Source of the DNA: Flagellimonas sp. 389
GTDB lineage: Bacteria > Bacteroidota > Bacteroidia > Flavobacteriales > Flavobacteriaceae
Assembly: GCF_018449435.1 (NCBI RefSeq)
Contig: NZ_JAHCMU010000015.1
Span: 62,001-126,000, forward strand
Length of the DNA: 64,000 nt
Direction of reading: 5' to 3'
The translations under genes were made by a program, and so were the position numbers. Under the pieces are notes generated by a model, which saw only the letters and a list, made by a program, of their open reading frames with translations, was not told the DNA's origin and did no database searches. Shown one piece after another: positions 1 through 64,000 of this stretch (the stretch's first letter is position 1; each line of letters starts with the position of its first letter).

Positions 1-680
1 TTCTAAGCTTTGGTAATGGAGTGGTAGTATGGGCATTACGATATGTTGATACCGGCTTTGCAGCATTGGAAATATCGGCACAACCGCTTATTATTTTATT
101 ATTGATGCGTATTCTTCAAGGTAAAAAAATACAACCCATGTCCGTGGTAGGAGTAGTTTTTGGAGTTATTGGTATCTATCTACTGGTGAGTCAAAAACAG
201 ATAATTAACAAAGAAGATTCTATTTTGGGAATGGTAATGATATTTTTCTGCATGCTAAGTTGGGCATATGGCAGCCTCTTCGTGTCCAAAGCAGATTTAC
301 CTGCCAATTATTTTGTAAATACGGGATATCAAATGTTTACGGGAGGAATTATTCTGGCATTGATGAGCTTGGGTTTTGGTGAAAACTGGACATCACCATT
401 GGTTTGGAGCGTCAAAGTGCAGGGCGTAATGCTTTTATTGGTTGTCTTTGGAAGTATTTTGGCTTTTACCTCGTTCAATTATCTGTTAAAATCGGTTTCT
501 CCTGAGAAAGTGGCTACTTCTACCTATGTAAATCCTATCGTTGCTTTAATTCTAGGACGGTACTTTTTGAATGAACAAATTACTGTACAATCTATTGTTG
601 CAGCAATTGTCTTACTCACAGGAGTCTATTTTATCAATACAAAAAAAACCTTGGCTATTTTTGAGCGTTTTAAGCGATAG
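1..680 (+). CDS. EamA/DMT-superfamily transporter, 3' part
   Basis: This is the C-terminal part of an inner-membrane drug/metabolite transporter of the EamA (10-TM) family. The frame is open to the first base of the window, reading LSFGNG before the GTG at 21, so the gene starts upstream and the GTG is not its real start. About 225 residues are visible, with six or seven hydrophobic helices. The end of the first EamA repeat (ISAQPLIILLLMRIL and VVGVVFGVIGIYLL) is followed by a nearly complete second repeat that ends VAAIVLLTGVYFIN and a basic tail, KKTLAIFERFKR. Substrate cannot be inferred from the sequence; family members export amino acids or other metabolites. Family call is firm, function open. 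Confidence 0.85.
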   Translation, partial: LSFGNGVVVWALRYVDTGFAALEISAQPLIILLLMRILQGKKIQPMSVVGVVFGVIGIYLLVSQKQIINKEDSILGMVMIFFCMLSWAYGSLFVSKADLPANYFVNTGYQMFTGGIILALMSLGFGENWTSPLVWSVKVQGVMLLLVVFGSILAFTSFNYLLKSVSPEKVATSTYVNPIVALILGRYFLNEQITVQSIVAAIVLLTGVYFINTKKTLAIFERFKR

Positions 681-890
681 TGTTTGTGATAATGTTGTAT
701 CGCAATATTTTTAGGTTTCGGTTTAAACCTTAGTACCTGAAAAATTATAGAAAAATGTTAATAATGAACGTTCAAGGGCATTTTATTGCATGAATATTCT
801 GAAAAACAAATATTTCGACCCAACCATTTGCTATCTTTAGACTCTTATTAACATATACTAACTTTAAAATTATAATTACGAGTAAAATTT

Positions 891-1349
891 ATGGCTAAAT
901 CACAACAGACTTATAACAAATCAGAAAGAGAAAAAAAGCGTTTAAAGAAAAGAGAAGAGAAGCAAAAAAAGAAGAATGCCAGAAAGGCAGAAGCCAAGGA
1001 AAGTGGTAAATCCGGAATTCAATTTGCTTATGTGGACCACAACGGAAATTTAACGGATACACCGCCGGATCCTACACAAAAAGTTGCTGTAGAGGCAGAG
1101 AACATAACTCTTGGTATTCCCAAAAAAGAGGATATTGAGGAAGAAGAGTTTGATCCAATACGAAATGGTAAAGTTTCCTTTTATGACAATTCAAAAGGAT
1201 TTGGCTTTATAATTGATTCTGAAACACAGGAAAAATATTTTTGTCATGTCAGTGGATTGATTGACGAAATTGCAGAGAACGATAAAGTATCTTTTGAACT
1301 CGAAAAAGGGATGAAGGGCATGAATGCGGTTCGGGTAAAGAAGATTTAA
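891..1349 (+). CDS. Cold-shock-domain protein with lysine-rich N-terminus
   Basis: A 152-residue cytoplasmic protein in two parts. Residues 1-45 are very rich in Lys, Glu and Arg and probably form a charged, disordered or coiled nucleic-acid-binding tail. Residues about 92-152 form a cold-shock domain, with NGKVSFYDNSKGFGFI (RNP1-like KGFGFI) and YFCHVSGL (RNP2-like, where classical Csp proteins have VFVHFS). Members bind single-stranded RNA or DNA and act as RNA chaperones. The length is about twice that of a plain CspA and fits the extended form seen in Flavobacteria. It stands alone after a 210-bp gap, so it is probably transcribed by itself; TATCTTTA at 832-839 resembles a -7 box but has no clear -33 partner. 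Confidence 0.85.
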   Translation: MAKSQQTYNKSEREKKRLKKREEKQKKKNARKAEAKESGKSGIQFAYVDHNGNLTDTPPDPTQKVAVEAENITLGIPKKEDIEEEEFDPIRNGKVSFYDNSKGFGFIIDSETQEKYFCHVSGLIDEIAENDKVSFELEKGMKGMNAVRVKKI

Positions 1350-1419
1350 TTTTAGGGACTAAGAAACCGTTACTTTCGTTACCAATGGTTTTTGAAGTAT
1401 CATTTTATTTTTATTGATT

Positions 1420-1977
1420 ATGGACTTTTTTTTTAAATACCGGTTTGTTTTATTGTTGTTCATATTCGTTGGATGTGCTTCCCAACAAAAAAATACTGCT
1501 ACTACTGAAGAAATTGAGAAGCTGGATAAGCTAATTGCCGAAATGGCATTTGAAATTAAAGCTCGATGGGCCAGACCACTTGTAAGCAACAGTCTTAATA
1601 GTATTGCAAACGCAGGTTTACTTCCCTTAGGAAGCACTGCGAATCAAATTGATTTAATAGGCACTTCTAGCCATTTTAGGATCATAGGCGATAGTGTTAC
1701 AGCTAACTTACCTTATTTTGGTGAAAGACAAATGGGAGCAGCTTATAACAGTGCTAATGGTGGTATTCAGTTCAGTGGAATGCCCAGGAATTTAAAAATA
1801 GTCAAGCAAGAGAACGGTAAAGGATATAAACTTGACTTTCAAATCAATAATAACACAGAAACGTATGATGTCAACGTAAACATACATCCTAATCTTCAAA
1901 GTCGCATCAATATAAATAGCTCTCACAGGAATGTGATATCGTATAGTGGTCGGGTTTATACTTACTTTACTAAATAA
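1420..1977 (+). CDS. DUF4251-family lipoprotein
   Basis: A 185-residue exported lipoprotein. The chosen ATG at 1420 gives a short basic start, a hydrophobic stretch (FVLLLFIFVG) and the lipobox cysteine in VGCASQ; an in-frame TTG six bases upstream is less likely. The mature part matches the DUF4251 pattern: KARWARPLVSNSLNSI, then a hydrophilic beta-rich body with DLIGTSSHFRIIGDSVTANLPYFGE and GGIQFSGMP. The function of DUF4251 is unknown; members are periplasmic or outer-membrane anchored proteins of Bacteroidota. Neighbours give no functional hint. The family assignment is from pattern recall and a profile search would settle it. Confidence 0.75.
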   Translation: MDFFFKYRFVLLLFIFVGCASQQKNTATTEEIEKLDKLIAEMAFEIKARWARPLVSNSLNSIANAGLLPLGSTANQIDLIGTSSHFRIIGDSVTANLPYFGERQMGAAYNSANGGIQFSGMPRNLKIVKQENGKGYKLDFQINNNTETYDVNVNIHPNLQSRININSSHRNVISYSGRVYTYFTK

Positions 1978-2235
1978 GTGTGTGGTCCTAAAGGCGGAGA
2001 CCAAATTACTCTTATTATCTCTTATAATGCTTAGATTGAATATTATGGCAGTTGAAAATAGCCACCCTATCCCGTATTATTTTTTTAGTCTGACTACCGT
2101 TATTTAAAGCTAATAGGCATTTCGAGTTTTCCATAAGCACTTTTAGATACATTCATAAAAAAAATTAATGGATTTTAAAGTGTTAATAAATTGTTTATGT
2201 TCAAAAGGTTTAAATTCTTACACTATTTTTAGAGC

Positions 2236-2976
2236 ATGACTAATTCAGTGTTCTTTATTTTTACTTTCGGTTTTTTGAGCTTTTTTACGAATACTATTGT
2301 CGCTCAATCGGGTACTCAAAACAAAAATTTATACAAAACTTTCGATAGCATCATTGGAGATGAGGTTTCGGGTCTTTACAATGGAGTTCAATACAACAAT
2401 GATTTCATCGTTTTAGAAGGAAAACATCAATTTCTTGATACTAATGATTTTTCAGAGGGGTACGTTCGTTACGATAATCAACATCATTACAAGATTTATA
2501 TCAAATATGATTTGTTTTATGATGAGATAATAGTTAGGCCTCAAAACTCCTCTGGTGGTTTGGCCTTTAAGCTAATTAAATCTCTAGTAGACGGTTTTGT
2601 ACTCTTTGATAAAAAATTTGTTCATATAAAAGCCCGTAATCAAAAGACTAACGAACCCATAGGTTATTGCGAACAACTTTCAGAAACAGAGTTCTTAACT
2701 CTTTATAAGAAGCAAATCAAAAAATCTTCGAAAAAGGCTAAGGGCGCCAAGATATTCTACGAATTCAATCAAAGCAATACATACATAATAGAGTATAATA
2801 ATACTTTCTTTCCTGCGGCAGTTAGCAAAGACTTAATTTCAATTTTCCCAGACCAAAAAAATGTAATAAAGGATTACTATAGAGCTTACAAAAAACTTTT
2901 AAAGTCTGATCCCGACACTTTCTTCAAATTGCTTTTAACTAGATTAAATGAAGTGAAGCAATTAAAAACAGCATAG
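2236..2976 (+). CDS. Exported protein of unknown function upstream of TonB receptor
   Basis: A 246-residue protein I do not recognise. Residues 1-24 form a signal peptide (hydrophobic FFIFTFGFLSFFTNTIVA, cleavage before QSG). The rest is hydrophilic and mixed alpha/beta, with a Lys-rich patch (KKQIKKSSKKAKGAK, about residues 155-169) and one cysteine in the mature part. It ends 11 bases before the start of the TonB-dependent receptor gene, so the two are probably co-transcribed. By position it may be a periplasmic accessory of that receptor, but nothing in the sequence proves this. Confidence 0.6.
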   Translation: MTNSVFFIFTFGFLSFFTNTIVAQSGTQNKNLYKTFDSIIGDEVSGLYNGVQYNNDFIVLEGKHQFLDTNDFSEGYVRYDNQHHYKIYIKYDLFYDEIIVRPQNSSGGLAFKLIKSLVDGFVLFDKKFVHIKARNQKTNEPIGYCEQLSETEFLTLYKKQIKKSSKKAKGAKIFYEFNQSNTYIIEYNNTFFPAAVSKDLISIFPDQKNVIKDYYRAYKKLLKSDPDTFFKLLLTRLNEVKQLKTA

Positions 2977-2987
2977 AACCAAACCGC

Positions 2988-5762
2988 ATGAGATTATTAT
3001 TTTTATTGATTTGTTTAACAATGGTAAATGTCGCGTTAGGGCAAAACGAGGGAAAAAGAATATCCTTGTCCTTTGATGATATTACCATTTCTGAAGCATT
3101 GTCCAAAATTGAAGAAGTTACGGACTATGAATTTTATTATCTTGAAGAATGGCTTGGTACCAATTTAGTATCTGGGGAATATGATTCTACAATAGATGTT
3201 ATTCTAGAAGATATTTTAGGTAAAATAGAAGTCAATTTTTATATGCTTGAGGCCAACAAAGTGGTTTTAACAAAAAACAGTATTGTTTATGACTCTTTAC
3301 CAGAGGTCTTTCAAAAAAACAACCTAAACGATACGGTCAAAAATCAAGATTTTCGGCTTTTAGATGAAGCTGACATACCTATTCTTGCCATAAGATCTGA
3401 CTCCAATAGCCCTACCACTATTGAGACGTTCAGGGTAGGAAAAAGAAATAGGGGGCAACGTTCTAGAACGGCTACTCTTAAAGGTATCATCTTGAACGGT
3501 ACGACAGGAGATCCAATACCAGATTTACAAATTGTTGTGAGAAACGAGAACAGAGCTGCGATTACAAATACAGATGGAGCTTATGAAATACGACTACCGC
3601 TTGGAACACATATTTTGGAAATGATCGCTTTGGGAATTGAGAACACAAAAAAAAGAGTGGTTATATATAATGATGGCAGTCTCGATTTTACCTTAAATGA
3701 AAGTCTTGAACTTTTGGACGAGGTAATAGTAGAGGCAGATGCTGATAAAAATGTGGCTAATACGACAAGTGGCTCTGAAAGAATCGACGCAGAAGAGTCG
3801 AAAAATATCCCATTGGTTTTGGGAGAAAGGGATGTTTTAAGAGTAGCAACTTCTTTACCAGGAATATCAACAGCAGGTGAAGGATCAGCAGGCTTCAATG
3901 TTAGAGGAGGTAAGTCAGATCAGAACCTGATTTTATTGGATGATGCGGTTGTTTACAATCCGCAACACTTTTTCGGTATTTTTTCGGCGTTGAACCCTTT
4001 TGCGATTAGTAGTTTAAATGTTTACAAAGGTAGTTTCCCTTCGGAGTATGGAGGAAGATTGTCTTCTGTTTTTGACATTAAAACAAAGAATGCGGATGTC
4101 GAAACCATTAAAGGGGAAGCATCAATAGGCCCCGTTACGAGTAATGCTGTGATTGAACTTCCAGTGATTAAGGATAAATCTTCACTGTTGCTGGGAGGAA
4201 GAGGGGCTTATGCCAATTGGATTTTACGCTCGTTGGACGAACCAGATCTTGAAAATAGCGAAGCCTCATTTTATGATTTTTTGGCAAACTACAATCATAA
4301 AATCAATAGTAATAACAGCATAAAGGCTACAGGTTACTATAGCAGGGATGACTTTAGCATTACTTCTGATTCTCTATTCGTTTATAAAAATCAACTTGTA
4401 TCGCTTAAATGGGACCATGCTTTTAATGAAAAAACAACCAGTAGCTTGGTTGCCTCAAATAGCCAGTATGATTTCGATATAGAATTCGATGGTGATTCTA
4501 ACGATGACTTCCTTTTCGGATACAAAGTTAATGAGAGCGAAGTGAAGTTAAAAATCAATCATATTAAAGACTCCAAGTTTTCGTACAACTATGGTATCGC
4601 AAGTAAGTTGTACAATATCGACCCAGGCGATATAGAACCCCTAGATGAAAACAATTCCATAGTTGAGCCTAGATCTATCAATCGTGAACGTGGATTGGAA
4701 TCAGCGTTTTTCGTTTCGGCAAATCTTGATATTACAGATAAACTTTCGGTAGAGGCTGGGGTAAGGCTTTCAAATTTTTTAGCATTGGGACAAGGTTCCC
4801 AAGCAGTTTTTGAAGAAGGTCAACCAAGAAATCAAGGATCGATAATTGATACATTAGACTTTGAAAGAAATGAGGTGATTGAATCTTTTTTCAATCCAGA
4901 ACCTCGTATATCGGCGAGGTACTTGTTGAATCCAAGTTTGTCCATAAAAGGTGGATATGGAAGAACCTATCAATACATTCATAGGCTATCGAACAATACA
5001 ACCGTATCGCCGATAGATACTTGGAAAATTTCTGATTCAAATATCAAACCACAAAGTGCAGACCAGTTTACCCTAGGTTTGTTTAAAAATATTGATGGAA
5101 ACACATTTGAGCTTAGTCTTGAAGGATTTTATAAGCGTTCCGATAACATTCTCGACTTTAAAACTGGGGCTCAAATATTACTCAACGAGAATATTGTTTT
5201 AGAAACATTACAAGGTGAAGGAGAATCGTATGGAGTGGAGTTCTTGATTCGGAAAAATAAAGGAAAGCTTAACGGGTGGTTGGGATATACTTATTCTCGC
5301 TCTTTTATTAAGTTCGACAGTGAATTTCCTGAAGAACAAATTAATAATGGCGATTTTTTCCCTTCCAATTTTGATAAGCCCCATGATTTGAGTTTAGTTA
5401 CGAATTACAAATTTTCCAAAAGATTTAGTCTTTCTACTAACTTCACATACCAGACAGGTAGACCTGTAACCGTTCCTGTGGGTAGTTTCTCTTTTGATAA
5501 TTCAGAATTTGTTGTTTTTAGTGATAGAAACAGTTTCAGGATTCCTGATTTTTATAGATTGGATATTGGTCTTAATATAGAGGGTAATCATAAGATTAAA
5601 AAATTTGCCCATAGTTTCTGGACTATATCTATATATAACGTGCTTGGAAGAAACAACCCATTCTCTGTCTTTTTTGTCACAGAGAATGGCGAAGTACAGG
5701 GCCAGCAAGCGTCAATTTTCAATATTCCGGTACCTTCTATTACGTATAATTTTAAGTTCTAA
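2988..5762 (+). CDS. TonB-dependent outer-membrane receptor with STN domain
   Basis: A 924-residue SusC/FecA-like receptor that imports an unknown ligand across the outer membrane using TonB energy. Domains in order: signal peptide (1-18, ends ALGQ); STN signalling domain (about 25-100, ISLSFDDITISEALSKIEE); a carboxypeptidase-regulatory-like beta-sandwich (about 160-250); plug (about 265-370, with STAGEGSAGFNVRGG and NLILLDDAVVYNPQHFFGIFSALN); and a 22-strand barrel ending in the typical aromatic residue (NFKF). STN domains normally talk to a FecR anti-sigma factor, but no sigma/fecR pair lies beside this gene. It leads a cluster with DUF4249 lipoproteins, an arrangement repeated at 46.0-49.5 kb. 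No SusD is present, which argues against a classical glycan utilisation pair. Confidence 0.93.
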   Translation: MRLLFLLICLTMVNVALGQNEGKRISLSFDDITISEALSKIEEVTDYEFYYLEEWLGTNLVSGEYDSTIDVILEDILGKIEVNFYMLEANKVVLTKNSIVYDSLPEVFQKNNLNDTVKNQDFRLLDEADIPILAIRSDSNSPTTIETFRVGKRNRGQRSRTATLKGIILNGTTGDPIPDLQIVVRNENRAAITNTDGAYEIRLPLGTHILEMIALGIENTKKRVVIYNDGSLDFTLNESLELLDEVIVEADADKNVANTTSGSERIDAEESKNIPLVLGERDVLRVATSLPGISTAGEGSAGFNVRGGKSDQNLILLDDAVVYNPQHFFGIFSALNPFAISSLNVYKGSFPSEYGGRLSSVFDIKTKNADVETIKGEASIGPVTSNAVIELPVIKDKSSLLLGGRGAYANWILRSLDEPDLENSEASFYDFLANYNHKINSNNSIKATGYYSRDDFSITSDSLFVYKNQLVSLKWDHAFNEKTTSSLVASNSQYDFDIEFDGDSNDDFLFGYKVNESEVKLKINHIKDSKFSYNYGIASKLYNIDPGDIEPLDENNSIVEPRSINRERGLESAFFVSANLDITDKLSVEAGVRLSNFLALGQGSQAVFEEGQPRNQGSIIDTLDFERNEVIESFFNPEPRISARYLLNPSLSIKGGYGRTYQYIHRLSNNTTVSPIDTWKISDSNIKPQSADQFTLGLFKNIDGNTFELSLEGFYKRSDNILDFKTGAQILLNENIVLETLQGEGESYGVEFLIRKNKGKLNGWLGYTYSRSFIKFDSEFPEEQINNGDFFPSNFDKPHDLSLVTNYKFSKRFSLSTNFTYQTGRPVTVPVGSFSFDNSEFVVFSDRNSFRIPDFYRLDIGLNIEGNHKIKKFAHSFWTISIYNVLGRNNPFSVFFVTENGEVQGQQASIFNIPVPSITYNFKF

Positions 5763-5767
5763 AAAAG

Positions 5768-6943
5768 ATGACTTTAAATTTGAGAATTGAAAATAACATA
5801 TTAACCATAGTGGTCCCGTTATTATACATTCTTGGGTGTACAGAACCCTTTACCGCGCCTACCGAAGACTTTGAAAATATTTTGGTCATAGATGCACTTA
5901 TTACTACGGAAGATAAGTTTCAAGAGATAAATCTTTCAAGAACTTTTCTTTTTGATGCTGAACTTGAAGCTGAAAGAGAGGCAGTAGTTCAAATTGTAGG
6001 TAATGATAACAGTACGTATTCTTTTACTGAACGAGAACCTGGCCAATACTTTTCCGACACTTCCTTTGGGGCCGTACCTGGGGTACTTTATTCCCTTTCC
6101 GTTATTACACAGCAAGGCGATTCCTTTATTGGAGGACCTATATCCATAGAACAAGAAGCAGAATTGGAAGAGATAAGGGCAGTGAGGACAACTACTGAAG
6201 AAGGTGAAGAAGGTATAGCGATAGTCGCGGATGGCTTCGATCCTACAGGAGAAGCGATTTTTTATAGGTATGATTACGTCGAGACATTTAAAATAGTTTC
6301 CGTAGCTAACCCTCAATTTGATTTGATTGTGGCATCTGAAAATCCACCGTTATTGGAAAAAGTACCTAAAACGAGACAAGAGAATATATGCTATAGAACA
6401 CAGTTTTCCAATTCAATTCTCCTTACAACTTCTGAAAACTTAACGGAGAGTAGAATTGAGAACTTTCAAGTAAGGTTTATCCCTAAAACTGCCTTTGAAC
6501 TTCGTACCCGTTACAGCATATTGGTAAATCAATACATACAATCCAGAACGGCCCAAAGTTTTTATGAAGATTTAAGGGATTTTTCCAATGTGTTAACAGT
6601 ATTTGCTCAAACCCAGCCTGGTTTTATAATAGGCAATATCGTTTCAGACAATGAGAGTGACACTCGAGTTTTAGGGCTTTTCGAAGTTTCACAGTTAAGT
6701 TCAAAACGTATATTTTTTGAGTATGATGATTTTTTCTTTGATAATAGCCCGCCAAGATTTATTAGGGATTGCCCTGTTGTACAAGGCGGGAGCCGAGATC
6801 CTGTCTTGTTCGACTTAATTAAAAGAAAGACGCATAAATATAGAGGTGACGGGGATCCAAGCGGATTTGTTGCTAGCCCAATTGGCTGTATAGATTGTAC
6901 TGTTTACGGAAGTAATGTTAAACCTGATTTTTGGGAAGATTAA
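5768..6943 (+). CDS. DUF4249 lipoprotein, paralogue 1
   Basis: A 391-residue surface or periplasmic lipoprotein, starting 5 bases after the TonB receptor stop. The lipobox is YILGC, followed by TEPFTAPTEDFENILVIDALITTEDKFQEI, the opening typical of DUF4249. The body is beta-rich. Conserved cysteines shared with the two downstream paralogues are in NICYRT, RDCP and the terminal GCIDCTVYG motif, and the protein ends PDFWED. DUF4249 proteins are regularly encoded next to TonB receptors in Bacteroidota and, by analogy with SusD, are thought to help capture ligand; this is inference. It is closely related to the products at 8741 and 10057. Confidence 0.85.
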   Translation: MTLNLRIENNILTIVVPLLYILGCTEPFTAPTEDFENILVIDALITTEDKFQEINLSRTFLFDAELEAEREAVVQIVGNDNSTYSFTEREPGQYFSDTSFGAVPGVLYSLSVITQQGDSFIGGPISIEQEAELEEIRAVRTTTEEGEEGIAIVADGFDPTGEAIFYRYDYVETFKIVSVANPQFDLIVASENPPLLEKVPKTRQENICYRTQFSNSILLTTSENLTESRIENFQVRFIPKTAFELRTRYSILVNQYIQSRTAQSFYEDLRDFSNVLTVFAQTQPGFIIGNIVSDNESDTRVLGLFEVSQLSSKRIFFEYDDFFFDNSPPRFIRDCPVVQGGSRDPVLFDLIKRKTHKYRGDGDPSGFVASPIGCIDCTVYGSNVKPDFWED

Positions 6944-6945
6944 TT

Positions 6946-8718
6946 ATGAACTATAATATGAGGATTTTAGTCAGTTTTTTTATCATTACCATTTCGTTAC
7001 AAAGTTATGGGCAATACAAATCAATTGGGGAAGATGAAAAAAAGATATTTGAGAGCACGGCGCCAGAAAGCATTTTTGTCCATTACAACTCATCTTTCTA
7101 TATGGTCGGGGAATACATGTATTTCAAAATCTATTGTTTGAATCCAAAAACCAAAAGGTTGAGTCATATTAGTAAAATGGCTTATTTGGAGTTAATCGAT
7201 AAAAGTGGAGAGCGTGTATTTAGACAAAAGATTAAGCTGGATAATGGAATTGGCCAAGGTGATTTCTTTTTACCAGTAGGCACACCATCTGGAAATTATA
7301 AACTTGTAGCATACACCAAGTGGATGGGTAATTGGGGTCAAGGATTGTTTTCTCAAGAGGACATAGCTATAATAAACCCATATAGTAATAATCAAAAGAA
7401 TTTTCTTGAATCAGATTCAATACAAAGTAAGATTGATTCAAAAACTTCCAAGGCGCCTTCATTCGGATTGGGTGAAAATCCGATGAAAATGGCCCCAACC
7501 AAAAAGCAATTTGGCAAAAGGGAAGCTGTAACTATTAAGTTTGAAGGAAAAAGATCTGAAAAAATTCCAAATGGGGCATATTCCATTTCGGTACGTAGGT
7601 ATGATCCCATTTTCCCAAACCACAAAAAAACTACTTTCGATCATCTAGCTTTGACTAAGATTTCGACACCAATTTTTGAAAAAAATTTCATACTACCTGA
7701 ACTTAGGGGAGAACTTATTACTGGTAAGGTGGTTACCAATAATCCAGACAAACCAGTTGGTAATCTCAAAGTATCATTTTCTATTCCCGGAGAAAACTAT
7801 CAATTAAAAATTGCTAGGACGGATGCATCTGGACAATTCTATTTTAATATTGGCAAACCATATAGAAGTGAAGAAGCAGTTATTCAAATTCTTGAAGAAA
7901 AGGTTGATGGATTGACTGTGGAGATAGAAAATCCTCCAACTTTAGTTGATGTAAATGACTTAAAATTCAAATCTTTCAAACTAAACCCAGACATGAACGA
8001 TTTGATTCTAAAGCAAAGTATTCAAAATCAAATAGAAAATGCTTATTTCAAAGTAAAACCTGATACTATTGTTAGTGAGGGCGGACAGCTAAATTTTTAT
8101 GGTAAAAAAGCTAAAACCTATCTTTTGGATGATTATACAAGGTTTCCAACCGTTAAAGAAACGGTTTTGGAAATTTTGAATAATGTATGGTTAATGCAAA
8201 CTAAGGATGGTGCATATTCTTTTAATCTAAGAACGTTGAATGGGGAATTTAATAATTCAGAGTTTACATCACTACTCCTGGTAGATGGTTTGTTGGTCAA
8301 GGATCAGGATTACTTCATAAAAAATTTTAATTCAAATCTAATCGAAAGAATCAATATTGTAAGACAATATTATCGAATTGGTTCTCAGATTTTTGATGGC
8401 GTAATTGATATACAAACGTTTGATCTCAATTATCAAATACCACCTAACAAAGATGGTTTGAAAGCTTTGAAGTTGGATAGGCAAACAGAGATTAAAGACT
8501 ATTTTCGCCAGACTTATGTAGATTCAACAATAAAGCAATCAAAACGTATTCCCGATTTAAGACAACAGCTTTTATGGCTTCCAAATATAGACTTGGATAA
8601 AGATGAAACCATTACCTTTTTCACTTCGGATGTATCTGGTAATTTTGAGATTTCTTTGGAAGGGTTCACTGAGACAGGGCAGCCAGTATCACTGAAGGAA
8701 ACTATTACCGTCGAATGA
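6946..8718 (+). CDS. MG2-like/plug-like exported protein of TonB-receptor cluster
   Basis: A 590-residue exported protein. ATG 6946 or 6958 both give a signal peptide ending SLQSYGQ; an upstream in-frame TTG lies inside the previous gene and was discarded. Residues about 35-135 look like an alpha-2-macroglobulin MG2 domain (HYNSSFYMVGEYMYFKIYC, then VGTPSGNYKLVAYTKWMGNWGQG). Residues about 255-310 look like a carboxypeptidase-regulatory or CNA-B beta-sandwich (ELRGELITGKVVTNN). Residues about 430-500 resemble a TonB receptor plug (LLLVDGLLVKDQDYF, then NLIERINIVRQYYRIG and FDGVIDI), yet no barrel follows. It lies between DUF4249 genes 1 and 2 and probably acts with the receptor at 2988. Exact role unknown. 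Confidence 0.6.
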   Translation: MNYNMRILVSFFIITISLQSYGQYKSIGEDEKKIFESTAPESIFVHYNSSFYMVGEYMYFKIYCLNPKTKRLSHISKMAYLELIDKSGERVFRQKIKLDNGIGQGDFFLPVGTPSGNYKLVAYTKWMGNWGQGLFSQEDIAIINPYSNNQKNFLESDSIQSKIDSKTSKAPSFGLGENPMKMAPTKKQFGKREAVTIKFEGKRSEKIPNGAYSISVRRYDPIFPNHKKTTFDHLALTKISTPIFEKNFILPELRGELITGKVVTNNPDKPVGNLKVSFSIPGENYQLKIARTDASGQFYFNIGKPYRSEEAVIQILEEKVDGLTVEIENPPTLVDVNDLKFKSFKLNPDMNDLILKQSIQNQIENAYFKVKPDTIVSEGGQLNFYGKKAKTYLLDDYTRFPTVKETVLEILNNVWLMQTKDGAYSFNLRTLNGEFNNSEFTSLLLVDGLLVKDQDYFIKNFNSNLIERINIVRQYYRIGSQIFDGVIDIQTFDLNYQIPPNKDGLKALKLDRQTEIKDYFRQTYVDSTIKQSKRIPDLRQQLLWLPNIDLDKDETITFFTSDVSGNFEISLEGFTETGQPVSLKETITVE

Positions 8719-8740
8719 TTTTTGATAATTATCTATTAAT

Positions 8741-9928
8741 ATGATGTTGGGGAGCTTAAAATGTATACGGGGAATATTAACTTTAATGGTTGCGGTGTTC
8801 TGTGTAGATGGATGTACCGAACCTTTTGATGCTCCCGAGGAAGACTTTGAGGAGATTTTGGTAATAGATGCGCTTATCACCAGTGAGGAAAAGCGTCAGG
8901 AGATACATATCTCCAATACGTTCTTGTTTGGTAGTACTTTGCAGACAGAAAATGGGGCGGTTGTTTCGATATCCGATGATACGGGAAATAACTTTGTATT
9001 TAGTGAAACAGAACCTGGCACTTATGTGTCTGATGTTATTTTTGGTGCCCAACCCGGGGTTTCCTACTCACTATCCGTAAATACTTCCAATGGAAATTCT
9101 TTTAGGGCAGGTCCTTTGTCAATTTCGCAAGATGCTGTATTGGAGAGTGTAAGAGGGGTGAGAAGCACCTCGGAAAATGGGCAGGAAGGTGTTGCTATAT
9201 TAGCAACAGGTTTTGATGCTGAGGGCGAAGCAGTTTTTTACCGATATGATTATGAGGAAACCTTCCAAGTGGTTTCAGTTGCTAACCCTAGTTTTGATTT
9301 GGTAGTAGTTTCCGAAACACCACCTATATTGGAAAGAGTACCTAAAACAAGAGAAGAAAGCGTGTGTTATCGAACACAGCTCTCAAACGAAATATCGATA
9401 GCGACCTCGGAGAATCTATCGGAAAGCCGTGTTCAGGATTTTCAAGTGAGGTTTCTGCCAAAGACAGCCTTTGAACTTAGAAGTAGATACAGTATTTTGG
9501 TGAACCAATACGTTCAGTCACAAACAGCACAGACTTTCTATGAAGACCTACGTGACTTCTCGAACATACGCACAGTTTTTGCCCAAACACAACCAGGCTT
9601 CATTAAGGGTAACATCCTTGCTGAAAATACGAATGGAACAAGGGTATTGGGGCTTTTTGAAGTAGCACAAGTAAGTTCGCAGCGTATATTCTTAGAGTAT
9701 GACGATTTTTTTTCAGAAAATGACCCTCCAGAGTTTATAAGGGATTGTCCAACTGAGCAATATCCTTTGTCGAGTCCTATACTTTTTGAACTTATCAAAT
9801 CTGGCACACATAAATACCGAGGAGAGGAGCCTACTCCAAGTGCAATCCTTTACATTGTCAGCCCACGAGGATGCATAGATTGCACGGTTTACGGTACTAC
9901 AGAAATACCTGATTTTTGGGAAGATTGA
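8741..9928 (+). CDS. DUF4249 lipoprotein, paralogue 2
   Basis: A 395-residue lipoprotein, full-length paralogue of the product at 5768. The lipobox is CVDGC, then TEPFDAPEEDFEEILVIDALIT. It keeps the conserved cysteines (SVCYRT, RDCP, GCIDCTVYG) and the PDFWED end. Long blocks are shared with paralogue 1, for example RYSILVNQY and TVFAQTQPGF, while the region after RDCP varies in length and sequence among the three copies. It starts 22 bases after the MG2/plug-like gene, so it is probably in the same transcript as the receptor. Role inferred as ligand capture or surface display for that receptor. Confidence 0.85.
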   Translation: MMLGSLKCIRGILTLMVAVFCVDGCTEPFDAPEEDFEEILVIDALITSEEKRQEIHISNTFLFGSTLQTENGAVVSISDDTGNNFVFSETEPGTYVSDVIFGAQPGVSYSLSVNTSNGNSFRAGPLSISQDAVLESVRGVRSTSENGQEGVAILATGFDAEGEAVFYRYDYEETFQVVSVANPSFDLVVVSETPPILERVPKTREESVCYRTQLSNEISIATSENLSESRVQDFQVRFLPKTAFELRSRYSILVNQYVQSQTAQTFYEDLRDFSNIRTVFAQTQPGFIKGNILAENTNGTRVLGLFEVAQVSSQRIFLEYDDFFSENDPPEFIRDCPTEQYPLSSPILFELIKSGTHKYRGEEPTPSAILYIVSPRGCIDCTVYGTTEIPDFWED

Positions 9929-10056
9929 TTTTTTTGAATCATTATCGTAAGGAACCTTACAGTTTCAATTGCTCTTGTATATGTCGTACTGATAGAGAGG
10001 ATTGAAGATGTCACGGTATTTCCAATAAGTAACTAATAAGTTTTTTATAACTGGAA

Positions 10057-11263
10057 ATGAAACTTTTTTGTAGATATAAATATTTAGTAATAGTATTTTT
10101 GATAGCTATCTCTTCTATATCCAGCTGTACGGAGCCGTTTGAAGCACCCACAAAGGACTTTGAAGATATATTGGTTGTAGATGCCTTTATCACTAGTGAA
10201 GAAAAACTACAGGAAATCAATCTTTCAAGGACGTTTGTTTTTGATAGCCCAGTAGAAGAAGAACGTAACGCCATTGTAAGGGTTTCAGGCAATGATAGGT
10301 AGCGATTATATCTTTTTGGAAAATGAACATGGAAAATACATATCTGCAGCTCCATTTGGAGCACGTCAAGGAATTGATTATTCTCTCTCCATTGTTACAG
10401 CAAAGGGGAGCTCTTTTAGTGCAGGCCCAATATCCATTGATAGTGATGCGGAGCTTGAAAGCTTAAGGGCCGTAAAAGCTACAGCTGAAAATGGGGAGGA
10501 TGGGGTCGCAATACTTGCGAGTGGGTCTGATTTGCAAGGTGATGCCCGTTTTTATAGATACGATTATGAGGAGACTTATAAGATAGTTTCTTTCAGCAAT
10601 CCTATTTTCGATTTGGTAGTAGTATCGGAGAATCCTCCTATATTGAAGAAGGTACCAAGAACTACAGAAGACAATATCTGTTACCAGTCGAAAATATCCA
10701 ATTCCATTGTTATTACAACAACAGAAAATCTTCTGGAAAGTCAGGTAAAGGACTTTCAAATTAGGTTTTTACCTAAAAATGCATTTGAACTACGGACTCG
10801 TTACAGTATATTGGTAAATCAATATGTACAATCGCAAACTGCACATACATTTTATGAAGATCTTCAAGAATTCTCAAACATAAGAACAGTTTTTGCACAG
10901 ACACAGCCTGGCTTTTTAAAAGGTAATGTTATATCTGACAATAATGACAAGATACGTGTACTTGGTCTTTTTGAGGTAGCACAGGTCAGTTCCAAGCGTA
11001 TTTTTATAGAATACGATGATGTATTTTCTGATAATGACCCACCTGATTATATAATTGATTGTCCTCTCTTGGAATACGACCCGAATAATCCTGATTTAGG
11101 TATTTTTGATCTTATTAAATCTGGAGAATATAGATATAGGGGTGAAAGGCCAAAAGGCCTTACACCAGAGCCTGAAGAGCCATTTTATTTAATTAGTCTT
11201 AAAGGATGTGTCGATTGCACTATTTATGGAACTAATATAAAGCCTGATTTTTGGGAGGATTGA
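10057..11263 (+). pseudogene. DUF4249 lipoprotein, paralogue 3, 1-base frameshift
   Basis: This is a third DUF4249 paralogue broken into two frames. The first frame (10057-10302) gives the signal and lipobox (SISSC), TEPFEAPTKDFEDILVVDAFIT and ends VSGNDR. The second frame carries on at SDYIFLENEHGKYISAAPFG and runs to KPDFWED at 11263. In paralogue 1 the join reads VGNDNSTYSFTE, so removing one G of the GG at 10298-10299 restores NDSSDYIFLEN without loss. The remaining 320 codons contain no other damage and keep the cysteines (NICYQS, IDCP, GCVDCTIYG). The frameshift is therefore young, phase-variable, or a sequencing error. A start at the ATG 10292 would give a protein without a signal peptide. 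Confidence 0.8.
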
Positions 11264-11352
11264 TATACATCTGAATACCAAATATTCTTCGAAATTTATG
11301 GGATGTTTGATGAATTCTTTTTTTAAAAATCAATCAATAAAACTATTAATGA

Positions 11353-11381
11353 TTTTGTTATAGCTTTACTATTCACTTTTG
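11353..11381 (+). promoter_or_regulatory. Candidate promoter of the sugar-dehydrogenase-like gene
   Basis: TTTTG at 11353-11357 and CACTTTTG at 11374-11381 are spaced 16 bases apart and fit the Bacteroidota -33 (TTG) / -7 (TAnnTTTG) pattern with one mismatch in the TA. The ATG follows 33 bases downstream of the -7 box. Sequence match only. Confidence 0.35.
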
Positions 11382-11413
11382 TCCAATTAAATTAGCTTAA
11401 AAGAAATATTACC

Positions 11414-12613
11414 ATGAAATTAAATCTTTCTATCCCAAAACTGATTTTCAGTTGTCTACTATTTTCATTGTTCATTTCTTGCAATGGAAAAAAAGAAGAA
11501 ACAAAAGAAACTGTCAGCGAAAGTGTAGAAGAGCAAATAGACTCCACCAGTCTGCCAATTCAAAACTTAAATCTTCCTAATGGGTTTAAGGTATCTGTAT
11601 TTGCGGAAGGAATCGATGGGGCCAGGTCTATGGCAATGGGAGATGAAGGAACGCTCTTTGTTGGAACCCGAAATGAAAAAACAGTGTATGCGCTTCAGGA
11701 CTTGGACGGGGATTTTAAAGCTGAAAAGGTAATGGTCTTGGATTCAACTTTAGAAGTTCCGAATGGCGTTGCATTCAAAGATGGCGCGCTATATGTTGCT
11801 GAAGTTGGTCGATTGCTCAAATATTCAAATATTGAACAGGATTTATCAAACCTACCAAAACCAGAAATTATCTATGACGATTATCCTACCGAGTTTCACC
11901 ATGGCTGGAAATATATTGCCTTTGGGCCTGATGGTAAATTATATGTTCCCGTTGGCGCACCTTGTAATATTTGTGAGAGCGAAGATGAACGTTTTGCTTC
12001 GATCACACGAATGGATCCCGATGGAACCAATAGGGAGATTTTTGCAAAAGGTGTCCGCAATACAGTAGGTTTTACGTGGCATCCAGAAACAAAAGACTTT
12101 TGGTTTACCGATAATGGCAGGGATATGATGGGAGATGATGTTCCTCCATGCGAATTAAATAAAGTGACAACGGTTGGTGAACACTTTGGATATCCTTATT
12201 GCCATGGCGGTATTGTGAAAGACCCTGAATTTGGGGACAAGCACCCCTGTTCGGATTTTGTTCCGCCTGTACAAGCTTTGGGTGCCCATGTAGCGCCATT
12301 AGCAGTTAAATTTTATACAGGAAACATGTTCCCCGAAGAATACAGGAATTATGCATTTATCGCCGAACATGGGTCGTGGAATCGTTCCTCAAAAGTAGGC
12401 TATAAAATCTCTATGGTAAAGTTGGATGGAGATAAAGCGGTAAGCTATGAGACTTTTTTAGATGGGTGGCTGGACGAAGAAAGTCAAGAACGCTTTGGTA
12501 GACCTGTAGACATCCTGTTTCTAAAAGATGGTTCTATGCTTATTTCTGATGATTTTGGGGATGCTATTTACCGAGTTTCATATGATGAAAATAGTATTGC
12601 AAGCGTTAATTGA
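11414..12613 (+). CDS. PQQ-dependent sugar/sorbosone dehydrogenase-like lipoprotein
   Basis: A 399-residue lipoprotein (lipobox SLFISC) with a six-bladed beta-propeller of the soluble glucose/sorbosone dehydrogenase family. Diagnostic stretches are GFKVSVFAEGIDGARSMAMG, FHHGWKYIAFGPDGKLYVPVGAPCN, GVRNTVGFTWHPETKDFWFTDNGRD, GEHFGYPYCHGG and EHGSWNRSSKVGYKI. Members oxidise sugars or sugar aldehydes in the periplasm, often with PQQ. The histidine and arginine residues expected around the cofactor site are present, but actual PQQ binding and substrate are not proven. The window holds no PQQ synthesis genes. The MBL-fold hydrolase follows after only 16 bases, so the two are probably an operon. 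Confidence 0.85.
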   Translation: MKLNLSIPKLIFSCLLFSLFISCNGKKEETKETVSESVEEQIDSTSLPIQNLNLPNGFKVSVFAEGIDGARSMAMGDEGTLFVGTRNEKTVYALQDLDGDFKAEKVMVLDSTLEVPNGVAFKDGALYVAEVGRLLKYSNIEQDLSNLPKPEIIYDDYPTEFHHGWKYIAFGPDGKLYVPVGAPCNICESEDERFASITRMDPDGTNREIFAKGVRNTVGFTWHPETKDFWFTDNGRDMMGDDVPPCELNKVTTVGEHFGYPYCHGGIVKDPEFGDKHPCSDFVPPVQALGAHVAPLAVKFYTGNMFPEEYRNYAFIAEHGSWNRSSKVGYKISMVKLDGDKAVSYETFLDGWLDEESQERFGRPVDILFLKDGSMLISDDFGDAIYRVSYDENSIASVN

Positions 12614-12629
12614 TTGAATAAAAAATCAA

Positions 12630-13766
12630 TTGAAAATATTAAAAAAATACCTCAAACGAATGCTCTTTACTATCCTGTCCATCATTGGGGTTTTAATACT
12701 GACCTCTATAATTTTTGTGAATTTCTACCCAAGCTTTGGCGGTAAGGTTACGAAGGAAGACCAAAAGGAATATGCACAATCTAAAAACTACAATAAAGAA
12801 CGATTTGTAAACGAAAAAGATGTTCCCAAAAATTTGAGTTTTGCTGAGACATTAGGAATAATGCGCAAGTTTTTTTTCACCAAAGTTACTAATGGAAGCC
12901 CAGATAAGCCTTTGAAAGTTCAGAAGATAGATTCGACGGCGATTGCTGATTACAATGGAGATACTCGATTAATTTGGTTTGGGCACTCTGCTTTTCTTTT
13001 GCAGATAAACGGGAAAAATATTTTAATAGACCCTATGCTGAGTGATGTGCCAGCACCGCATCCATGGCTGGGGAGTGGACGTTTTAGCAAAGAACTACCA
13101 ATAGCAATTGAGAAAATATCTAGGATTGATGCTGTATTAATTTCTCATGATCACTATGATCACTTGGATTATGAATCCATTCGAAAACTAAAAGATAAAG
13201 TCGGACATTTTTATGTGCCCTTGGGTGTTGGCGTACATTTGAAAGCTTGGGATGTACCCAATGATGCTATTACAGAGTTGGACTGGTGGCAAGAAGCAAC
13301 GTTCAGTGATTTAAAGTTTGTTTGTACCCCCGCTCAGCATTTTTCTGGGCGTAGGTTCAATGATAGGCAAAGTACGTTGTGGAGTTCTTGGGTAATTAAA
13401 TCCATGGATGAAAGCATATTCTTTAGTGGCGATAGTGGGTACAGTGGTCATTTTAAGACTATAGGTAAAAAGTACGGCCCATTTGATTTCGCGATGATGG
13501 AGTGTGGGCAATATAATGAGTCTTGGGCCGATATTCATATGTTCCCAGAAGAAACCGTACAGGCCGGTATCGATGTTAAGGCAAAATATATAATGCCCAT
13601 ACATTGGGGTGCGTTCAAGCTTTCACTGCATTCTTGGACAGACCCTATAGAGCGTGTAGTCAAAAAAGGTGGAACTTCAGATATAGGTCTAGTCACACCC
13701 AAAATAGGAGAACCTATACTTTTAGAAGAGCTTTCAGGGTACAATGATACCTGGTGGCGCAACTAA
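12630..13766 (+). CDS. MBL-fold metallohydrolase, NAPE-PLD/UlaG-like
   Basis: A 378-residue metallo-beta-lactamase-fold hydrolase anchored by one N-terminal helix (LFTILSIIGVLILTSIIFVNFY). The metal ligands are visible: HDHYDHLD (about residues 173-180), the His of AQHFSGR, the Asp of FSGDSGYSGHF and the final His of MPIHWGAFKL. The IWFGHSAFLLQINGKNILIDP block and the long inserts resemble the N-acyl-phosphatidylethanolamine phospholipase D / UlaG branch, so a phosphodiester or lactone substrate facing the periplasm is plausible. The start is TTG 12630 or ATG 12660; both keep the membrane helix. Substrate unknown. Confidence 0.85.
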   Translation: MKILKKYLKRMLFTILSIIGVLILTSIIFVNFYPSFGGKVTKEDQKEYAQSKNYNKERFVNEKDVPKNLSFAETLGIMRKFFFTKVTNGSPDKPLKVQKIDSTAIADYNGDTRLIWFGHSAFLLQINGKNILIDPMLSDVPAPHPWLGSGRFSKELPIAIEKISRIDAVLISHDHYDHLDYESIRKLKDKVGHFYVPLGVGVHLKAWDVPNDAITELDWWQEATFSDLKFVCTPAQHFSGRRFNDRQSTLWSSWVIKSMDESIFFSGDSGYSGHFKTIGKKYGPFDFAMMECGQYNESWADIHMFPEETVQAGIDVKAKYIMPIHWGAFKLSLHSWTDPIERVVKKGGTSDIGLVTPKIGEPILLEELSGYNDTWWRN

Positions 13767-13825
13767 CTTTTCAGGCATATCTTTTTAAAATATAAAACTG
13801 ATAAGGTGAGAATAGTATTATATTC

Positions 13826-15076
13826 TTATTTCACTGCTACATGCAACGAAGTGGGCAGTTCAAAGATTTCTAGGTCAAAATAGGGTAGGGCCGCTAATAA
13901 ATGATCAAAGATATCAGCCATGATATATTCATAGTTCTCCCATCTTTTATCGCTGCTAAAAGCATAAATTTCTAAAGGAATTCCCTGTGGTGTTGGACTC
14001 AGTTGGCGCGTCATTAAAGTCATGTCCTTGTTGATTGCTGAATGTCCCTCCAGATAACTTTCTATGTACTTCCTGAAAACGCCAAGATTGGTAAGGTTCC
14101 TTCCGTTAATGGCCAAATTTTTATCAGCTTCACGTTCTTCGTTAAACGTATTTATTTTTTCAGTTCGCGTTTCTAAATAGCTAGTGATAAGTTGAATTTT
14201 CTTGAGAGAGGCCACATCTTCAAGACTTAAGAATTTAATGCTTTGTTGTCTAATAATCAATGCCCTTCGAATCCGTCTACCACCGGAGGTCTGCATCCCT
14301 CTCCAATTTTTGAATGAATCCGAAATCAATGCATATGTTGGAATAGTGGTGATGGTTTTGTCGAAATTCTGTACTTTGACAGTTGCCAGGGAGATTTCGA
14401 TAACATCTCCATCGGCACCATATTTTTCAAAAGTTATCCAATCACCAATACGTACCATATCGTTTATGCTCACCTGTATGCTTGCTACAAGCCCTAAAAT
14501 AGAGTCTTTAAAAATTAAGAGTATAACCGCGGAAGCCGCACCAAGTGCAGTGAAGAATTTCCATATGGTAGTGTCTGTAACAATGGCGAAAACAGTCAAA
14601 ACCCCACCAATCCAAGAAAAAATCATGAAAACTTGGATATAACTGTCCAAAGGTTTATCCTTCAAATGTGGTAATGTCCTTAAAAAATCTTTGATACTTG
14701 ATAATAGACTTTTTACTAAAAATAGTGCTAATAGTACGCCAAGGATGGAAAGTGCTTTTTGCATCAATAAACCACCATATTCAAAATCTAAAAAAGCAAG
14801 TGGCATTAATTCAAAAAGCAATAACAAAGGGATAATGTGTGCAAGATATCTAGGGACTCTATTAGCGACCAAAAAGTCATCAAAATTGGTTTTTGTTCGT
14901 CTTGCAGTACGCACGGAAAGTGATCTAAGTACCTTCCAGATAACAAAGTCTAACAACCATGCAAACACAAGAATACCAATAAAAAGTATGAACAGGTTTA
15001 CATACGAAACTATATTTTCCTCGATTCCCGTTTTCAGTAGATAGTCATGTAGCAGACGACCATATTTTTTGTCCAT
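13826..15076 (-). CDS. MscS-family mechanosensitive channel, YbdG-like
   Basis: A 416-residue inner-membrane channel. Five hydrophobic segments lie in the first about 190 residues, the last being the pore-lining helix (FTALGAASAVILLIFKDSILGLVASIQV). It is followed by the MscS beta-domain (MVRIGDWITFEKYGADGDVIEISLATVKVQNFD) and a C-terminal alpha/beta vestibule domain. The GDWI and DGDVIEI signatures and the length match the E. coli YbdG branch, which opens under osmotic downshock. It converges with the MBL-fold gene and diverges from ppdK across a 424-bp gap. Confidence 0.9.
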   Translation of the reverse strand: MDKKYGRLLHDYLLKTGIEENIVSYVNLFILFIGILVFAWLLDFVIWKVLRSLSVRTARRTKTNFDDFLVANRVPRYLAHIIPLLLLFELMPLAFLDFEYGGLLMQKALSILGVLLALFLVKSLLSSIKDFLRTLPHLKDKPLDSYIQVFMIFSWIGGVLTVFAIVTDTTIWKFFTALGAASAVILLIFKDSILGLVASIQVSINDMVRIGDWITFEKYGADGDVIEISLATVKVQNFDKTITTIPTYALISDSFKNWRGMQTSGGRRIRRALIIRQQSIKFLSLEDVASLKKIQLITSYLETRTEKINTFNEEREADKNLAINGRNLTNLGVFRKYIESYLEGHSAINKDMTLMTRQLSPTPQGIPLEIYAFSSDKRWENYEYIMADIFDHLLAALPYFDLEIFELPTSLHVAVK

Positions 15077-15249
15077 AATAACAGCTAATTCTCAAATTAA
15101 TTGTAAAAGTATGGCTTAAATGGTATCACACATTAGGGTAATTGTAAAATGCTTCTTAAAAATCGCCAATTCAGCTTAAGTCTTCAATATTTTATTGAAA
15201 AAGGAATACGGCGAAGTGATTTCAGTTTTATACCGCTATCGACAAAAAT

Positions 15250-15277
15250 TGACATAATTGTTTTAAAACATATGTCA
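15250..15277. promoter_or_regulatory. Operator-like palindrome upstream of ppdK
   Basis: The outer arms TGACATA (15250-15256) and TATGTCA (15271-15277) are perfect complements. Between them lies a second perfect palindrome, TGTTTTAAAACA (15259-15270), offset by a 2-base bulge. No T-tract follows, so a regulator binding site is more likely than a terminator. It lies about 225 bases upstream of the ppdK ATG. Confidence 0.45.
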
Positions 15278-15288
15278 GTTTTATCACA

Positions 15289-15308
15289 TTCAAGAACTAT
15301 TGCTTGAA
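15289..15308. promoter_or_regulatory. Second dyad upstream of ppdK
   Basis: TTCAAG (15289-15294) and CTTGAA (15303-15308) form a perfect 6-bp inverted repeat with an 8-base spacer, 11 bases after the larger palindrome. Possible second operator half of the same control region. Confidence 0.25.
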
Positions 15309-15448
15309 ATAAAAGCTAGAGATTATAAAGGACTTTTCTATTTTTTAAGCCAAAAAGAATCTGCAATGGTCCCTTCTTGCTACATATTCAGCTTTGTTTA
15401 CCAAGCTCCCCACTAGCATATGACATAAATCATGAAAATTAGTGCTCG

Positions 15449-15477
15449 TTGAACCTAATTTTATAGTCGAATTTTTG
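15449..15477 (+). promoter_or_regulatory. Candidate ppdK promoter
   Basis: TTG at 15449-15451 and AATTTTTG at 15470-15477, 18 bases apart, fit the Bacteroidota -33/-7 consensus apart from the first base of the -7 box. The ATG at 15501 lies 24 bases from the -7 box. Pattern match only. Confidence 0.4.
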
Positions 15478-15500
15478 TTGAAGCATACCTTAAAACTAAA

Positions 15501-18239
15501 ATGAATATGGAAGTATTGGATAAAACCCGTACGAGGGTTTATCGGTTTGGTAACAAGTCCGCCGATGGAAATAGCAAAATGAAAAATCTACTAGGCGGTA
15601 AAGGTGCTAACCTGGCCGAGATGAGTACTATCGGTATCCCAGTACCACCTGGTTTTACAATAACCACAGAAGTCTGTACCGAATATAATGAGCTTGGTGA
15701 AGCAGAAGTGTTAAGTCTGATCAAGGAAGATGTTCAAAATGCCGTACACAATATTGAAGAAGTGATGGGCGCGACTTTTGGTGACAAAGAGAATCCACTT
15801 TTAATTTCTGTTCGCTCAGGGGCACGTGTGTCCATGCCCGGTATGATGGATACCGTGCTTAATTTAGGGTTGAACGATGAGATTGTAAAAGGACTGATCA
15901 AAAAAACGGGTAACGAACGTTTTGCATGGGATTCTTACCGACGATTTATTCAAATGTACGGTGGGGTTGTTCTAGGAATGAAACCTGAATCAAAAGACGA
16001 TATAGATCCTTTTGAGGAAATCATGGAAAACCTTAAAGAAAAGCGGGAAATTCAATTGGATACAGAATTCACGGTTCAAGATTTAAAGGATCTTGTTTAT
16101 GATTTCAAGGATGCCGTAAAGAAACGTGTAGGCCATGATTTTCCAATGGATCCATGGGAGCAGCTGTGGGGCAGTGTGATTGCCGTATTCAACAGTTGGA
16201 ACGGGGATAGGGCGGTTTATTACCGAAACATGCATGGATATCCTGCAGATTGGGGTACAGCCGTTAATGTTCAAGCCATGGTGTACGGTAACATGGGTGA
16301 GAATTCAGGAACAGGGGTGTGTTTTACACGAGATGCAGCCACTGGAGAAAACGTATTCAATGGAGAGTACCTTATCAACGCTCAGGGAGAGGATGTAGTG
16401 GCAGGAGTGCGAACACCGCAACAAATTACCGCACTTGGCTCAAAAAGATGGGCTGAATTGGCCAAAATAGAGGAAGAGGAAAGAGCAAATAACTATCCTT
16501 CATTGGAAGAATTGATGCCATCCATATTTACAGAACTCAATACATATCAAGAAACCCTTGAAAATCATTACAAGGATATGCAAGATATGGAGTTTACCAT
16601 TCAAGATGGAAAGCTTTGGATTCTCCAAACTCGAAATGGTAAAAGAACTGGTGCCGCAATGGTCAAGATCGCTATGGATCTTTTGAAAGAGGGTTCTATA
16701 GACGAAAAAGAAACTTTAATGCGAATCGAACCAATTAAACTGGACGAACTTTTACATCCTGTTTTTGATACGAACGCGCTCAATAGGGCAAATGTAATTG
16801 CACAGGGCCTACCAGCTTCTCCAGGTGCTGCAACGGGTCAAATCGTATTTTTTGCTGATGAGGCGAAAAAGTTTAAGAATTCGATTTTAACACGAATAGA
16901 AACATCTCCCGAAGACTTGGAGGGTATGAACATTGCCAAAGGTATTCTGACGGCAAGAGGCGGTATGACCTCACATGCCGCGGTTGTTGCCCGTGGAATG
17001 GGTAAATGCTGTATCTCTGGGGCCGGTGCTTTAAAAATCAACTATAAAAACAGAACGCTTACTGTTGATGGCAAAGTATATCAAGAAGGGGATTGGATTT
17101 CCCTAAACGGATCAACAGGAAACATCATTGAAGGAAAGGTAGCAACCCGCGAACCTGAGTTGAGTGGAGAGTTTGCCGAAATCATGAAATTGTCGGACAA
17201 ATACGCTACCATGGAGGTGAGAACTAACGCTGATTCGCCCAAAGATGCAAAAATTGCCTTAGGCTTTGGTGCGAGCGGTATAGGTCTTACAAGAACCGAG
17301 CATATGTTTTTTGAGTTAGATCGGATAAAGGCCATGCGGGAAATGATTTTGGCAGATACAACAAAAGGTAGAAAACAGGCATTGGAAGAACTGTTGCCCA
17401 TGCAACGAAAAGACTTTGAAGGTATTTTTGAAGCTATGGAAGGCCTTCCAGTTACCATTCGTTTGCTTGATCCGCCATTGCACGAGTTTGTTCCGCACCA
17501 ATTGGCCACGCAAAAAGAACTTGCCGAGGACATGCATATTTCGCTTACTGCGGTTAAAAACAAAGTGGCTGAGCTCCAGGAGTTCAATCCTATGTTGGGC
17601 CATCGCGGTTGTCGTTTAGGAAATACCTATCCAGAAATAACAGAAATGCAGACAAGAGCGATTATCGAAGCTGCATTAAATCTGAAGGAAAAAGGAATTG
17701 AGTCCAAACCAGAAATTATGGTGCCGTTGGTGAGTACTGTGAACGAGTATTTGGAACAGGAAAAAATTATAAGAACCACAGCACAACAAGTCTTTGAAGA
17801 ATATGGAAACACAGTTGAGTATTTAGTGGGGACAATGATTGAAATTCCTAGGGCTGCCCTATTGGCCGATACTGTTGCTGAGCATGCAGATTTCTTCTCA
17901 TTTGGAACCAATGACCTTACCCAGCTCACTTATGGATACAGTCGTGATGATGCTGGTAAATTCCTTCCCATTTATTTAGAGAAAGGAATTTTGAAGGTAG
18001 ATCCTTTTGAGGCTTTAGATCAAGAAGGCGTAGGTAAGTTGGTCACAATGGGAACATCTTATGGTCGACGTACAAAACCAAATCTAAAAGTAGGTATCTG
18101 TGGAGAACATGGTGGCGAACCTAGTTCCATAGAGTTTTGTTATAAAAATGGAATGAATTATGTCAGCTGTTCACCTTTTAGAGTTCCGATTGCACGGGTA
18201 TCCGCTGCGCAAGCGGCCATAAAAGCGCAAATGAACTAG
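15501..18239 (+). CDS. ppdK: Pyruvate, phosphate dikinase
   Basis: A full-length 912-residue cytoplasmic enzyme that interconverts pyruvate + ATP + Pi and phosphoenolpyruvate + AMP + PPi. The N-terminal ATP-grasp part contains MKNLLGGKGANLAEMS and SVRSGARVSMPGMMDTVLNLG. The swivelling phosphohistidine domain has GGMTSHAAVVARGMGKCCISG (about residues 485-505, His is the phospho-carrier). The C-terminal PEP/pyruvate barrel contains GIGLTRTEHMFF, MLGHRGCRLG, SFGTNDLTQLTYGYSRDD and VGICGEHGGEPSS. All catalytic blocks are intact. The gene is monocistronic, with its own promoter candidate and a strong terminator. It serves gluconeogenesis or PPi-linked glycolysis; the direction cannot be read from sequence. 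Confidence 0.97.
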   Translation: MNMEVLDKTRTRVYRFGNKSADGNSKMKNLLGGKGANLAEMSTIGIPVPPGFTITTEVCTEYNELGEAEVLSLIKEDVQNAVHNIEEVMGATFGDKENPLLISVRSGARVSMPGMMDTVLNLGLNDEIVKGLIKKTGNERFAWDSYRRFIQMYGGVVLGMKPESKDDIDPFEEIMENLKEKREIQLDTEFTVQDLKDLVYDFKDAVKKRVGHDFPMDPWEQLWGSVIAVFNSWNGDRAVYYRNMHGYPADWGTAVNVQAMVYGNMGENSGTGVCFTRDAATGENVFNGEYLINAQGEDVVAGVRTPQQITALGSKRWAELAKIEEEERANNYPSLEELMPSIFTELNTYQETLENHYKDMQDMEFTIQDGKLWILQTRNGKRTGAAMVKIAMDLLKEGSIDEKETLMRIEPIKLDELLHPVFDTNALNRANVIAQGLPASPGAATGQIVFFADEAKKFKNSILTRIETSPEDLEGMNIAKGILTARGGMTSHAAVVARGMGKCCISGAGALKINYKNRTLTVDGKVYQEGDWISLNGSTGNIIEGKVATREPELSGEFAEIMKLSDKYATMEVRTNADSPKDAKIALGFGASGIGLTRTEHMFFELDRIKAMREMILADTTKGRKQALEELLPMQRKDFEGIFEAMEGLPVTIRLLDPPLHEFVPHQLATQKELAEDMHISLTAVKNKVAELQEFNPMLGHRGCRLGNTYPEITEMQTRAIIEAALNLKEKGIESKPEIMVPLVSTVNEYLEQEKIIRTTAQQVFEEYGNTVEYLVGTMIEIPRAALLADTVAEHADFFSFGTNDLTQLTYGYSRDDAGKFLPIYLEKGILKVDPFEALDQEGVGKLVTMGTSYGRRTKPNLKVGICGEHGGEPSSIEFCYKNGMNYVSCSPFRVPIARVSAAQAAIKAQMN

Positions 18240-18263
18240 TTGGTTTAGGATTACCATGACTGA

Positions 18264-18304
18264 GCAGTCTTTCAATTTTATGGAGTTGAAAGACTGCTTT
18301 TTTT
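18264..18304 (+). terminator. Rho-independent terminator of ppdK
   Basis: A perfect 12-bp stem, GCAGTCTTTCAA (18264-18275) pairing with TTGAAAGACTGC (18286-18297), with a 10-base loop and a run of seven T (18298-18304), 25 bases after the ppdK stop codon. Confidence 0.95.
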
Positions 18305-18377
18305 AAGGATGATTTACCATTCATCATGATGGGGTTAAAGTAGCCTTGTGACTTCAAAATGCCAAAAGTTCCACTAG

Positions 18378-18414
18378 GTCAAAAATCGATTTTATAAAAT
18401 ATTGATTTTTTGAC
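18378..18414. promoter_or_regulatory. Inverted repeat overlapping a candidate -33 box
   Basis: GTCAAAAATC (18378-18387) and GATTTTTTGAC (18404-18414) are complementary apart from one bulged T, around a palindromic core (ATTTTATAAAAT, 18389-18400). The right arm contains TTTTTTG, which with TAGTTCTT at 18435-18442 (22 bases further) could be the promoter of the gene at 18467. An operator that blocks the -33 element is plausible. Confidence 0.35.
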
Positions 18415-18466
18415 AAGTGAATTTGGGATATAAGTAGTTCTTTTATTGGTCAATCATCAATCAAAA

Positions 18467-19120
18467 ATGAAAAAAAGCTGGTTTTTTTCCTTGCTGTGCC
18501 TTGTGTGCAGTGGCCTTTGTGGTCAAAATTCAGTGGATTCCGAGAATGAAGTCCAAGATAAGCCTAACAGCTTTATGGACAAGACTGAGTTTAGGGCAGG
18601 TTATTACGGTAATTTTTATTGGAACCCTGGTCTAACTTTTGGAGCCGAATATCTCTGGAAAGAAAGGGTACGGACCAAAGAGAAAAAAAAGAGAACAAAA
18701 ATTATAACGAAACAATGGTTGCTCAATGGAACTATTGGCTTGAGTTGGGATCCAAGAACTGAACTTGGTGTTTTTACCAATTATGGAATTCTTTGGCGTA
18801 GGACCAATACAAAGGGAAAACAAATTAATATCCAATTTAATCCTTTGGGCTACTATAGGTCGTTTTTACCTGAAACCTATGAAGTTTCGGGTGATAGGGT
18901 GGATAAGGTTTTTCTGCCCGGGCGAAATTATTTTGCGCCCTCGATTTCATTCGGTTTAGGGAAATTACGAAAAGGGAAAAAGTTAACAGGCAGATATTTA
19001 AATGCTACTTACATGCTTCGGACACCTTACAATGCTAGTTTTTTACCCTCAATCGCATTAGAGTATGGGTATCGTTTTAACATCAAAAAGAAAAGGAAAC
19101 ATGCGAAGGATAATCAATAG
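18467..19120 (+). CDS. Outer-membrane-barrel-like protein of unknown function
   Basis: A 217-residue exported protein I do not recognise. ATG 18467 gives a clean signal peptide (MKKSWFFSLLCLVCSGLCGQ); the frame extends upstream to a TTG that would spoil it. The mature part alternates polar and aromatic residues as in small beta-barrels (FRAGYYGNFYWNPGLTFGAEYLW, LLNGTIGLSWDP, FFAPSISFGLG-type strands, ALEYGYRFNI), interrupted by basic turns (KEKKKRTK, KRKHAKDNQ). The C-terminus is a basic tail rather than the usual aromatic end. It overlaps the next gene by 20 bases, which suggests co-translation. Confidence 0.6.
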   Translation: MKKSWFFSLLCLVCSGLCGQNSVDSENEVQDKPNSFMDKTEFRAGYYGNFYWNPGLTFGAEYLWKERVRTKEKKKRTKIITKQWLLNGTIGLSWDPRTELGVFTNYGILWRRTNTKGKQINIQFNPLGYYRSFLPETYEVSGDRVDKVFLPGRNYFAPSISFGLGKLRKGKKLTGRYLNATYMLRTPYNASFLPSIALEYGYRFNIKKKRKHAKDNQ

Positions 19121-20168
19121 TGGCTTTGTAATATCACTCTTCTTGCTTTCATTTCTCTTTATACTTTCTTGCTCACAAGAAGAAATAGGTGATTTAAAGG
19201 ATACGCTTTATGTTAGGCACGAGGGTGCGGATATGCCAGCCCATATTTATGGCAATGCAACGGAAAAGGTGTTTCTTGTCATTTTGCATGGCGGTCCGGG
19301 AGGTGATGGGTTAACCTATAGGGCGGGAACCATTAAAAGTAAGATTGAAAAAGAATGCGCCGTTGTATATTTTGACCAACGCGGCTCCGGTATGTCCCAA
19401 GGCAGATATTCAGAAGATGGTATTAGTGTAGATATTATGGCTGAGGATGTTCTAGCTTTGGCAAAAGTGATTCGGCATAAATACGGAGATGACTCCCAAA
19501 TATTTTTAATGGGACATAGTTGGGGAGGAACATTGGGAACTGCAGTGATGTTAAAAGACCAAAATGCATTCAGCGGTTGGATAGAGGTGGATGGAGCACA
19601 TGACCCTAAAGGAATCTATTTTGAATATCCCAATAATTTTAAAAGAGTAGCTGACCAACAGATAGAGGCAAATAGAAGTATTTCCTACTGGGAAGAAGTA
19701 AAAAACAACATTAGTAAATTGGATACTACCACCTATACCGATGACGATTTTTATGAAATGAATAGAGAAGCCTATAAAGCCGAGGAACAACTGGCCGATG
19801 ATAAGGTAGTTTTTAAAGTAGGTAACGGTATTCAAAGTGAATTGCTGGTTACTTTCTTTTTTAAAAACAATCCTTTAACAGTAGGTTGGAACGGAAGCGA
19901 TACACAAGTAATATTGGTTAGAGACCAAGATATTTTTGAAAAGCTGTCCTATACGGATAGACTTAATGAAATAACGATACCATCCTTGATATTGTGGGGA
20001 AAATACGATATGGTAGTCCCTCCAAAATTTGCCCAAGATGCTTTTGACAATATCGGATCCAGTTCCAAAGAATTGGTCATTTTTGAAAACTCAGGACATT
20101 CACCAATGTTCCTTGAACCCGATTTGTTTGCACAAGTCGTTATTGATTTTATTAATGAAAACAAGTGA
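19101..20168 (+). CDS. Alpha/beta hydrolase lipoprotein, S33 peptidase-like
   Basis: A 355-residue lipoprotein (MRRIINSG, hydrophobic stretch, lipobox FILSCSQ). The chosen ATG 19101 lies inside the end of the previous gene; the longer frame start would put 12 odd residues before the signal. The hydrolase signature is clear: oxyanion-hole HGGPGGDG, FDQRGSGMSQG, nucleophile elbow GHSWGGTLG, acid GKYDMVVP and catalytic His in ENSGHSPMFLEP. This order matches the proline iminopeptidase (S33) branch of alpha/beta hydrolases. It probably acts on a small peptide or ester at the cell envelope; substrate unknown. Confidence 0.85.
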   Translation: MRRIINSGFVISLFLLSFLFILSCSQEEIGDLKDTLYVRHEGADMPAHIYGNATEKVFLVILHGGPGGDGLTYRAGTIKSKIEKECAVVYFDQRGSGMSQGRYSEDGISVDIMAEDVLALAKVIRHKYGDDSQIFLMGHSWGGTLGTAVMLKDQNAFSGWIEVDGAHDPKGIYFEYPNNFKRVADQQIEANRSISYWEEVKNNISKLDTTTYTDDDFYEMNREAYKAEEQLADDKVVFKVGNGIQSELLVTFFFKNNPLTVGWNGSDTQVILVRDQDIFEKLSYTDRLNEITIPSLILWGKYDMVVPPKFAQDAFDNIGSSSKELVIFENSGHSPMFLEPDLFAQVVIDFINENK

Positions 20169-20370
20169 TAGTTTATGAATTCTATTGAAAAAAGCATAAG
20201 ATTTTTCTAGTATAAAAGAAAGAAAAAAGCAACTTATCTAAATGAAAGACATCTAGTAATAAATACTATAAAAATCTTTACATATTCGAGAAACAATCAA
20301 TTAGTCGTTAGAACATGGTTACTATAAATGAATAAATACCCAAATCTGAAGCGTTTTAACCTACTTACAC

Positions 20371-23300
20371 ATGAAAAAAGCAACTCCTAACCCACTGCAA
20401 CGAACAGCCTATTTATTTATGCTGTTCCTAATGGTAATTATTCCGATTCAAATCAATGCCCAATTCTCTGGTGGAAGTGGTACTTATGAATCGCCTTTCG
20501 AAATCGATAATCTTACTGACCTTAGGTTTCTTTCCGAAAATGAGGAACACTGGGACAGCTATTTTGTCCTTACCCAAAATATAGATGCTTCCAATACCCG
20601 AACATGGAATTCTGGTCTCGGTTTTTCTCCCATTGGCGAGGCACTAAACGGTGTTAGACAAAGAGAAGCATTCACAGGAAATTTTGATGGTCAAGGATAT
20701 ACGATATCGAATCTTTATAGCAATCGTCCCAATGAACTGTATATTGGTTTATTTGGATTTCTAGATGGGGCCACGGTCAAAAATATTGGATTGTCCAATC
20801 TAACCTTAGTTGGATACAACATAGTTGGTGGATTGGCGGGAGAAAGCCTACGGACAAATATAGATAACTGTTATGCGGTTGGTAGTGTAACTGCAAATTC
20901 AGGAGCGAACAATATAAGTGGAGGATTGATTGGCTCATCGAGGGAATCCAACATTGGTCAATCGTATGCCATCATAAATGTCTCAGGAGAAATTTCAGGA
21001 GGTTTCTTAGGAGTTTCGGGCAGCGATCAAATATATGATTGTTGGGCAGGGGGCGCTGTAAATGGGGTTTCAATAGCAGGGGGATTTGTAGGTATCCTTG
21101 ATTTGGGAACTATTAGGAGAAGTTATGCCATGGGGCAAGTTGTTGGTACTATCAGCGGTGGTTTTGGTGGGGTCAATAATTTAAGCGGAGTCGTGGAAGA
21201 TTCCTTTTATGATGCCAACCTTAGCCAGCAGCATCAAGGAACGGGACAAGGCAATGGGCAAGGTATAACTGCCCTCAATACCTCGGATTTTTCTGATAAA
21301 CAACGTTTTGTCAATGCCAATTGGAAAGTTGATGACGTTTGGGAAATGGGCGTAATCGCTACTATTGACAATGTCACCAGACCCTATTTAAGAATGCAGT
21401 TGTCTCCAATTTTTATACAGGTAAATAGCTTGCCACGACCAGCCGCAACTTCATCAGGTTCAGGGTATTATAAGAGTAACGAGTCGGTTCGTTTGGAACA
21501 TACCGCATTGCCAGCCTACACCTTTACTGGATGGAGTTTAGGGGGAACCATTGTTTCGTCGGCAAATCCATATACGTTTACCGCTACACAAAACCAGACC
21601 TATGTTGCAACTTTTGTTGAAAATACATCTTTTGAAGGTGGGGACGGTACTGTAGCTAACCCATATCAAATAGCGAATGTAAATCAACTGCAAGACATTA
21701 ATACGATACCTTCCTTGTTGGACGACCACTATATCTTGACAGCCGATATTGATGCTTCTACAACCAAAAGTTGGAACAATGGTCAAGGGTTTATACCCAT
21801 AGGCAATCAAAACCAACCTTTTAGGGGAAGTCTTGATGGACAAGGGCATCTCATAAATAATCTACATATTAATAGGCCAGGGGAAAGTGGTATTGGACTC
21901 TTTGGTTATACGGATGGAGCAACGATTACAAAGATAGGTCTGGACAAAGTAAATATCGTTGGTAAGAACCAAACCGGAGGATTTATAGGAATAGATCAAG
22001 TAGGAACCAAAATATCCTTTTCCTACGCTACAGGATTAGTTACAGGAAATAGTGAGGTGGGTGGATTTTTAGGAAATGGTATGAACACGGAAGTCAATAA
22101 CTCTTATAGTTTGGCCCGAACTTACGGTAAAGATACCATTGGAGGACTTGCAGGTAGTCTTGTGGCATCCAGAAATAATATTGTAAGGTTTCCCAGCAGT
22201 TATGCGGCCGGTAGAGTACTTTCCGATGGCGCTTCAGGAGCGGTTGCTGGCATTGTAACAGGTAATGCATCCCTGAATGCAATTTATGATCAAAATACTA
22301 CAGGTCTTCGGAAAGGCACGAATTCTGGTGATAAAGGTGCTGATAGTTACTCAACTGATCGTTTTTCTTATCCTCTTCTTATAAACAGTAGATTTGACAT
22401 GGTCAACCTTTGGCAATTTGCCTATGGTCAAGATGGTATAAAACGACCTATTCTAAAATGGGAAAAACCTTTCGTTTTTAACCTATCCAATGATGGTAAT
22501 GGTACTATCGACAAAGAACCCATTGAAAGGGTTCTACCGGGAGTGGATTTTCCTCCCATAACCGCCTATCCCAATGAAGGCTATACCTTTGACCATTGGT
22601 TGGACGAAGATACACAGGAACAATGGACCAGTAATCCATTGAATATAAATCAGGTAGACAGAAGTTATAACCTTAAGGCCGTTTTTGTGGCCAATACTGG
22701 AAATCGAAAAGTCAAAATAACTGTAGTAAATACAGTACAAGTACCTGTTGCAGATGCGCTATTGGAGTGGGATGGAAATGTGTATAGAACCGATGCAAAT
22801 GGTGTTGTGCAACTTAGTGGTATATCTGATGGAACCTATTCCTACACCATAAGCCACTCCTCTTCTTACATTCCATTGAACGATATTCTGGAAGTAAACG
22901 GGAGTGATATTGATATCCAAGTAGTATTGTTCAGTGGAACTGAATTTAAAGATCAAAACTGTACCTTTTTGGTCACAGAAGGAGCATTACCCATAGCCAA
23001 TGCCCAAATTGTTATCCAAAAGCAGGGAGAAACGCCCCAAACATTTTTTACGAATAATCTTGGTGAGTTTACATTCACAGGGAATGGGGCTTTTGAATAT
23101 GCTGTGAGTGTTCCAGGATATGAAATCAACACAGGTACCTTTACGTTATCTACTAATAACATATTTAAGAGGGTAGCGCTTTCAAAAGTGTACGATTTGG
23201 AACTGACGGTTACTGATGGCACCAATGCTTTGCCACTAGCAGAAATAACCTTTGATGGTATTACGTATCAAGCAAATAACCAAGGTGTAGTATTGTTTCA

Positions 23301-26100
23301 AGATTTGGTTAGCGATACGTATAGTTTTTTGGTATCGGCACCTGGATTTACTTCCACTACCCATTCCAGTACTATACAGGGTAACGACCTGTCGGAAACC
23401 ATTGTCTTGGCACCACCAACAGGTCCGCTAAGAGCTATTACCATACGGGTTACCGATGGTTTACGTACTATTGAAAATGCAGGAATCATTATAACTGGAC
23501 CAGATATACTGTTTACAAATACAAATGCCCAAGGAGAAGCTTTGGTTCAATTGGTTGATGGAAGTTATACCCTTCGCGTATTTGCAGCACCATATGGTAC
23601 CGTTGAACCTAGCATCGTTGTTGCCAAGGACGATACCATTGAAATTGTCCTTTCGGGTCCTACGGTAAATATTACGCTATCTGTTGGGGATTTTAACGGA
23701 AACCCAATACCGAATGCGACTGTTGAATTTTATGGGCGTACGGTGACTACCGATACCAATGGAATAGCTATAATTTATAATTTAGTACGATTTGCTACGT
23801 ATGAGTTTACTGTATCGGCCACGGGATATCTCCCTAGGATCTTTGAAATTTTAATCGACCCTCAGTTCACTTTTCATAGTATACCGCTTGCAAAACCTGC
23901 AAGTGTAACCTTTGAGTGCAGTGATGGAGTAAACCCTTTGGCCGGTGTCGTATTAGATTTCGAGGGAAATCGATACATTTCCGATAGTCAAGGTCAAATA
24001 CAAATACCAAATCTTAGAATACGACAATTTAGTTATCGCTATTTTGCAAGTATTGATGGTTACCATTCCCAGAGCGGTGGTTTCGTACTGGCTAATCCAA
24101 CGTATACAAAATCACTTGTTTTTGTCCCAAAAACAAATCAATACGATGTAGATTTTAGGATTGAGGATGTAATGTCTTCACCAATATTATATGCTGAGAT
24201 TTTATTAGAAGGAAACACCTACTACACCGATGCAAACGGTATGGTGGCTATAGGGAAAATACCTGATGGACGTTACCCCTTTATTGTAAACGCTTCAGGG
24301 TATCAAACAGTTAAAGGTTCATTGGTTGTTAATGGCAATGCTGTCACGGAAACCGTGGTACTCCAATCTCAAAATCAACTTACCTATGCAATTTCTGGTT
24401 CGGTTAGCGATAACAATAACAGCCCTCTGGAAAACGTCATATTAAACGGGTTCAGTACAACCGTTACCACCGATGCAAACGGTCGATATTCGGCAACGGA
24501 GGCCCAAGGCTGGTCAGGGAAATTCAGTGCTGTGTTGCAAAATTACACCTTTTTACCTGTCGACATAACTGTAAACAATCTTCAGGGAGATCTTTCAGGT
24601 AGGGACTTTATAGGCACGCCTACGGTAAACCAGTTCAATATTTCCGGAACTGTTAGAGACAATCAAGGAAACCCTTTGCAAAATGTCGTTGTAAATGGTT
24701 TTAGTACAGTAGTGGGTACGGATGCCAATGGCGAGTTTTCCGCTTTGGAAGCCGTTGGATGGTCTGGTACCATCACAGTTAGTTTGATAGGATATTCATT
24801 TTCACCTTCCAGCATACAGATTAATGCTTTACAGGGCGATGATAGCGGCAATGATTTTGTCGGCACCCCAATTGTACATCAGATTTCGGGGATGGTCAAG
24901 GATGATAATGGCAATCCTCTAAGCAATGTTTCGGTAAATGGTTTTGGTTTTCCAATGTCAACAGATGGCGTAGGCCGATATTCGATATATCAGCCACAAG
25001 GTTGGTCCGGTAACATCTCCGTTTCTTTGCCCGGATATACCTTTGCCCCAGCTGATATATCCATCAACAATCTGCAGGGGGACAGTACAGGTAATGACTT
25101 TACGGGTACTCCCAACATCAGCCGTTACACCGTTTCGGGAACTGTGAAAGACAACAACGGAAATCTATTGGAAAACGTCATCCTAAACGGGTTCAGCAGT
25201 ACGGTGACCACCGATGCAAGCGGTCAATATTCGGTAACGGAGGACCTGAGCTGGTCTGGGAGCATTTCGGCTTCGTTGCAGGGCTATACATTTTCACCAG
25301 TAAACATACAGGTGAACAATCTTCAGGGCGACGACACTGGAAACGACTTTGTCGGTACGCCCATTGTGAACCGGTACACTGTTTCGGGAACGGTAAATGA
25401 CGATAAGGGCAATCCATTGGAAAACGTCATCCTAAACGGGTTTAGCACCACGGTGACCACCAATGCAAGCGGTCAATATTCGGTAACGGAGGCCCTGAGC
25501 TGGTCTGGGAGCATTTCGGCTTCGTTGCAGGGCTATACGTTTTCACCAGTAAACATACAGGTGAACAACCTCCAAGTTGATAGCAGGGGCAACGATTTTA
25601 CTGGAATCAGATTAGGAAATCAATATACAATTTCGGGAACAGTGAGGAACGAAAAAGGTAATCCTTTGGAAAATGTAACCCTAAAAGGGTTTACCACTAT
25701 GGTGACCACCAATGCCAATGGGAAATATTTGGCTACTGAAAACGAAAATTGGTCGGGTTCGATTGTTCCGCTATTTGAAGATTTGGTATTCACACCGCAA
25801 CTTTTGGTTGTAACAAATCTTAATGAAGATATGCTCCAGGACTTTAAAGGTGAAAAGTCCTTGAACATGTTTATTTTTCCCAATCCTTCATATGATGGCA
25901 AGTTTACTATTATACTGCCAAAGGTGGATAGTGTAAAACAGGTACAGATTTTTACACCTTCAGGTCAGTTGGTACATAGTTCAATTCTTGAAGAAGATAC
26001 TGAAAGATATACTCTGGAAAATACTTTACCAAGTGGTATGTATATCCTTAAACTAACGGTTAAAAGTGGTATTTATGAGCAAAAGATTTTAATCAACTGA
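20371..26100 (+). CDS. Giant repeat-rich surface protein with T9SS sorting domain
   Basis: A 1909-residue secreted protein. After the signal peptide (ends INAQ) come two GLUG-like beta-helix blocks (residues about 35-340 and 425-690, with units such as VGGFLGNG and GGLAGS). These alternate with two InlB/Listeria-Bacteroides repeats (YTFTGWSLGG, YTFDHWLDEDTQEQW). Next are several CNA-B/carboxypeptidase-regulatory sandwiches (about 775-1335), then six units of 81-83 residues (about 1338-1830; nt 24382-25860) of the type SGTVxDxxGNPLENVxLNGF. The C-terminal 75 residues form a type A sorting domain (FIFPNPSYDGKF, SGMYILKLTVKSG). It is probably an adhesin or cell-surface scaffold exported by the type IX system. 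Confidence 0.88.
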   Translation: MKKATPNPLQRTAYLFMLFLMVIIPIQINAQFSGGSGTYESPFEIDNLTDLRFLSENEEHWDSYFVLTQNIDASNTRTWNSGLGFSPIGEALNGVRQREAFTGNFDGQGYTISNLYSNRPNELYIGLFGFLDGATVKNIGLSNLTLVGYNIVGGLAGESLRTNIDNCYAVGSVTANSGANNISGGLIGSSRESNIGQSYAIINVSGEISGGFLGVSGSDQIYDCWAGGAVNGVSIAGGFVGILDLGTIRRSYAMGQVVGTISGGFGGVNNLSGVVEDSFYDANLSQQHQGTGQGNGQGITALNTSDFSDKQRFVNANWKVDDVWEMGVIATIDNVTRPYLRMQLSPIFIQVNSLPRPAATSSGSGYYKSNESVRLEHTALPAYTFTGWSLGGTIVSSANPYTFTATQNQTYVATFVENTSFEGGDGTVANPYQIANVNQLQDINTIPSLLDDHYILTADIDASTTKSWNNGQGFIPIGNQNQPFRGSLDGQGHLINNLHINRPGESGIGLFGYTDGATITKIGLDKVNIVGKNQTGGFIGIDQVGTKISFSYATGLVTGNSEVGGFLGNGMNTEVNNSYSLARTYGKDTIGGLAGSLVASRNNIVRFPSSYAAGRVLSDGASGAVAGIVTGNASLNAIYDQNTTGLRKGTNSGDKGADSYSTDRFSYPLLINSRFDMVNLWQFAYGQDGIKRPILKWEKPFVFNLSNDGNGTIDKEPIERVLPGVDFPPITAYPNEGYTFDHWLDEDTQEQWTSNPLNINQVDRSYNLKAVFVANTGNRKVKITVVNTVQVPVADALLEWDGNVYRTDANGVVQLSGISDGTYSYTISHSSSYIPLNDILEVNGSDIDIQVVLFSGTEFKDQNCTFLVTEGALPIANAQIVIQKQGETPQTFFTNNLGEFTFTGNGAFEYAVSVPGYEINTGTFTLSTNNIFKRVALSKVYDLELTVTDGTNALPLAEITFDGITYQANNQGVVLFQDLVSDTYSFLVSAPGFTSTTHSSTIQGNDLSETIVLAPPTGPLRAITIRVTDGLRTIENAGIIITGPDILFTNTNAQGEALVQLVDGSYTLRVFAAPYGTVEPSIVVAKDDTIEIVLSGPTVNITLSVGDFNGNPIPNATVEFYGRTVTTDTNGIAIIYNLVRFATYEFTVSATGYLPRIFEILIDPQFTFHSIPLAKPASVTFECSDGVNPLAGVVLDFEGNRYISDSQGQIQIPNLRIRQFSYRYFASIDGYHSQSGGFVLANPTYTKSLVFVPKTNQYDVDFRIEDVMSSPILYAEILLEGNTYYTDANGMVAIGKIPDGRYPFIVNASGYQTVKGSLVVNGNAVTETVVLQSQNQLTYAISGSVSDNNNSPLENVILNGFSTTVTTDANGRYSATEAQGWSGKFSAVLQNYTFLPVDITVNNLQGDLSGRDFIGTPTVNQFNISGTVRDNQGNPLQNVVVNGFSTVVGTDANGEFSALEAVGWSGTITVSLIGYSFSPSSIQINALQGDDSGNDFVGTPIVHQISGMVKDDNGNPLSNVSVNGFGFPMSTDGVGRYSIYQPQGWSGNISVSLPGYTFAPADISINNLQGDSTGNDFTGTPNISRYTVSGTVKDNNGNLLENVILNGFSSTVTTDASGQYSVTEDLSWSGSISASLQGYTFSPVNIQVNNLQGDDTGNDFVGTPIVNRYTVSGTVNDDKGNPLENVILNGFSTTVTTNASGQYSVTEALSWSGSISASLQGYTFSPVNIQVNNLQVDSRGNDFTGIRLGNQYTISGTVRNEKGNPLENVTLKGFTTMVTTNANGKYLATENENWSGSIVPLFEDLVFTPQLLVVTNLNEDMLQDFKGEKSLNMFIFPNPSYDGKFTIILPKVDSVKQVQIFTPSGQLVHSSILEEDTERYTLENTLPSGMYILKLTVKSGIYEQKILIN
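24382..25860 (+). repeat. Six tandem 243-249-bp coding repeats in surface protein
   Basis: Six direct repeats start near 24388, 24637, 24880, 25129, 25378 and 25627, with a period of 249 bp except one of 243. Units 4 and 5 are almost identical at the DNA level (for example, from GCAAGCGGTCAATATTCGG through the AAACATACAGGTGAACAA stretch, with only scattered changes), which points to a recent duplication or gene conversion. Units 1-3 and 6 are more divergent. Confidence 0.9.
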
Positions 26101-26399
26101 TAGTTTTGAATCTTTGAGAAGTTTTAAAAAACTATTTTTTAAGTAGTTCAAAGAGTAATCTAGCTTATAAGCTATTTTGTAAAGCTAAATGATTCGCTAT
26201 ACATAACTTAGTGCCAAATTCATTCTAGATAGCGATTGAGATTCAAAGATTCTAAAGGACAAAAAGTATTTTAATACTCCGTTGCATTTTAAGGCCATTA
26301 TCTTGACCAATCTTTTTTGGGTGTATAATGAAAACCGAGATTGCAAAGACAGAACAAACTTCTTTCCGCTTCGCATACTAGTTTTGATGCTATTTAGGT
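26101..26399. other. Intergenic region with AT hairpin and long-range inverted repeat
   Basis: No gene is supported. TTAAAAAA (26124-26131) and TTTTTTAA (26135-26142) form an AT-only hairpin 24 bases after the upstream stop codon, a possible weak terminator. GAATCTTTGA (26108-26117) is repeated in inverted orientation as TCAAAGATTC (26243-26252), enclosing about 125 bases. Confidence 0.4.
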
Positions 26400-27545
26400 A
26401 TGGTAACTAGAGTTGTATTGTTCTACTTAGTACTTTTATCCTTTTTTGGATACCAGAACTTGCGGGCACAGGAAGACTTTAACATTCCACCATCAATCAA
26501 GAAAATGAATTATGCCGATAGGGAAATTACATTTTCGAATGTAACCATGAATGGTAAGAAAATTACATTCTTGGAGGTGGAAAAGGGGGATGTAGTAACC
26601 ATTACCACCAGAATCGAATCTAAACGAAAAGGAGATTATTGTCCTGGTTGTATCGTTCAGGTATATTGGGGACTTAGAGGATACATTTCATTATGTGCCA
26701 AAAGCTTTTATGGGTATCAATTCCTTAAGAAAAAATCTAAGCTCATTTTTAATGCACCCCTGCAAGACGGCATATACTATATTACTACTGGAGGATCATT
26801 GGAATACTCCTGTAAAAACAACTTACAAAGACCCCGATGTTCTGCCGATAACGCCTTTGCTGTTTTAAAAGTTGGTAATCCTGACTTAGAGAAAAAAATC
26901 ACACTTGAAAAAATAATAAAAGATAACGGTACATTTTTAAAAACAACGTTGATTAAGCCTGGTGGATTTGGGGATTTAAACGAAATAACTTGGTTTTTCA
27001 ATGGAGAGAAATTGGATTTTGACAATAGAAACGAAATACCAGTTACAGATTTTGGAAAGTATAAGGTTGTATGGTCTAACTGTTTTACAAGTATTTCCGA
27101 TTCCTTGGATTACTCCTCAAACGATGAAAAAATTGTAAACACTACAATAGAAGAAGGAATAGCACCTGTTGGCGATGGGGATATGGCCGTGATGGTGGAA
27201 AATAGAGATGGCTTTGTTCTAAAAAATCTAATTTTCGATTTGAACGAGGCTATTATCAAGCCAGAAGCCAAAAAGGAATTGAGCCAGCTGGCTCAAATCA
27301 TGAAGGCAAAACCTTCCGTAAAAATTTTACTTGAAGGCCATACCGCTATTGGAAATGCTAAAAAAAATCAGATACTGTCCGAAGAAAGGGTAAAATCCAC
27401 TAAAGCATACCTTGTTAAACATGGAGTAGCCAGAGAAAATATCCAAATAAAGGGTTGGGGACAAACAAAACCCTTGATTATAACACGGGATATTGAAAAA
27501 GGAAAAATAAATCGAAGGGTAGAAATCCGGATTTTATCTAGATAA
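26400..27545 (+). CDS. OmpA-like outer-membrane protein
   Basis: A 381-residue exported protein. The signal peptide ends NLRAQ. Residues about 30-250 are a novel N-terminal part with a cysteine pattern (CPGC near residue 81, then SLC, SCKNN and PRCS) that suggests disulphides in the periplasm or on the surface. Residues about 270-381 form an OmpA peptidoglycan-binding domain: LIFDLNEAIIKPEAKKELSQ, VKILLEGHTA, LSEERVKSTKAYLVKHGV, IKGWGQTKPL and NRRVEIRIL. The Asp and Arg residues that hold diaminopimelate are present. It probably anchors a surface complex to the cell wall. It may accompany the giant T9SS protein upstream, but the 299-bp gap argues for a separate transcript. Confidence 0.85.
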   Translation: MVTRVVLFYLVLLSFFGYQNLRAQEDFNIPPSIKKMNYADREITFSNVTMNGKKITFLEVEKGDVVTITTRIESKRKGDYCPGCIVQVYWGLRGYISLCAKSFYGYQFLKKKSKLIFNAPLQDGIYYITTGGSLEYSCKNNLQRPRCSADNAFAVLKVGNPDLEKKITLEKIIKDNGTFLKTTLIKPGGFGDLNEITWFFNGEKLDFDNRNEIPVTDFGKYKVVWSNCFTSISDSLDYSSNDEKIVNTTIEEGIAPVGDGDMAVMVENRDGFVLKNLIFDLNEAIIKPEAKKELSQLAQIMKAKPSVKILLEGHTAIGNAKKNQILSEERVKSTKAYLVKHGVARENIQIKGWGQTKPLIITRDIEKGKINRRVEIRILSR

Positions 27546-27699
27546 AATGTAATTTTTGAAACAACTTTTTATGAGACCTAGATAGCATTTCTTCATAGTT
27601 TACGGAATCCAAAACAAATTTAATACTGACGGAATTATCATTTGCAATGCTTTTATGGTATGGAACGGTGTAATTAGCCCCATATCAAAAAACAATATC

Positions 27700-28791
27700 A
27701 TGTTAAAAAAATATCCAATTTTTAAATGGACGCTAGTTGTCTTAACCGCTCTGTTCGTATTGATTCTTTCTTTTGGACTCTGGTTTAAAAGTTTAATTCC
27801 TCCTAAGAATATTGAAGTAGTAGCTTCAAAAATAGAAGACCTACCGTATCTATCGCAAAACATCCAATCGGTACGAGGCAAGATTCTTGCGGTCGTAACA
27901 AGTACCAAGACTATGGGGAATAGCGGTAAAAGTACTGGCTACGAACTCACCGAGTTGGCCCGTGCGTACTATGTGTTTGAAGCCAACGGTTTTGAAGTGG
28001 ACATTGCAAGTTCATTAGGGGGAAAACCTCCTGTGGTTATTGATGATGAAGATATGGGTGTATATGATTTTGCATTTTTAAATGACGTCACAGCTCAGAA
28101 TAAAGTTGATAGCACCATTCCATTAAAAGACGTGATCAAAGAAAATTATGAAGCGGTTTTCTTTGTTGGAGGTAAGGGAGCAATGTTCGATTTTCCAGAA
28201 AATAAAACCATTCAAGACATTGTTCGTGATTATTATCAATCCAATAAAGTTATTGGTGCTGTCTGTCATGGCCCGGCCGCTTTGGTCAATGTAACTTTGG
28301 ACAATGGTCGTTCCCTTTTGGAAAACAAAAGAGTAAGCGCTTTTACCAATGATGAAGAGTTGTTGCTTATTCCAGAGGCAGCATCGATATTCCCGTTTTT
28401 ATTGCAAGACAAGTTGATAGCTAAAGGCGCACGATTTAATGAAGGTGGAATGTACTTGGATAAGGTAAGCCATGATACTAATTTGGTAACAGGTCAAAAC
28501 CCTTGGTCCGTTTGGTCGGTTGCAGAAACTATGGTAAAACAATTAGGATATAAGCCAAAGTTCAGAGAAATTACCGATGAAGAGAATGCGGTCAATGTAT
28601 TAATTAGGTATGATCTACATGGTTCAAAAAGCGCAAAAGAACTGATAACACAAATGTTGAAAACCCAGAAAGTACCCATAAATCGGGTACTCATTGCGAA
28701 GCACGGCATTATTGCGGCAATGAAAGGGGATATCGGTCGATTTTTCGATATCATCAGTATGGTCTCTTTTATTAAACAAATGGAAGCTTAG
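27700..28791 (+). CDS. Membrane-anchored DJ-1/PfpI-family protein
   Basis: A 363-residue protein. ATG 27700 gives a basic start and one transmembrane helix (WTLVVLTALFVLILSFGLWF); the 15 codons upstream in frame look non-coding. Residues about 60-255 are a class I glutamine-amidotransferase-like (DJ-1/PfpI) domain with the nucleophile elbow GAVCHGPAALVNV, the FVGGKGAMFDF strand and GFEVDIASSLGG. The C-terminal about 100 residues (after LGYKPKFREI) are an extra region not found in plain DJ-1 proteins. The family includes glyoxalase III, chaperones and proteases. The AraC-type regulator begins 38 bases downstream and may control it. Confidence 0.8.
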   Translation: MLKKYPIFKWTLVVLTALFVLILSFGLWFKSLIPPKNIEVVASKIEDLPYLSQNIQSVRGKILAVVTSTKTMGNSGKSTGYELTELARAYYVFEANGFEVDIASSLGGKPPVVIDDEDMGVYDFAFLNDVTAQNKVDSTIPLKDVIKENYEAVFFVGGKGAMFDFPENKTIQDIVRDYYQSNKVIGAVCHGPAALVNVTLDNGRSLLENKRVSAFTNDEELLLIPEAASIFPFLLQDKLIAKGARFNEGGMYLDKVSHDTNLVTGQNPWSVWSVAETMVKQLGYKPKFREITDEENAVNVLIRYDLHGSKSAKELITQMLKTQKVPINRVLIAKHGIIAAMKGDIGRFFDIISMVSFIKQMEA

Positions 28792-28828
28792 AAACCCAGA
28801 TATCGTTAAATTCGAGAAAAATAATAGA

Positions 28829-29878
28829 TTGCCTTTTTTAGATATACTTCTTGTGTTGATTAGTGGTTCTGGGCTCTTGCACGGTATATTTTTTGCCTTT
28901 TACTTATGCTTTTTCAATAAAAAAAGAACAAAATCAAACCTCTTGCTGGGATTGCTATTGATCTTTATGGCATTTCGCATTGGCAAATCGGTCATGTTGT
29001 ATTTTGGAGATGACCTCGAACCCATTTTCATATTTACCGGTTTATCATTTCTATTGATAATTGGACCTTTATTACGATGGTATATTTTGGCAATGACAAC
29101 AACGGACTTTAAATTACCCAATTTTTATATATTGGAGTTGGTACCATTTGTTTTGATTTTCGGGATAAGCTTTTTTATAAGCAATAGTTGGTTCAACGAG
29201 GACAATGGTATAGCGGTTGCACTATTTGCAAGTACAATTATTTTCAGTTATCTACATTTAGCTTTTTACATTTTGAAATCTGCTATGATGGTGCGCAAGG
29301 TGATGAATGCCCATCCAAAGACACACCGTACCAAATCTCAAATTTCTATAGTGCATTGGTTACAGATTTTAATTGTTGGTTTTAGTATGATTTGGTTTTC
29401 ATATGTTTTAAATATCATAGAAGATACTGTTCCATATATTATAGGGCCCGTTATGTATTCTGTGGTCATCTACTACTTGAGTTACAAGGCATATAAACTT
29501 AATTCAACCCATATAGATGGAACTGTCTTTGCCCAAAATGAGAACGCTACACTATTTCAACGCATACGTGAATTAATGGTTGCTGAAAAGCTATATCTGG
29601 AATCTGATATTTCTCTGGTTCGTTTAAGCAATATTGTTGAAAAAAGCACTCAAAAAACATCGGAGGTTATAAATCAATATGCCAAACGCAACTTCAACGA
29701 TTTTATTAACTATTATCGAATTCAGGAGGCGAAAGAAATGCTCCTTGATAGTACTAGTAGAAAGTACACCATTTCTTCGATTGCTTTTGATATAGGTTTT
29801 AGCAGTTTATCATCTTTTAATATCGCATTCAAGAAATTTGAAGGTACAACTCCATCATCGTATAAGAAGAATAATTAG
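28829..29878 (+). CDS. Membrane-bound AraC-family transcriptional regulator
   Basis: A 349-residue regulator. About seven transmembrane helices fill residues 1-220. A C-terminal AraC DNA-binding domain (about 245-349) follows: SLVRLSNIVEKSTQKTSEVIN (first HTH), FNDFINYYRIQEAKEML, then ISSIAFDIGFSSLSSFNIAFKKFEGTTPSSYKK (second HTH and signature). The start is TTG 28829, since no ATG precedes the first membrane helix; this makes the exact N-terminus uncertain. The design suggests a regulator that senses a membrane or periplasmic signal directly. Its target is unknown, the preceding DJ-1 gene being one candidate. Confidence 0.85.
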   Translation: MPFLDILLVLISGSGLLHGIFFAFYLCFFNKKRTKSNLLLGLLLIFMAFRIGKSVMLYFGDDLEPIFIFTGLSFLLIIGPLLRWYILAMTTTDFKLPNFYILELVPFVLIFGISFFISNSWFNEDNGIAVALFASTIIFSYLHLAFYILKSAMMVRKVMNAHPKTHRTKSQISIVHWLQILIVGFSMIWFSYVLNIIEDTVPYIIGPVMYSVVIYYLSYKAYKLNSTHIDGTVFAQNENATLFQRIRELMVAEKLYLESDISLVRLSNIVEKSTQKTSEVINQYAKRNFNDFINYYRIQEAKEMLLDSTSRKYTISSIAFDIGFSSLSSFNIAFKKFEGTTPSSYKKNN

Positions 29879-30028
29879 GGCTAAACTATTGTTGACTATT
29901 TCATTTGGTTATAACATATTGAATTTCCTTTGCTTTTTAAAGGTATGCATTTCATCTAAACAACCGGAAAAATAACAATATATAGTGGTGTATAACGTTT
30001 TAGAGACCCTTACCCCAAAAATAATCTC

Positions 30029-31633
30029 ATGGTTCCCAAATCCAATGATTCTCAAACCAGTTGTAATTTCTACAACAGGATACTACTAGTTGCTTTTATA
30101 GTTTTTAATATTGCATGCGGTAAAGACGAAACAAAAACTACTTCGGAAAACGAAGAAGAATCCACTGAAGAGGATGGCACAAATACGCCCACTGAAGAAA
30201 ATTTCGATGCAGATGTGAACAAAGATGGGACGTTAAATATTTTATTATTGGGACCCAGTAAATCTATCAATTCCAGTACGCAGGCTTTCTCATTAGCTTC
30301 TGTTACAGAACAGTTGAACAACATTTTATCCCAAGATAATACGGTAACCACTACTGTAAATATTGAATATGAAGATACCTACAGGGAAAAGATTGTAAAC
30401 GTAGGTTTAGGTAGCAGTGCCAGCAATCAAATAGAGTATACCCATTATGCACATTCGTTGGTCCAATATTATTATTGGCCCGATGGACAGGAAAACCGTA
30501 TGTCTAACCTAAAAGGTGATGGAGAAAAGGATTGGGACTATGTAGTTATAGCAGCGGACCCATATATTGTTTCAAAAATACCAGGATTTTATTCTTTAGG
30601 TGTCAATAAGATTGCTACTAAAATAACTGAGGGCAGTGCCAAGCCACTTTTACTAATGCAATGGCCGAAAAGCGAACAAAATACAACTTCCATTTCCAAT
30701 TTTGAAGATTTTACATATCGTACTGCTGCTGGTGCACTCGTAGATTTGGAAGTGGTACCTGCAGGACTTGCCTGGCAGGATTTATCTTCAGAATTAAAAG
30801 ATGAGCAGTCTGCACACCCCTCACCAAATGGAGCTTATCTAACAGCAGCAGCAATCTACGCACATATATATAATGAAAACCCATCAATTTCTGATTATAT
30901 ATATAACGACGCCTTGGCCGATGCTGCCCTATCAGGTGTTAAGGAAGCAAAGTCCAAAACTCACTTTTCAGGAGAACACAGCTATAATTCTCCCTTTAAA
31001 AGCGGTACTGTAAATGAATCCATAATACGATACAACCATACAGGTTCCAGCACTGAAAATGGAATCATTGGCGGTTTAAACTGGGTTATTGCAAAAGTAG
31101 ATGGAACGACTTTACAAAGAGATGGTGCCGCTACCGTAAACTTTAATCTGGGAAGGGCGAATACTAATTTTGAAACTAACAAACGTTATAAAATAGATGC
31201 CGGCAAGTTTAATTTCTCTATAGGTTTTCCTATGCAAGATGGCTCTGTTACCGGAGACACTTCTATGCTTTATGGTATCGATAAAAGAGGTATTCAATCG
31301 GAAAATGGTACGGATTTGGGAGTGGCATTATATATGATTCGTGAAAACGAATTACCTACGGCCAGAGCAGTTCCCATACGCGCTTTATATGCCCAAATGA
31401 AAGAACTAAACATAACAGATTCTGCCTATCGTGATAACTGGCATATGAGCAGGGACTTAGATAAGGCCATTGGTGGATAAATTTATACTTTGTTAACAGG
31501 TAAATGTGATATAGGTGCAGAACCTTCCGATGCATCCTCTGGAGCATGGCGTTCATGGCGCGCACACAAAATTGGGTATGAAACAGCTTGGAACGTTATG
31601 TCTCTTGAAGGCAAGTTACCCAGTTGTAATTAG
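30029..31633 (+). pseudogene. SGNH-like hydrolase lipoprotein gene with in-frame stop
   Basis: A lipoprotein gene (lipobox FNIACG, then a long acidic linker rich in Glu and Thr) with an SGNH/GDSL-like hydrolase fold: strand LNILLLGPSKS at the block I position, LLLMQWP and HPSPNGAYLTAAAIYAHI at the block V position. The frame stops at TAA 31478-31480 after DLDKAIGG, giving 483 residues. In the same frame translation resumes as IYTLLTGKCDIGAEPSDASS and continues with GAWRSWRAHKIGYETAWNVM to a TAG at 31631-31633. This 50-codon tail has strongly protein-like composition, so the full gene was probably 534 codons. Either the last part has been lost recently or the TAA is read through. The C-terminal tail lies outside the putative active-site blocks, so the truncated form may still work. 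Confidence 0.7.
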
Positions 31634-31874
31634 AGCCTTTTACTGGTTTAAGAACACTTTCATAAAATACTAGTCTAGCTACTAATACCTCTAAAATAAC
31701 TGAATAGAACTTGCAGTAATGGGGGAGTGGTATCTGTTTTTTATAGTAAGAACCCGTAAATTATCTTATCTAACTATGGGTACTTTCTATCTATTGATAA
31801 ACCCCATAAAGCTATTAAATTAATATATAATATACCTGTTTAGTTTCTTTATGGTCAACTAAATACCATGAAGA

Positions 31875-33146
31875 ATGAAAGGGTTTTCACTCCTTATTTT
31901 TATAATCCTTTTAAACGTGTCTTGCCGCTTACAAGAGAGTGTGGCTAAAACCAAATACGTCAAGAAAAACTTAGATAGTCCAGTGATGAAGCTTATAGGC
32001 GGTCATTGGTTTAACGGAGAGACATTTGAAAAGAAAACCGTTTGGCTCAAAGAAGGACTTATCAATTTTAAAAGTACCGGTAAAGAAGTAGATACTGTTA
32101 TAGATGTATCGGGCAAATATATTATACCACCATTTGCAGAAGCCCATAATCATAATCTGGAAAGTGCATACGGATTGGATAAAAGAATTGCTTCGTATTT
32201 AGGTAACGGTGTTTTTTATGTGAAGCTTTTATCCTCCATAAAAAAAAGAATAGACCCGCTAATGACAAGATATAATATTCCGAAAGGTATTGACATAAGT
32301 TTGGCACATGCGCCATTGACGGCAAGAGGAGGACATCCTGTGGGACTCAGGAAAAGATATCTTGACAAAGGTTATTTTGATGGATTGTTCAATTCCATTG
32401 AAGAAATTGAATTTCATGGGTATGTGCTCATCGATACCAAAGAAGAATTGGAAAGTAAGTGGGGCAGTATCATGTCATTTTCACCAGATTTCATCAAATT
32501 GAATCTTTTACATTCCGAAGAATACGAAAAACGAAAAAATGAAACTGCATATTTTGGTAAAAAGGGATTGAATCCTAAATTGATTGCTTCAATAGTCGAA
32601 AAGGCACATGCTGAAGGATTAAGAGTAAGTACACATGTGGAAACAGCATATGATTTCCATGTTGCAGTAAGCGCCGGAGTGGATGAAATTGCTCACCTAC
32701 CTGAAATAAAAAACGGAAAACCAATTCATAAAAAAGATGTGATTTTAGCCAAAGAAAAAGGTGTTGTAGTGGTTACAACGGTATCTCTTGTTTCAAAAAA
32801 ACAAAAAAGCACGAATTATCAAGATTTATTGAACAACATTAAATCAAACCTACGACTATTAAAAGATGAGGGTGTTACTATGGCAATAGGGTCGGATATG
32901 TATAATGATAATTCATCAGGTGAATTTCAAATACTAAATCAGTTGAAGGTATTTAGTAATTTGGAATTGTTGCAAATGTGGACAAAAAATGCTGTCCAAA
33001 CCATTTTCCCCAATAGAAAAGTAGGAGAACTAAAAGAAGGGTATGAGGCAAGTTTTCTAGTTTTAGATACAAATCCATTACAAGATATTGCGCAAATACA
33101 TAAAAACATTGGACTAAGAGTAAAACAAGGTGTAATTTTAAAATGA
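31875..33146 (+). CDS. Amidohydrolase-family lipoprotein
   Basis: A 423-residue envelope lipoprotein (lipobox LLNVSC) with an imidazolonepropionase-like amidohydrolase domain. Metal-binding features: AEAHNHNLE (an HxH-type first motif), the His of VSTHVETAYDFHVA, EIAHLPE and the final Asp in AIGSDMYND. The flanking small beta-sandwich is split between the N-terminus (KLIGGHWFNG, VIDVSGKYIIPPF) and the C-terminus (KVGELKEGYEASFLVLDTNPLQDI), as usual. Members hydrolyse C-N bonds of cyclic amides or dipeptides. The true substrate is unknown. A LytS/LytTR pair follows after 39 bases and may regulate it. Confidence 0.85.
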   Translation: MKGFSLLIFIILLNVSCRLQESVAKTKYVKKNLDSPVMKLIGGHWFNGETFEKKTVWLKEGLINFKSTGKEVDTVIDVSGKYIIPPFAEAHNHNLESAYGLDKRIASYLGNGVFYVKLLSSIKKRIDPLMTRYNIPKGIDISLAHAPLTARGGHPVGLRKRYLDKGYFDGLFNSIEEIEFHGYVLIDTKEELESKWGSIMSFSPDFIKLNLLHSEEYEKRKNETAYFGKKGLNPKLIASIVEKAHAEGLRVSTHVETAYDFHVAVSAGVDEIAHLPEIKNGKPIHKKDVILAKEKGVVVVTTVSLVSKKQKSTNYQDLLNNIKSNLRLLKDEGVTMAIGSDMYNDNSSGEFQILNQLKVFSNLELLQMWTKNAVQTIFPNRKVGELKEGYEASFLVLDTNPLQDIAQIHKNIGLRVKQGVILK

Positions 33147-33185
33147 TTACTTAAGTTTCTTTGGCTTTAGTTAAACAGAACTCCT

Positions 33186-34232
33186 ATGAATTATGGCAAT
33201 CTAATCAAACATGTTCTTTTTTGGATGCTATTTCTTTTTTTATGGAGTGTTCGCGACCTTAATTACCATACTGATATCTTAGAAAATTTAGAGACCAATA
33301 TATTTACGTTCATTCCCTATGTTTTCCTGGTTTATTTCAACTTATATTTCTTGATGCCAAAGTTTCTATTAAAAAAAAGGATGATCAGTTATGCGGTAAT
33401 ATTAGTAGTAGGTATTATAATTACTACGTTATTTTCGTCTTACTATCTCAATTTTTATTTTAAAAATATTAATATCCATTTGCCGACTTCAGAGTTCTTT
33501 ATAAGCATTTCTGGAAAAATTGCCATTACTACCGAAGTTATCCTGTCCTTATGTTTATCCATGACCCTTTTTCTTACTGATGAATGGTACAGAAATGAGC
33601 GCTCTATAAGAGAAATAGGACAGAAGCAAATTGAAACCGAATTAAACTTATTAAAAAATCAAATCAACCCACATTTTCTCTTTAATTCATTAAATAGTAT
33701 TTATATCATGTTGGGCAGGAACTTAGAAAGTGGAAAAAAAATGCTACTTCAGTTTTCAGAGATATTAAGCCATCAGTTGTACGAAACCGGTAAGAAGCAT
33801 ATCGCTTTGGAACGGGAATTTGAGAATCTGAAAAACTATATTGATATTGAAAGAATTCGACATGAGGACCTTGTTACGGTCTCATATGAATTTCCTGATA
33901 ATCAAGAAGGATTGACAATCGTCCCTATGCTTTTAATGCCCATAGTTGAAAATGCTTTTAAACATGGACAAAGCAGTCAGGGGTATTGGGTAAAAATAGA
34001 GGCCATTATAGCGTCTGGACAAACTTTGAATTTTACGGTAGAAAACACCGTATCGAATTCACAAACCGAAAATTCATTTAGGGAGGGTAGAGGTATAGGT
34101 TTGGCCAATGTCAAAAGAAGATTGGAACTAATTTATCCAAATAGACATCTTTTTAATACGGAATGTAAAAAAGGTACCTTCACTGTAAATCTAAAAATTC
34201 AACTAAATGAAAATAAGCTGTTTAGTAGTTGA
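33186..34232 (+). CDS. LytS/YehU-type sensor histidine kinase
   Basis: A 348-residue sensor kinase. Four transmembrane helices lie in residues 1-135. A short coiled coil leads to the His_kinase domain with the phospho-acceptor motif NQINPHFLFNSLNSIYIM (about residues 156-174) and a degenerate ATPase part (PMLLMPIVENAFKHG N-box, GRGIGLANVKRRLELIYP G-box). It lacks a periplasmic sensor domain, so the signal is probably membrane-borne. Its 3' end overlaps the response-regulator gene by 26 bases, a sign of translational coupling. Confidence 0.93.
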   Translation: MNYGNLIKHVLFWMLFLFLWSVRDLNYHTDILENLETNIFTFIPYVFLVYFNLYFLMPKFLLKKRMISYAVILVVGIIITTLFSSYYLNFYFKNINIHLPTSEFFISISGKIAITTEVILSLCLSMTLFLTDEWYRNERSIREIGQKQIETELNLLKNQINPHFLFNSLNSIYIMLGRNLESGKKMLLQFSEILSHQLYETGKKHIALEREFENLKNYIDIERIRHEDLVTVSYEFPDNQEGLTIVPMLLMPIVENAFKHGQSSQGYWVKIEAIIASGQTLNFTVENTVSNSQTENSFREGRGIGLANVKRRLELIYPNRHLFNTECKKGTFTVNLKIQLNENKLFSS

Positions 34233-34917
34233 TGATGAACCATTGGCAAGAAAAGGATTAGAGGATTTTATCGACCAAACCCCATTTTTAGAGCATGTAA
34301 AATCATGTTCCTCTGCTATTGAGGCCAAACAATTCTTAAAACAAAATGCAGTTAGTATTATGTTTTTGGACATTCAGATGCCAGACATGAGCGGAGTTGA
34401 ACTAATGCAAATGCTTTCGAACCCTCCAAAGGTCATATTTACAACGGCTCATCGGGAATTTGCATTAGATGGATTTGAGCTTAATGTAGTTGACTTTTTA
34501 CTTAAACCCTTTTCATATAATAGATTTCTCAAAGCAGTTCATAAAACCATTGCTTTGGATGCTAAAAAAATAGAGTTTAAAGAAGTTAAGCATCATATTT
34601 TCATCAAGTGCGATGGAATGATAATCAAGGTTTTAATTGATACTATTACATATATAGAAACTGCGAAGGATTACGTAAAGATACATACCGTTGACACTAG
34701 TTATCTTACCCTAGTGACATTAAAGCAAATCGAAAAAGAATTGCCAAAAGAAAAATTTATAAGGGTTCATCGTTATTATCTCGTAGGGTTACAACATATA
34801 GTGAAGCTCGAAGGAAATTTGATATATGTAGCAGGACATCGAATTAAAATAAGTCGAGCGTTAAGAAATCAAGTTTATGAAACTATTATTGGAAATAAAC
34901 TTATTGAACGATCTTGA
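34207..34917 (+). CDS. LytTR-family response regulator
   Basis: A 236-residue response regulator, partner of the kinase upstream. Receiver domain 1-115: VVDDEPLARKGLE, phospho-acceptor Asp in MFLDIQMPDMSG, Thr in VIFTTAHREFA and Lys in DFLLKPFSY. LytTR DNA-binding domain about 130-232: HHIFIKCDGMIIKVL, ITYIETAKDYVKIHT and FIRVHRYYLVGLQHI. LytTR regulators bind direct repeats with a 10-11 base spacing. Targets here are not evident; the upstream amidohydrolase gene is a candidate. Confidence 0.93.
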   Translation: MKISCLVVDDEPLARKGLEDFIDQTPFLEHVKSCSSAIEAKQFLKQNAVSIMFLDIQMPDMSGVELMQMLSNPPKVIFTTAHREFALDGFELNVVDFLLKPFSYNRFLKAVHKTIALDAKKIEFKEVKHHIFIKCDGMIIKVLIDTITYIETAKDYVKIHTVDTSYLTLVTLKQIEKELPKEKFIRVHRYYLVGLQHIVKLEGNLIYVAGHRIKISRALRNQVYETIIGNKLIERS

Positions 34918-35000
34918 TTATTGCTTCAATCACAGGCTAAGTCTAACAAAAATGCACCAGAATGCTCAGTATATCTTAACCTGTTCGAATCTGAGCTTTG

Positions 35001-35028
35001 TTGATAACACTTTTCATAACTAGTTTTT
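35001..35028 (+). promoter_or_regulatory. Candidate nrdG-nrdD promoter
   Basis: TTG at 35001-35003 and TAGTTTTT at 35021-35028, 17 bases apart, match the Bacteroidota promoter pattern at all but the last base of the -7 box. A start near 35035 would leave a leader of about 60 bases before nrdG. Pattern match only. Confidence 0.45.
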
Positions 35029-35097
35029 CAGAGCAAAAAAAGAGATAATTCTATTTTTAATTTTATAGATGATTAAAAGGTCATTTATTAATTTATT

Positions 35098-35547
35098 ATG
35101 TATTGTCATAGTTTCAATGTTGTGCTTCAGGAGGTTCCGGGAGAAGTAAGCCTTTGTTTTTCAATTTCAGGGTGTCCTCTTAGATGTGAAGGATGTCATT
35201 CTCCATTTTTATGGAAAAAGGGAACTGGGACAAAATTGACCCAAAAACTATATGAAGACATCCTCCATAAGTATTATGGATTTGCCACCTGTGTCATTTT
35301 TATGGGAGGGGAATGGCACAAAAATGAATTGATAAGCAGTTTGAAATATGCCCAAGACAAAGGATATAAAACCTGTGTTTATACGGGGCAAGACCAATTA
35401 GATCTAGAAATTTTAAAGCACCTGACCTGGGTCAAGACCGGAAGATGGGACAAATCTTTAGGAGGTTTGGAGAGCAAGACTACCAATCAGGAGTTTATCG
35501 AAGTAAAAACAAAAAAACGACTTAATCATCTATTCCTTAAAACTTAA
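35098..35547 (+). CDS. nrdG: Anaerobic ribonucleotide reductase activating enzyme
   Basis: A 149-residue radical-SAM activase for class III ribonucleotide reductase. The cluster motif is C26-x3-C30-x2-C33 (SGCPLRCEGCHSPF). The GGEW stretch and the short length fit the NrdG branch. It binds a [4Fe-4S] cluster, cleaves S-adenosylmethionine and places the glycyl radical on NrdD under anoxic conditions. It lies 5 bases upstream of nrdD, in the order activase first, which is the reverse of E. coli nrdD-nrdG. The oxygen-labile cluster points to use only when oxygen is scarce. Confidence 0.93.
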   Translation: MYCHSFNVVLQEVPGEVSLCFSISGCPLRCEGCHSPFLWKKGTGTKLTQKLYEDILHKYYGFATCVIFMGGEWHKNELISSLKYAQDKGYKTCVYTGQDQLDLEILKHLTWVKTGRWDKSLGGLESKTTNQEFIEVKTKKRLNHLFLKT

Positions 35548-35552
35548 AATCT

Positions 35553-37334
35553 ATGTTACGACTTTCAGACGGTCAAATAGCAAAAAAAATCAACTTTATT
35601 AACGATTATTTACATTCAGCCAATGCTGCGGATGGTTCTAAAATGGATGCCAATGCCAATGTAACTTCAAAAAACATTGCGACAATGGAAGCTGAACTAA
35701 ATAAGGATATTAACATACAGGTGAACCGGGCACTGGTAAAACAAAAGATAGCGTCCTTGTTCGGGGATGAGCTGGCAAACGAATATACAAGACAGATAGA
35801 ATCCCACGAAATATATATACACGACGAAACTTCTTTAAAACCATATTGTGTATCCATAAGCATGTACCCATTTTTGTTGGACGGACTTACAAAGCTTGGG
35901 GGAGAAAGTAAAGCTCCCAACCATTTGGAAAGCTATTGTGGCGAATTCGTGAATCTAGTTTTTGCAGTAAGTTCCCAATTCGCAGGTGCCTTGGCCACAG
36001 TTGAGTTCTTATTGTATTTTGACCATTTTGCAGCCAAGGACTATGGTGTAGATTATCTGAATACTCACAAAAAACTAATCGAAAATCATTTACAACATGT
36101 AATCTATGCGATTAATCAACCTGCCGCTGCCAGAGGATATCAGTCTGTATTCTGGAATCTCTCCATTTATGATGAAGCCTATTTTAACAGTATGTTCGGG
36201 GATTTCGTATTTCCTAATATGACCAGACCCCATTGGGAAAGCATAAAAAAGCTACAGAAGTTTTTTATGAAATGGTTCAATGAAGAACGAAAAAAGGCCA
36301 TCCTGACTTTTCCAGTCGTCACAGCGGCGATGTTGGTAAAAAATGGAACTCCTGTTGATACACAATTTACCGATATGTGCGCACATGAATTGAGCGAAGG
36401 AAATTCTTTTTTCATCTATCAATCCGAAAATGCGGATAGTCTGGCGTCTTGCTGCCGACTACGAAACGAAATCAGTGACAGTACTTTTAGTTATTCCCTT
36501 GGAGCCGGTGGTGTGGCAACGGGATCTATAAATGTAATAACGTTGAACATGAACAGGCTAATTCAAAAAAAAGCTGATATCGTTGAAGAAGTTCGGAAAG
36601 TCCATAAATATCAAGTAGCCTATAGAAAGCTTATGAATGAATACGATGAAGCAGGATTACTTCCTGTTTACCGTGCCGGTTTTATAGCTATGGACAAACA
36701 ATTTTTGACTATAGGAATCAATGGTATGGTAGAAGCGGCCGAAAGCCAAGGTATAAAAGTGGGCAATCACGCATCGTATAAAAGTTTTGTGAATAGATAC
36801 CTTAAGGCTATCTATAAAGAGAATAGGGCGGCAAAGGAACAATATGGATATATGTTCAATACTGAATTCGTTCCTGCCGAAAACTTAGGTGTAAAAAATG
36901 CCAAATGGGACAGGGAAGACGGTTTGTTTGTTCCCAGGGATTGTTACAATTCCTATTTCTATGTAGTTGAAGACCCTAAAACCAATTCGTTGGATAAAAT
37001 TATGTTGCACGGTAAGGAAATCATACAATACTTGGACGGGGGGTCGGCATTACATCTTAATTTAGAGGAAACTCCCAATAAACAAGGGTTTATAAAGCTT
37101 ATTCATGCAACGGCAGCGGCAGGATGCAATTACTTCTGTTTTAACATAAAGATTACGGTTTGCAACGATTGTTCGCATATCGACAAACGTACTTTGTTGA
37201 AATGCAGTAACTGTAACTCCCAAAATGTAGATTATGCTACCCGGGTGATAGGCTATTTAAAACGCGTGTCCAGTTTTAGTTCCAATCGGCAGAAAGAGCA
37301 TCAATTGAGGCATTACCATACACAGGAAGCATAA
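35553..37334 (+). CDS. nrdD: Class III anaerobic ribonucleoside-triphosphate reductase
   Basis: A 593-residue glycyl-radical enzyme that makes deoxyribonucleotides without oxygen. The glycyl-radical loop is RVIGYLKRVSSF, with Gly567. The zinc site has Cys537, Cys540, Cys551 and Cys554 (VCNDC and KCSNC). The radical-transfer cysteines lie in LKPYCVSI and LASCCRLRNE. The N-terminus begins almost directly at the catalytic domain (NANVTSKNI), so the about 90-residue ATP-cone of many NrdD proteins is missing; overall activity control by ATP/dATP at that site should be absent. It is translated with NrdG. An uncharacterised gene follows after 219 bases. Confidence 0.95.
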   Translation: MLRLSDGQIAKKINFINDYLHSANAADGSKMDANANVTSKNIATMEAELNKDINIQVNRALVKQKIASLFGDELANEYTRQIESHEIYIHDETSLKPYCVSISMYPFLLDGLTKLGGESKAPNHLESYCGEFVNLVFAVSSQFAGALATVEFLLYFDHFAAKDYGVDYLNTHKKLIENHLQHVIYAINQPAAARGYQSVFWNLSIYDEAYFNSMFGDFVFPNMTRPHWESIKKLQKFFMKWFNEERKKAILTFPVVTAAMLVKNGTPVDTQFTDMCAHELSEGNSFFIYQSENADSLASCCRLRNEISDSTFSYSLGAGGVATGSINVITLNMNRLIQKKADIVEEVRKVHKYQVAYRKLMNEYDEAGLLPVYRAGFIAMDKQFLTIGINGMVEAAESQGIKVGNHASYKSFVNRYLKAIYKENRAAKEQYGYMFNTEFVPAENLGVKNAKWDREDGLFVPRDCYNSYFYVVEDPKTNSLDKIMLHGKEIIQYLDGGSALHLNLEETPNKQGFIKLIHATAAAGCNYFCFNIKITVCNDCSHIDKRTLLKCSNCNSQNVDYATRVIGYLKRVSSFSSNRQKEHQLRHYHTQEA

Positions 37335-37368
37335 TTAGACCAGCTTGTTTAAAATTTAGTAGGTTTTA

Positions 37369-37390
37369 AAACATGATAATTGTCGTGTTT
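37369..37390. promoter_or_regulatory. 22-bp operator-like palindrome downstream of nrdD
   Basis: The 22-bp dyad has half-sites AAACATGATAA and TTGTCGTGTTT, with 9 of 11 positions complementary and no spacer. It lies 35 bases after the nrdD stop. The form (two 11-bp halves, AT-rich centre) resembles operators of Rrf2-family regulators such as NsrR, and an Rrf2 gene lies 2 kb downstream. Binding is inferred. Confidence 0.4.
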
Positions 37391-37553
37391 AATCCTGATT
37401 CCATTCATGATTTTTGATGGGAGCAATAAGGTATTCGTATTAACCAGGATTCAAGCCCTTTAAAAATGTGAGCTGAATTATAAGACGAGACTGCTATAAC
37501 AAGGGTCTGACGGAAAATCCGCGACTACATAATTAAAAACATAATTAGTCCCA
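37391..37553 (+). promoter_or_regulatory. Possible structured leader RNA upstream of the 597-aa gene
   Basis: A 163-base non-coding stretch with several potential stems: AATCCTG (37391-37397) with CAGGATT (37445-37451); GCCCTT (37455-37460) with AAGGGT (37501-37506); the small hairpin CGGA-AAA-TCCG (37511-37521); and GACTA with TAGTC just before the ATG. The AAGGG...GGAAAATCC...ACT order recalls part of the cobalamin aptamer core, but the conserved B12 box and GCCACTG are absent, so I do not assign a class. Confidence 0.3.
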
Positions 37554-39347
37554 ATGCAATTACATTCATTTCATATTCCTGTGATGGGGATAGGCTTTAC
37601 CATTGACACTCCCTTAAAAGTTTCCCATTTGGGCATAGACTCGGTTATTTCCTTGGTCGATGATATCTTATTGGAAAAAATACGAAAAATGTACTGTGAT
37701 ATGTTCGAAGTACCCTATCACGAAATTACAGAAAGCATAGAGGATTTCAGAGCCAAAAGGATTACTTCCTACCTTAATTTGATTAACGATCTAGCAGAAA
37801 AAAAGTTTAAAAAACTTAAAGATATTACTTCAGGGTACAGCAATGAGTTAAAACAGCACTTTAATATCTTGCCGGATACTTCGGTTCTAAAAGAGAAGTT
37901 TAAGAATTTGACCTCAAATGGGTTTAATTTGGAAGAGCTTAAGGATGTATTGGAAACAAATCTTTCCATGGGTAGTATAGATGTCAATATTATGACCAAA
38001 GTGGATAAGGAAAACTACATAAAAGATAAGCAATTGCCTACTGAATATAATGATGCCCATGCTGCTCTAAGGGGATATGCCAATAGTAAGCTATCCTCTT
38101 CGGTAATACTTTCTGCAGGGATGAACCCAAGGCTGTATAGTTATATGGAAGAATTCGAGGATTTTTATCCTGACATGGAAGGGCAAATCAAAAAGAAAAT
38201 AGTTTTAAAAGTGAGTGATTACAGGTCTGCTTTGATACAAGGAAAGTTTCTTGCAAAGAAAGGATTATGGGTTTCAGAATATAGAATTGAATCCGGACTT
38301 AATTGTGGGGGGCATGCATTTGCGACGGATGGATATCTTATGGGACCTATATTGGCCCAGTTTAGGGACAAGAAAGAAGAATTGATTCAAGAAATACATC
38401 AAATTTTCATCGAAGCCCTTTCCCATAAAGAAGCCTTTGTCCCCAAATCGCCGTTACCAGTTAAAATTACTGCACAAGGAGGCGTGGGCACAGCAGAGGA
38501 ACATCAGTTTTTATTAGATCATTACAAGGTAGATTCAGTAGGTTGGGGATTTCCATTTCTTTTAGTACCCGAAGCGACTACTGTAGATAAAAGTACATTG
38601 GATAAATTGGCCAGCGCTAAAGAAGATGATCTATACTTGAGCGATGTATCTCCGTTGGGCGTACCCTTTAATAACCTAAAGGGAAATACAAAAGACGATG
38701 AAAAGTTAGCTTTAATAGTGAAGGGTCGGCTAGGAAGTTCCTGTCCAAAAAAGCATGTTGCCCTAAACAAGGAATTTACGGAAAAAGGCATCTGTACAGC
38801 ATCACGTCAATATCAATACCTAAAGATCATGGAATTGGATACAAAAGGGCTTTCCAAAGAAACCTACAGCAAGGAATACGATAAAATCGTGCAAAAAACA
38901 TGTGCCTGTGTCGGATTGGGAACGGCTGCGCTGTTAAAGTATGATTTGGATACAAAAAAGGAAGGAGACGGCGTTTCAGTTTGCCCAGGGCCAAATATGG
39001 CATATTTCTCAAAGGAGATGAGTTTAAAAGAAATTACAGATCATATCTATGGAGCGTCCAATGTGGTTACAAGAACTGATCGTCCAAATATGTTTATAAA
39101 AGAACTTCATATTTATATTGATTTTCTGCAAAGTAAACTAGATGAAGTAAAAGATTCCATGGATAACAGACGAAAAAAATACCTGTCAACTTTTGTAAAG
39201 AACCTTAATGAAGGGATTTCCTACTATCAGCATATTTTTGGGAGCTTAAAAACTACTTTTAAAAGTTCCAGGCTTCAAATTTTAAAGGATTTGGAAAAGG
39301 GAAAAAACACCTTGGGCCAGATAGATTCAGAATTGGATAACATATAA
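37554..39347 (+). CDS. Uncharacterised cysteine-rich TIM-barrel-like protein linked to nrdGD
   Basis: A 597-residue cytoplasmic protein I do not recognise. It starts HIPVMGIGFTIDTPLKVSHLGIDSVISLVDD, which looks like the first strands of a TIM barrel. Residues 304-340 (KITAQGGVGTAEEHQFLLDH, then VGWGFPFLLVPEA) resemble the phosphate-binding end of FMN-dependent barrels such as nitronate monooxygenase or glutamate synthase. Cysteines 251 (GLNCGGHAF), 397, 414, 450, 452 (TCAC) and 487 (VCPGP) could hold an iron-sulphur cluster. The last 90 residues are helical and charged. It lies between nrdD and a convergent Rrf2 regulator (7 bases apart). An oxygen-sensitive flavin/Fe-S oxidoreductase used in anoxia is my best guess, but no function is established. 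Confidence 0.6.
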   Translation: MQLHSFHIPVMGIGFTIDTPLKVSHLGIDSVISLVDDILLEKIRKMYCDMFEVPYHEITESIEDFRAKRITSYLNLINDLAEKKFKKLKDITSGYSNELKQHFNILPDTSVLKEKFKNLTSNGFNLEELKDVLETNLSMGSIDVNIMTKVDKENYIKDKQLPTEYNDAHAALRGYANSKLSSSVILSAGMNPRLYSYMEEFEDFYPDMEGQIKKKIVLKVSDYRSALIQGKFLAKKGLWVSEYRIESGLNCGGHAFATDGYLMGPILAQFRDKKEELIQEIHQIFIEALSHKEAFVPKSPLPVKITAQGGVGTAEEHQFLLDHYKVDSVGWGFPFLLVPEATTVDKSTLDKLASAKEDDLYLSDVSPLGVPFNNLKGNTKDDEKLALIVKGRLGSSCPKKHVALNKEFTEKGICTASRQYQYLKIMELDTKGLSKETYSKEYDKIVQKTCACVGLGTAALLKYDLDTKKEGDGVSVCPGPNMAYFSKEMSLKEITDHIYGASNVVTRTDRPNMFIKELHIYIDFLQSKLDEVKDSMDNRRKKYLSTFVKNLNEGISYYQHIFGSLKTTFKSSRLQILKDLEKGKNTLGQIDSELDNI

Positions 39348-39354
39348 ATTGGTA

Positions 39355-39804
39355 TCAGCTAGGTTCAAAACCCTTTAAAGAGAGTAACGTTCCTTTTCTT
39401 TCTATTTCTTCTGCTAGCTTGGAAATTGTTTTATCCCTAAAATCGCTCAATAATTTTTTTTTGAAAGGAGATACAATGTAATGGGCAGGGCAGGGGTTCT
39501 CATCATTGCATTCGGAAAGACCTAAAAAACACTGGTCCAGTTTATAGGTTCCATCAATACAGGATATGATATCCCAAACTGATTTCTCCTTGTTTTTTGG
39601 ATCAAGAAAGAATCCACCACCGGGCCCCATGGCAGAGGATATCAATTTGTTGGCGGTAAGTTGTCTTAACAATTGCGCCAAAAAAGCTTTTGGAATCTCT
39701 ATTTCATCAGCAATTTTTTTCACCCCTATTTTATGGGTCTTATCACTGTGTATTGCTAAATATAATATTGCCCTTATGGCATATTTGCAGGCATTGGAGA
39801 GCAT
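39355..39804 (-). CDS. Rrf2-family Fe-S transcriptional regulator
   Basis: A 149-residue regulator of the IscR/NsrR family. The winged helix is MLSNACKYAIRAILYLAIH, KKIADEIEIPKAFLAQLLRQL, ANKLISSAMGPGGGFFL. The cluster cysteines are C92, C99 and C105 (QCFLGLSECNDENPC), almost the same positions as C92/C98/C104 of E. coli IscR. It can therefore be expected to bind a [2Fe-2S] or [4Fe-4S] cluster and to sense oxygen, nitric oxide or cluster status. It is divergent from nadA (123 bases between) and convergent with the 597-residue protein gene. Likely targets are itself, nadAB, the 597-residue gene and nrdGD; this is inferred from position. Confidence 0.9.
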   Translation of the reverse strand: MLSNACKYAIRAILYLAIHSDKTHKIGVKKIADEIEIPKAFLAQLLRQLTANKLISSAMGPGGGFFLDPKNKEKSVWDIISCIDGTYKLDQCFLGLSECNDENPCPAHYIVSPFKKKLLSDFRDKTISKLAEEIERKGTLLSLKGFEPS

Positions 39805-39855
39805 CTAACTTTTTTAAGGGCCAAATATAATAAAAAGACCATTTTATACTCTATT

Positions 39856-39869
39856 ATGATTTTTATCAT
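39856..39869. promoter_or_regulatory. FNR/CRP-like palindrome upstream of nadA
   Basis: ATGAT (39856-39860), four T, ATCAT (39865-39869) is a perfect dyad with the core TGAT-N4-ATCA of FNR/HcpR-type sites (consensus TTGAT-N4-ATCAA; only the outermost base differs). Its centre lies about 43 bases before the start predicted from the adjacent promoter, the class II activator position. Confidence 0.45.
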
Positions 39870-39871
39870 TG

Positions 39872-39899
39872 TTGTCTTAGTGGGAGGTTCCTAATTTTC
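39872..39899 (+). promoter_or_regulatory. Candidate nadA promoter
   Basis: TTG at 39872-39874 and TAATTTTC at 39892-39899, separated by 17 bases, match the Bacteroidota TTG/TAnnTTTG pattern except for the last base. The predicted start near 39906 leaves a leader of about 22 bases to the GTG start codon. Confidence 0.45.
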
Positions 39900-39927
39900 C
39901 CAGTTATATATTTATTTTCCTTGAACA

Positions 39928-40854
39928 GTGGGCTTAGTAGAAAAAATACAGCAATTAAAAAGAGAGAAAAACGCTATAATTCTGGCACATTATTACCAGC
40001 GTCCCGAAATACAGGAGGTTGCGGATTATGTTGGGGATAGTCTGGGATTGTCCCGAAAGGCTTCTGAGGTTGACGCGGAAATCATCGTATTTGCTGGGGT
40101 TCACTTTATGGCGGAAACGGCAAAAGTTCTTAACCCCACAAAGGAAGTTGTATTGCCAGATCTTACAGCAGGTTGTTCCTTGGCCGATTCTTGTCCACCA
40201 AAAGCTTTTGGAGCCTTTTTAGATGCTCATCCAGATCATATTGTAATTACCTATATCAACTGTTCGGCAGAAATAAAGGCAATGAGCGATTTAGTATGTA
40301 CATCTTCCAATGCCCTAGAAATAGTACAGTCCGTACCAAAGGATAAGCCTATTATTTTTGCGCCGGACAGGAACTTGGGCAAATATATTATCAAACAGAC
40401 AGGCAGGGATATGTTATTGTGGGATGGTAGTTGTGTTGTACACGAAGCATTTTGTATGGATAAGTTATTGGATCTGTACCAAAAGAATTTTGGTGCGGTA
40501 ATTATTGCCCACCCAGAATCTGAAGAACACATTTTAAAAACGGCTAAGTATGTAGGCTCTACCGCTGGGATGATAAAATTTGTAAAGGAACATCCTAAAG
40601 AGAAATTCATAGTCGCCACTGAAGCTGGTATATTGCACGAGATGCGTAAGGCAGTCCCGGGCACGGAATTGATTCCAGCACCAATAGAGGAGGATAACAC
40701 CTGTGCTTGTAGTGAGTGCAGTTATATGAAAGTCAATACACTTCAAAAGCTATATGACTGTTTAAGGCATCAAAGTCCACAGATCGATATACCTGAAGAT
40801 GTTAGAGAAAAAGCTCTCGTTCCCATTGAGCGGATGTTAGAGCTTTCAAATTAA
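39928..40854 (+). CDS. nadA: Quinolinate synthase
   Basis: A 308-residue cytoplasmic enzyme that condenses iminoaspartate with dihydroxyacetone phosphate to quinolinate in de novo NAD synthesis. The start codon is GTG. Signatures: [25 protein letters not shown], the first cluster cysteine in [54 protein letters not shown] and the C-terminal cluster cysteines in [12 protein letters not shown]. The [4Fe-4S] cluster makes it oxygen- and NO-sensitive. It is followed after 6 bases by nadB. nadC is not in the window. Placement beside an Rrf2 sensor suits a gene whose product is damaged by oxygen. Confidence 0.96.
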
Positions 40855-40860
40855 GTATAA

Positions 40861-42414
40861 ATGGTTTCTGTAGACTATCTCGTAATCGGTTCAGGAATTG
40901 CAGGATTGACATTCGCCATAAAAATTGCGGAAAAATTTCATGATAAGACAGTTCTCATGGTCACCAAGTCCGATGAGGAGGAATCGAATACCAAATACGC
41001 CCAAGGTGGAGTTGCCATCGTTTTGGACACCAATAAAGATTCTTTTGATAAGCATATAAGGGATACCCAAACAGCTGGCGATGGCCTATGTGAAGCATCG
41101 GTTGTGGAAATGGTCGTCAAAGAAGGGCCAAAAAGACTTCAAAACCTAATACAATGGGGAATCGATTTTGATAGGAATGTCAAAGGTAATTTGAATTTAG
41201 GCAAGGAAGGAGGACATTCCGAGTTTCGCATTGTGCATTACAAGGACATAACGGGTTACGAGATAGAAAACACATTGCTAAAGCGTGCTTATCAATTGGC
41301 CAATGTTACCATATTGAGCCATCATTTTGCAATAGACCTTATTACAGAGCATCACTTGCAGATTATGAATCCAGAACATATTTCTTGTTACGGTGCTTAT
41401 GTTCTCAACCAAAAAACCGGAAACATAAAAACTATAAAAGCTGGTTCAACGATATTGGCTACTGGTGGTATCGGTAGGGTATATGGGCATACTACGAATC
41501 CTGCTATTGCAACAGGAGATGGTATTGCAATGGCCTACAGGGCCAAAGCACGAATTTCTGATATGGAGTTTGTCCAGTTCCATCCAACGGCATTGTATAG
41601 TCTTGAGGAAGGTCAGTCCTTTTTGATTTCTGAAGCCGTAAGGGGTTTTGGTGCGTATCTGCGCAATAAGAACGGGGACAGATTTATGCTGGATTATCAT
41701 GAGCGCGCAGAATTGGCATCTAGGGATATCGTTTCAAGAAGTATTGACAATGAACTTAAAAAAACTGGAGACGAATATGTGTATCTGGATTGTACCCACC
41801 TTGATATGAAAAAGTTCAAAGCGCATTTTCCAAATATTTATGAAAAATGTGCCGTACTACATATTGATATAGCAAAAGATTGGATACCAGTAGTTCCAGC
41901 TTCACACTACCTGTGTGGCGGTATTGTGGTGGATACAGATGGCAAAACCTCTATAAACAATCTTTTTGCATGTGGGGAATGCTCAAGAACCGGACTGCAT
42001 GGGGCAAACAGGTTGGCATCAAACTCCCTATTGGAAGCATTGGTCTATGCCCATAATATTTACGAATACCTTCAAGTTAATCCAACTTCACCAGGAGCAA
42101 TATCTATTCCTGACTGGAACGATAAAGGAACTCGTGTTTCTAAAGAGCATATTGTTATAACGCATAATTTGAAGAAATTACAAGCTCTAATGCGTGATTA
42201 CATAGGTATCGTACGCAGTAATCATAGATTATTGCAAGCTGCAAAACATTTGAATTTGATGTATAAGGAAATAGAGGAGTTCTATAATGGGGCAAAAGTA
42301 AACACTGCGCTATGTGAATTGCGAAATATGATCAATGTCGCGCATCTAATAATTAATCAATCACTGGACAGAAAAGAAAACAAAGGTGGATATTTCAATA
42401 TGGACAATCAGTAG
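40861..42414 (+). CDS. nadB: L-aspartate oxidase
   Basis: A 517-residue FAD enzyme that oxidises L-aspartate to iminoaspartate for NadA, using oxygen or, in anoxia, fumarate. The FAD-binding motif is VIGSGIAGLTFAI; then SNTKYAQGGVAIV, the substrate region EGGHSEFRIVH, ATGGIGRVYGHTTNP, MEFVQFHPTALY and CGECSRTGLHGANRLASNSLLEALVY. The length is normal and all blocks are intact. It forms an operon with nadA. The last about 65 codons and the 3' flank have a decayed second copy at 44789-44975, on the far side of the cytochrome gene. Confidence 0.96.
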   Translation: MVSVDYLVIGSGIAGLTFAIKIAEKFHDKTVLMVTKSDEEESNTKYAQGGVAIVLDTNKDSFDKHIRDTQTAGDGLCEASVVEMVVKEGPKRLQNLIQWGIDFDRNVKGNLNLGKEGGHSEFRIVHYKDITGYEIENTLLKRAYQLANVTILSHHFAIDLITEHHLQIMNPEHISCYGAYVLNQKTGNIKTIKAGSTILATGGIGRVYGHTTNPAIATGDGIAMAYRAKARISDMEFVQFHPTALYSLEEGQSFLISEAVRGFGAYLRNKNGDRFMLDYHERAELASRDIVSRSIDNELKKTGDEYVYLDCTHLDMKKFKAHFPNIYEKCAVLHIDIAKDWIPVVPASHYLCGGIVVDTDGKTSINNLFACGECSRTGLHGANRLASNSLLEALVYAHNIYEYLQVNPTSPGAISIPDWNDKGTRVSKEHIVITHNLKKLQALMRDYIGIVRSNHRLLQAAKHLNLMYKEIEEFYNGAKVNTALCELRNMINVAHLIINQSLDRKENKGGYFNMDNQ

Positions 42415-42498
42415 GGTCTAATAAGAATTTTACTTTTATTCAATATATAAAATCATAAAAAGCTATGTGCTAAAACAAAATTCTCGATTAAGCAGCCT

Positions 42499-44778
42499 AT
42501 GGCCCAAAAGCCCAAGATAAATATGATTGTATTCCGAAGAGCACTATTTCTTGTGTATGCCCTTTCTCTTTTTCAATTATCCTGTAACGGGAAAAAAGAA
42601 ACCTACATTGCCCTTCCAAAGAATATCCACAATGTTTTTTTATCAACAAAAAGTATTCCTGACAGTAATTTTTTAGGCAGTGAAAGCTGCAAGGAATGCC
42701 ATAAGGAACAATTTGAAAAATGGACAGATAGCCACCATGACAAAGCGATGCAAAAAGCAGATAGGGAGACCGTTTTGGCAGGATTTAAAGGGGAAGCGTT
42801 CAAAAGTCAGGGGATTACGTCCCGTTTTTATGAAAAAGATGGCGATTTTTTTGTAAACACGGAAGGTCCCAATGGGAACTATCACGATTATAAAATTGTG
42901 TACACCTTCGGGATTGCCCCGTTGCAACAGTATATCGTTCAATTTCCCGATGGAAGATACCAGTGTTTAAGAACAGCTTGGGATACCGAGAACAGAAGAT
43001 GGTTTGATTTGTATCCCGATTTTAAAGTAATCCATTCCGAATGGCTCCATTGGTCGAGAGGCGGGTTAAATTGGAACAATATGTGTGCGGATTGCCACTC
43101 CACAAATATTCGTAAAAACTATAATGAGCATAAAAGGGCATATAATACAAAGTTTGCGATTATCAATGTAAGTTGCGAAGCTTGTCATGGACCTGGAAAG
43201 AAGCATGTGAACGAAGTAAGATCATTGGGTTCAGCTTACGTATCCCACAATGGAGAAACTATGTGGATGAGTTCCGAAACAACACCCAAGGGACTGGTAG
43301 ATGAATGTGCTAGATGCCATATGCGCCGGGAACAGATTTCCGAAGGATATAATTTTACTGGAACAATGCTCGATCATTATTTTCCACAGTTATTGGAATA
43401 TCCCATATACCATCCAGACGGTCAAATATTGGATGAGGACTATGTATACGGTTCCTTTATCCAGAGCAAAATGTACCAGAACAATGTTTCCTGCAATAAT
43501 TGTCATGATTCACATTCCCTGAAACTAAAATTTGAAGGAAATAAATTATGCCTTCAATGCCATGTGCCCGAAAAATACGATACGGCATTGCATCATTTCC
43601 ATGAGACAGGCAATCAAGGCGCAAAATGTATCGGCTGTCATATGCCCGGTAAAATATATATGGGCAATGATTTTAGACGAGACCATAGTTTTAGAGTACC
43701 TCGACCAGATTTAAGCATTGCATATAACACTCCCAATGCTTGTACGCAATGCCACACGGACAAAGACGACCAATGGGCATGGGAAGTTTTTAAAAGACAA
43801 TTTGGGAAGCCGCAGATTCATTTTTCCGAACTATTGGCACCAGGGGTTATGGGAGAACCCGGAGCCGATATTGCCTTGACCAGTCTGGTTAATGATAGCA
43901 CACAACCAGAAATTGCAAGGGCCTCAGCAGTAAAGGCCTTGTCAAATTACACTATACAAAATGGCATCAATGCTTTTATTGCACTTTTAAATGATGAATC
44001 TCCTCTGGTCAGGGGAGCAACGGTAGATGTTTTGAGCGAGATAAACTCCTTAGAGTTTATGGACTATATATTGCCAAGATTAAAAGATTCTAAAAGAGCG
44101 GTTAGGATAAAGGCATTTTATGCACTTGGTACGGTTCCCGAGAATCAGATTCCTGCGGATTATAAGAAAGTCTACCAAAAAGTCAAAGAGGAGTTTTTTG
44201 GATATTTAAAAATCAATGCTGATTTTCCTGGGGGACAGGCAAGGAAAGCAGCCTTCTATCAAAAGAAAGGAGACTTGGACAGAGCCAGAGAAGCTTATTT
44301 AAAAGCATTGAGCATAGATGGTAATAATAATACCATACGTAGCAACCTGGCCAATCTATACTACCATTTAGGAGAAACCGGCAATGCAGAAAAAACTTTT
44401 AGGGAAGTAATAAAACAAGAACCGGAATTTGGGTTTACCTATTATTCCTTGGCACTGCTTCTAGCAGAACTGAAAAGGACAGACGAAGCAATTTTACAAA
44501 TGGAACAAGCGCACAAGTTGATGCCCCAAAATATCAGGGTCATTTACAATCTGGGGCTCTTGTACCAAAAGAAGGGAAGGAATAAAGAAGCCGAAAAAAT
44601 CCTTGTTGGGGGATTGGAACTGGAACCAGAGCATGAAGAACTGTTATATGCTTTGGCATATCATTATATAGTACAAGGACAAAAGCAGAAGGCTGTGAAG
44701 CTGACAGACAAAATTATAAGGCTATATCCCAATAGACCTCAATACCAAAACATGGCGGAACAAGCTGGAGCGTTATAG
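42499..44778 (+). CDS. Octahaem cytochrome c lipoprotein with HEAT-like and TPR repeats
   Basis: A 759-residue envelope lipoprotein (lipobox FQLSCNG, start MAQKPK or MIVFRR 24 bases later). Eight CxxCH haem-c motifs have their first cysteines at residues 64, 196, 226, 270, 332, 351, 377 and 415. Residues about 450-560 look like HEAT-type helical repeats (ARASAVKALSNYTI, PLVRGATVDVLSE, RAVRIKAFYALG). Residues about 585-750 form TPRs (GDLDRAREAYLKALSIDG, GNAEKTFREVIKQEPEFG). It belongs to the multihaem TPR cytochromes related to cytochrome c554/NrfA-like proteins and probably moves electrons in the periplasm or at the outer membrane. It lies between nadB and a nadB remnant, so it appears to have been inserted or duplicated with that region. 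Confidence 0.9.
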   Translation: MAQKPKINMIVFRRALFLVYALSLFQLSCNGKKETYIALPKNIHNVFLSTKSIPDSNFLGSESCKECHKEQFEKWTDSHHDKAMQKADRETVLAGFKGEAFKSQGITSRFYEKDGDFFVNTEGPNGNYHDYKIVYTFGIAPLQQYIVQFPDGRYQCLRTAWDTENRRWFDLYPDFKVIHSEWLHWSRGGLNWNNMCADCHSTNIRKNYNEHKRAYNTKFAIINVSCEACHGPGKKHVNEVRSLGSAYVSHNGETMWMSSETTPKGLVDECARCHMRREQISEGYNFTGTMLDHYFPQLLEYPIYHPDGQILDEDYVYGSFIQSKMYQNNVSCNNCHDSHSLKLKFEGNKLCLQCHVPEKYDTALHHFHETGNQGAKCIGCHMPGKIYMGNDFRRDHSFRVPRPDLSIAYNTPNACTQCHTDKDDQWAWEVFKRQFGKPQIHFSELLAPGVMGEPGADIALTSLVNDSTQPEIARASAVKALSNYTIQNGINAFIALLNDESPLVRGATVDVLSEINSLEFMDYILPRLKDSKRAVRIKAFYALGTVPENQIPADYKKVYQKVKEEFFGYLKINADFPGGQARKAAFYQKKGDLDRAREAYLKALSIDGNNNTIRSNLANLYYHLGETGNAEKTFREVIKQEPEFGFTYYSLALLLAELKRTDEAILQMEQAHKLMPQNIRVIYNLGLLYQKKGRNKEAEKILVGGLELEPEHEELLYALAYHYIVQGQKQKAVKLTDKIIRLYPNRPQYQNMAEQAGAL

Positions 44779-44788
44779 GTCAAAACCT

Positions 44789-44975
44789 GTATGTAGTAAC
44801 CAAAGATTGTTACAAGCTGCAAAAACATTTGGAGATGATATATAGTAATGGGGTAAAGGTGAACACAACTCTATAAGAATTGCAAGCCACGATCAATTTT
44901 TGCGCACTAAATCATGGTCAATCACTGGATAGAAAGGAAAATAAAGGCGGATATTTTAATATGGATAATCAATAG
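44789..44975 (+). pseudogene. Decayed 3' end of a second nadB
   Basis: The stretch aligns with nadB 42211-42414. It begins VCSNQRLLQAAK (nadB: VRSNHRLLQAAK), loses about 20 bases with a frameshift near 44843, then reads NGVKVNTTL, an in-frame TAA, and ELQATINFCALNHGQSLD followed by RKENKGGYFNMDNQ and TAG at 44973. Similarity continues about 25 bases past the stop. In the final SLDRKENKGGYFNMDNQ block all seven DNA differences from nadB are synonymous third-position changes, so the remnant comes from a copy that was once under selection. It lies 10 bases after the cytochrome stop codon. Confidence 0.9.
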
Positions 44976-45132
44976 TACCCAATAAAGGTTTTGCTTTTTA
45001 TTCAATGCTCACTTTACTATAATGAACAGAAATGAGATTTTGATCGCTTATTAACAAGATATTGGATAGAAAGAGGCTTCTATCAATTAGTCACTTTTAC
45101 TTGGGTCTCATGGAAACACTCAGTCAAGTTAG

Positions 45133-45990
45133 TTAATCCAATATATCTATTTTTTTGAATTCATGGCTTTTTGCCTTTAGGTATTCCCAAACTTGAATTG
45201 TGTTTTCAACCTCTTTCAATTTGTGAAAATCTGGTTGCGCTAAACAGAAACTTAAAAAGTTGTCAATAGTATTTTGAGGGATTCCGAAAGATTCGCACAT
45301 AGTTGTCTTTGAAAACATAGCAATAATTTTCTTCTCCATTGCCATATTTTCATCTAGAGCAACCATTTCTTCAAATAATTTAGTTCTACCTGAAGCTCGA
45401 TTAATTATTTTATGGGTGTTTATGATAACACCTATTGTGAGGTACCCTAGAAAAACGGGCATTCCTTTACTTTTCTCTTCTGCATTCATAAATCTGGCAT
45501 ATTTACCTCTATCTGCCTCTAAGAGTAATCGCTCGCTCTGGGTCATGACTTCTACGTCTGCATTGGGTAGGCCCAATGATGTTGATGAAACGAGAGGTTT
45601 AAGCCCAAGCCTTTTAATATCAAGGTCAATTTCTCCGGTTAGATTATATGGGCTAACGATAACTTCTTCCAAATCGATAATGTTATCTTTTAGACTGACG
45701 AGAATCACATTTCCGTTCAACATAGTATCAGTTACTATAATTTTTTTGGGAATGTATTGAACAGCAGAAAATCTAAGTGAATCCATATATTTGGCCTCAA
45801 TAGTAAACCGGCCCATAGCATCTGTAATTGTGGACCTTTTTGTGCTTAAATTGATAACCAACACATTTGACACATCATTGCCTAAACTTTGCACATTCCC
45901 AGTCAACTTTATAAGCTTTTCCTGACCGTATCCCGTATGTAAAACGAATAGGACAACTAAAAAACTAAAATGTCTTACAAAGGCTTTCAT
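45133..45990 (-). CDS. Exported protein with carboxypeptidase-regulatory-like domain
   Basis: A 285-residue exported protein, last gene of the minus-strand sigma/FecR/TonB operon. The signal peptide ends HTGYGQ. Residues about 27-110 are a CarboxypepD_reg-like beta-sandwich (KLTGNVQSLGNDVSNVLVINLSTKRST, ITDAMGRFTIEAKYMDSLRFSAVQYI), ending in the EEVIVSP motif that often precedes a plug. No plug or barrel follows; the rest is alpha-helical with no family I recognise. It begins 11 bases after the DUF4249 stop. It is probably a periplasmic accessory of the receptor at 46810. Confidence 0.75.
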   Translation of the reverse strand: MKAFVRHFSFLVVLFVLHTGYGQEKLIKLTGNVQSLGNDVSNVLVINLSTKRSTITDAMGRFTIEAKYMDSLRFSAVQYIPKKIIVTDTMLNGNVILVSLKDNIIDLEEVIVSPYNLTGEIDLDIKRLGLKPLVSSTSLGLPNADVEVMTQSERLLLEADRGKYARFMNAEEKSKGMPVFLGYLTIGVIINTHKIINRASGRTKLFEEMVALDENMAMEKKIIAMFSKTTMCESFGIPQNTIDNFLSFCLAQPDFHKLKEVENTIQVWEYLKAKSHEFKKIDILD

Positions 45991-46001
45991 TATTATGGTT
46001 T

Positions 46002-46805
46002 TTACTCAAAGTCCATTGTCATTGTACTCATTCCTGCTACTCCAAAATTGCCTAGTGCCAATTCATTGGTCGTTATGTTGGTAACATTTCCAACAATGTT
46101 TATGGGTAAAAACAAAGACGCAAAATCAAGGTCATTTTCGCCCCCAAATACATTCAGATAAAACTGAAATGTAGAAAAGTTAATATTATTGATACTTACC
46201 CGTACCGTTTCGTCATTTTTTATATTTCCGATATCGAGGAATTTTTCTGGATTTTCATTCATGATTCTATCATTGAACACGTCTATGTTGTCGGAAATCA
46301 ATTCACCATCTTTAAGCACTTCAACACGGATCAAATAGAAATTTTGTTCGTCAATTGGTCCAGTGAAGGTAATTCGCACCTTATTATCGTTTTTTACCAT
46401 ATCTAAAATAGGTATTGGCTGTCTTAAAACTTCTTCTTCGGATTTGAGTATGGTTTGATCTTGTAACATCACTTCTATCCAATAGGCGTTTCCAATTGTT
46501 GGCGTAATCATTTCTGAGGTGGTATAAGCTCCGTTGGCGACATTAAACGAATCTGAAACTAGAGATACTGTATTGGATGCATCCCTAGTAAACAAAGAAA
46601 CTTGCGCATCGTTTACAGCATTAAAAGTAGTATCGTTTACAGGAACTGTTTTTTGAATTTGAACAGATACAAAGTCTTCTTCGTTGGTCATTAGGCCTGA
46701 AATAAACACCTGTTCTTCAAATTCAAATTCTGGTTCAATATCATCAAGGCAACTTGTCAATATGCTCAGAAAAATAAGTGCTATATAGTTATACGTTTTT
46801 TTCAT
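46002..46805 (-). CDS. DUF4249 lipoprotein of the sigma/FecR-linked receptor
   Basis: A 267-residue lipoprotein. The chosen ATG at 46805 gives MKKTYNYIALIFLSILTSC, a clear lipoprotein signal; the longer frame starts inside the receptor gene. The opening EPEFEFEEQVFISGLMTNEEDFVSVQIQKTVPV is the DUF4249 pattern. It is about 120 residues shorter than the three paralogues at 5.8-11.3 kb and lacks their C-terminal GCIDCTVYG-PDFWED block and conserved cysteines, so it belongs to another branch. It starts 5 bases after the receptor stop and probably works with it at the outer membrane. Confidence 0.8.
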   Translation of the reverse strand: MKKTYNYIALIFLSILTSCLDDIEPEFEFEEQVFISGLMTNEEDFVSVQIQKTVPVNDTTFNAVNDAQVSLFTRDASNTVSLVSDSFNVANGAYTTSEMITPTIGNAYWIEVMLQDQTILKSEEEVLRQPIPILDMVKNDNKVRITFTGPIDEQNFYLIRVEVLKDGELISDNIDVFNDRIMNENPEKFLDIGNIKNDETVRVSINNINFSTFQFYLNVFGGENDLDFASLFLPINIVGNVTNITTNELALGNFGVAGMSTMTMDFE

Positions 46806-46809
46806 TGGT

Positions 46810-49512
46810 CTAGAATTTAAAATTGTAAGAGATAAAGGGTATTGGGGCACCAATCAAAGAAAGTTGCGCTGTTCGTAGTACGTTGTCATTAAAGATGGAA
46901 TTAACTGAAAATGCGTTTTTATTACCGTAGACATTGTATAGACCAAAACTCCAACTACTTTTCCAATTGGTTTTAGGGTTACCGGTCGGTGTGTAAGTAA
47001 ATGAAATATCGGCCCTATGTGTGTTCGGAATTCGAAATGCATTTCTATCGGAATAGGTAAGAAAAGAATCTCCATTAAAACGCAGCCTTCCGTTTGGCTG
47101 GGTGATGGGCCTTCCTGTTTGATAAGTGAAAAAAGTTCCAACCTCCCACTTTTTAGACAATTTATAATTCGCCGTAACATTGAATATATGGGGTCTGTCA
47201 AAATTTGAGGGAAAATATGCGCCGTTATTAATCTGCTCTGCAGCGAAGTTGCTTTTCGTTTTCCGCTTTGATACAGAATACGTGTAGTTGGCATTTCCAG
47301 TTAACCTCCCCCTATTTTTATGGGCTGCCAGCTCCAGTCCATAAGAAAAACCTTTTGCGGGTACCAATTCGGTTTCTATATTATCAATGGCCCCTAATGC
47401 TCCTAATACACCTGATCGTGACCCATTAATATATTCTACGATGTCATCAAAGGTTTTGTAATATCCTTCTACGGAAAAATTATAGTCATTGTTCTTCGTG
47501 TCAAAAGCGTATCCTACCGAGAATTGATTGACCTCTACAGGTGGAATGTACACACCTGAGGGTTTCCATAAATCGTTGGGCAATACCACAGTTTGATTGG
47601 AAATTAAATGAATGTATTGAAACATTCTGTTATATCCTGCTTTAAAAGCTTTGCGGTCATTAAGGTTATATTTTACGGATAGGCGGGGTTCCAAACCATG
47701 ATAGCTTTTCGATACTTCATTATTCTTGTAATTTTCAAACCCAATAATGGTACTTGGTGTTTGAGGAAAATCAGGGTTATAGATAGCAATGTTCTCCTCT
47801 CCAAAATTCCCGAACCAGGAATACCGTAAACCTGTATGTATGGAGAACTTATCCCATTGCTTTTCTATACTGTAATACGCTGCTAATTCTAATGCCTTTT
47901 CTTTGTCAAGCCCCTGACTTACTAACTCACCGCTGAACTTGGGAATAAATTGGTACAGGTTGCCGGAAAGCCCAAATCTCATCTTTGTGGTTGGGTTTGG
48001 ATAGTAGGTAAAATCGGGCTTAAAAATCCAGTTTTCAATCGATCTATCAAGAGTACCTTCGTTATTTTCCTCATCAAGATTTTCTTCGATTCCTAAAGCA
48101 AAATCGTATTTGCTATAAATACCCGTAAAATTTGCGAATAACTTACTGGAAAAGATATGGTTCCATCGTAAGGTAGCCGTAGTGTTCGTCCAACCAAGAT
48201 CTGCGGTAATGCTAGGGTCATCTTCATCATCATCTTCTCTAAATTGTATAACATCGGCACCAAAAAAACCAGAAGCATATAGCTTATTATTTTCGTTAAT
48301 GTCCCATGTTAATTTTGTATTTAAATCGTAAAAATGAAATTTCTTAAAATTGATATCTCCGAACAACGGAAAAAACATATCAAAATAAGACCTTCTACCA
48401 GAGGCCAAGAAACTTATTTTATCTTTTTTTATAGGGCCTTCTATTGTAAATTTAGAGAATATCAATCCCAATCCACCTTCTCCTTTTATCCGTTTGGAGT
48501 TTCCATTTTTTTGTCTAATCTCCAATACGGATGATGCCCTACCACCAAAATGTGCTGGAATTCCACCTTTATACAGGTTAACTACTTTAACGGCATCCGC
48601 ATTAAATATGGAGAACAGGCCAAACAAGTGTGAAGAATTGTACAGAGGAGCTTCGTCGAGCAGAATTAGATTTTGATCTACATTTCCACCCCGTGTATTA
48701 AAGCCACTTGTTCCTTCGCCAATACTACTAATTCCAGGTTGAGTCAAAATCGATCTAGTAATGTCAGGTTCGCCAAGTAAAGAAGGTAGTTTTTTTATTT
48801 CTGAAGTGTTAAGACTAGAAGTTCCTCCAAGAATTGGGTTTACCTGGCTCTTTATGTTCTGACTCGCCCTGACGACGACTTCATCCAATTCGCTTGAAAC
48901 GGGTTTCAATGCTATTTTTATGCTCATATTCCGTTCTAATTGAACGGTAATATCTTTGGTGGTATAGCCCAAGTGTGAAACTTCGAAAAGATAGTTACCC
49001 TTGGGCAGGGTGATGGAATAAAAGCCATATTCATTTGTAATTGCCCCTTTGTTACTGTTCTTAATAATGATACTGGCACCCAACAGTGTTTCGCCCGTAT
49101 TTGAATCTGAGACAATCCCACTAACGGTGAAATCGTCACTTTTCTTTTTTGCTCTAGAAAGAACGATATAGTTTTTTTTGATTTTGTAAGCAATCTTGGA
49201 ATCCTTAAAAAGCAGGGCTACAGTTTCAGCAATATCCTTTTCAATAACATTGATACTAAAGTTTTCATCCACATTTATGGCATCATTATTAAGAATGAAA
49301 TTGTAAGATGTCTGTTCTTCAATTTGCGCTATAATGGACTTTAATGAATTGTTTTCTTCGGCTAGGGTAACGGTTTTTTGAGAGAAGCCGTTGAACGCTG
49401 CTAGCTGAAAAGAAAAGATCAAATAAAAAAAAGAAGATAATTTCATTAAAAAAATGGTTTTACCACAACTATTTTTTGGTCGTGGTATGACCCCAAAAAG
49501 GTTTATTTCCAT
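46810..49512 (-). CDS. FecA-like TonB-dependent receptor with STN domain
   Basis: A 900-residue outer-membrane receptor. The long N-terminus MEINLFGVIPRPKNSCGK before the hydrophobic signal is typical of Bacteroidota FecA-like proteins. STN domain about 45-120 (LAEENNSLKSIIAQIEEQTSYNF); carboxypeptidase-like domain about 128-215 (SGIVSDSNTGETLLGASIII); plug about 225-340 (GISSIGEGTSGFNTRGG, NLILLDEAPLYNSSHLFGLFS); barrel to the terminal NFKF. It follows a sigma/fecR pair in the same direction, so ligand binding is expected to signal through STN-FecR to the sigma factor. It is the closest relative in the window of the receptor at 2988. Ligand unknown. Confidence 0.95.
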   Translation of the reverse strand: MEINLFGVIPRPKNSCGKTIFLMKLSSFFYLIFSFQLAAFNGFSQKTVTLAEENNSLKSIIAQIEEQTSYNFILNNDAINVDENFSINVIEKDIAETVALLFKDSKIAYKIKKNYIVLSRAKKKSDDFTVSGIVSDSNTGETLLGASIIIKNSNKGAITNEYGFYSITLPKGNYLFEVSHLGYTTKDITVQLERNMSIKIALKPVSSELDEVVVRASQNIKSQVNPILGGTSSLNTSEIKKLPSLLGEPDITRSILTQPGISSIGEGTSGFNTRGGNVDQNLILLDEAPLYNSSHLFGLFSIFNADAVKVVNLYKGGIPAHFGGRASSVLEIRQKNGNSKRIKGEGGLGLIFSKFTIEGPIKKDKISFLASGRRSYFDMFFPLFGDINFKKFHFYDLNTKLTWDINENNKLYASGFFGADVIQFREDDDEDDPSITADLGWTNTTATLRWNHIFSSKLFANFTGIYSKYDFALGIEENLDEENNEGTLDRSIENWIFKPDFTYYPNPTTKMRFGLSGNLYQFIPKFSGELVSQGLDKEKALELAAYYSIEKQWDKFSIHTGLRYSWFGNFGEENIAIYNPDFPQTPSTIIGFENYKNNEVSKSYHGLEPRLSVKYNLNDRKAFKAGYNRMFQYIHLISNQTVVLPNDLWKPSGVYIPPVEVNQFSVGYAFDTKNNDYNFSVEGYYKTFDDIVEYINGSRSGVLGALGAIDNIETELVPAKGFSYGLELAAHKNRGRLTGNANYTYSVSKRKTKSNFAAEQINNGAYFPSNFDRPHIFNVTANYKLSKKWEVGTFFTYQTGRPITQPNGRLRFNGDSFLTYSDRNAFRIPNTHRADISFTYTPTGNPKTNWKSSWSFGLYNVYGNKNAFSVNSIFNDNVLRTAQLSLIGAPIPFISYNFKF

Positions 49513-49570
49513 AAATTTGGATATTGTTGATTTATACTGATTTTGCGATTAGAATTTATTAGCAGTTATA

Positions 49571-49594
49571 GTGGGAAAATGCCAGTTTTCCCAC
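49571..49594 (-). promoter_or_regulatory. Hairpin between fecR-like gene and TonB receptor
   Basis: A perfect 9-bp stem, GTGGGAAAA (49571-49579) with TTTTCCCAC (49586-49594), and a 6-base loop, only 4 bases after the FecR stop codon. In the operon direction no T-run follows, so it is better seen as an RNA processing, stability or attenuation element than as a full terminator. On the plus strand it is followed by TTTTT, but no plus-strand gene ends here. Confidence 0.5.
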
Positions 49595-49597
49595 TTT

Positions 49598-50554
49598 TTA
49601 TTTAATCATCCACTCATTTGTTTTTGTATTTAGTTCATAGGTAAACTCTTTTGAAATTTTAAGGATTTCAAATATTTCGATTATAGGTGTTGTAATGTCA
49701 AAGGAACCTGTAAATCTGGTGTTCGCAATAGCCCCATTTTTAAAGCGAATTTGTTTTCCAAAATGCGCTTTTAAATCGATTGCTATTTCTTGGAAGCTGG
49801 TATTTTCGAATTGTATTTTCCCCTCTTTCCAGGCAATATTGGAGGCATCCGCATCCATTTTGGATTTCAGTAATTTTTTGGTGTTCTTATTAAAACTTAC
49901 TTTTTCGTTCGGAAACAAAATCACGCTTTCTATAAATTGTGACTTAGAGCTAACTTCAACCTTGCCCGTAAGTAATTTTGTTGCTGTAATTGGGCTTTCT
50001 AGGTAGGACTTAACATTAAAACTAGTACCCAAAGCTTTGACCGTGATATCATCTGGTGTGGTCACGGTAAATGGGCGCAAGCTATCTTTTGCAACTTCAA
50101 AGAATGCTTCTCCTTCTAGAAATAAAGTTCTAGGACTTTCTGTACTGTAGGATAAGCTACTAGCCGCATTTAACCAAACCTTTGAGCCATCCCCCAATGT
50201 AATGCTCTTTTGTTCACCAAAGGTTGTCTGTATTATGATTTGATTTTTAGTTGAGGATATCCTATTGTAGAGGTATGTGCCACCAAGTATGAAAACCAAA
50301 ATGGCCGCATACTTCAGCATGTCTTTCCAGATTACTGTTTTTGGTTCTACGGTTTTAAAGAAACGTTTTTTAGCTTTTTCGACAGAAGGGTCTTGTGCTG
50401 AAGTGAGCTCATAAATACTAGTTATTTTGGTGAACAATGCTTCATCAAAACCTGTAGAGTCCATCCATTCCTCTACTTTTCGAATGGTTGTATCATCTGC
50501 TTTCTTTGAGACATACTCCCAAAGTTCGGTTTCTGTGATTTTTGAATGCTCCAT
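49598..50554 (-). CDS. FecR-family anti-sigma factor
   Basis: A 318-residue inner-membrane regulator. The cytoplasmic N-terminus (1-80, ITETELWEYVSKKADDTTIRKVEEWMD) binds the sigma factor. One transmembrane helix (MLKYAAILVFILGGTYLY) follows. The periplasmic FecR domain (about 108-210) has TTFGEQKSITLGDGSKVWLNAASSLSYS and LEGEAFFEVAKDSLRPFTVTT. The C-terminal part (about 245-318) is the STN-like domain of Bacteroidota FecR proteins (FENTSFQEIAIDLKAHFGKQIRF). It lies 70 bases after the sigma gene and 85 bases before the receptor, completing the trans-envelope signalling set. Confidence 0.93.
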   Translation of the reverse strand: MEHSKITETELWEYVSKKADDTTIRKVEEWMDSTGFDEALFTKITSIYELTSAQDPSVEKAKKRFFKTVEPKTVIWKDMLKYAAILVFILGGTYLYNRISSTKNQIIIQTTFGEQKSITLGDGSKVWLNAASSLSYSTESPRTLFLEGEAFFEVAKDSLRPFTVTTPDDITVKALGTSFNVKSYLESPITATKLLTGKVEVSSKSQFIESVILFPNEKVSFNKNTKKLLKSKMDADASNIAWKEGKIQFENTSFQEIAIDLKAHFGKQIRFKNGAIANTRFTGSFDITTPIIEIFEILKISKEFTYELNTKTNEWMIK

Positions 50555-50624
50555 ACCAAAAGTCTTTAGCTATCTATAAGACGTATATCGAGCAATGCTT
50601 CCCTATCTAAAAAGTGTTTTTTTC

Positions 50625-51143
50625 TTAAAAAAAATCTTTTAGGCCTTTTTTAAATGCAGTTAAAGCCTTTGAAATATGGAGCTCTACGGTTTTTACAGAA
50701 ATACCTTTTTGCTCGGAAATTTCTTTGTAGGTCAAACCTGTATCTCTTGATAATTTAAAAATTTCCGTTGTCTTTTTTTCAAGCGTGGTATAAATAGTCT
50801 CGATTCGTTCTGCCAACTCCCATTCTTTGTCAATCTGCGTTTCAATAGTTGTATGAAGCGTATATAGATTTGTATGTTTTGTTCTAGCCTGTTTTTTTCG
50901 ATAATCATCGATAATCTTATTTTTAAGTGTCGCTATCAAAAATGACGCTATGGAACGATCAGATTCCTTAATATTTTCAAAGTTTTCCCAAAGCTTGATA
51001 AATGTTTCCTGAACCAACTCTTCAGAAAGATCCGTTTCTTTTAAAACTTTAAAGGCATAATTGTACAACCGGGTATAATGTCTATCAAACAAATTGGAGA
51101 ATTTTGCTTCTTTGATAGCATTCGATGTGATTTTTTTACTCAA
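50625..51143 (-). CDS. ECF RNA polymerase sigma factor
   Basis: A 172-residue ECF sigma-70 factor of the Bacteroidota FecI-like group. Region 2 (about 15-85): FSNLFDRHYTRLYNYAFKVL, SEELVQETFIKLWENFENI and SFLIATLKNKIIDDYRKK. Region 4 (about 112-165): KTTEIFKLSRDTGLTYKEISEQKGISVKTVELHISKAL. It probably directs transcription of the downstream receptor operon when FecR releases it. The 284-bp region upstream (51144-51427), shared with the divergent PD40 gene, shows no clear dyad to me. Confidence 0.94.
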   Translation of the reverse strand: MSKKITSNAIKEAKFSNLFDRHYTRLYNYAFKVLKETDLSEELVQETFIKLWENFENIKESDRSIASFLIATLKNKIIDDYRKKQARTKHTNLYTLHTTIETQIDKEWELAERIETIYTTLEKKTTEIFKLSRDTGLTYKEISEQKGISVKTVELHISKALTAFKKGLKDFF

Positions 51144-51427
51144 AAAATTCAGTAACGGTAGAGTGCTAAACTACAGAATAAAATGCGAAGGATTTTGAGA
51201 ATACCTTGATTAGGCAATAGTTTATAGTTTAAAGACCTATGAATCAATGAATTTAAAATAGACAGGCATAGTATTTTATATGAAAATTTCCTTTTACAAA
51301 TAATTGAGCAAATATTCAGCATGTTAATCTCATACAATTTTTGCGATTGTAATACGGTTATTTTTACTTCAAGTTAATTTTCCTATACTTGAAAACACGA
51401 AAAGGAACATTGGTAAAATATAAAAAT

Positions 51428-52321
51428 ATGCGACTACTCATAATACTATTAAGTCCGTTCATCTTTTTAAATTTATATGGACAAACAGCGGCTGACGAAA
51501 AGCTCAAATATCTCAAACAAAAACCACCATCAATAACACCAGAAGTTTTTGCACCGGATTTTATTTCCAAAAAGGGCGAATACGAGTTTGGGTCCGTTTT
51601 TAATAAAGATGCGACCGAATTCTTTTATGGTGTAAATGTTAATGGAAAAGAAGAGATTCGATATTCCAAACTAAAAGGAGAACGTTGGAGTGAACCTAGG
51701 ACAATCTTATCCCATGAAAAATATGGTTATAACGATCCTTTTCTTTCCCCAGATGAAAACAGGCTGTACTTTATATCCCAAAGAGCATTGAATGGAACAG
51801 ATAAAAAGGATGACTACGATATTTGGTATGCCGAAAGGGTAGGGGATAGATGGTCTGAGCCCATTAACTCAGGGTCCAACATCAACTCAAAACAAGATGA
51901 GTACTATATTTCATTTACCAACAATGGCACAATGTACTTTTCGTCAAATAAAAATGGGTCTAGCTTTGATATCTATTCTTCAAAAACGATTAATGGAAAA
52001 TTCCAAAAGGCCAGTCGCCTAAGTGATGCAATCAATACTTCGGCCTATGAAGCTGATGTCTTCATTGATCCTAACGAATCCTATATCATTTTTTGTGCAA
52101 CAAGAAAAGATGGACTAGGTCAAGGAGATCTGTATATCAGCTTTAAGAATATGGATGGAACTTGGTCTGAATCCATTAATATGGGTAAACGTATAAATAC
52201 AAAAAACCATGAGCTTTGCCCGTTTGTAAGTAAAGATGGAAAGTATTTTTTCTATACCAGTAATAAAGATATTTATTGGGTAGATGCTAAAATTATTGAG
52301 AGCTTTCGGGGTGAAGAATAA
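51428..52321 (+). CDS. Exported PD40/TolB-like beta-propeller protein
   Basis: A 297-residue exported protein. ATG 51428 gives the signal MRLLIILLSPFIFLNLYGQ; the 13 upstream in-frame codons are not plausible. The mature part is a WD40-like PD40 propeller with repeated blocks: GSVFNKDATEFFYGVNV, DPFLSPDENRLYFISQR, DEYYISFTNNGTMYFSSNKNGSSFDIYSS, EADVFIDPNESYIIFCATRKDGLGQGDLYIS and HELCPFVSKDGKYFFYTS. Such proteins occur in Bacteroidota as envelope sensors or with OmpA domains, but no OmpA domain is present here. Role unknown. Confidence 0.85.
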   Translation: MRLLIILLSPFIFLNLYGQTAADEKLKYLKQKPPSITPEVFAPDFISKKGEYEFGSVFNKDATEFFYGVNVNGKEEIRYSKLKGERWSEPRTILSHEKYGYNDPFLSPDENRLYFISQRALNGTDKKDDYDIWYAERVGDRWSEPINSGSNINSKQDEYYISFTNNGTMYFSSNKNGSSFDIYSSKTINGKFQKASRLSDAINTSAYEADVFIDPNESYIIFCATRKDGLGQGDLYISFKNMDGTWSESINMGKRINTKNHELCPFVSKDGKYFFYTSNKDIYWVDAKIIESFRGEE

Positions 52322-52450
52322 GAACGGGCTACGTTAGAATCTTTAGTATAAAATTTTTAGTAAAAGTATCTTTAAAGGATAAAAGATAGGCAGCTATATT
52401 CCTTATATTTAACCGCAGCTATATAAACATTAAAAAAAGCTGTAATCGAG

Positions 52451-53497
52451 ATGTCAAAAACCTTTTTATCCTTATTTCTTTTTTTTACGGTAACCACGTT
52501 AGCTGCACAAAATAGCTTTCAAAAGAGTTTTTATGGTGAAACCCGATCATCCAAAGAACATATGCGAATCGATTTTAAGGATAAAGCAGGGAACGAAGGG
52601 TTTTTACCGATTTCTATAATTAAAGGTAAAACTGAAGGTCCAGTATTCACTATCGTTGCTGGGGTCCATGGTTATGAATATCCTCCAATAATGGCTACAC
52701 AGAAATTAATGGAAGAAATTGATTTGAAACAACTAAAAGGAACCTTAATTGTTATTCCTATCGCAAATGTGGCATCATTTTTTGCCCGAACCCCTTTCAT
52801 CAATCCTCAGGATAAAAAGAATTTAAACAATGCCTTTCCTGGAAATGCCGATGGTAGCATTACGGAGCAAATTGCACACTTTATTACTACTAATGTTATT
52901 TCTGTAAGTGATGTTTTTCTTGATGTCCATGGCGGTGATGCCTGCGAAGACCTGATACCGTTCGTATGTTACTACAACAATGAAAGAAAACCAGAACAAA
53001 CGGCATTGGCCAAGAAACTTTCTGAAAATAGTGGATTTGAATATGTAGTTTCCTATCCCTATAGATTATCAGATACCGAGCCTGCAAAGTATACCTTCAA
53101 ACAAGCCGTTCAAGATGGAAAAACGGCTTTAAGTATTGAATGTGGCAAATTGGGCAATGTACAAGAAGAGAATGTAAGCTTGATCAAAAAAGGACTCTAC
53201 AATATGCTTTCTACGATGGATATGTATGTTAAAGGCACTGGGGCTCATCCGAATATTATCTACCGTAATAACCAAACCTACATTAGGTCCAGTGTACAAG
53301 GTATTTTTTATAGCAATTATAATGCTGGTGATACAGTCAAAAAAGATGATAGTGTAGGATATGTTACGGATGAATTTGGAATTGTTCTTGAAGAATATAG
53401 AGCCCCAAAAGATGGAATCATCCTATATAAACTGGCAACCCCACCAATAAACATTGATGATACCGTAATGTGCATTAGTTCTAGAACAGATGACTAA
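52451..53497 (+). CDS. Exported succinylglutamate desuccinylase/aspartoacylase-family hydrolase
   Basis: A 348-residue exported M14-like zinc hydrolase. The signal peptide ends TTLAAQN. The zinc site is AGVHGYEYPP (His and Glu, about residue 74) with the third ligand in FLDVHGGDACED (about 158). The usual barrel-sandwich C-terminal part is present (YIRSSVQGIFYSNYNAGDTVKKDDSVGYVTDEFG). Members cleave N-acyl amino acids. A periplasmic location suggests scavenging of acylated amino acids or peptides rather than arginine catabolism. It converges with the alginate lyase gene. Confidence 0.88.
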   Translation: MSKTFLSLFLFFTVTTLAAQNSFQKSFYGETRSSKEHMRIDFKDKAGNEGFLPISIIKGKTEGPVFTIVAGVHGYEYPPIMATQKLMEEIDLKQLKGTLIVIPIANVASFFARTPFINPQDKKNLNNAFPGNADGSITEQIAHFITTNVISVSDVFLDVHGGDACEDLIPFVCYYNNERKPEQTALAKKLSENSGFEYVVSYPYRLSDTEPAKYTFKQAVQDGKTALSIECGKLGNVQEENVSLIKKGLYNMLSTMDMYVKGTGAHPNIIYRNNQTYIRSSVQGIFYSNYNAGDTVKKDDSVGYVTDEFGIVLEEYRAPKDGIILYKLATPPINIDDTVMCISSRTDD

Positions 53498-53544
53498 AAA
53501 GATAAAGCCCTTTACTAAGAATTAGCTACGGCCCATACCATGTT

Positions 53545-54615
53545 TTAGTTTGTTGTATGGGTATTGGAAAGACTGTAAAATGTAGCTTGTACATAGTCTG
53601 TTGCATCGCCAGTATTATTTTGATTATAAACTCCGGCCTTAAAATACATATACTGTCCACCAACATCATAACCACTTGTTGTCATATCAACATATTGTTC
53701 AACATCTTCCTTCCCTTCCCTGCTAATGGTTACCCACATATCGTTACCAACGACCTTTATCGTGTAACTGAATTTTTCATCAAGTGCAATCCCATCCGAA
53801 GGGTTAGCGGCACTGCTTGAGCGACTCCCGATTATTTCGTACCAAAACTCATCGTCCGCATTCTCCTCATGTGCTATGTAAATAGAACCCAAATCATTAT
53901 TGGGGAGCTTACGATAATAAAGGCGAACGGGTTCATCATCATTTGCATGTATTTGTCCAACAATAACGCGGCCCACCTGGTTACTATTACCCGTAGTCGT
54001 TACATGGTTTACGGCCAAAGTAGCTTTTAACTCGCCATCATAGCCGCCTGCAGCCGCAATATCCGATTGTGGAGCACTGCCAAAGACCCAATTGTTTTTG
54101 TTTACTCCTTTTGTGGGTATGGATGTGTTTCCAGCACGTAGCATTTCCCGTAACTCTGTTCGCACATAGCTTGTGTTCACAGATGTCTTGAATCCTTCAA
54201 CGGGACATTTGAATACTATTCCGCCATCATCGGCAGTGTAGAAATATGCTGGATCCTCATAGCCGTTGTTCAGGTCATTTTCACTTACGGTATCTGCGGT
54301 ACCACTATTATCCATATCTGTTGGTATACTTATATTCCAAGTTGATAAATTAAAATTATCTGACGGTGGAACACTGGAATCTGAGTCGGTGCCAGAATCA
54401 TCATTTTCATCGTCATTTGATGTTCCGTCGGTATCATCACCAGTGTCATCAGTAGCACCGCCGGTGTTATCCGTGTCATTGTTGCTGGAATCTTCGACTA
54501 TTTCAGGTTCTTCCATTACTGCATCACTCGAACCACAAGCGACAACTACAACAAGTATTGAAAAACTAAATATAAAATGATAAAGTATAGGTAAGAGGGC
54601 AAGCTTTCTTTTCAT
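53545..54615 (-). CDS. PL7-family alginate lyase lipoprotein
   Basis: A 356-residue lipoprotein. ATG 54615 gives MKRKLALLPILYHF and the lipobox VVVACG; the four codons before it are unlikely. Residues about 30-85 are a highly acidic linker rich in Asp, Thr, Ser and Asn. The PL7 jelly-roll lyase domain follows, with all three signature motifs: RTELREML, QIH (in VIVGQIHAND) and YFKAGVYNQ. PL7 enzymes cleave alginate by beta-elimination; QIH rather than QVH is generally linked with activity on G-containing blocks. Lipid anchoring suggests a surface enzyme. No other alginate genes or SusCD pair adjoin it, so it stands outside a polysaccharide utilisation locus. Confidence 0.93.
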   Translation of the reverse strand: MKRKLALLPILYHFIFSFSILVVVVACGSSDAVMEEPEIVEDSSNNDTDNTGGATDDTGDDTDGTSNDDENDDSGTDSDSSVPPSDNFNLSTWNISIPTDMDNSGTADTVSENDLNNGYEDPAYFYTADDGGIVFKCPVEGFKTSVNTSYVRTELREMLRAGNTSIPTKGVNKNNWVFGSAPQSDIAAAGGYDGELKATLAVNHVTTTGNSNQVGRVIVGQIHANDDEPVRLYYRKLPNNDLGSIYIAHEENADDEFWYEIIGSRSSSAANPSDGIALDEKFSYTIKVVGNDMWVTISREGKEDVEQYVDMTTSGYDVGGQYMYFKAGVYNQNNTGDATDYVQATFYSLSNTHTTN

Positions 54616-54674
54616 AGGTAATATCAAAGATACTGAAGAAGTATTAAAAATTATTTAATGATAACTATATGTTT

Positions 54675-55559
54675 TTACCCAAGCTTCTCCTTAAAAAAAT
54701 CCATTGTTCTTTTCCAGGCCAGTTCAGCGGCTTCTTTATCATATCTGGGCGTACTCGTATTATGGAAACCATGGTTAACTTCAGGATAAGTATACGCCAC
54801 ATAGTCCTTGCCATGTTGCTTCAAGGCTTTTTCATAAGCTGGCCATCCGGCATTCACACGTTCATCAAGTCCTGCAAACTGTAGCATCAATGGTGCTTTT
54901 ATCTCGTCAATATTTTCAGTGGGCTGACTTCCATAAAAAGGAACGGCCGCCGATAGTTCAGATACTTTTACGGCCATCATGTTTGAAATCCATCCTCCAA
55001 AACAAAATCCTACTACACCAATTTTACCGTTACAGTCTTTATGTGCTTTTAAGTAATCGAAAGCCGCAATGAAATCTTGCAACATTTCATTTCGGTCACG
55101 TTTACGTTGCATGGTCCTACCTTTATCATCATTACCTGGATAACCGCCCAAAGGACTTAGCGCATCTGGAGCCAAGGTGATAAAACCATCCAAAGCGGCT
55201 CTTCTGGCTGTGTCTTCAATGTAGGGATTGAGTCCTCGGTTTTCATGCACAACAACGATACCGGGAAGCTTGCCCTCAATGTTTTTGGGTATTGAAAACA
55301 ATCCTTTGATTTCACCACCACCTTTAGGTGAATCATAGGTAACGTAATCAGAATTTAATCTTGGGTCATCGCTTGCCACCAAAAAAGTATCCTTATAATT
55401 GGGCATCATAAAACTAAGCAATGAGCCTACGGTGATACCACCAATAGCATAGACAGAAAGTTTTTCAATAAACTCACGACGTTGAAGTTTGTTGTGGGCG
55501 TAATCATCGTATAAATCAAAGACTTCTTGTTTAATATCTTCTTTGCGTAATTTTTTCAT
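54675..55559 (-). CDS. Dienelactone hydrolase-family protein, probably exported
   Basis: A 294-residue alpha/beta hydrolase. An N-terminal helical segment (KLRKEDIKQEVFDLYDDYAH) precedes a twin-arginine-like RREFIEKLSVYAIGGITVGSLLSF, so export by Tat or membrane anchoring is likely. The hydrolase core has VVHENRGLNPYIEDTARR, the nucleophile elbow GFCFGG (Cys nucleophile of dienelactone hydrolases), the acid in FAGLDERVN and the His in VNHGFHN. It is a carboxymethylenebutenolidase-like esterase; substrate unknown. Its stop lies downstream of the LytTR gene in the same direction (6-base gap), so it may belong to that operon. Confidence 0.87.
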   Translation of the reverse strand: MKKLRKEDIKQEVFDLYDDYAHNKLQRREFIEKLSVYAIGGITVGSLLSFMMPNYKDTFLVASDDPRLNSDYVTYDSPKGGGEIKGLFSIPKNIEGKLPGIVVVHENRGLNPYIEDTARRAALDGFITLAPDALSPLGGYPGNDDKGRTMQRKRDRNEMLQDFIAAFDYLKAHKDCNGKIGVVGFCFGGWISNMMAVKVSELSAAVPFYGSQPTENIDEIKAPLMLQFAGLDERVNAGWPAYEKALKQHGKDYVAYTYPEVNHGFHNTSTPRYDKEAAELAWKRTMDFFKEKLG

Positions 55560-55565
55560 GAAATT

Positions 55566-56270
55566 TTATTTTAAAATAGTGTTCATAAATTCTTCTTTAT
55601 AGGCCCTGCCAATAGGAAGTTTGATATCCCCAAGAAGGCAAACTTGGTTGCTCATGATTTTTTCTATTGCTGCTGCATTTATGATATGTGATTTATGGAT
55701 TTGTTGAAACTGATTACTTGGCAGATTTTCCAACCAGAAGCGAAGAGGTTCAGTCGATAAATACTTTTTAGCGTCGGTTACGATTTCGGTATAATGGGAA
55801 TCTGATGTAATATACTGAATAGCATCAATATAAATTTTGATATGCTCGTAACCTGACTTGATATAGATTTCTTTTCTGGGAGAAACTGAAGCTGTTTTAT
55901 AATTATTATGGGACTCAATTTCTTTTCTTTCTAGTGCTTTTGATACCGCCTTAACGAAACGTTGAAACGAAAAAGGTTTTAGAAGATAATCGACAACGTC
56001 GAACTCATAGCTTTCAAGTGCATATTCCGAAAATGCCGTCGTAAGTATAATACTGGGTGGATTCGCCATGGTCTTCAAAAAATCAATACCGGAAAGTTTT
56101 GGTAGGTGTATGTCGAGAAAAATTAGACCTATCGGTTCGGTTTTTAGAAATTCCATAGCCTGTATTGCATCCGAAAAAATACCTTTGAGTTCTAAAGAAC
56201 CTATGTCTTCAATATACTTTTTGAGGATACGCTGTGCGGGAGGCTGGTCTTCAATAATAATACAGTTCAT
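55566..56270 (-). CDS. LytTR-family response regulator
   Basis: A 234-residue response regulator paired with the kinase at 56267 (4-base overlap). Receiver: CIIIEDQPPAQRILKKYI, acceptor Asp in IFLDIHLPKLSG, Thr in IILTTAFSEYA and Lys in DYLLKPFSF. LytTR domain about 133-230: KEIYIKSGYEHIKIYIDAIQYI and FQQIHKSHIINAAAIEKI. It resembles the regulator at 34207 in length and layout. Likely targets are the divergent TonB receptor at 57477 or the hydrolase that follows; this is inferred from position. Confidence 0.93.
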   Translation of the reverse strand: MNCIIIEDQPPAQRILKKYIEDIGSLELKGIFSDAIQAMEFLKTEPIGLIFLDIHLPKLSGIDFLKTMANPPSIILTTAFSEYALESYEFDVVDYLLKPFSFQRFVKAVSKALERKEIESHNNYKTASVSPRKEIYIKSGYEHIKIYIDAIQYITSDSHYTEIVTDAKKYLSTEPLRFWLENLPSNQFQQIHKSHIINAAAIEKIMSNQVCLLGDIKLPIGRAYKEEFMNTILK

Positions 56271-57367
56271 GAACGATGTATTTTACTTAATTCCACGGAT
56301 AAGTCAACTTTGTACCTGTTACTATCTTCTTTAATTTCAAGATGATGCCTGTCAGGATAAAGGAGTTGTAAACGCTTTTGTACATTTTTGAGTCCGATTC
56401 CGGCATCCAGACTATCAAGTGATGTAGTAGGTCTGTGATTATTTTCACATGAAAAATGTAACGTATTGTTCTTCATATGCAACTTAACGTCAATTTTGAT
56501 GTTCTCGCTCTGTCCCGCTTGACTATGTTTAAAAGCATTTTCAATAAAAACGATTAAGATCAACGGTGCAATCTTATATCCTTTTTTAACATTTTGGGCA
56601 TCAAAATACACTATGCCCCTGTCTTCAATTTGTAATTTGCTCAACTTAATAAAGTTATTCAATTGTTCAATCTCTTTTTGAAGTGGCACATACTTTTCTT
56701 TGCACTCGTACAGCATATACCGCAACAATCCGCTGAGTTCTAGAATTATTTCAGGAGTTTTGGATGAGCCTTCAAGGGCATAAGAATACAGATTATTGAG
56801 ATTGTTGAATAAAAAGTGTGGATTGATTTGTGACCTCAAAAATTGAAGCTCACTTTCTTGGACCGTACTTTTCAAAGCTTCTATCTGTTCTTGCTTTTGT
56901 AAGGCGTCCCATCCAAATTTAAATCCAGAGAGAATGGTAATTACAGGCAATACGCCCAACAATGAAAAAAATACTCCAGGAAACGATTTTGCCCGCTTGG
57001 TACCTGCAAAGAAGATTTGTTCAAGGAGCAATTCTTCCAACAAAATGACTATGGCCACCACCAATAACACGAATGCAAAAAATTGCCAATATTTTCTTTT
57101 ATACAGGAAACGGGGCATCAGCCAATATCCTATAGCAGCGGCGGCAAATACATAAGTACTAAAGAAAGCCAATTGGTGACCGTAAAATCCTGGGTTTTCC
57201 CTATCAAATGAATAGAAAAGAAATACCAATACAAGAAGCACTAATTGAAAAAAAAGTTCTCTTTTTGATATTATCATGAAAATATAAGCTTCAGTTAAAA
57301 GTATTCCTAACAAGGTAATAAAAAAAAGAAAAGCCGTAAACGACGTTTTTTGGTCTTTAAACAACAT
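56267..57367 (-). CDS. LytS/YehU-type sensor histidine kinase
   Basis: A 366-residue sensor kinase with four or five transmembrane helices in residues 1-165, the phospho-acceptor motif RSQINPHFLFNNLNNLYSYAL (His near residue 198), N-box PLILIVFIENAFKHSQ and G-box DAGIGLKNVQKRLQLLYP. No periplasmic sensor domain is present. It is divergent from the TonB receptor gene at 57477 across a 109-bp gap, which is the most likely control region for both. Confidence 0.93.
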   Translation of the reverse strand: MLFKDQKTSFTAFLFFITLLGILLTEAYIFMIISKRELFFQLVLLVLVFLFYSFDRENPGFYGHQLAFFSTYVFAAAAIGYWLMPRFLYKRKYWQFFAFVLLVVAIVILLEELLLEQIFFAGTKRAKSFPGVFFSLLGVLPVITILSGFKFGWDALQKQEQIEALKSTVQESELQFLRSQINPHFLFNNLNNLYSYALEGSSKTPEIILELSGLLRYMLYECKEKYVPLQKEIEQLNNFIKLSKLQIEDRGIVYFDAQNVKKGYKIAPLILIVFIENAFKHSQAGQSENIKIDVKLHMKNNTLHFSCENNHRPTTSLDSLDAGIGLKNVQKRLQLLYPDRHHLEIKEDSNRYKVDLSVELSKIHRS

Positions 57368-57476
57368 TTATAAATACTTGCAAAACTTTTGTTGATTAGG
57401 GTAGAAGGTATGTCGTTCGTAAGAAATTGTTTTACCCCCACGCTTTTTATTGAAAATTTGAAGAAAAAAGAAGCAA

Positions 57477-59861
57477 ATGAAATTTGGTATGAAATATTCA
57501 CTACTATTGGGCATAACGCTATTTCTTTTCACTGCTGTTGGATATACACAGCAGCAGCGTACCATATATAAGGGTAAAGTAGTGGAAAAATCTTCCGGTC
57601 TGCCCGTGGCTTTTGCTACCGTAATGGTTGCGGACAATGCAACCAAAAAGGCAATCGATGGTACGACCACTTTGGACGATGGTACATTTTCTTTAGAAAC
57701 CAATGCCAGTAATTTTTATATTGAAATCAGTTTTTTAGGCTTTGAAACGAAAGTTGTACAGGTACCAAATACAGAGAATAGAGAAATTGATTTGGGTATT
57801 ATTGAGATTTCGGAAGATGCGCAAAAGCTTGAAGAAGTTGTTGTTCAAGGTGAAGTTTCGCAGACGGTGTTTAAACTTGATAAGCGCGTATTCAATGTAG
57901 GAAAAGATTTGAGCACTACAGGTGCCAGTGCCCTTGAGGTATTGAACAATGTTCCATCGGTCAACGTCAATATCGAAGGACAGATTAGTCTTCGTGGTAG
58001 TGAAGGAGTTCAGGTATTGATCAACGGTAAACCTTCCATATTGACCAGTGATGAGAACAATGCTCTAGGTACCATTACCGCCGATATGATAGATAGAGTA
58101 GAGGTAATCACCAATCCCTCTGCAAAGTATGATGCAGAAGGTACCTCGGGTATTATCAACATTGTTATTAAGAAAGAAGAACAAAAAGGGTTAAATGGTT
58201 CCATTTCGGTAAATTCCGGTGCGCCCAATAACCATAGTGTAGGGATAAGCCTTAACCGAAGAACCGAAAAATTCAATCTGTTTACCCAGTTGGGAGTTGG
58301 CTATCGCGAATTGCCCAATGAGATTACGGTACGCAATACAGATTTAACAACAGGCAATACTATTCTATCCGATGGTGAAGAATTCAGGAATGAAGAATTT
58401 TATAATTTCATTCTGGGAACCGACTATTATTTTAGTCCGACCAGTGTACTTACACTTTCAGGGAATATTGCTTTGGAAATTGAGGACCAACCATCGACTA
58501 CCGGTTTTACCGCGTTGGACGGGTCGGGAAGCTCGATCTCAGAGTGGGAACGAACCGAGGTCACCGAAGCTCGAAATCCGAAGTTCCAATATGAATTACA
58601 ATACAAAAAGGATTTTGAAGATGATGAAGATCACGATTTGCTTTTCAGTGCGCTTGGTAATTTCTTTGGAAAGGACCAAAGCTCTGAATTCTTGGACAAT
58701 ACAATTTCAGGGGAAGACCGTGATGCCGAACAGAACATCCGTACCGATTTCCAAGAATCCGTTTTTACCTTTAAATTAGATTATACCAAACCATTTTCAG
58801 ATGAATTTTCAGTTGAGACCGGAGCTCAGTATATTCTTAATGATGTTAGCAACGATTTTGAGGTACAAAACCTTGAAAACGGTGAGTTTGTCTCAGACCC
58901 TGGCTTAACCAACATCTTTGAATTTGATCAAAACGTATTGGGTGTTTACGGAACTGCAGCATATGAAGGCAAAAAATGGGGCTTGAAAGCGGGTTTGCGA
59001 CTTGAAAACACAGAGGTAGGAACTTTATTGGTAAATACAGATGAAGCAAATGACCAGAACTACACCAATCTTTTTCCAAGCGCGCACACATCCTACAAAT
59101 TTTCCGAAAAGGTTTCGTTGCAAGCAGGTTATTCTAGAAGAATTTACCGCCCAAGACTTTGGGACTTGAATCCATTCTTCAACATTCGAAACAATTTCAA
59201 TATCAGACAGGGAAATCCAAATTTACTCCCTGAGTTTACGGATTCTTATGAAGTAACGGGAATTTTCTTTGTGGGAAAGACGCCTTTGAACTTGGGGCTC
59301 TATCATCGATATACCACAGATATTATTGAACGGATTTCTTTTTTTGAGGATAACGTGAATATCACCAGACCTGAGAATATTGGAACGAACAACGCTTGGG
59401 GTGTGGAATTCAACACCAAATATAGTCCGGCCAAATGGCTGACATTCAACCTTGATTTTAATTATAATACCTTTTCGCGTCAAGGAAGTTTTGAGGAAAC
59501 CGTATTCGATTTTAATGCAGATCAATGGTCATCAAAACTGTTGACCAAAGTAAAGATGCCTTGGGATATTGATTTTGAGGCTACCGGAAACTACCGCTCA
59601 GCATTCCAAACCGTTCAGGGAGAGATCAGCGATATTGCATTTTTAGATTTTGGACTTAGAAAAAAGATACTGAAAGGTAAGGCAGTCTTGAACATGAGTG
59701 TCCGTGATGCATTTGCGTCAAGAATTCGGGAAAACCAAATTGCACAGAACGATTTTGAAGTCTTTAACCGTAGTTTTCGAGCGAGGTTTGTGTCTTTCGG
59801 TTTCAGCTACGGGTTTGGTAAAGGTGAGGCCATGCAGTATTCTGGCGGAAGGAGAAGATGA
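57477..59861 (+). CDS. TonB-dependent receptor, OMP_b-brl_3 type
   Basis: A 794-residue outer-membrane protein of the TonB-receptor-like group with the outer-membrane beta-barrel family C-terminus. Signal peptide to GYTQQ; carboxypeptidase-regulatory domain about 24-110 (YKGKVVEKSSGLPVAFATVMV); plug about 120-240 (VFNVGKDLSTTGASALEVLNNVPSV, SLRGSEGVQVLINGKPSIL, DRVEVITNPSAKYDAEGTSG); barrel to the end. No STN domain is present, unlike the other two receptors. The C-terminus ends in SGGRRR instead of an aromatic residue. A dedicated LytS/LytTR pair is divergent from it. Ligand unknown. Confidence 0.92.
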   Translation: MKFGMKYSLLLGITLFLFTAVGYTQQQRTIYKGKVVEKSSGLPVAFATVMVADNATKKAIDGTTTLDDGTFSLETNASNFYIEISFLGFETKVVQVPNTENREIDLGIIEISEDAQKLEEVVVQGEVSQTVFKLDKRVFNVGKDLSTTGASALEVLNNVPSVNVNIEGQISLRGSEGVQVLINGKPSILTSDENNALGTITADMIDRVEVITNPSAKYDAEGTSGIINIVIKKEEQKGLNGSISVNSGAPNNHSVGISLNRRTEKFNLFTQLGVGYRELPNEITVRNTDLTTGNTILSDGEEFRNEEFYNFILGTDYYFSPTSVLTLSGNIALEIEDQPSTTGFTALDGSGSSISEWERTEVTEARNPKFQYELQYKKDFEDDEDHDLLFSALGNFFGKDQSSEFLDNTISGEDRDAEQNIRTDFQESVFTFKLDYTKPFSDEFSVETGAQYILNDVSNDFEVQNLENGEFVSDPGLTNIFEFDQNVLGVYGTAAYEGKKWGLKAGLRLENTEVGTLLVNTDEANDQNYTNLFPSAHTSYKFSEKVSLQAGYSRRIYRPRLWDLNPFFNIRNNFNIRQGNPNLLPEFTDSYEVTGIFFVGKTPLNLGLYHRYTTDIIERISFFEDNVNITRPENIGTNNAWGVEFNTKYSPAKWLTFNLDFNYNTFSRQGSFEETVFDFNADQWSSKLLTKVKMPWDIDFEATGNYRSAFQTVQGEISDIAFLDFGLRKKILKGKAVLNMSVRDAFASRIRENQIAQNDFEVFNRSFRARFVSFGFSYGFGKGEAMQYSGGRRR

Positions 59862-60148
59862 AAGTTTGGATTAATAACATAAATGAGTTTACTTGGCTAT
59901 GAGTTGTGATTCTTTGCCTTGGAAAAGCAAAACTCACCTCATGATAGTTTCCTGAAAGTTATCGTATAAGCTTCTCGAAAAAAGGTGATGGAATACTATT
60001 TTTTCGAACCGGAAGAGCAAAGGATGTAAGTGTATGAAATGGAAAATCAGGTCAAATTCCTCTTTTATTATTCAAGTTGAGATACCTAATAGAACCTTGG
60101 AGCTTCATTAGAACATAACAACAATCTTGTCTTCTCATGAATATTTCA

Positions 60149-60922
60149 CTAAAGTCCCCTAATCTTCACATTACGGAACCAAGAATCAAAATACCAGTTT
60201 TGAAGGGCAATTTTACCTCGGGTCGCCTTTCCAAAACCAGTCATATCCTTAAAACCTGAAGTAGCAATTTTGTTTCTCCAGTCCTTAGACGTCAAATCTT
60301 CCTTGGCTGTCAGTTTTCCATTGAGATAGAACTCAATTTTTCCATTTTGCTGTATAATTTTGGCGGTATTCCACTGACCCGTTCCATTGGCCTCCACCAT
60401 ATTCAATTGTGGCGATAGTCCCCACAGGCAACCAGGGCGTTTCATGGGTGTTTTGGTATCCATATGCGCAGGTTCCAATAATTGGTATTCCGGTCCGGTC
60501 TGGTAGGTAGCAGTATAGTCTGGGGATTCTTGTACATTGATAAAAACGCCTCCATTTCCCCTAAGCGACATTTGCCAATCAAACACCAGCTCGTAGTTTT
60601 CGTATTCCTTATCAGTAACCAAATCCCCAAAGACTTTGTTTTCATCGGTGGCATTGCAAAAAAGATTCCCATCCCGTACCTCCCAAGCAGAAAATCTGGT
60701 AGAATCTGGCTTATTATATAGATGCCACCCATTTAAGGTTTTGCCATCAAAAAGTAATGCCCAACCCTGTTCTTTTTCAATATCCAATAGCTGATTATGT
60801 ACTTGGTTTTCTAGGGCCCACTTTTTGGTATGCCAAGTCTGGTCCTTAGGTTTTTTATCGATTCTACAGGAAATCATGAAGGAGAGGAATATTAGTGAGC
60901 AAAAAAAGAAGTTCTTAACCAT
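60149..60922 (-). CDS. DUF1080 (3-keto-disaccharide hydrolase) lipoprotein
   Basis: A 257-residue lipoprotein (lipobox FMISCR) with a concanavalin-like DUF1080 domain. Signatures: GWALLFDGKTLNGWHLYN, YENYELVFDWQMSLRGNGGVFINVQE, GPEYQLLE and EFYLNGKLTAKED. The family is now annotated as 3-keto-disaccharide hydrolase and takes part in breakdown of oxidised sugars in the periplasm of Bacteroidota. The Asp, Trp and Glu residues typical of the site are present. It stands alone; the 287 bases between it and the TonB receptor stop (59862-60148) hold nothing I can name. Confidence 0.88.
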   Translation of the reverse strand: MVKNFFFCSLIFLSFMISCRIDKKPKDQTWHTKKWALENQVHNQLLDIEKEQGWALLFDGKTLNGWHLYNKPDSTRFSAWEVRDGNLFCNATDENKVFGDLVTDKEYENYELVFDWQMSLRGNGGVFINVQESPDYTATYQTGPEYQLLEPAHMDTKTPMKRPGCLWGLSPQLNMVEANGTGQWNTAKIIQQNGKIEFYLNGKLTAKEDLTSKDWRNKIATSGFKDMTGFGKATRGKIALQNWYFDSWFRNVKIRGL

Positions 60923-61149
60923 ATTTTATTTTGAAGTATAAGAACTACAATAGTATTTTCATTTTCCATTAAAAACAACACAAAGGCAATTATATTACAT
61001 ATATTTAAATGCATAAATCATTTTGTTAAACGCAATCCAATTATTTGGACAGGATTGCTCAAAATAAGAACTACTTTCCAAAAGAACATATCCAAAATTT
61101 AGCATAAGCAACAACGTAACAAACATTAGTATCTAATCCATTTATTGAC

Positions 61150-64000
61150 ATGATTTTCCATTTACATTCAAAATTGCTGTTTTTATTCGTTTTCTCTTTA
61201 AGTGTAACGGTCTTATCACAAGACTACGAAGCCTTACAATATCGAACAGTAGGTCCAGCACGCGGGGGTCGCGTTACAACGGTAACTGGAGTAGCGATGC
61301 AACCGGGCACCTTTTATTTGGGAGCGTCGGGCGGAGGGGTCTGGAAATCTGAGGATTATGGTACCACTTGGAACAATGTTTCTGATGGCTTTTTTGATAC
61401 CCCATCGATAGGAGCAATACAGGTAGCCCAAAATGATCCGAACATTGTGTACGTTGGTACAGGTTCGGACGGATTGCGAAGTAACGTCATCGGTGGGAAA
61501 GGTACCTATAAATCGATTGATGCCGGGAAGACATGGGAACATATAGGACTTAAAAACGTAGGACAAATTGGCGCTGTGGAAATTGACCCTACCAACAGTA
61601 ACGTTGTTTGGGTAGCGGCCATCGGCAATGCCTTTAAAAACAATCCGGAACGTGGTGTATATAAAACTACGGATGGAGGGAAGAACTGGGAAAAGGTACT
61701 TTTTATTTCCGATAAGGTAGGCTTTTCGGATATCGAATTATTACCTGGAAATCCCAATGTTATCTATGCGGCAGCTTGGAAGGCCAAACGTAAACCTTGG
61801 ACTATTATATCGGGAGGTACCAAAACGGAAGGAGGCATCTACAAATCCGTAAATGGAGGTAAAGATTGGACAAAACTTGAAAACGGATTGCCAAAGAATA
61901 CTATAGGAAAGATAGACTTAGCGGTCTCTCCCAGTAATTCGAGTATTCTTTATGCAATTGTTGAAGCTCCCAAAGGGGAACAAGGGCTCTATAAATCAGT
62001 AGATCAAGGGAAATCGTTTGTCCATATTTCCGATGACAAACGTCTGGTGAACAGGCCCTTTTATTATATCAATGTGGAATTGGATCCTACCAATCCCGAT
62101 ATTGTATATTCCAATGCCAATCCACTTATCAAATCAATCGATGGTGGAAAAACGTGGAAAGAAATGAAAGTGCCCCATGGAGACAACCACGATATATGGT
62201 TGAATCCGAATAACCCAGAATTATTGATTCAGGCCAATGACGGTGGTGCCAATGTTAGTTTTAATGGGGGCAAGACGTGGTCTACACAGTTCAACCAACC
62301 GACTGCCGAACTGTATCAAGTGGAAGTGGACGACCAATATCCATATTGGTTGTATGCTGGTCAGCAAGATAATTATACGACTATTGCGGTACCGAGTTTT
62401 CCACCCAGTGCCGTGCAAAGTACTGGTAATGCTTGGATTATCAATACGGGAGGGTGTGAAACAGGTCCAGCTGTGCCCAAACCAGGGGACCACAACACTG
62501 TTTATGCCAATTGTAAAGGACGTTTTGGTGTGTTCAATAAACTTACAGGAGTGGAAAAGAGCTATTATGTGGGCGCTTCGAATATTTATGGGCACAATCC
62601 TAAGGATTTGAAGTACCGTTTTCAACGGGTTGCACCAGTACATGTATCACCACATGACCCTGATGTGGTCTATCACGGATCACAATTCTTGCACAAAACA
62701 GATTCTGACGGATATTCTTGGGAAACCATTTCCCCTGATCTGACCGCTTTTGAAGCGGACAAACAAGTAATTTCAGGAAGTCCAATTACACGTGATATTA
62801 CGGGAGAGGAGTATTACAGTACACTGTATTCTATAAGGGAGTCAACCTTACAAGAAGGCCTCATTTGGACAGGATCTAACGATGGCGTGATTTCATTGAC
62901 AAAGGATGGAGGTAAAACTTGGCAAAACGTGACTCCTAAGAAACTACCGAAAGGAGGTAGAGTAGAGTCCATAGCAGCATCACAACATGATATGTCCACC
63001 GCTTACATTGCTGTAGATAGACATCTACTGGGGGATCAAAAACCCTATTTTTATAGAACCACAGATTATGGTGCCAATTGGACGTTGTTGAGCACCGAAT
63101 CAAGCGGAATTCCTAGCGACCATACTTCTCGAGTTCTAAGAGAAGACCCTGTAGAACCAAGGTTATTGTATGCTGGTACGGAATACGGTATGTATGTTTC
63201 GTTCAATGGTGGAGACACCTGGCAATCGTTTCAACAAAACCTTCCCGTGACTCCAATAACGGATATAAAAGTCTTTAGGGGTGATTTGATTTTAAGTACA
63301 ATGGGACGTGGATTTTGGATTTTGGACAACATTACCAGTCTGCGAGATAACGCCATGAACAATCTAAAGGCTGCACCCCATCTTTTTAAACCAGATACCA
63401 CTATTCGCTATCGCTATCCAAAGGTACGCGCAAGCAATGCTTTCCCAAAATACCCAACAACGGCGGTGTATATCGATTATTATTTGCCCGAGGCTACCGA
63501 AGGTTTGAAACTGGAGATTTTAGATGCCAAGAAAGAATCTATTATTATGATTTTAAGTGACAGTACGCAATTGAAATCTTCGGTAGGAGAGGAGGAGGAT
63601 ATGAACTTGAGTACTACTTTTCGCTATGTCAACAAAAAATTGGAAGCCAAGAAAGGGCTAAACCGTTTTGCTTGGGACCTGCTCGGAAAAGGACCATGGC
63701 ACAAAGAGAAGAAAAAACGCTACAAAAACGGACCTATGGTGCGACCTGGAACCTATACTGTAAAACTTACGATGGGTAACCAAAGCATGACACAAGATTT
63801 TGAAATATTAGTAGACCCTAGGGTAAAAACAGAAGGTATGACCGAGCAGTTGTTTGAAAAGCAGCACGACGTTCAGCAAAAGGTATTGGTATTACTAAAC
63901 GAAGCCCGTTTGTTACAGGATAGTTTGGAAAAAGAATCCAAAAAATTGAAGGACAGAGAAGAAAACGCAGAACGATTGGAGCAGATAAAAGCTGCTTTAA
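61150..64000 (+). CDS. BNR/sortilin-like beta-propeller exoprotein, 5' part
   Basis: The frame is open from ATG 61150 to the window end (950 codons, C-terminus missing). The signal peptide ends TVLSQD. The rest is a double beta-propeller of BNR/VPS10-sortilin type with many Asp-box-like units: GVWKSEDYGTTWNNVS, GTYKSIDAGKTWEHIG, GVYKTTDGGKNWEKV, GIYKSVNGGKDWTKL, PLIKSIDGGKTWKEM and GVISLTKDGGKTWQNV. After about residue 740 a sandwich-like region and a coiled coil (LEKESKKLKDREENAERLEQ) begin. Such proteins are secreted glycoside hydrolase-like or peptide-binding propellers; catalytic activity cannot be claimed. The 227-bp divergent gap upstream shows no clear site. Confidence 0.85.
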   Translation, partial: MIFHLHSKLLFLFVFSLSVTVLSQDYEALQYRTVGPARGGRVTTVTGVAMQPGTFYLGASGGGVWKSEDYGTTWNNVSDGFFDTPSIGAIQVAQNDPNIVYVGTGSDGLRSNVIGGKGTYKSIDAGKTWEHIGLKNVGQIGAVEIDPTNSNVVWVAAIGNAFKNNPERGVYKTTDGGKNWEKVLFISDKVGFSDIELLPGNPNVIYAAAWKAKRKPWTIISGGTKTEGGIYKSVNGGKDWTKLENGLPKNTIGKIDLAVSPSNSSILYAIVEAPKGEQGLYKSVDQGKSFVHISDDKRLVNRPFYYINVELDPTNPDIVYSNANPLIKSIDGGKTWKEMKVPHGDNHDIWLNPNNPELLIQANDGGANVSFNGGKTWSTQFNQPTAELYQVEVDDQYPYWLYAGQQDNYTTIAVPSFPPSAVQSTGNAWIINTGGCETGPAVPKPGDHNTVYANCKGRFGVFNKLTGVEKSYYVGASNIYGHNPKDLKYRFQRVAPVHVSPHDPDVVYHGSQFLHKTDSDGYSWETISPDLTAFEADKQVISGSPITRDITGEEYYSTLYSIRESTLQEGLIWTGSNDGVISLTKDGGKTWQNVTPKKLPKGGRVESIAASQHDMSTAYIAVDRHLLGDQKPYFYRTTDYGANWTLLSTESSGIPSDHTSRVLREDPVEPRLLYAGTEYGMYVSFNGGDTWQSFQQNLPVTPITDIKVFRGDLILSTMGRGFWILDNITSLRDNAMNNLKAAPHLFKPDTTIRYRYPKVRASNAFPKYPTTAVYIDYYLPEATEGLKLEILDAKKESIIMILSDSTQLKSSVGEEEDMNLSTTFRYVNKKLEAKKGLNRFAWDLLGKGPWHKEKKKRYKNGPMVRPGTYTVKLTMGNQSMTQDFEILVDPRVKTEGMTEQLFEKQHDVQQKVLVLLNEARLLQDSLEKESKKLKDREENAERLEQIKAAL

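Follow-up and report, generated by a model that had tools for sequence, protein, structure and literature searches.

The closest described system to the gene examined here is FabX of Helicobacter pylori, which dehydrogenates and isomerises decanoyl-ACP and which, in its structural description (PMC8626469), is a nitronate monooxygenase (NMO)-family flavoprotein with a catalytic histidine (H182), a [4Fe-4S] cluster on C300, C304, C308 and C320, and an ACP-binding helix, alpha-7. UfaA (NGO1024) of Neisseria gonorrhoeae, given in a further report (PMC11300592) as 36% to a Bacteroidales FabX, is likewise a FabX relative. It was reportedly found by Isabella and Clark in 2011 to be induced anaerobically and to be required for anaerobic unsaturated fatty acid synthesis.

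The window, that is, the whole stretch of 64,000 nucleotides analysed, encodes a 597-residue protein that is very probably a flavin/Fe-S oxidoreductase of the FabX branch, used in low-oxygen metabolism. Its open reading frame (37554-39347, + strand) starts with ATG and is intact over 597 codons. The gene and its neighbours are as follows.

35098..35547, +, nrdG (NCBIfam RNR_activ_nrdG3, TIGR02826, above cut-off)
35553..37334, +, nrdD (RNR_anaer_Bdell, TIGR02827, above cut-off)
37554..39347, +, 597-aa protein of a new family (TIM barrel, insert, Cys-rich domain, C-terminal helices)
39355..39804, -, Rrf2-family regulator, convergent, 7 bases past the stop of the family gene
39928..40854, +, nadA, quinolinate synthase (Pfam/NCBIfam)
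40861..42414, +, nadB, L-aspartate oxidase (Pfam/NCBIfam)

The earlier note had placed nrdG and nrdD upstream of the open reading frame and a convergent Rrf2 gene 7 bases from its stop; the coordinates and NCBIfam matches confirm the former, with a gap of 219 bp between nrdD and the family gene, and the latter is also correct. A multihaem cytochrome/TPR protein is encoded after nadA and nadB in the window. An Rfam scan and sigma-70 and terminator scans gave nothing above chance.

The open reading frame is a member of a conserved, unnamed family, and its conservation is more than chance. The family gene was detected in 96 of 247 genomes drawn across the Bacteroidota, nearly always as a single full-length copy (one internal stop was present in the gene of two of the 96, G078 and G119), in 17 of 59 related genomes and in 8 of 36 within the genus; a named genome collection supplied 30 loci. 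Conservation and neighbourhoods were counted in 67 of 70 loci, leaving out two fragments (L043 and L046), one duplicate (L029) and the short loci L001-L017. The 67 members are 41-69% identical and share 72 columns without variation, gaps ignored. The protein had been described as unrecognised, and this description held: no Pfam or NCBIfam match exceeded its curated cut-off, that of Pfam NMO (PF03060) included, and no Pfam family matched at E 1. A PDB sequence search gave no match at E 10, phmmer and hmmsearch comparisons that included PDB FabX gave no single-sequence or HMM match of significance to FabX or NMO, the best PHROG match (E 0.02) was at chance level only, and a plasmid search gave no match. 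Matches to apolipoprotein and PRK00420 were at chance level and were discarded. Literature searches, which mostly covered papers outside subscription, yielded no paper that we recognised as treating this family, a result that leaves its absence from the literature unproven.

The predicted fold is closest to FabX. An AlphaFold2 model of the 597-aa protein, built from 34 of 47 family proteins (near-duplicates and fragments were left out), had a pLDDT of 87.7 and a pTM of 0.90. The top five Foldseek matches in the PDB were all H. pylori FabX chains (E 5e-9 to 2e-7; TM 0.60-0.65 by target), followed by the MlnA enoyl reductase and PA1024/2-nitropropane dioxygenase; FAS domains were also among the matches. 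The single match below 0.001 in a viral fold library was a phage 2-nitropropane dioxygenase-like protein. The PfaD and trans-AT PKS enoyl reductases (MlnA, 4z38) are fold neighbours, but the PfaD model, TIGR02814, does not match the 597-aa protein; its matches were weak, short and below cut-off in all 247 genomes, and PfaD was rejected as the family.

Profile comparison led to the same branch. Candidate FabX relatives were collected by an NMO (PF03060) search in 46 of the 247 genomes and then by a search with the first candidate. Among the matches listed were three kinds: true FabX, in at least two genomes (L189 in G294 and L190 in G228, the former matching PDB FabX at 3e-71); NMO-like proteins of Bacteroidota of 418-458 aa, termed FX-type, for one of which (L147) PDB FabX is the first match (E 7e-28); and further NMO-like Bacteroidota proteins of 472-498 aa, termed T3-type. 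Pfam NMO recognises both of the FX-type/T3-type proteins tested. The 67-member family aligned by hhalign with a combined profile of 2 FabX, 13 FX-type proteins (52 genome matches, 30 of them fetched as loci) and 6 of 7 T3-type proteins (L183 was left out as near-identical to L182) at a probability of 96.4% and P 1e-9, over 408 columns spanning positions 15-560. The best of 20 column-shuffled controls reached P 0.11; these were run at the default posterior threshold of hhalign and the main comparison at a lower one, with P-values assumed to be unaffected. The FX-type and T3-type proteins together gave P 5e-8, the FX-type alone P 0.0014 and the T3-type alone P 0.016, and since the P-values for single types are weak, the case for homology depends on the combined profile together with the fold and not on any single pairwise match. 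Comparison with plain NMO/FabK gave P 0.058 on one occasion and 0.024 on another; the former was too weak alone and was rejected as an identification. The placement of fold and family is thus well supported. The earlier proposal, which amounts to a nitronate monooxygenase-superfamily TIM barrel of the FMN type joined to a Cys-rich C-terminal part, is borne out by both fold and profile, and structure prediction with fold search returned a flavin barrel, not an unrelated fold. Within the nitronate monooxygenase/FabK superfamily, the family is probably a branch, so far without a name, on the FabX side, whose members bear a [4Fe-4S] cluster.

The segments of the 597-aa protein that correspond to functional parts of FabX are listed below.

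38220..38261, +, helix aligned with FabX alpha-7, residues 223-236 (by alignment)
38289..38315, +, E-S-G-L-N-C-G-G-H, residues 246-254, equivalent of the FabX E175...H182 catalytic/FMN loop
38478..38504, +, GGVGTAEEH, residues 309-317, equivalent of the NMO/FabX GGI loop (by alignment)
38649..38666, +, S-P-x-G-x-P motif, residues 366-371, in common with FabX (SPVGYP)
38742..38909, +, C397, C414 and C450-x-C452, residues 397-452, proposed [4Fe-4S] ligands (67/67)
38982..38996, +, CPGPN, residues 477-481, read by eye against FabX FTGAN (F339-T340-G341)

FabX (PDB 7e1q), a bifunctional acyl-ACP dehydrogenase/isomerase, has in common with the family the barrel fold, the E...GGH motif, the GG loop, the SPxGxP motif, the asparagine of the GxIxVN strand, a Cys-rich C-terminal part and a basic helix at the ACP-binding position. 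Equivalents of the catalytic E175/H182, N99, the GG loop and SPxGxP of FabX are all present. E246 aligns with E175 and GGH254 with GGH182, with one residue inserted; N145 aligns with N99 and G309-G310 with G220-G221. The catalytic histidine in the GGH loop, a feature of the superfamily of FMN-type TIM barrels, is retained in all 67 members (E246...G252-G253-H254), as are S247, G248, N250 and C251; the one variable position of residues 246-254 is L249 (65/67). S366, P367 and G369 are likewise found in 67/67. In the helix equivalent to alpha-7, R224 is invariant (67/67), K231 is present in 64/67 (R in the other three), K235 in 64/67 and K236 in 65/67. The GGVGTAEEH motif had been reported correctly in the earlier note; its list of cysteines stood for residues 251, 397, 414, 450 and 452 and failed for 487, which is a lysine, the invariant cysteine being C477. 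All six cysteines (C251, C397, C414, C450, C452 and C477) are invariant in 67/67.

Four of these cysteines are the most likely ligands of a [4Fe-4S] cluster close to the flavin. hhalign pairs C397, C414, C450 and C452 with C319, C332, C358 and C360 of FX-type proteins, although this alignment is weak when taken by itself (P 0.0022). The FX-type and T3-type proteins have the same barrel motifs and a C-x(12-19)-C-...-C-x-C pattern in common with the family. The spacing in the 597-aa protein is C397-x16-C414-x35-C450-x-C452, which departs from the C-x3-C-x3-C-...-C pattern of FabX. Binding of both FMN and the cluster is predicted. The remaining two cysteines are extra relative to FabX. C251 aligns with S179 of FabX, and C477 opens the CPGPN segment, in which C477-P480 are found in 67/67. 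F339-T340-G341 of FabX contact FMN in the crystal structure, and CPGPN is their counterpart as read by eye, MAFFT leaving a gap at this segment. The 597-aa protein also differs from FabX in a helical insert (about residues 38-103), in C-terminal helices and in length (597 aa compared with 363 aa), with about 15% identity by structural alignment. The FX-type and T3-type proteins lack the CPGP motif and have no insert of such length. The family, formerly an orphan, is now placed, and it is unusual in the pair of invariant cysteines predicted beside the flavin.

The regulation of the gene appears to be its own. Two boxes lie in the intergenic regions around it.

37369..37390, +, Crp/Fnr-type palindrome AAACATGATAATTGTCGTGTTT, between nrdD and the family gene
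39857..39868, no strand, exact match to the TGAYNNNNRTCA box in the divergent Rrf2/nadA promoter region

The palindrome AAACATGATAATTGTCGTGTTT ends 164 bases before the start codon of the family gene and is the sole match in the window with up to 3 mismatches (shuffle mean 0.21), although this single match is not independent because the 22-base form of the operator was written after the window and other loci had been viewed. The core, TGAYNNNNRTCA, was derived from the other loci. The window contains 7 TGAYNNNNRTCA boxes compared with 4.35 expected. Across loci, the box lay within 250 bp upstream of the family gene in 23 of 43 distinct loci (47, less three duplicates and one fragment), compared with a mean of 0.71 and a maximum of 4 in 200 shuffled sets, and within 300 bp in 27 of 35 loci of an overlapping set (27 from the same named collection and 8 new). 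Twenty further intergenic boxes, none of them that of the family gene itself, were found in the 35 loci, at a density of 0.34 per kb compared with 0.049 per kb inside genes. They precede nadA in 4 of 11 loci, the cbb3 oxidase genes ccoNO in both loci with a visible start (three others are cut off), ccoP in one of five, two of three cytochrome c genes paired with a COX1-family (haem-copper oxidase/NO reductase-like) gene, a copper nitrite reductase gene (L040) and a Crp-type regulator gene (L025); some precede genes without a clear low-oxygen role. A reading of the pair near L023/L026 as norBC was dropped, the pair being confirmed only as COX1-family and cytochrome c. The core of the box is FNR-like. 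From this core and the targets of the box we infer a Crp/Fnr operator, and the family gene appears, on the evidence of these motifs, to belong to a Crp/Fnr-type anaerobic regulon whose box is common to low-oxygen genes. Among 40 phylum-diverse loci, hand-picked from the 96 for diversity, the box precedes the family gene in only 8, comprising 7 of the 8 from the class of the window and one other, and other classes must therefore use other signals or none. Low-oxygen use, as proposed in the earlier note, is supported by the operator and by neighbouring nosZ, RIC, cbb3, nirK or hemN genes in many genomes.

The neighbourhoods bear on four alternative functions. That the protein is an electron donor or partner of class III ribonucleotide reductase had been suggested from its position directly 3' of nrdD, a position also seen in 5 of 67 loci (nrdD and nrdG were each within six genes in 5), and within the genus of the window NrdD occurs in 7 of 8 genomes with the family gene and 3 of 28 without (p 1e-4). 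This co-occurrence fits a shared anaerobic gene set. The link is local and vanishes across the phylum: NrdD was found in 8 of 96 genomes with the family gene and 10 of 151 without (Fisher p 0.62). The two genes lie no more than 20 kb apart in 3 of the 8; 88 of the 96 have no NrdD, and 10 of the 18 NrdD genomes have no family gene. The expected link to anaerobic genes therefore exists, but not as one to NrdD in particular; with an operator of its own between nrdD and the family gene and a phyletic profile that contradicts partnership, we set this role aside as the least probable of all. A role in NAD or tryptophan metabolism is also very improbable. It could account for nadA in 13 and nadB in 12 of the 67 loci (within six genes) and for a Trp_dioxygenase (above the Pfam cut-off) upstream in L022, with a weaker TIGR03036 match in L025, but the first set, made up mostly of Flavobacteriaceae, contributes 11 of the 13 nadA loci, and shared regulation suffices for the proximity because nadA too has the TGAYNNNNRTCA box (4 of 11 loci). 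Rrf2-type genes were within six genes in 9 of the 67 loci, RIC in 5 (all above the TIGR03652 cut-off), hemN in 3 (all above the TIGR00538 cut-off), and the CcoG, NosD and copper nitrite reductase clusters in 5, 4 and 3, with one confirmed in each. NosZ (PF18764) was present in 46 of 96 genomes with the family gene and 40 of 151 without (p 9e-4), and the two genes were within 20 kb in 14 of the 46 genomes with both, for which a chance of 0.012 per genome was assumed (40 kb of about 4 Mb). This proximity, the adjoining RIC, copper nitrite reductase and haem-copper/NO reductase-like pair in some loci, and the name of the superfamily would suit an accessory of denitrification or NO stress that reduces or detoxifies nitro, nitroso or nitronate compounds or transfers electrons in the nos system. 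We regard such a function as improbable: nosZ is not matched in 50 of the 96 genomes that carry the family gene, and 40 other genomes have nosZ but not the family gene, nitronate monooxygenase-like proteins are encoded separately in sampled genomes (L087), and NMO-type chemistry consumes O2, as stated for Npd (PMC3032703). A NosY-type permease and a Nos ABC ATPase were read by eye; profile searches name neither, and they were not used as evidence.

An enoyl-ACP/CoA reductase (FabK- or PfaD-like), or an ene-reductase, working at low oxygen would leave the fold and cofactors unchanged. The superfamily includes the FabK and PfaD types, and MlnA and FAS domains were among the fold matches. Against this, the Cys-rich domain follows the FabX branch and not FabK (plain NMO/FabK P 0.024), the PfaD model stays below cut-off in all 247 genomes, and FabK-like genes exist separately in sampled genomes; we consider such a reductase unlikely. 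The reading we prefer is an FMN/Fe-S oxidoreductase of acyl thioesters that is induced under anaerobic conditions and probably serves to make unsaturated fatty acids without oxygen; in our judgement it has an even chance of being right as a whole. The distribution of other genes for unsaturated fatty acids bears on it. FabA proper was found in 3 of 247 genomes (>200 bits; 1 above the curated cut-off), none with the family gene; neither of the true-FabX genomes among the matches listed (at least two) has it; and FX-type genes, counted at >700 bits, occur in 52 genomes, none with the family gene (20 expected, p 1e-13). Lineage alone can explain the FX-type exclusion because all 52 genomes belong to two families, and phylogeny may be the explanation for the exclusion of FabA and FabX-type genes alike. 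Desaturase-family proteins (PF00487) were found in 75 of 96 genomes with the family gene and 71 of 151 without; a role as a backup for desaturases does not directly fit the other 21 of the 96, because they have no desaturase match. In one MAG (L037, 1 of 67 loci) the family gene lies 104 bp after fabH-accB-accC on the same strand.

The fold, family, conserved residues, operator and neighbourhood were established by computation, and the substrate, product and electron acceptor are proposed as part of the acyl-thioester oxidoreductase model as follows. As part of the low-oxygen/denitrification set, the gene would have a Crp/Fnr-type promoter to itself, active under scarcity of oxygen or in the presence of NO. 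The protein would consist of an FMN TIM barrel with a catalytic E...GGH motif (E246...H254), followed by a Cys-rich [4Fe-4S] domain. Its most likely reaction would be an FMN-dependent dehydrogenation/isomerisation of an acyl-ACP or acyl-CoA thioester, and the products would be unsaturated fatty acids made without the O2 needed by the desaturases of the cell. C251 and C477 would flank the flavin, and electrons would pass by way of the Fe-S cluster to some acceptor that is not O2, whereas the acceptor of FabX is O2. A bolder version, which we offer only tentatively as a possibility, is an O2-free route to unsaturated fatty acids, unrecognised yet widespread in Bacteroidota and induced at low oxygen, in which a dithiol/disulphide relay of C251 and C477 in a FabX-branch enzyme would replace O2 as the first acceptor.

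About two in five of the sampled Bacteroidota carry the family gene, which is nameless in the libraries searched. Should the proposed function be wrong, the family would still represent a conserved enzyme of the flavin/Fe-S kind, linked to genes for low-oxygen life and N2O respiration. Membrane lipid synthesis without oxygen may be what the gene allows. If so, it would explain membrane fluidity in anoxia for facultative Bacteroidota that have O2-dependent desaturases and no FabA, and it would provide a test of a FabX-type enzyme working without O2, a question left open by the UfaA of Neisseria.

The comparison set for the FabX branch included two kinds of Bacteroidota proteins resembling nitronate monooxygenase (NMO). 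An FX-type NMO protein of 418-458 residues (loci L147-L150 and L152-L181) was detected in 52 of the 247 sampled genomes, 50 of which belong to one family (f31). CxC and CWTCG motifs were present in the four FX-type proteins inspected, and the FX-type protein looks like another relative of FabX, the FMN/[4Fe-4S] acyl-ACP dehydrogenase/isomerase of Helicobacter pylori. The T3-type NMO protein (L182-L188; 472-498 residues), which carries the motif RxCDLGYL...RC...CLCN, also belongs to the Fe-S branch of NMO proteins.

Copies of the new gene, which encodes the predicted FabX-like flavin/Fe-S protein, were also found on metagenome-assembled contigs labelled Ectothiorhodospiraceae (L044, 50% identity), Ignavibacteriales (L043, 68%) and Chlorobi (L050, 64%). 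These copies may reflect either transfer or mis-binning of the contigs. In one genome the intact copy is accompanied by a second that has decayed and is interrupted by several stop codons (G052:C1:4371173-4372946; L018).

A gene of the tyrosine phenol-lyase/tryptophanase type was close to the new gene in four loci (L138, L140, L117 and L132), and the copy in L140 exceeded the TIGR02618 cut-off. In L114 and L142, too, the new gene is flanked by an Rrf2 gene, here in the same orientation and at distances of 24 bp and 133 bp, respectively. Features of the window beyond the new gene include:

39355-39804, Rrf2 protein
39857-39868, exact motif match to the putative Crp/Fnr-type box TGATTTTTATCA, divergent Rrf2/nadA promoter region
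42499-44778, multihaem c-type cytochrome of 759 residues containing HEAT and TPR repeats, encoded by the next gene after nadB

Three cysteines lie close together in the Rrf2 protein (C-x6-C-x5-C), an arrangement like that of Fe-S Rrf2 regulators. The box preceded nadA in 4 of 11 other loci, and in two of these it was shared by nadA and a divergent Rrf2 gene. Because an exact box lies in their divergent promoter region, Rrf2 and nadAB of the window may share low-oxygen control.
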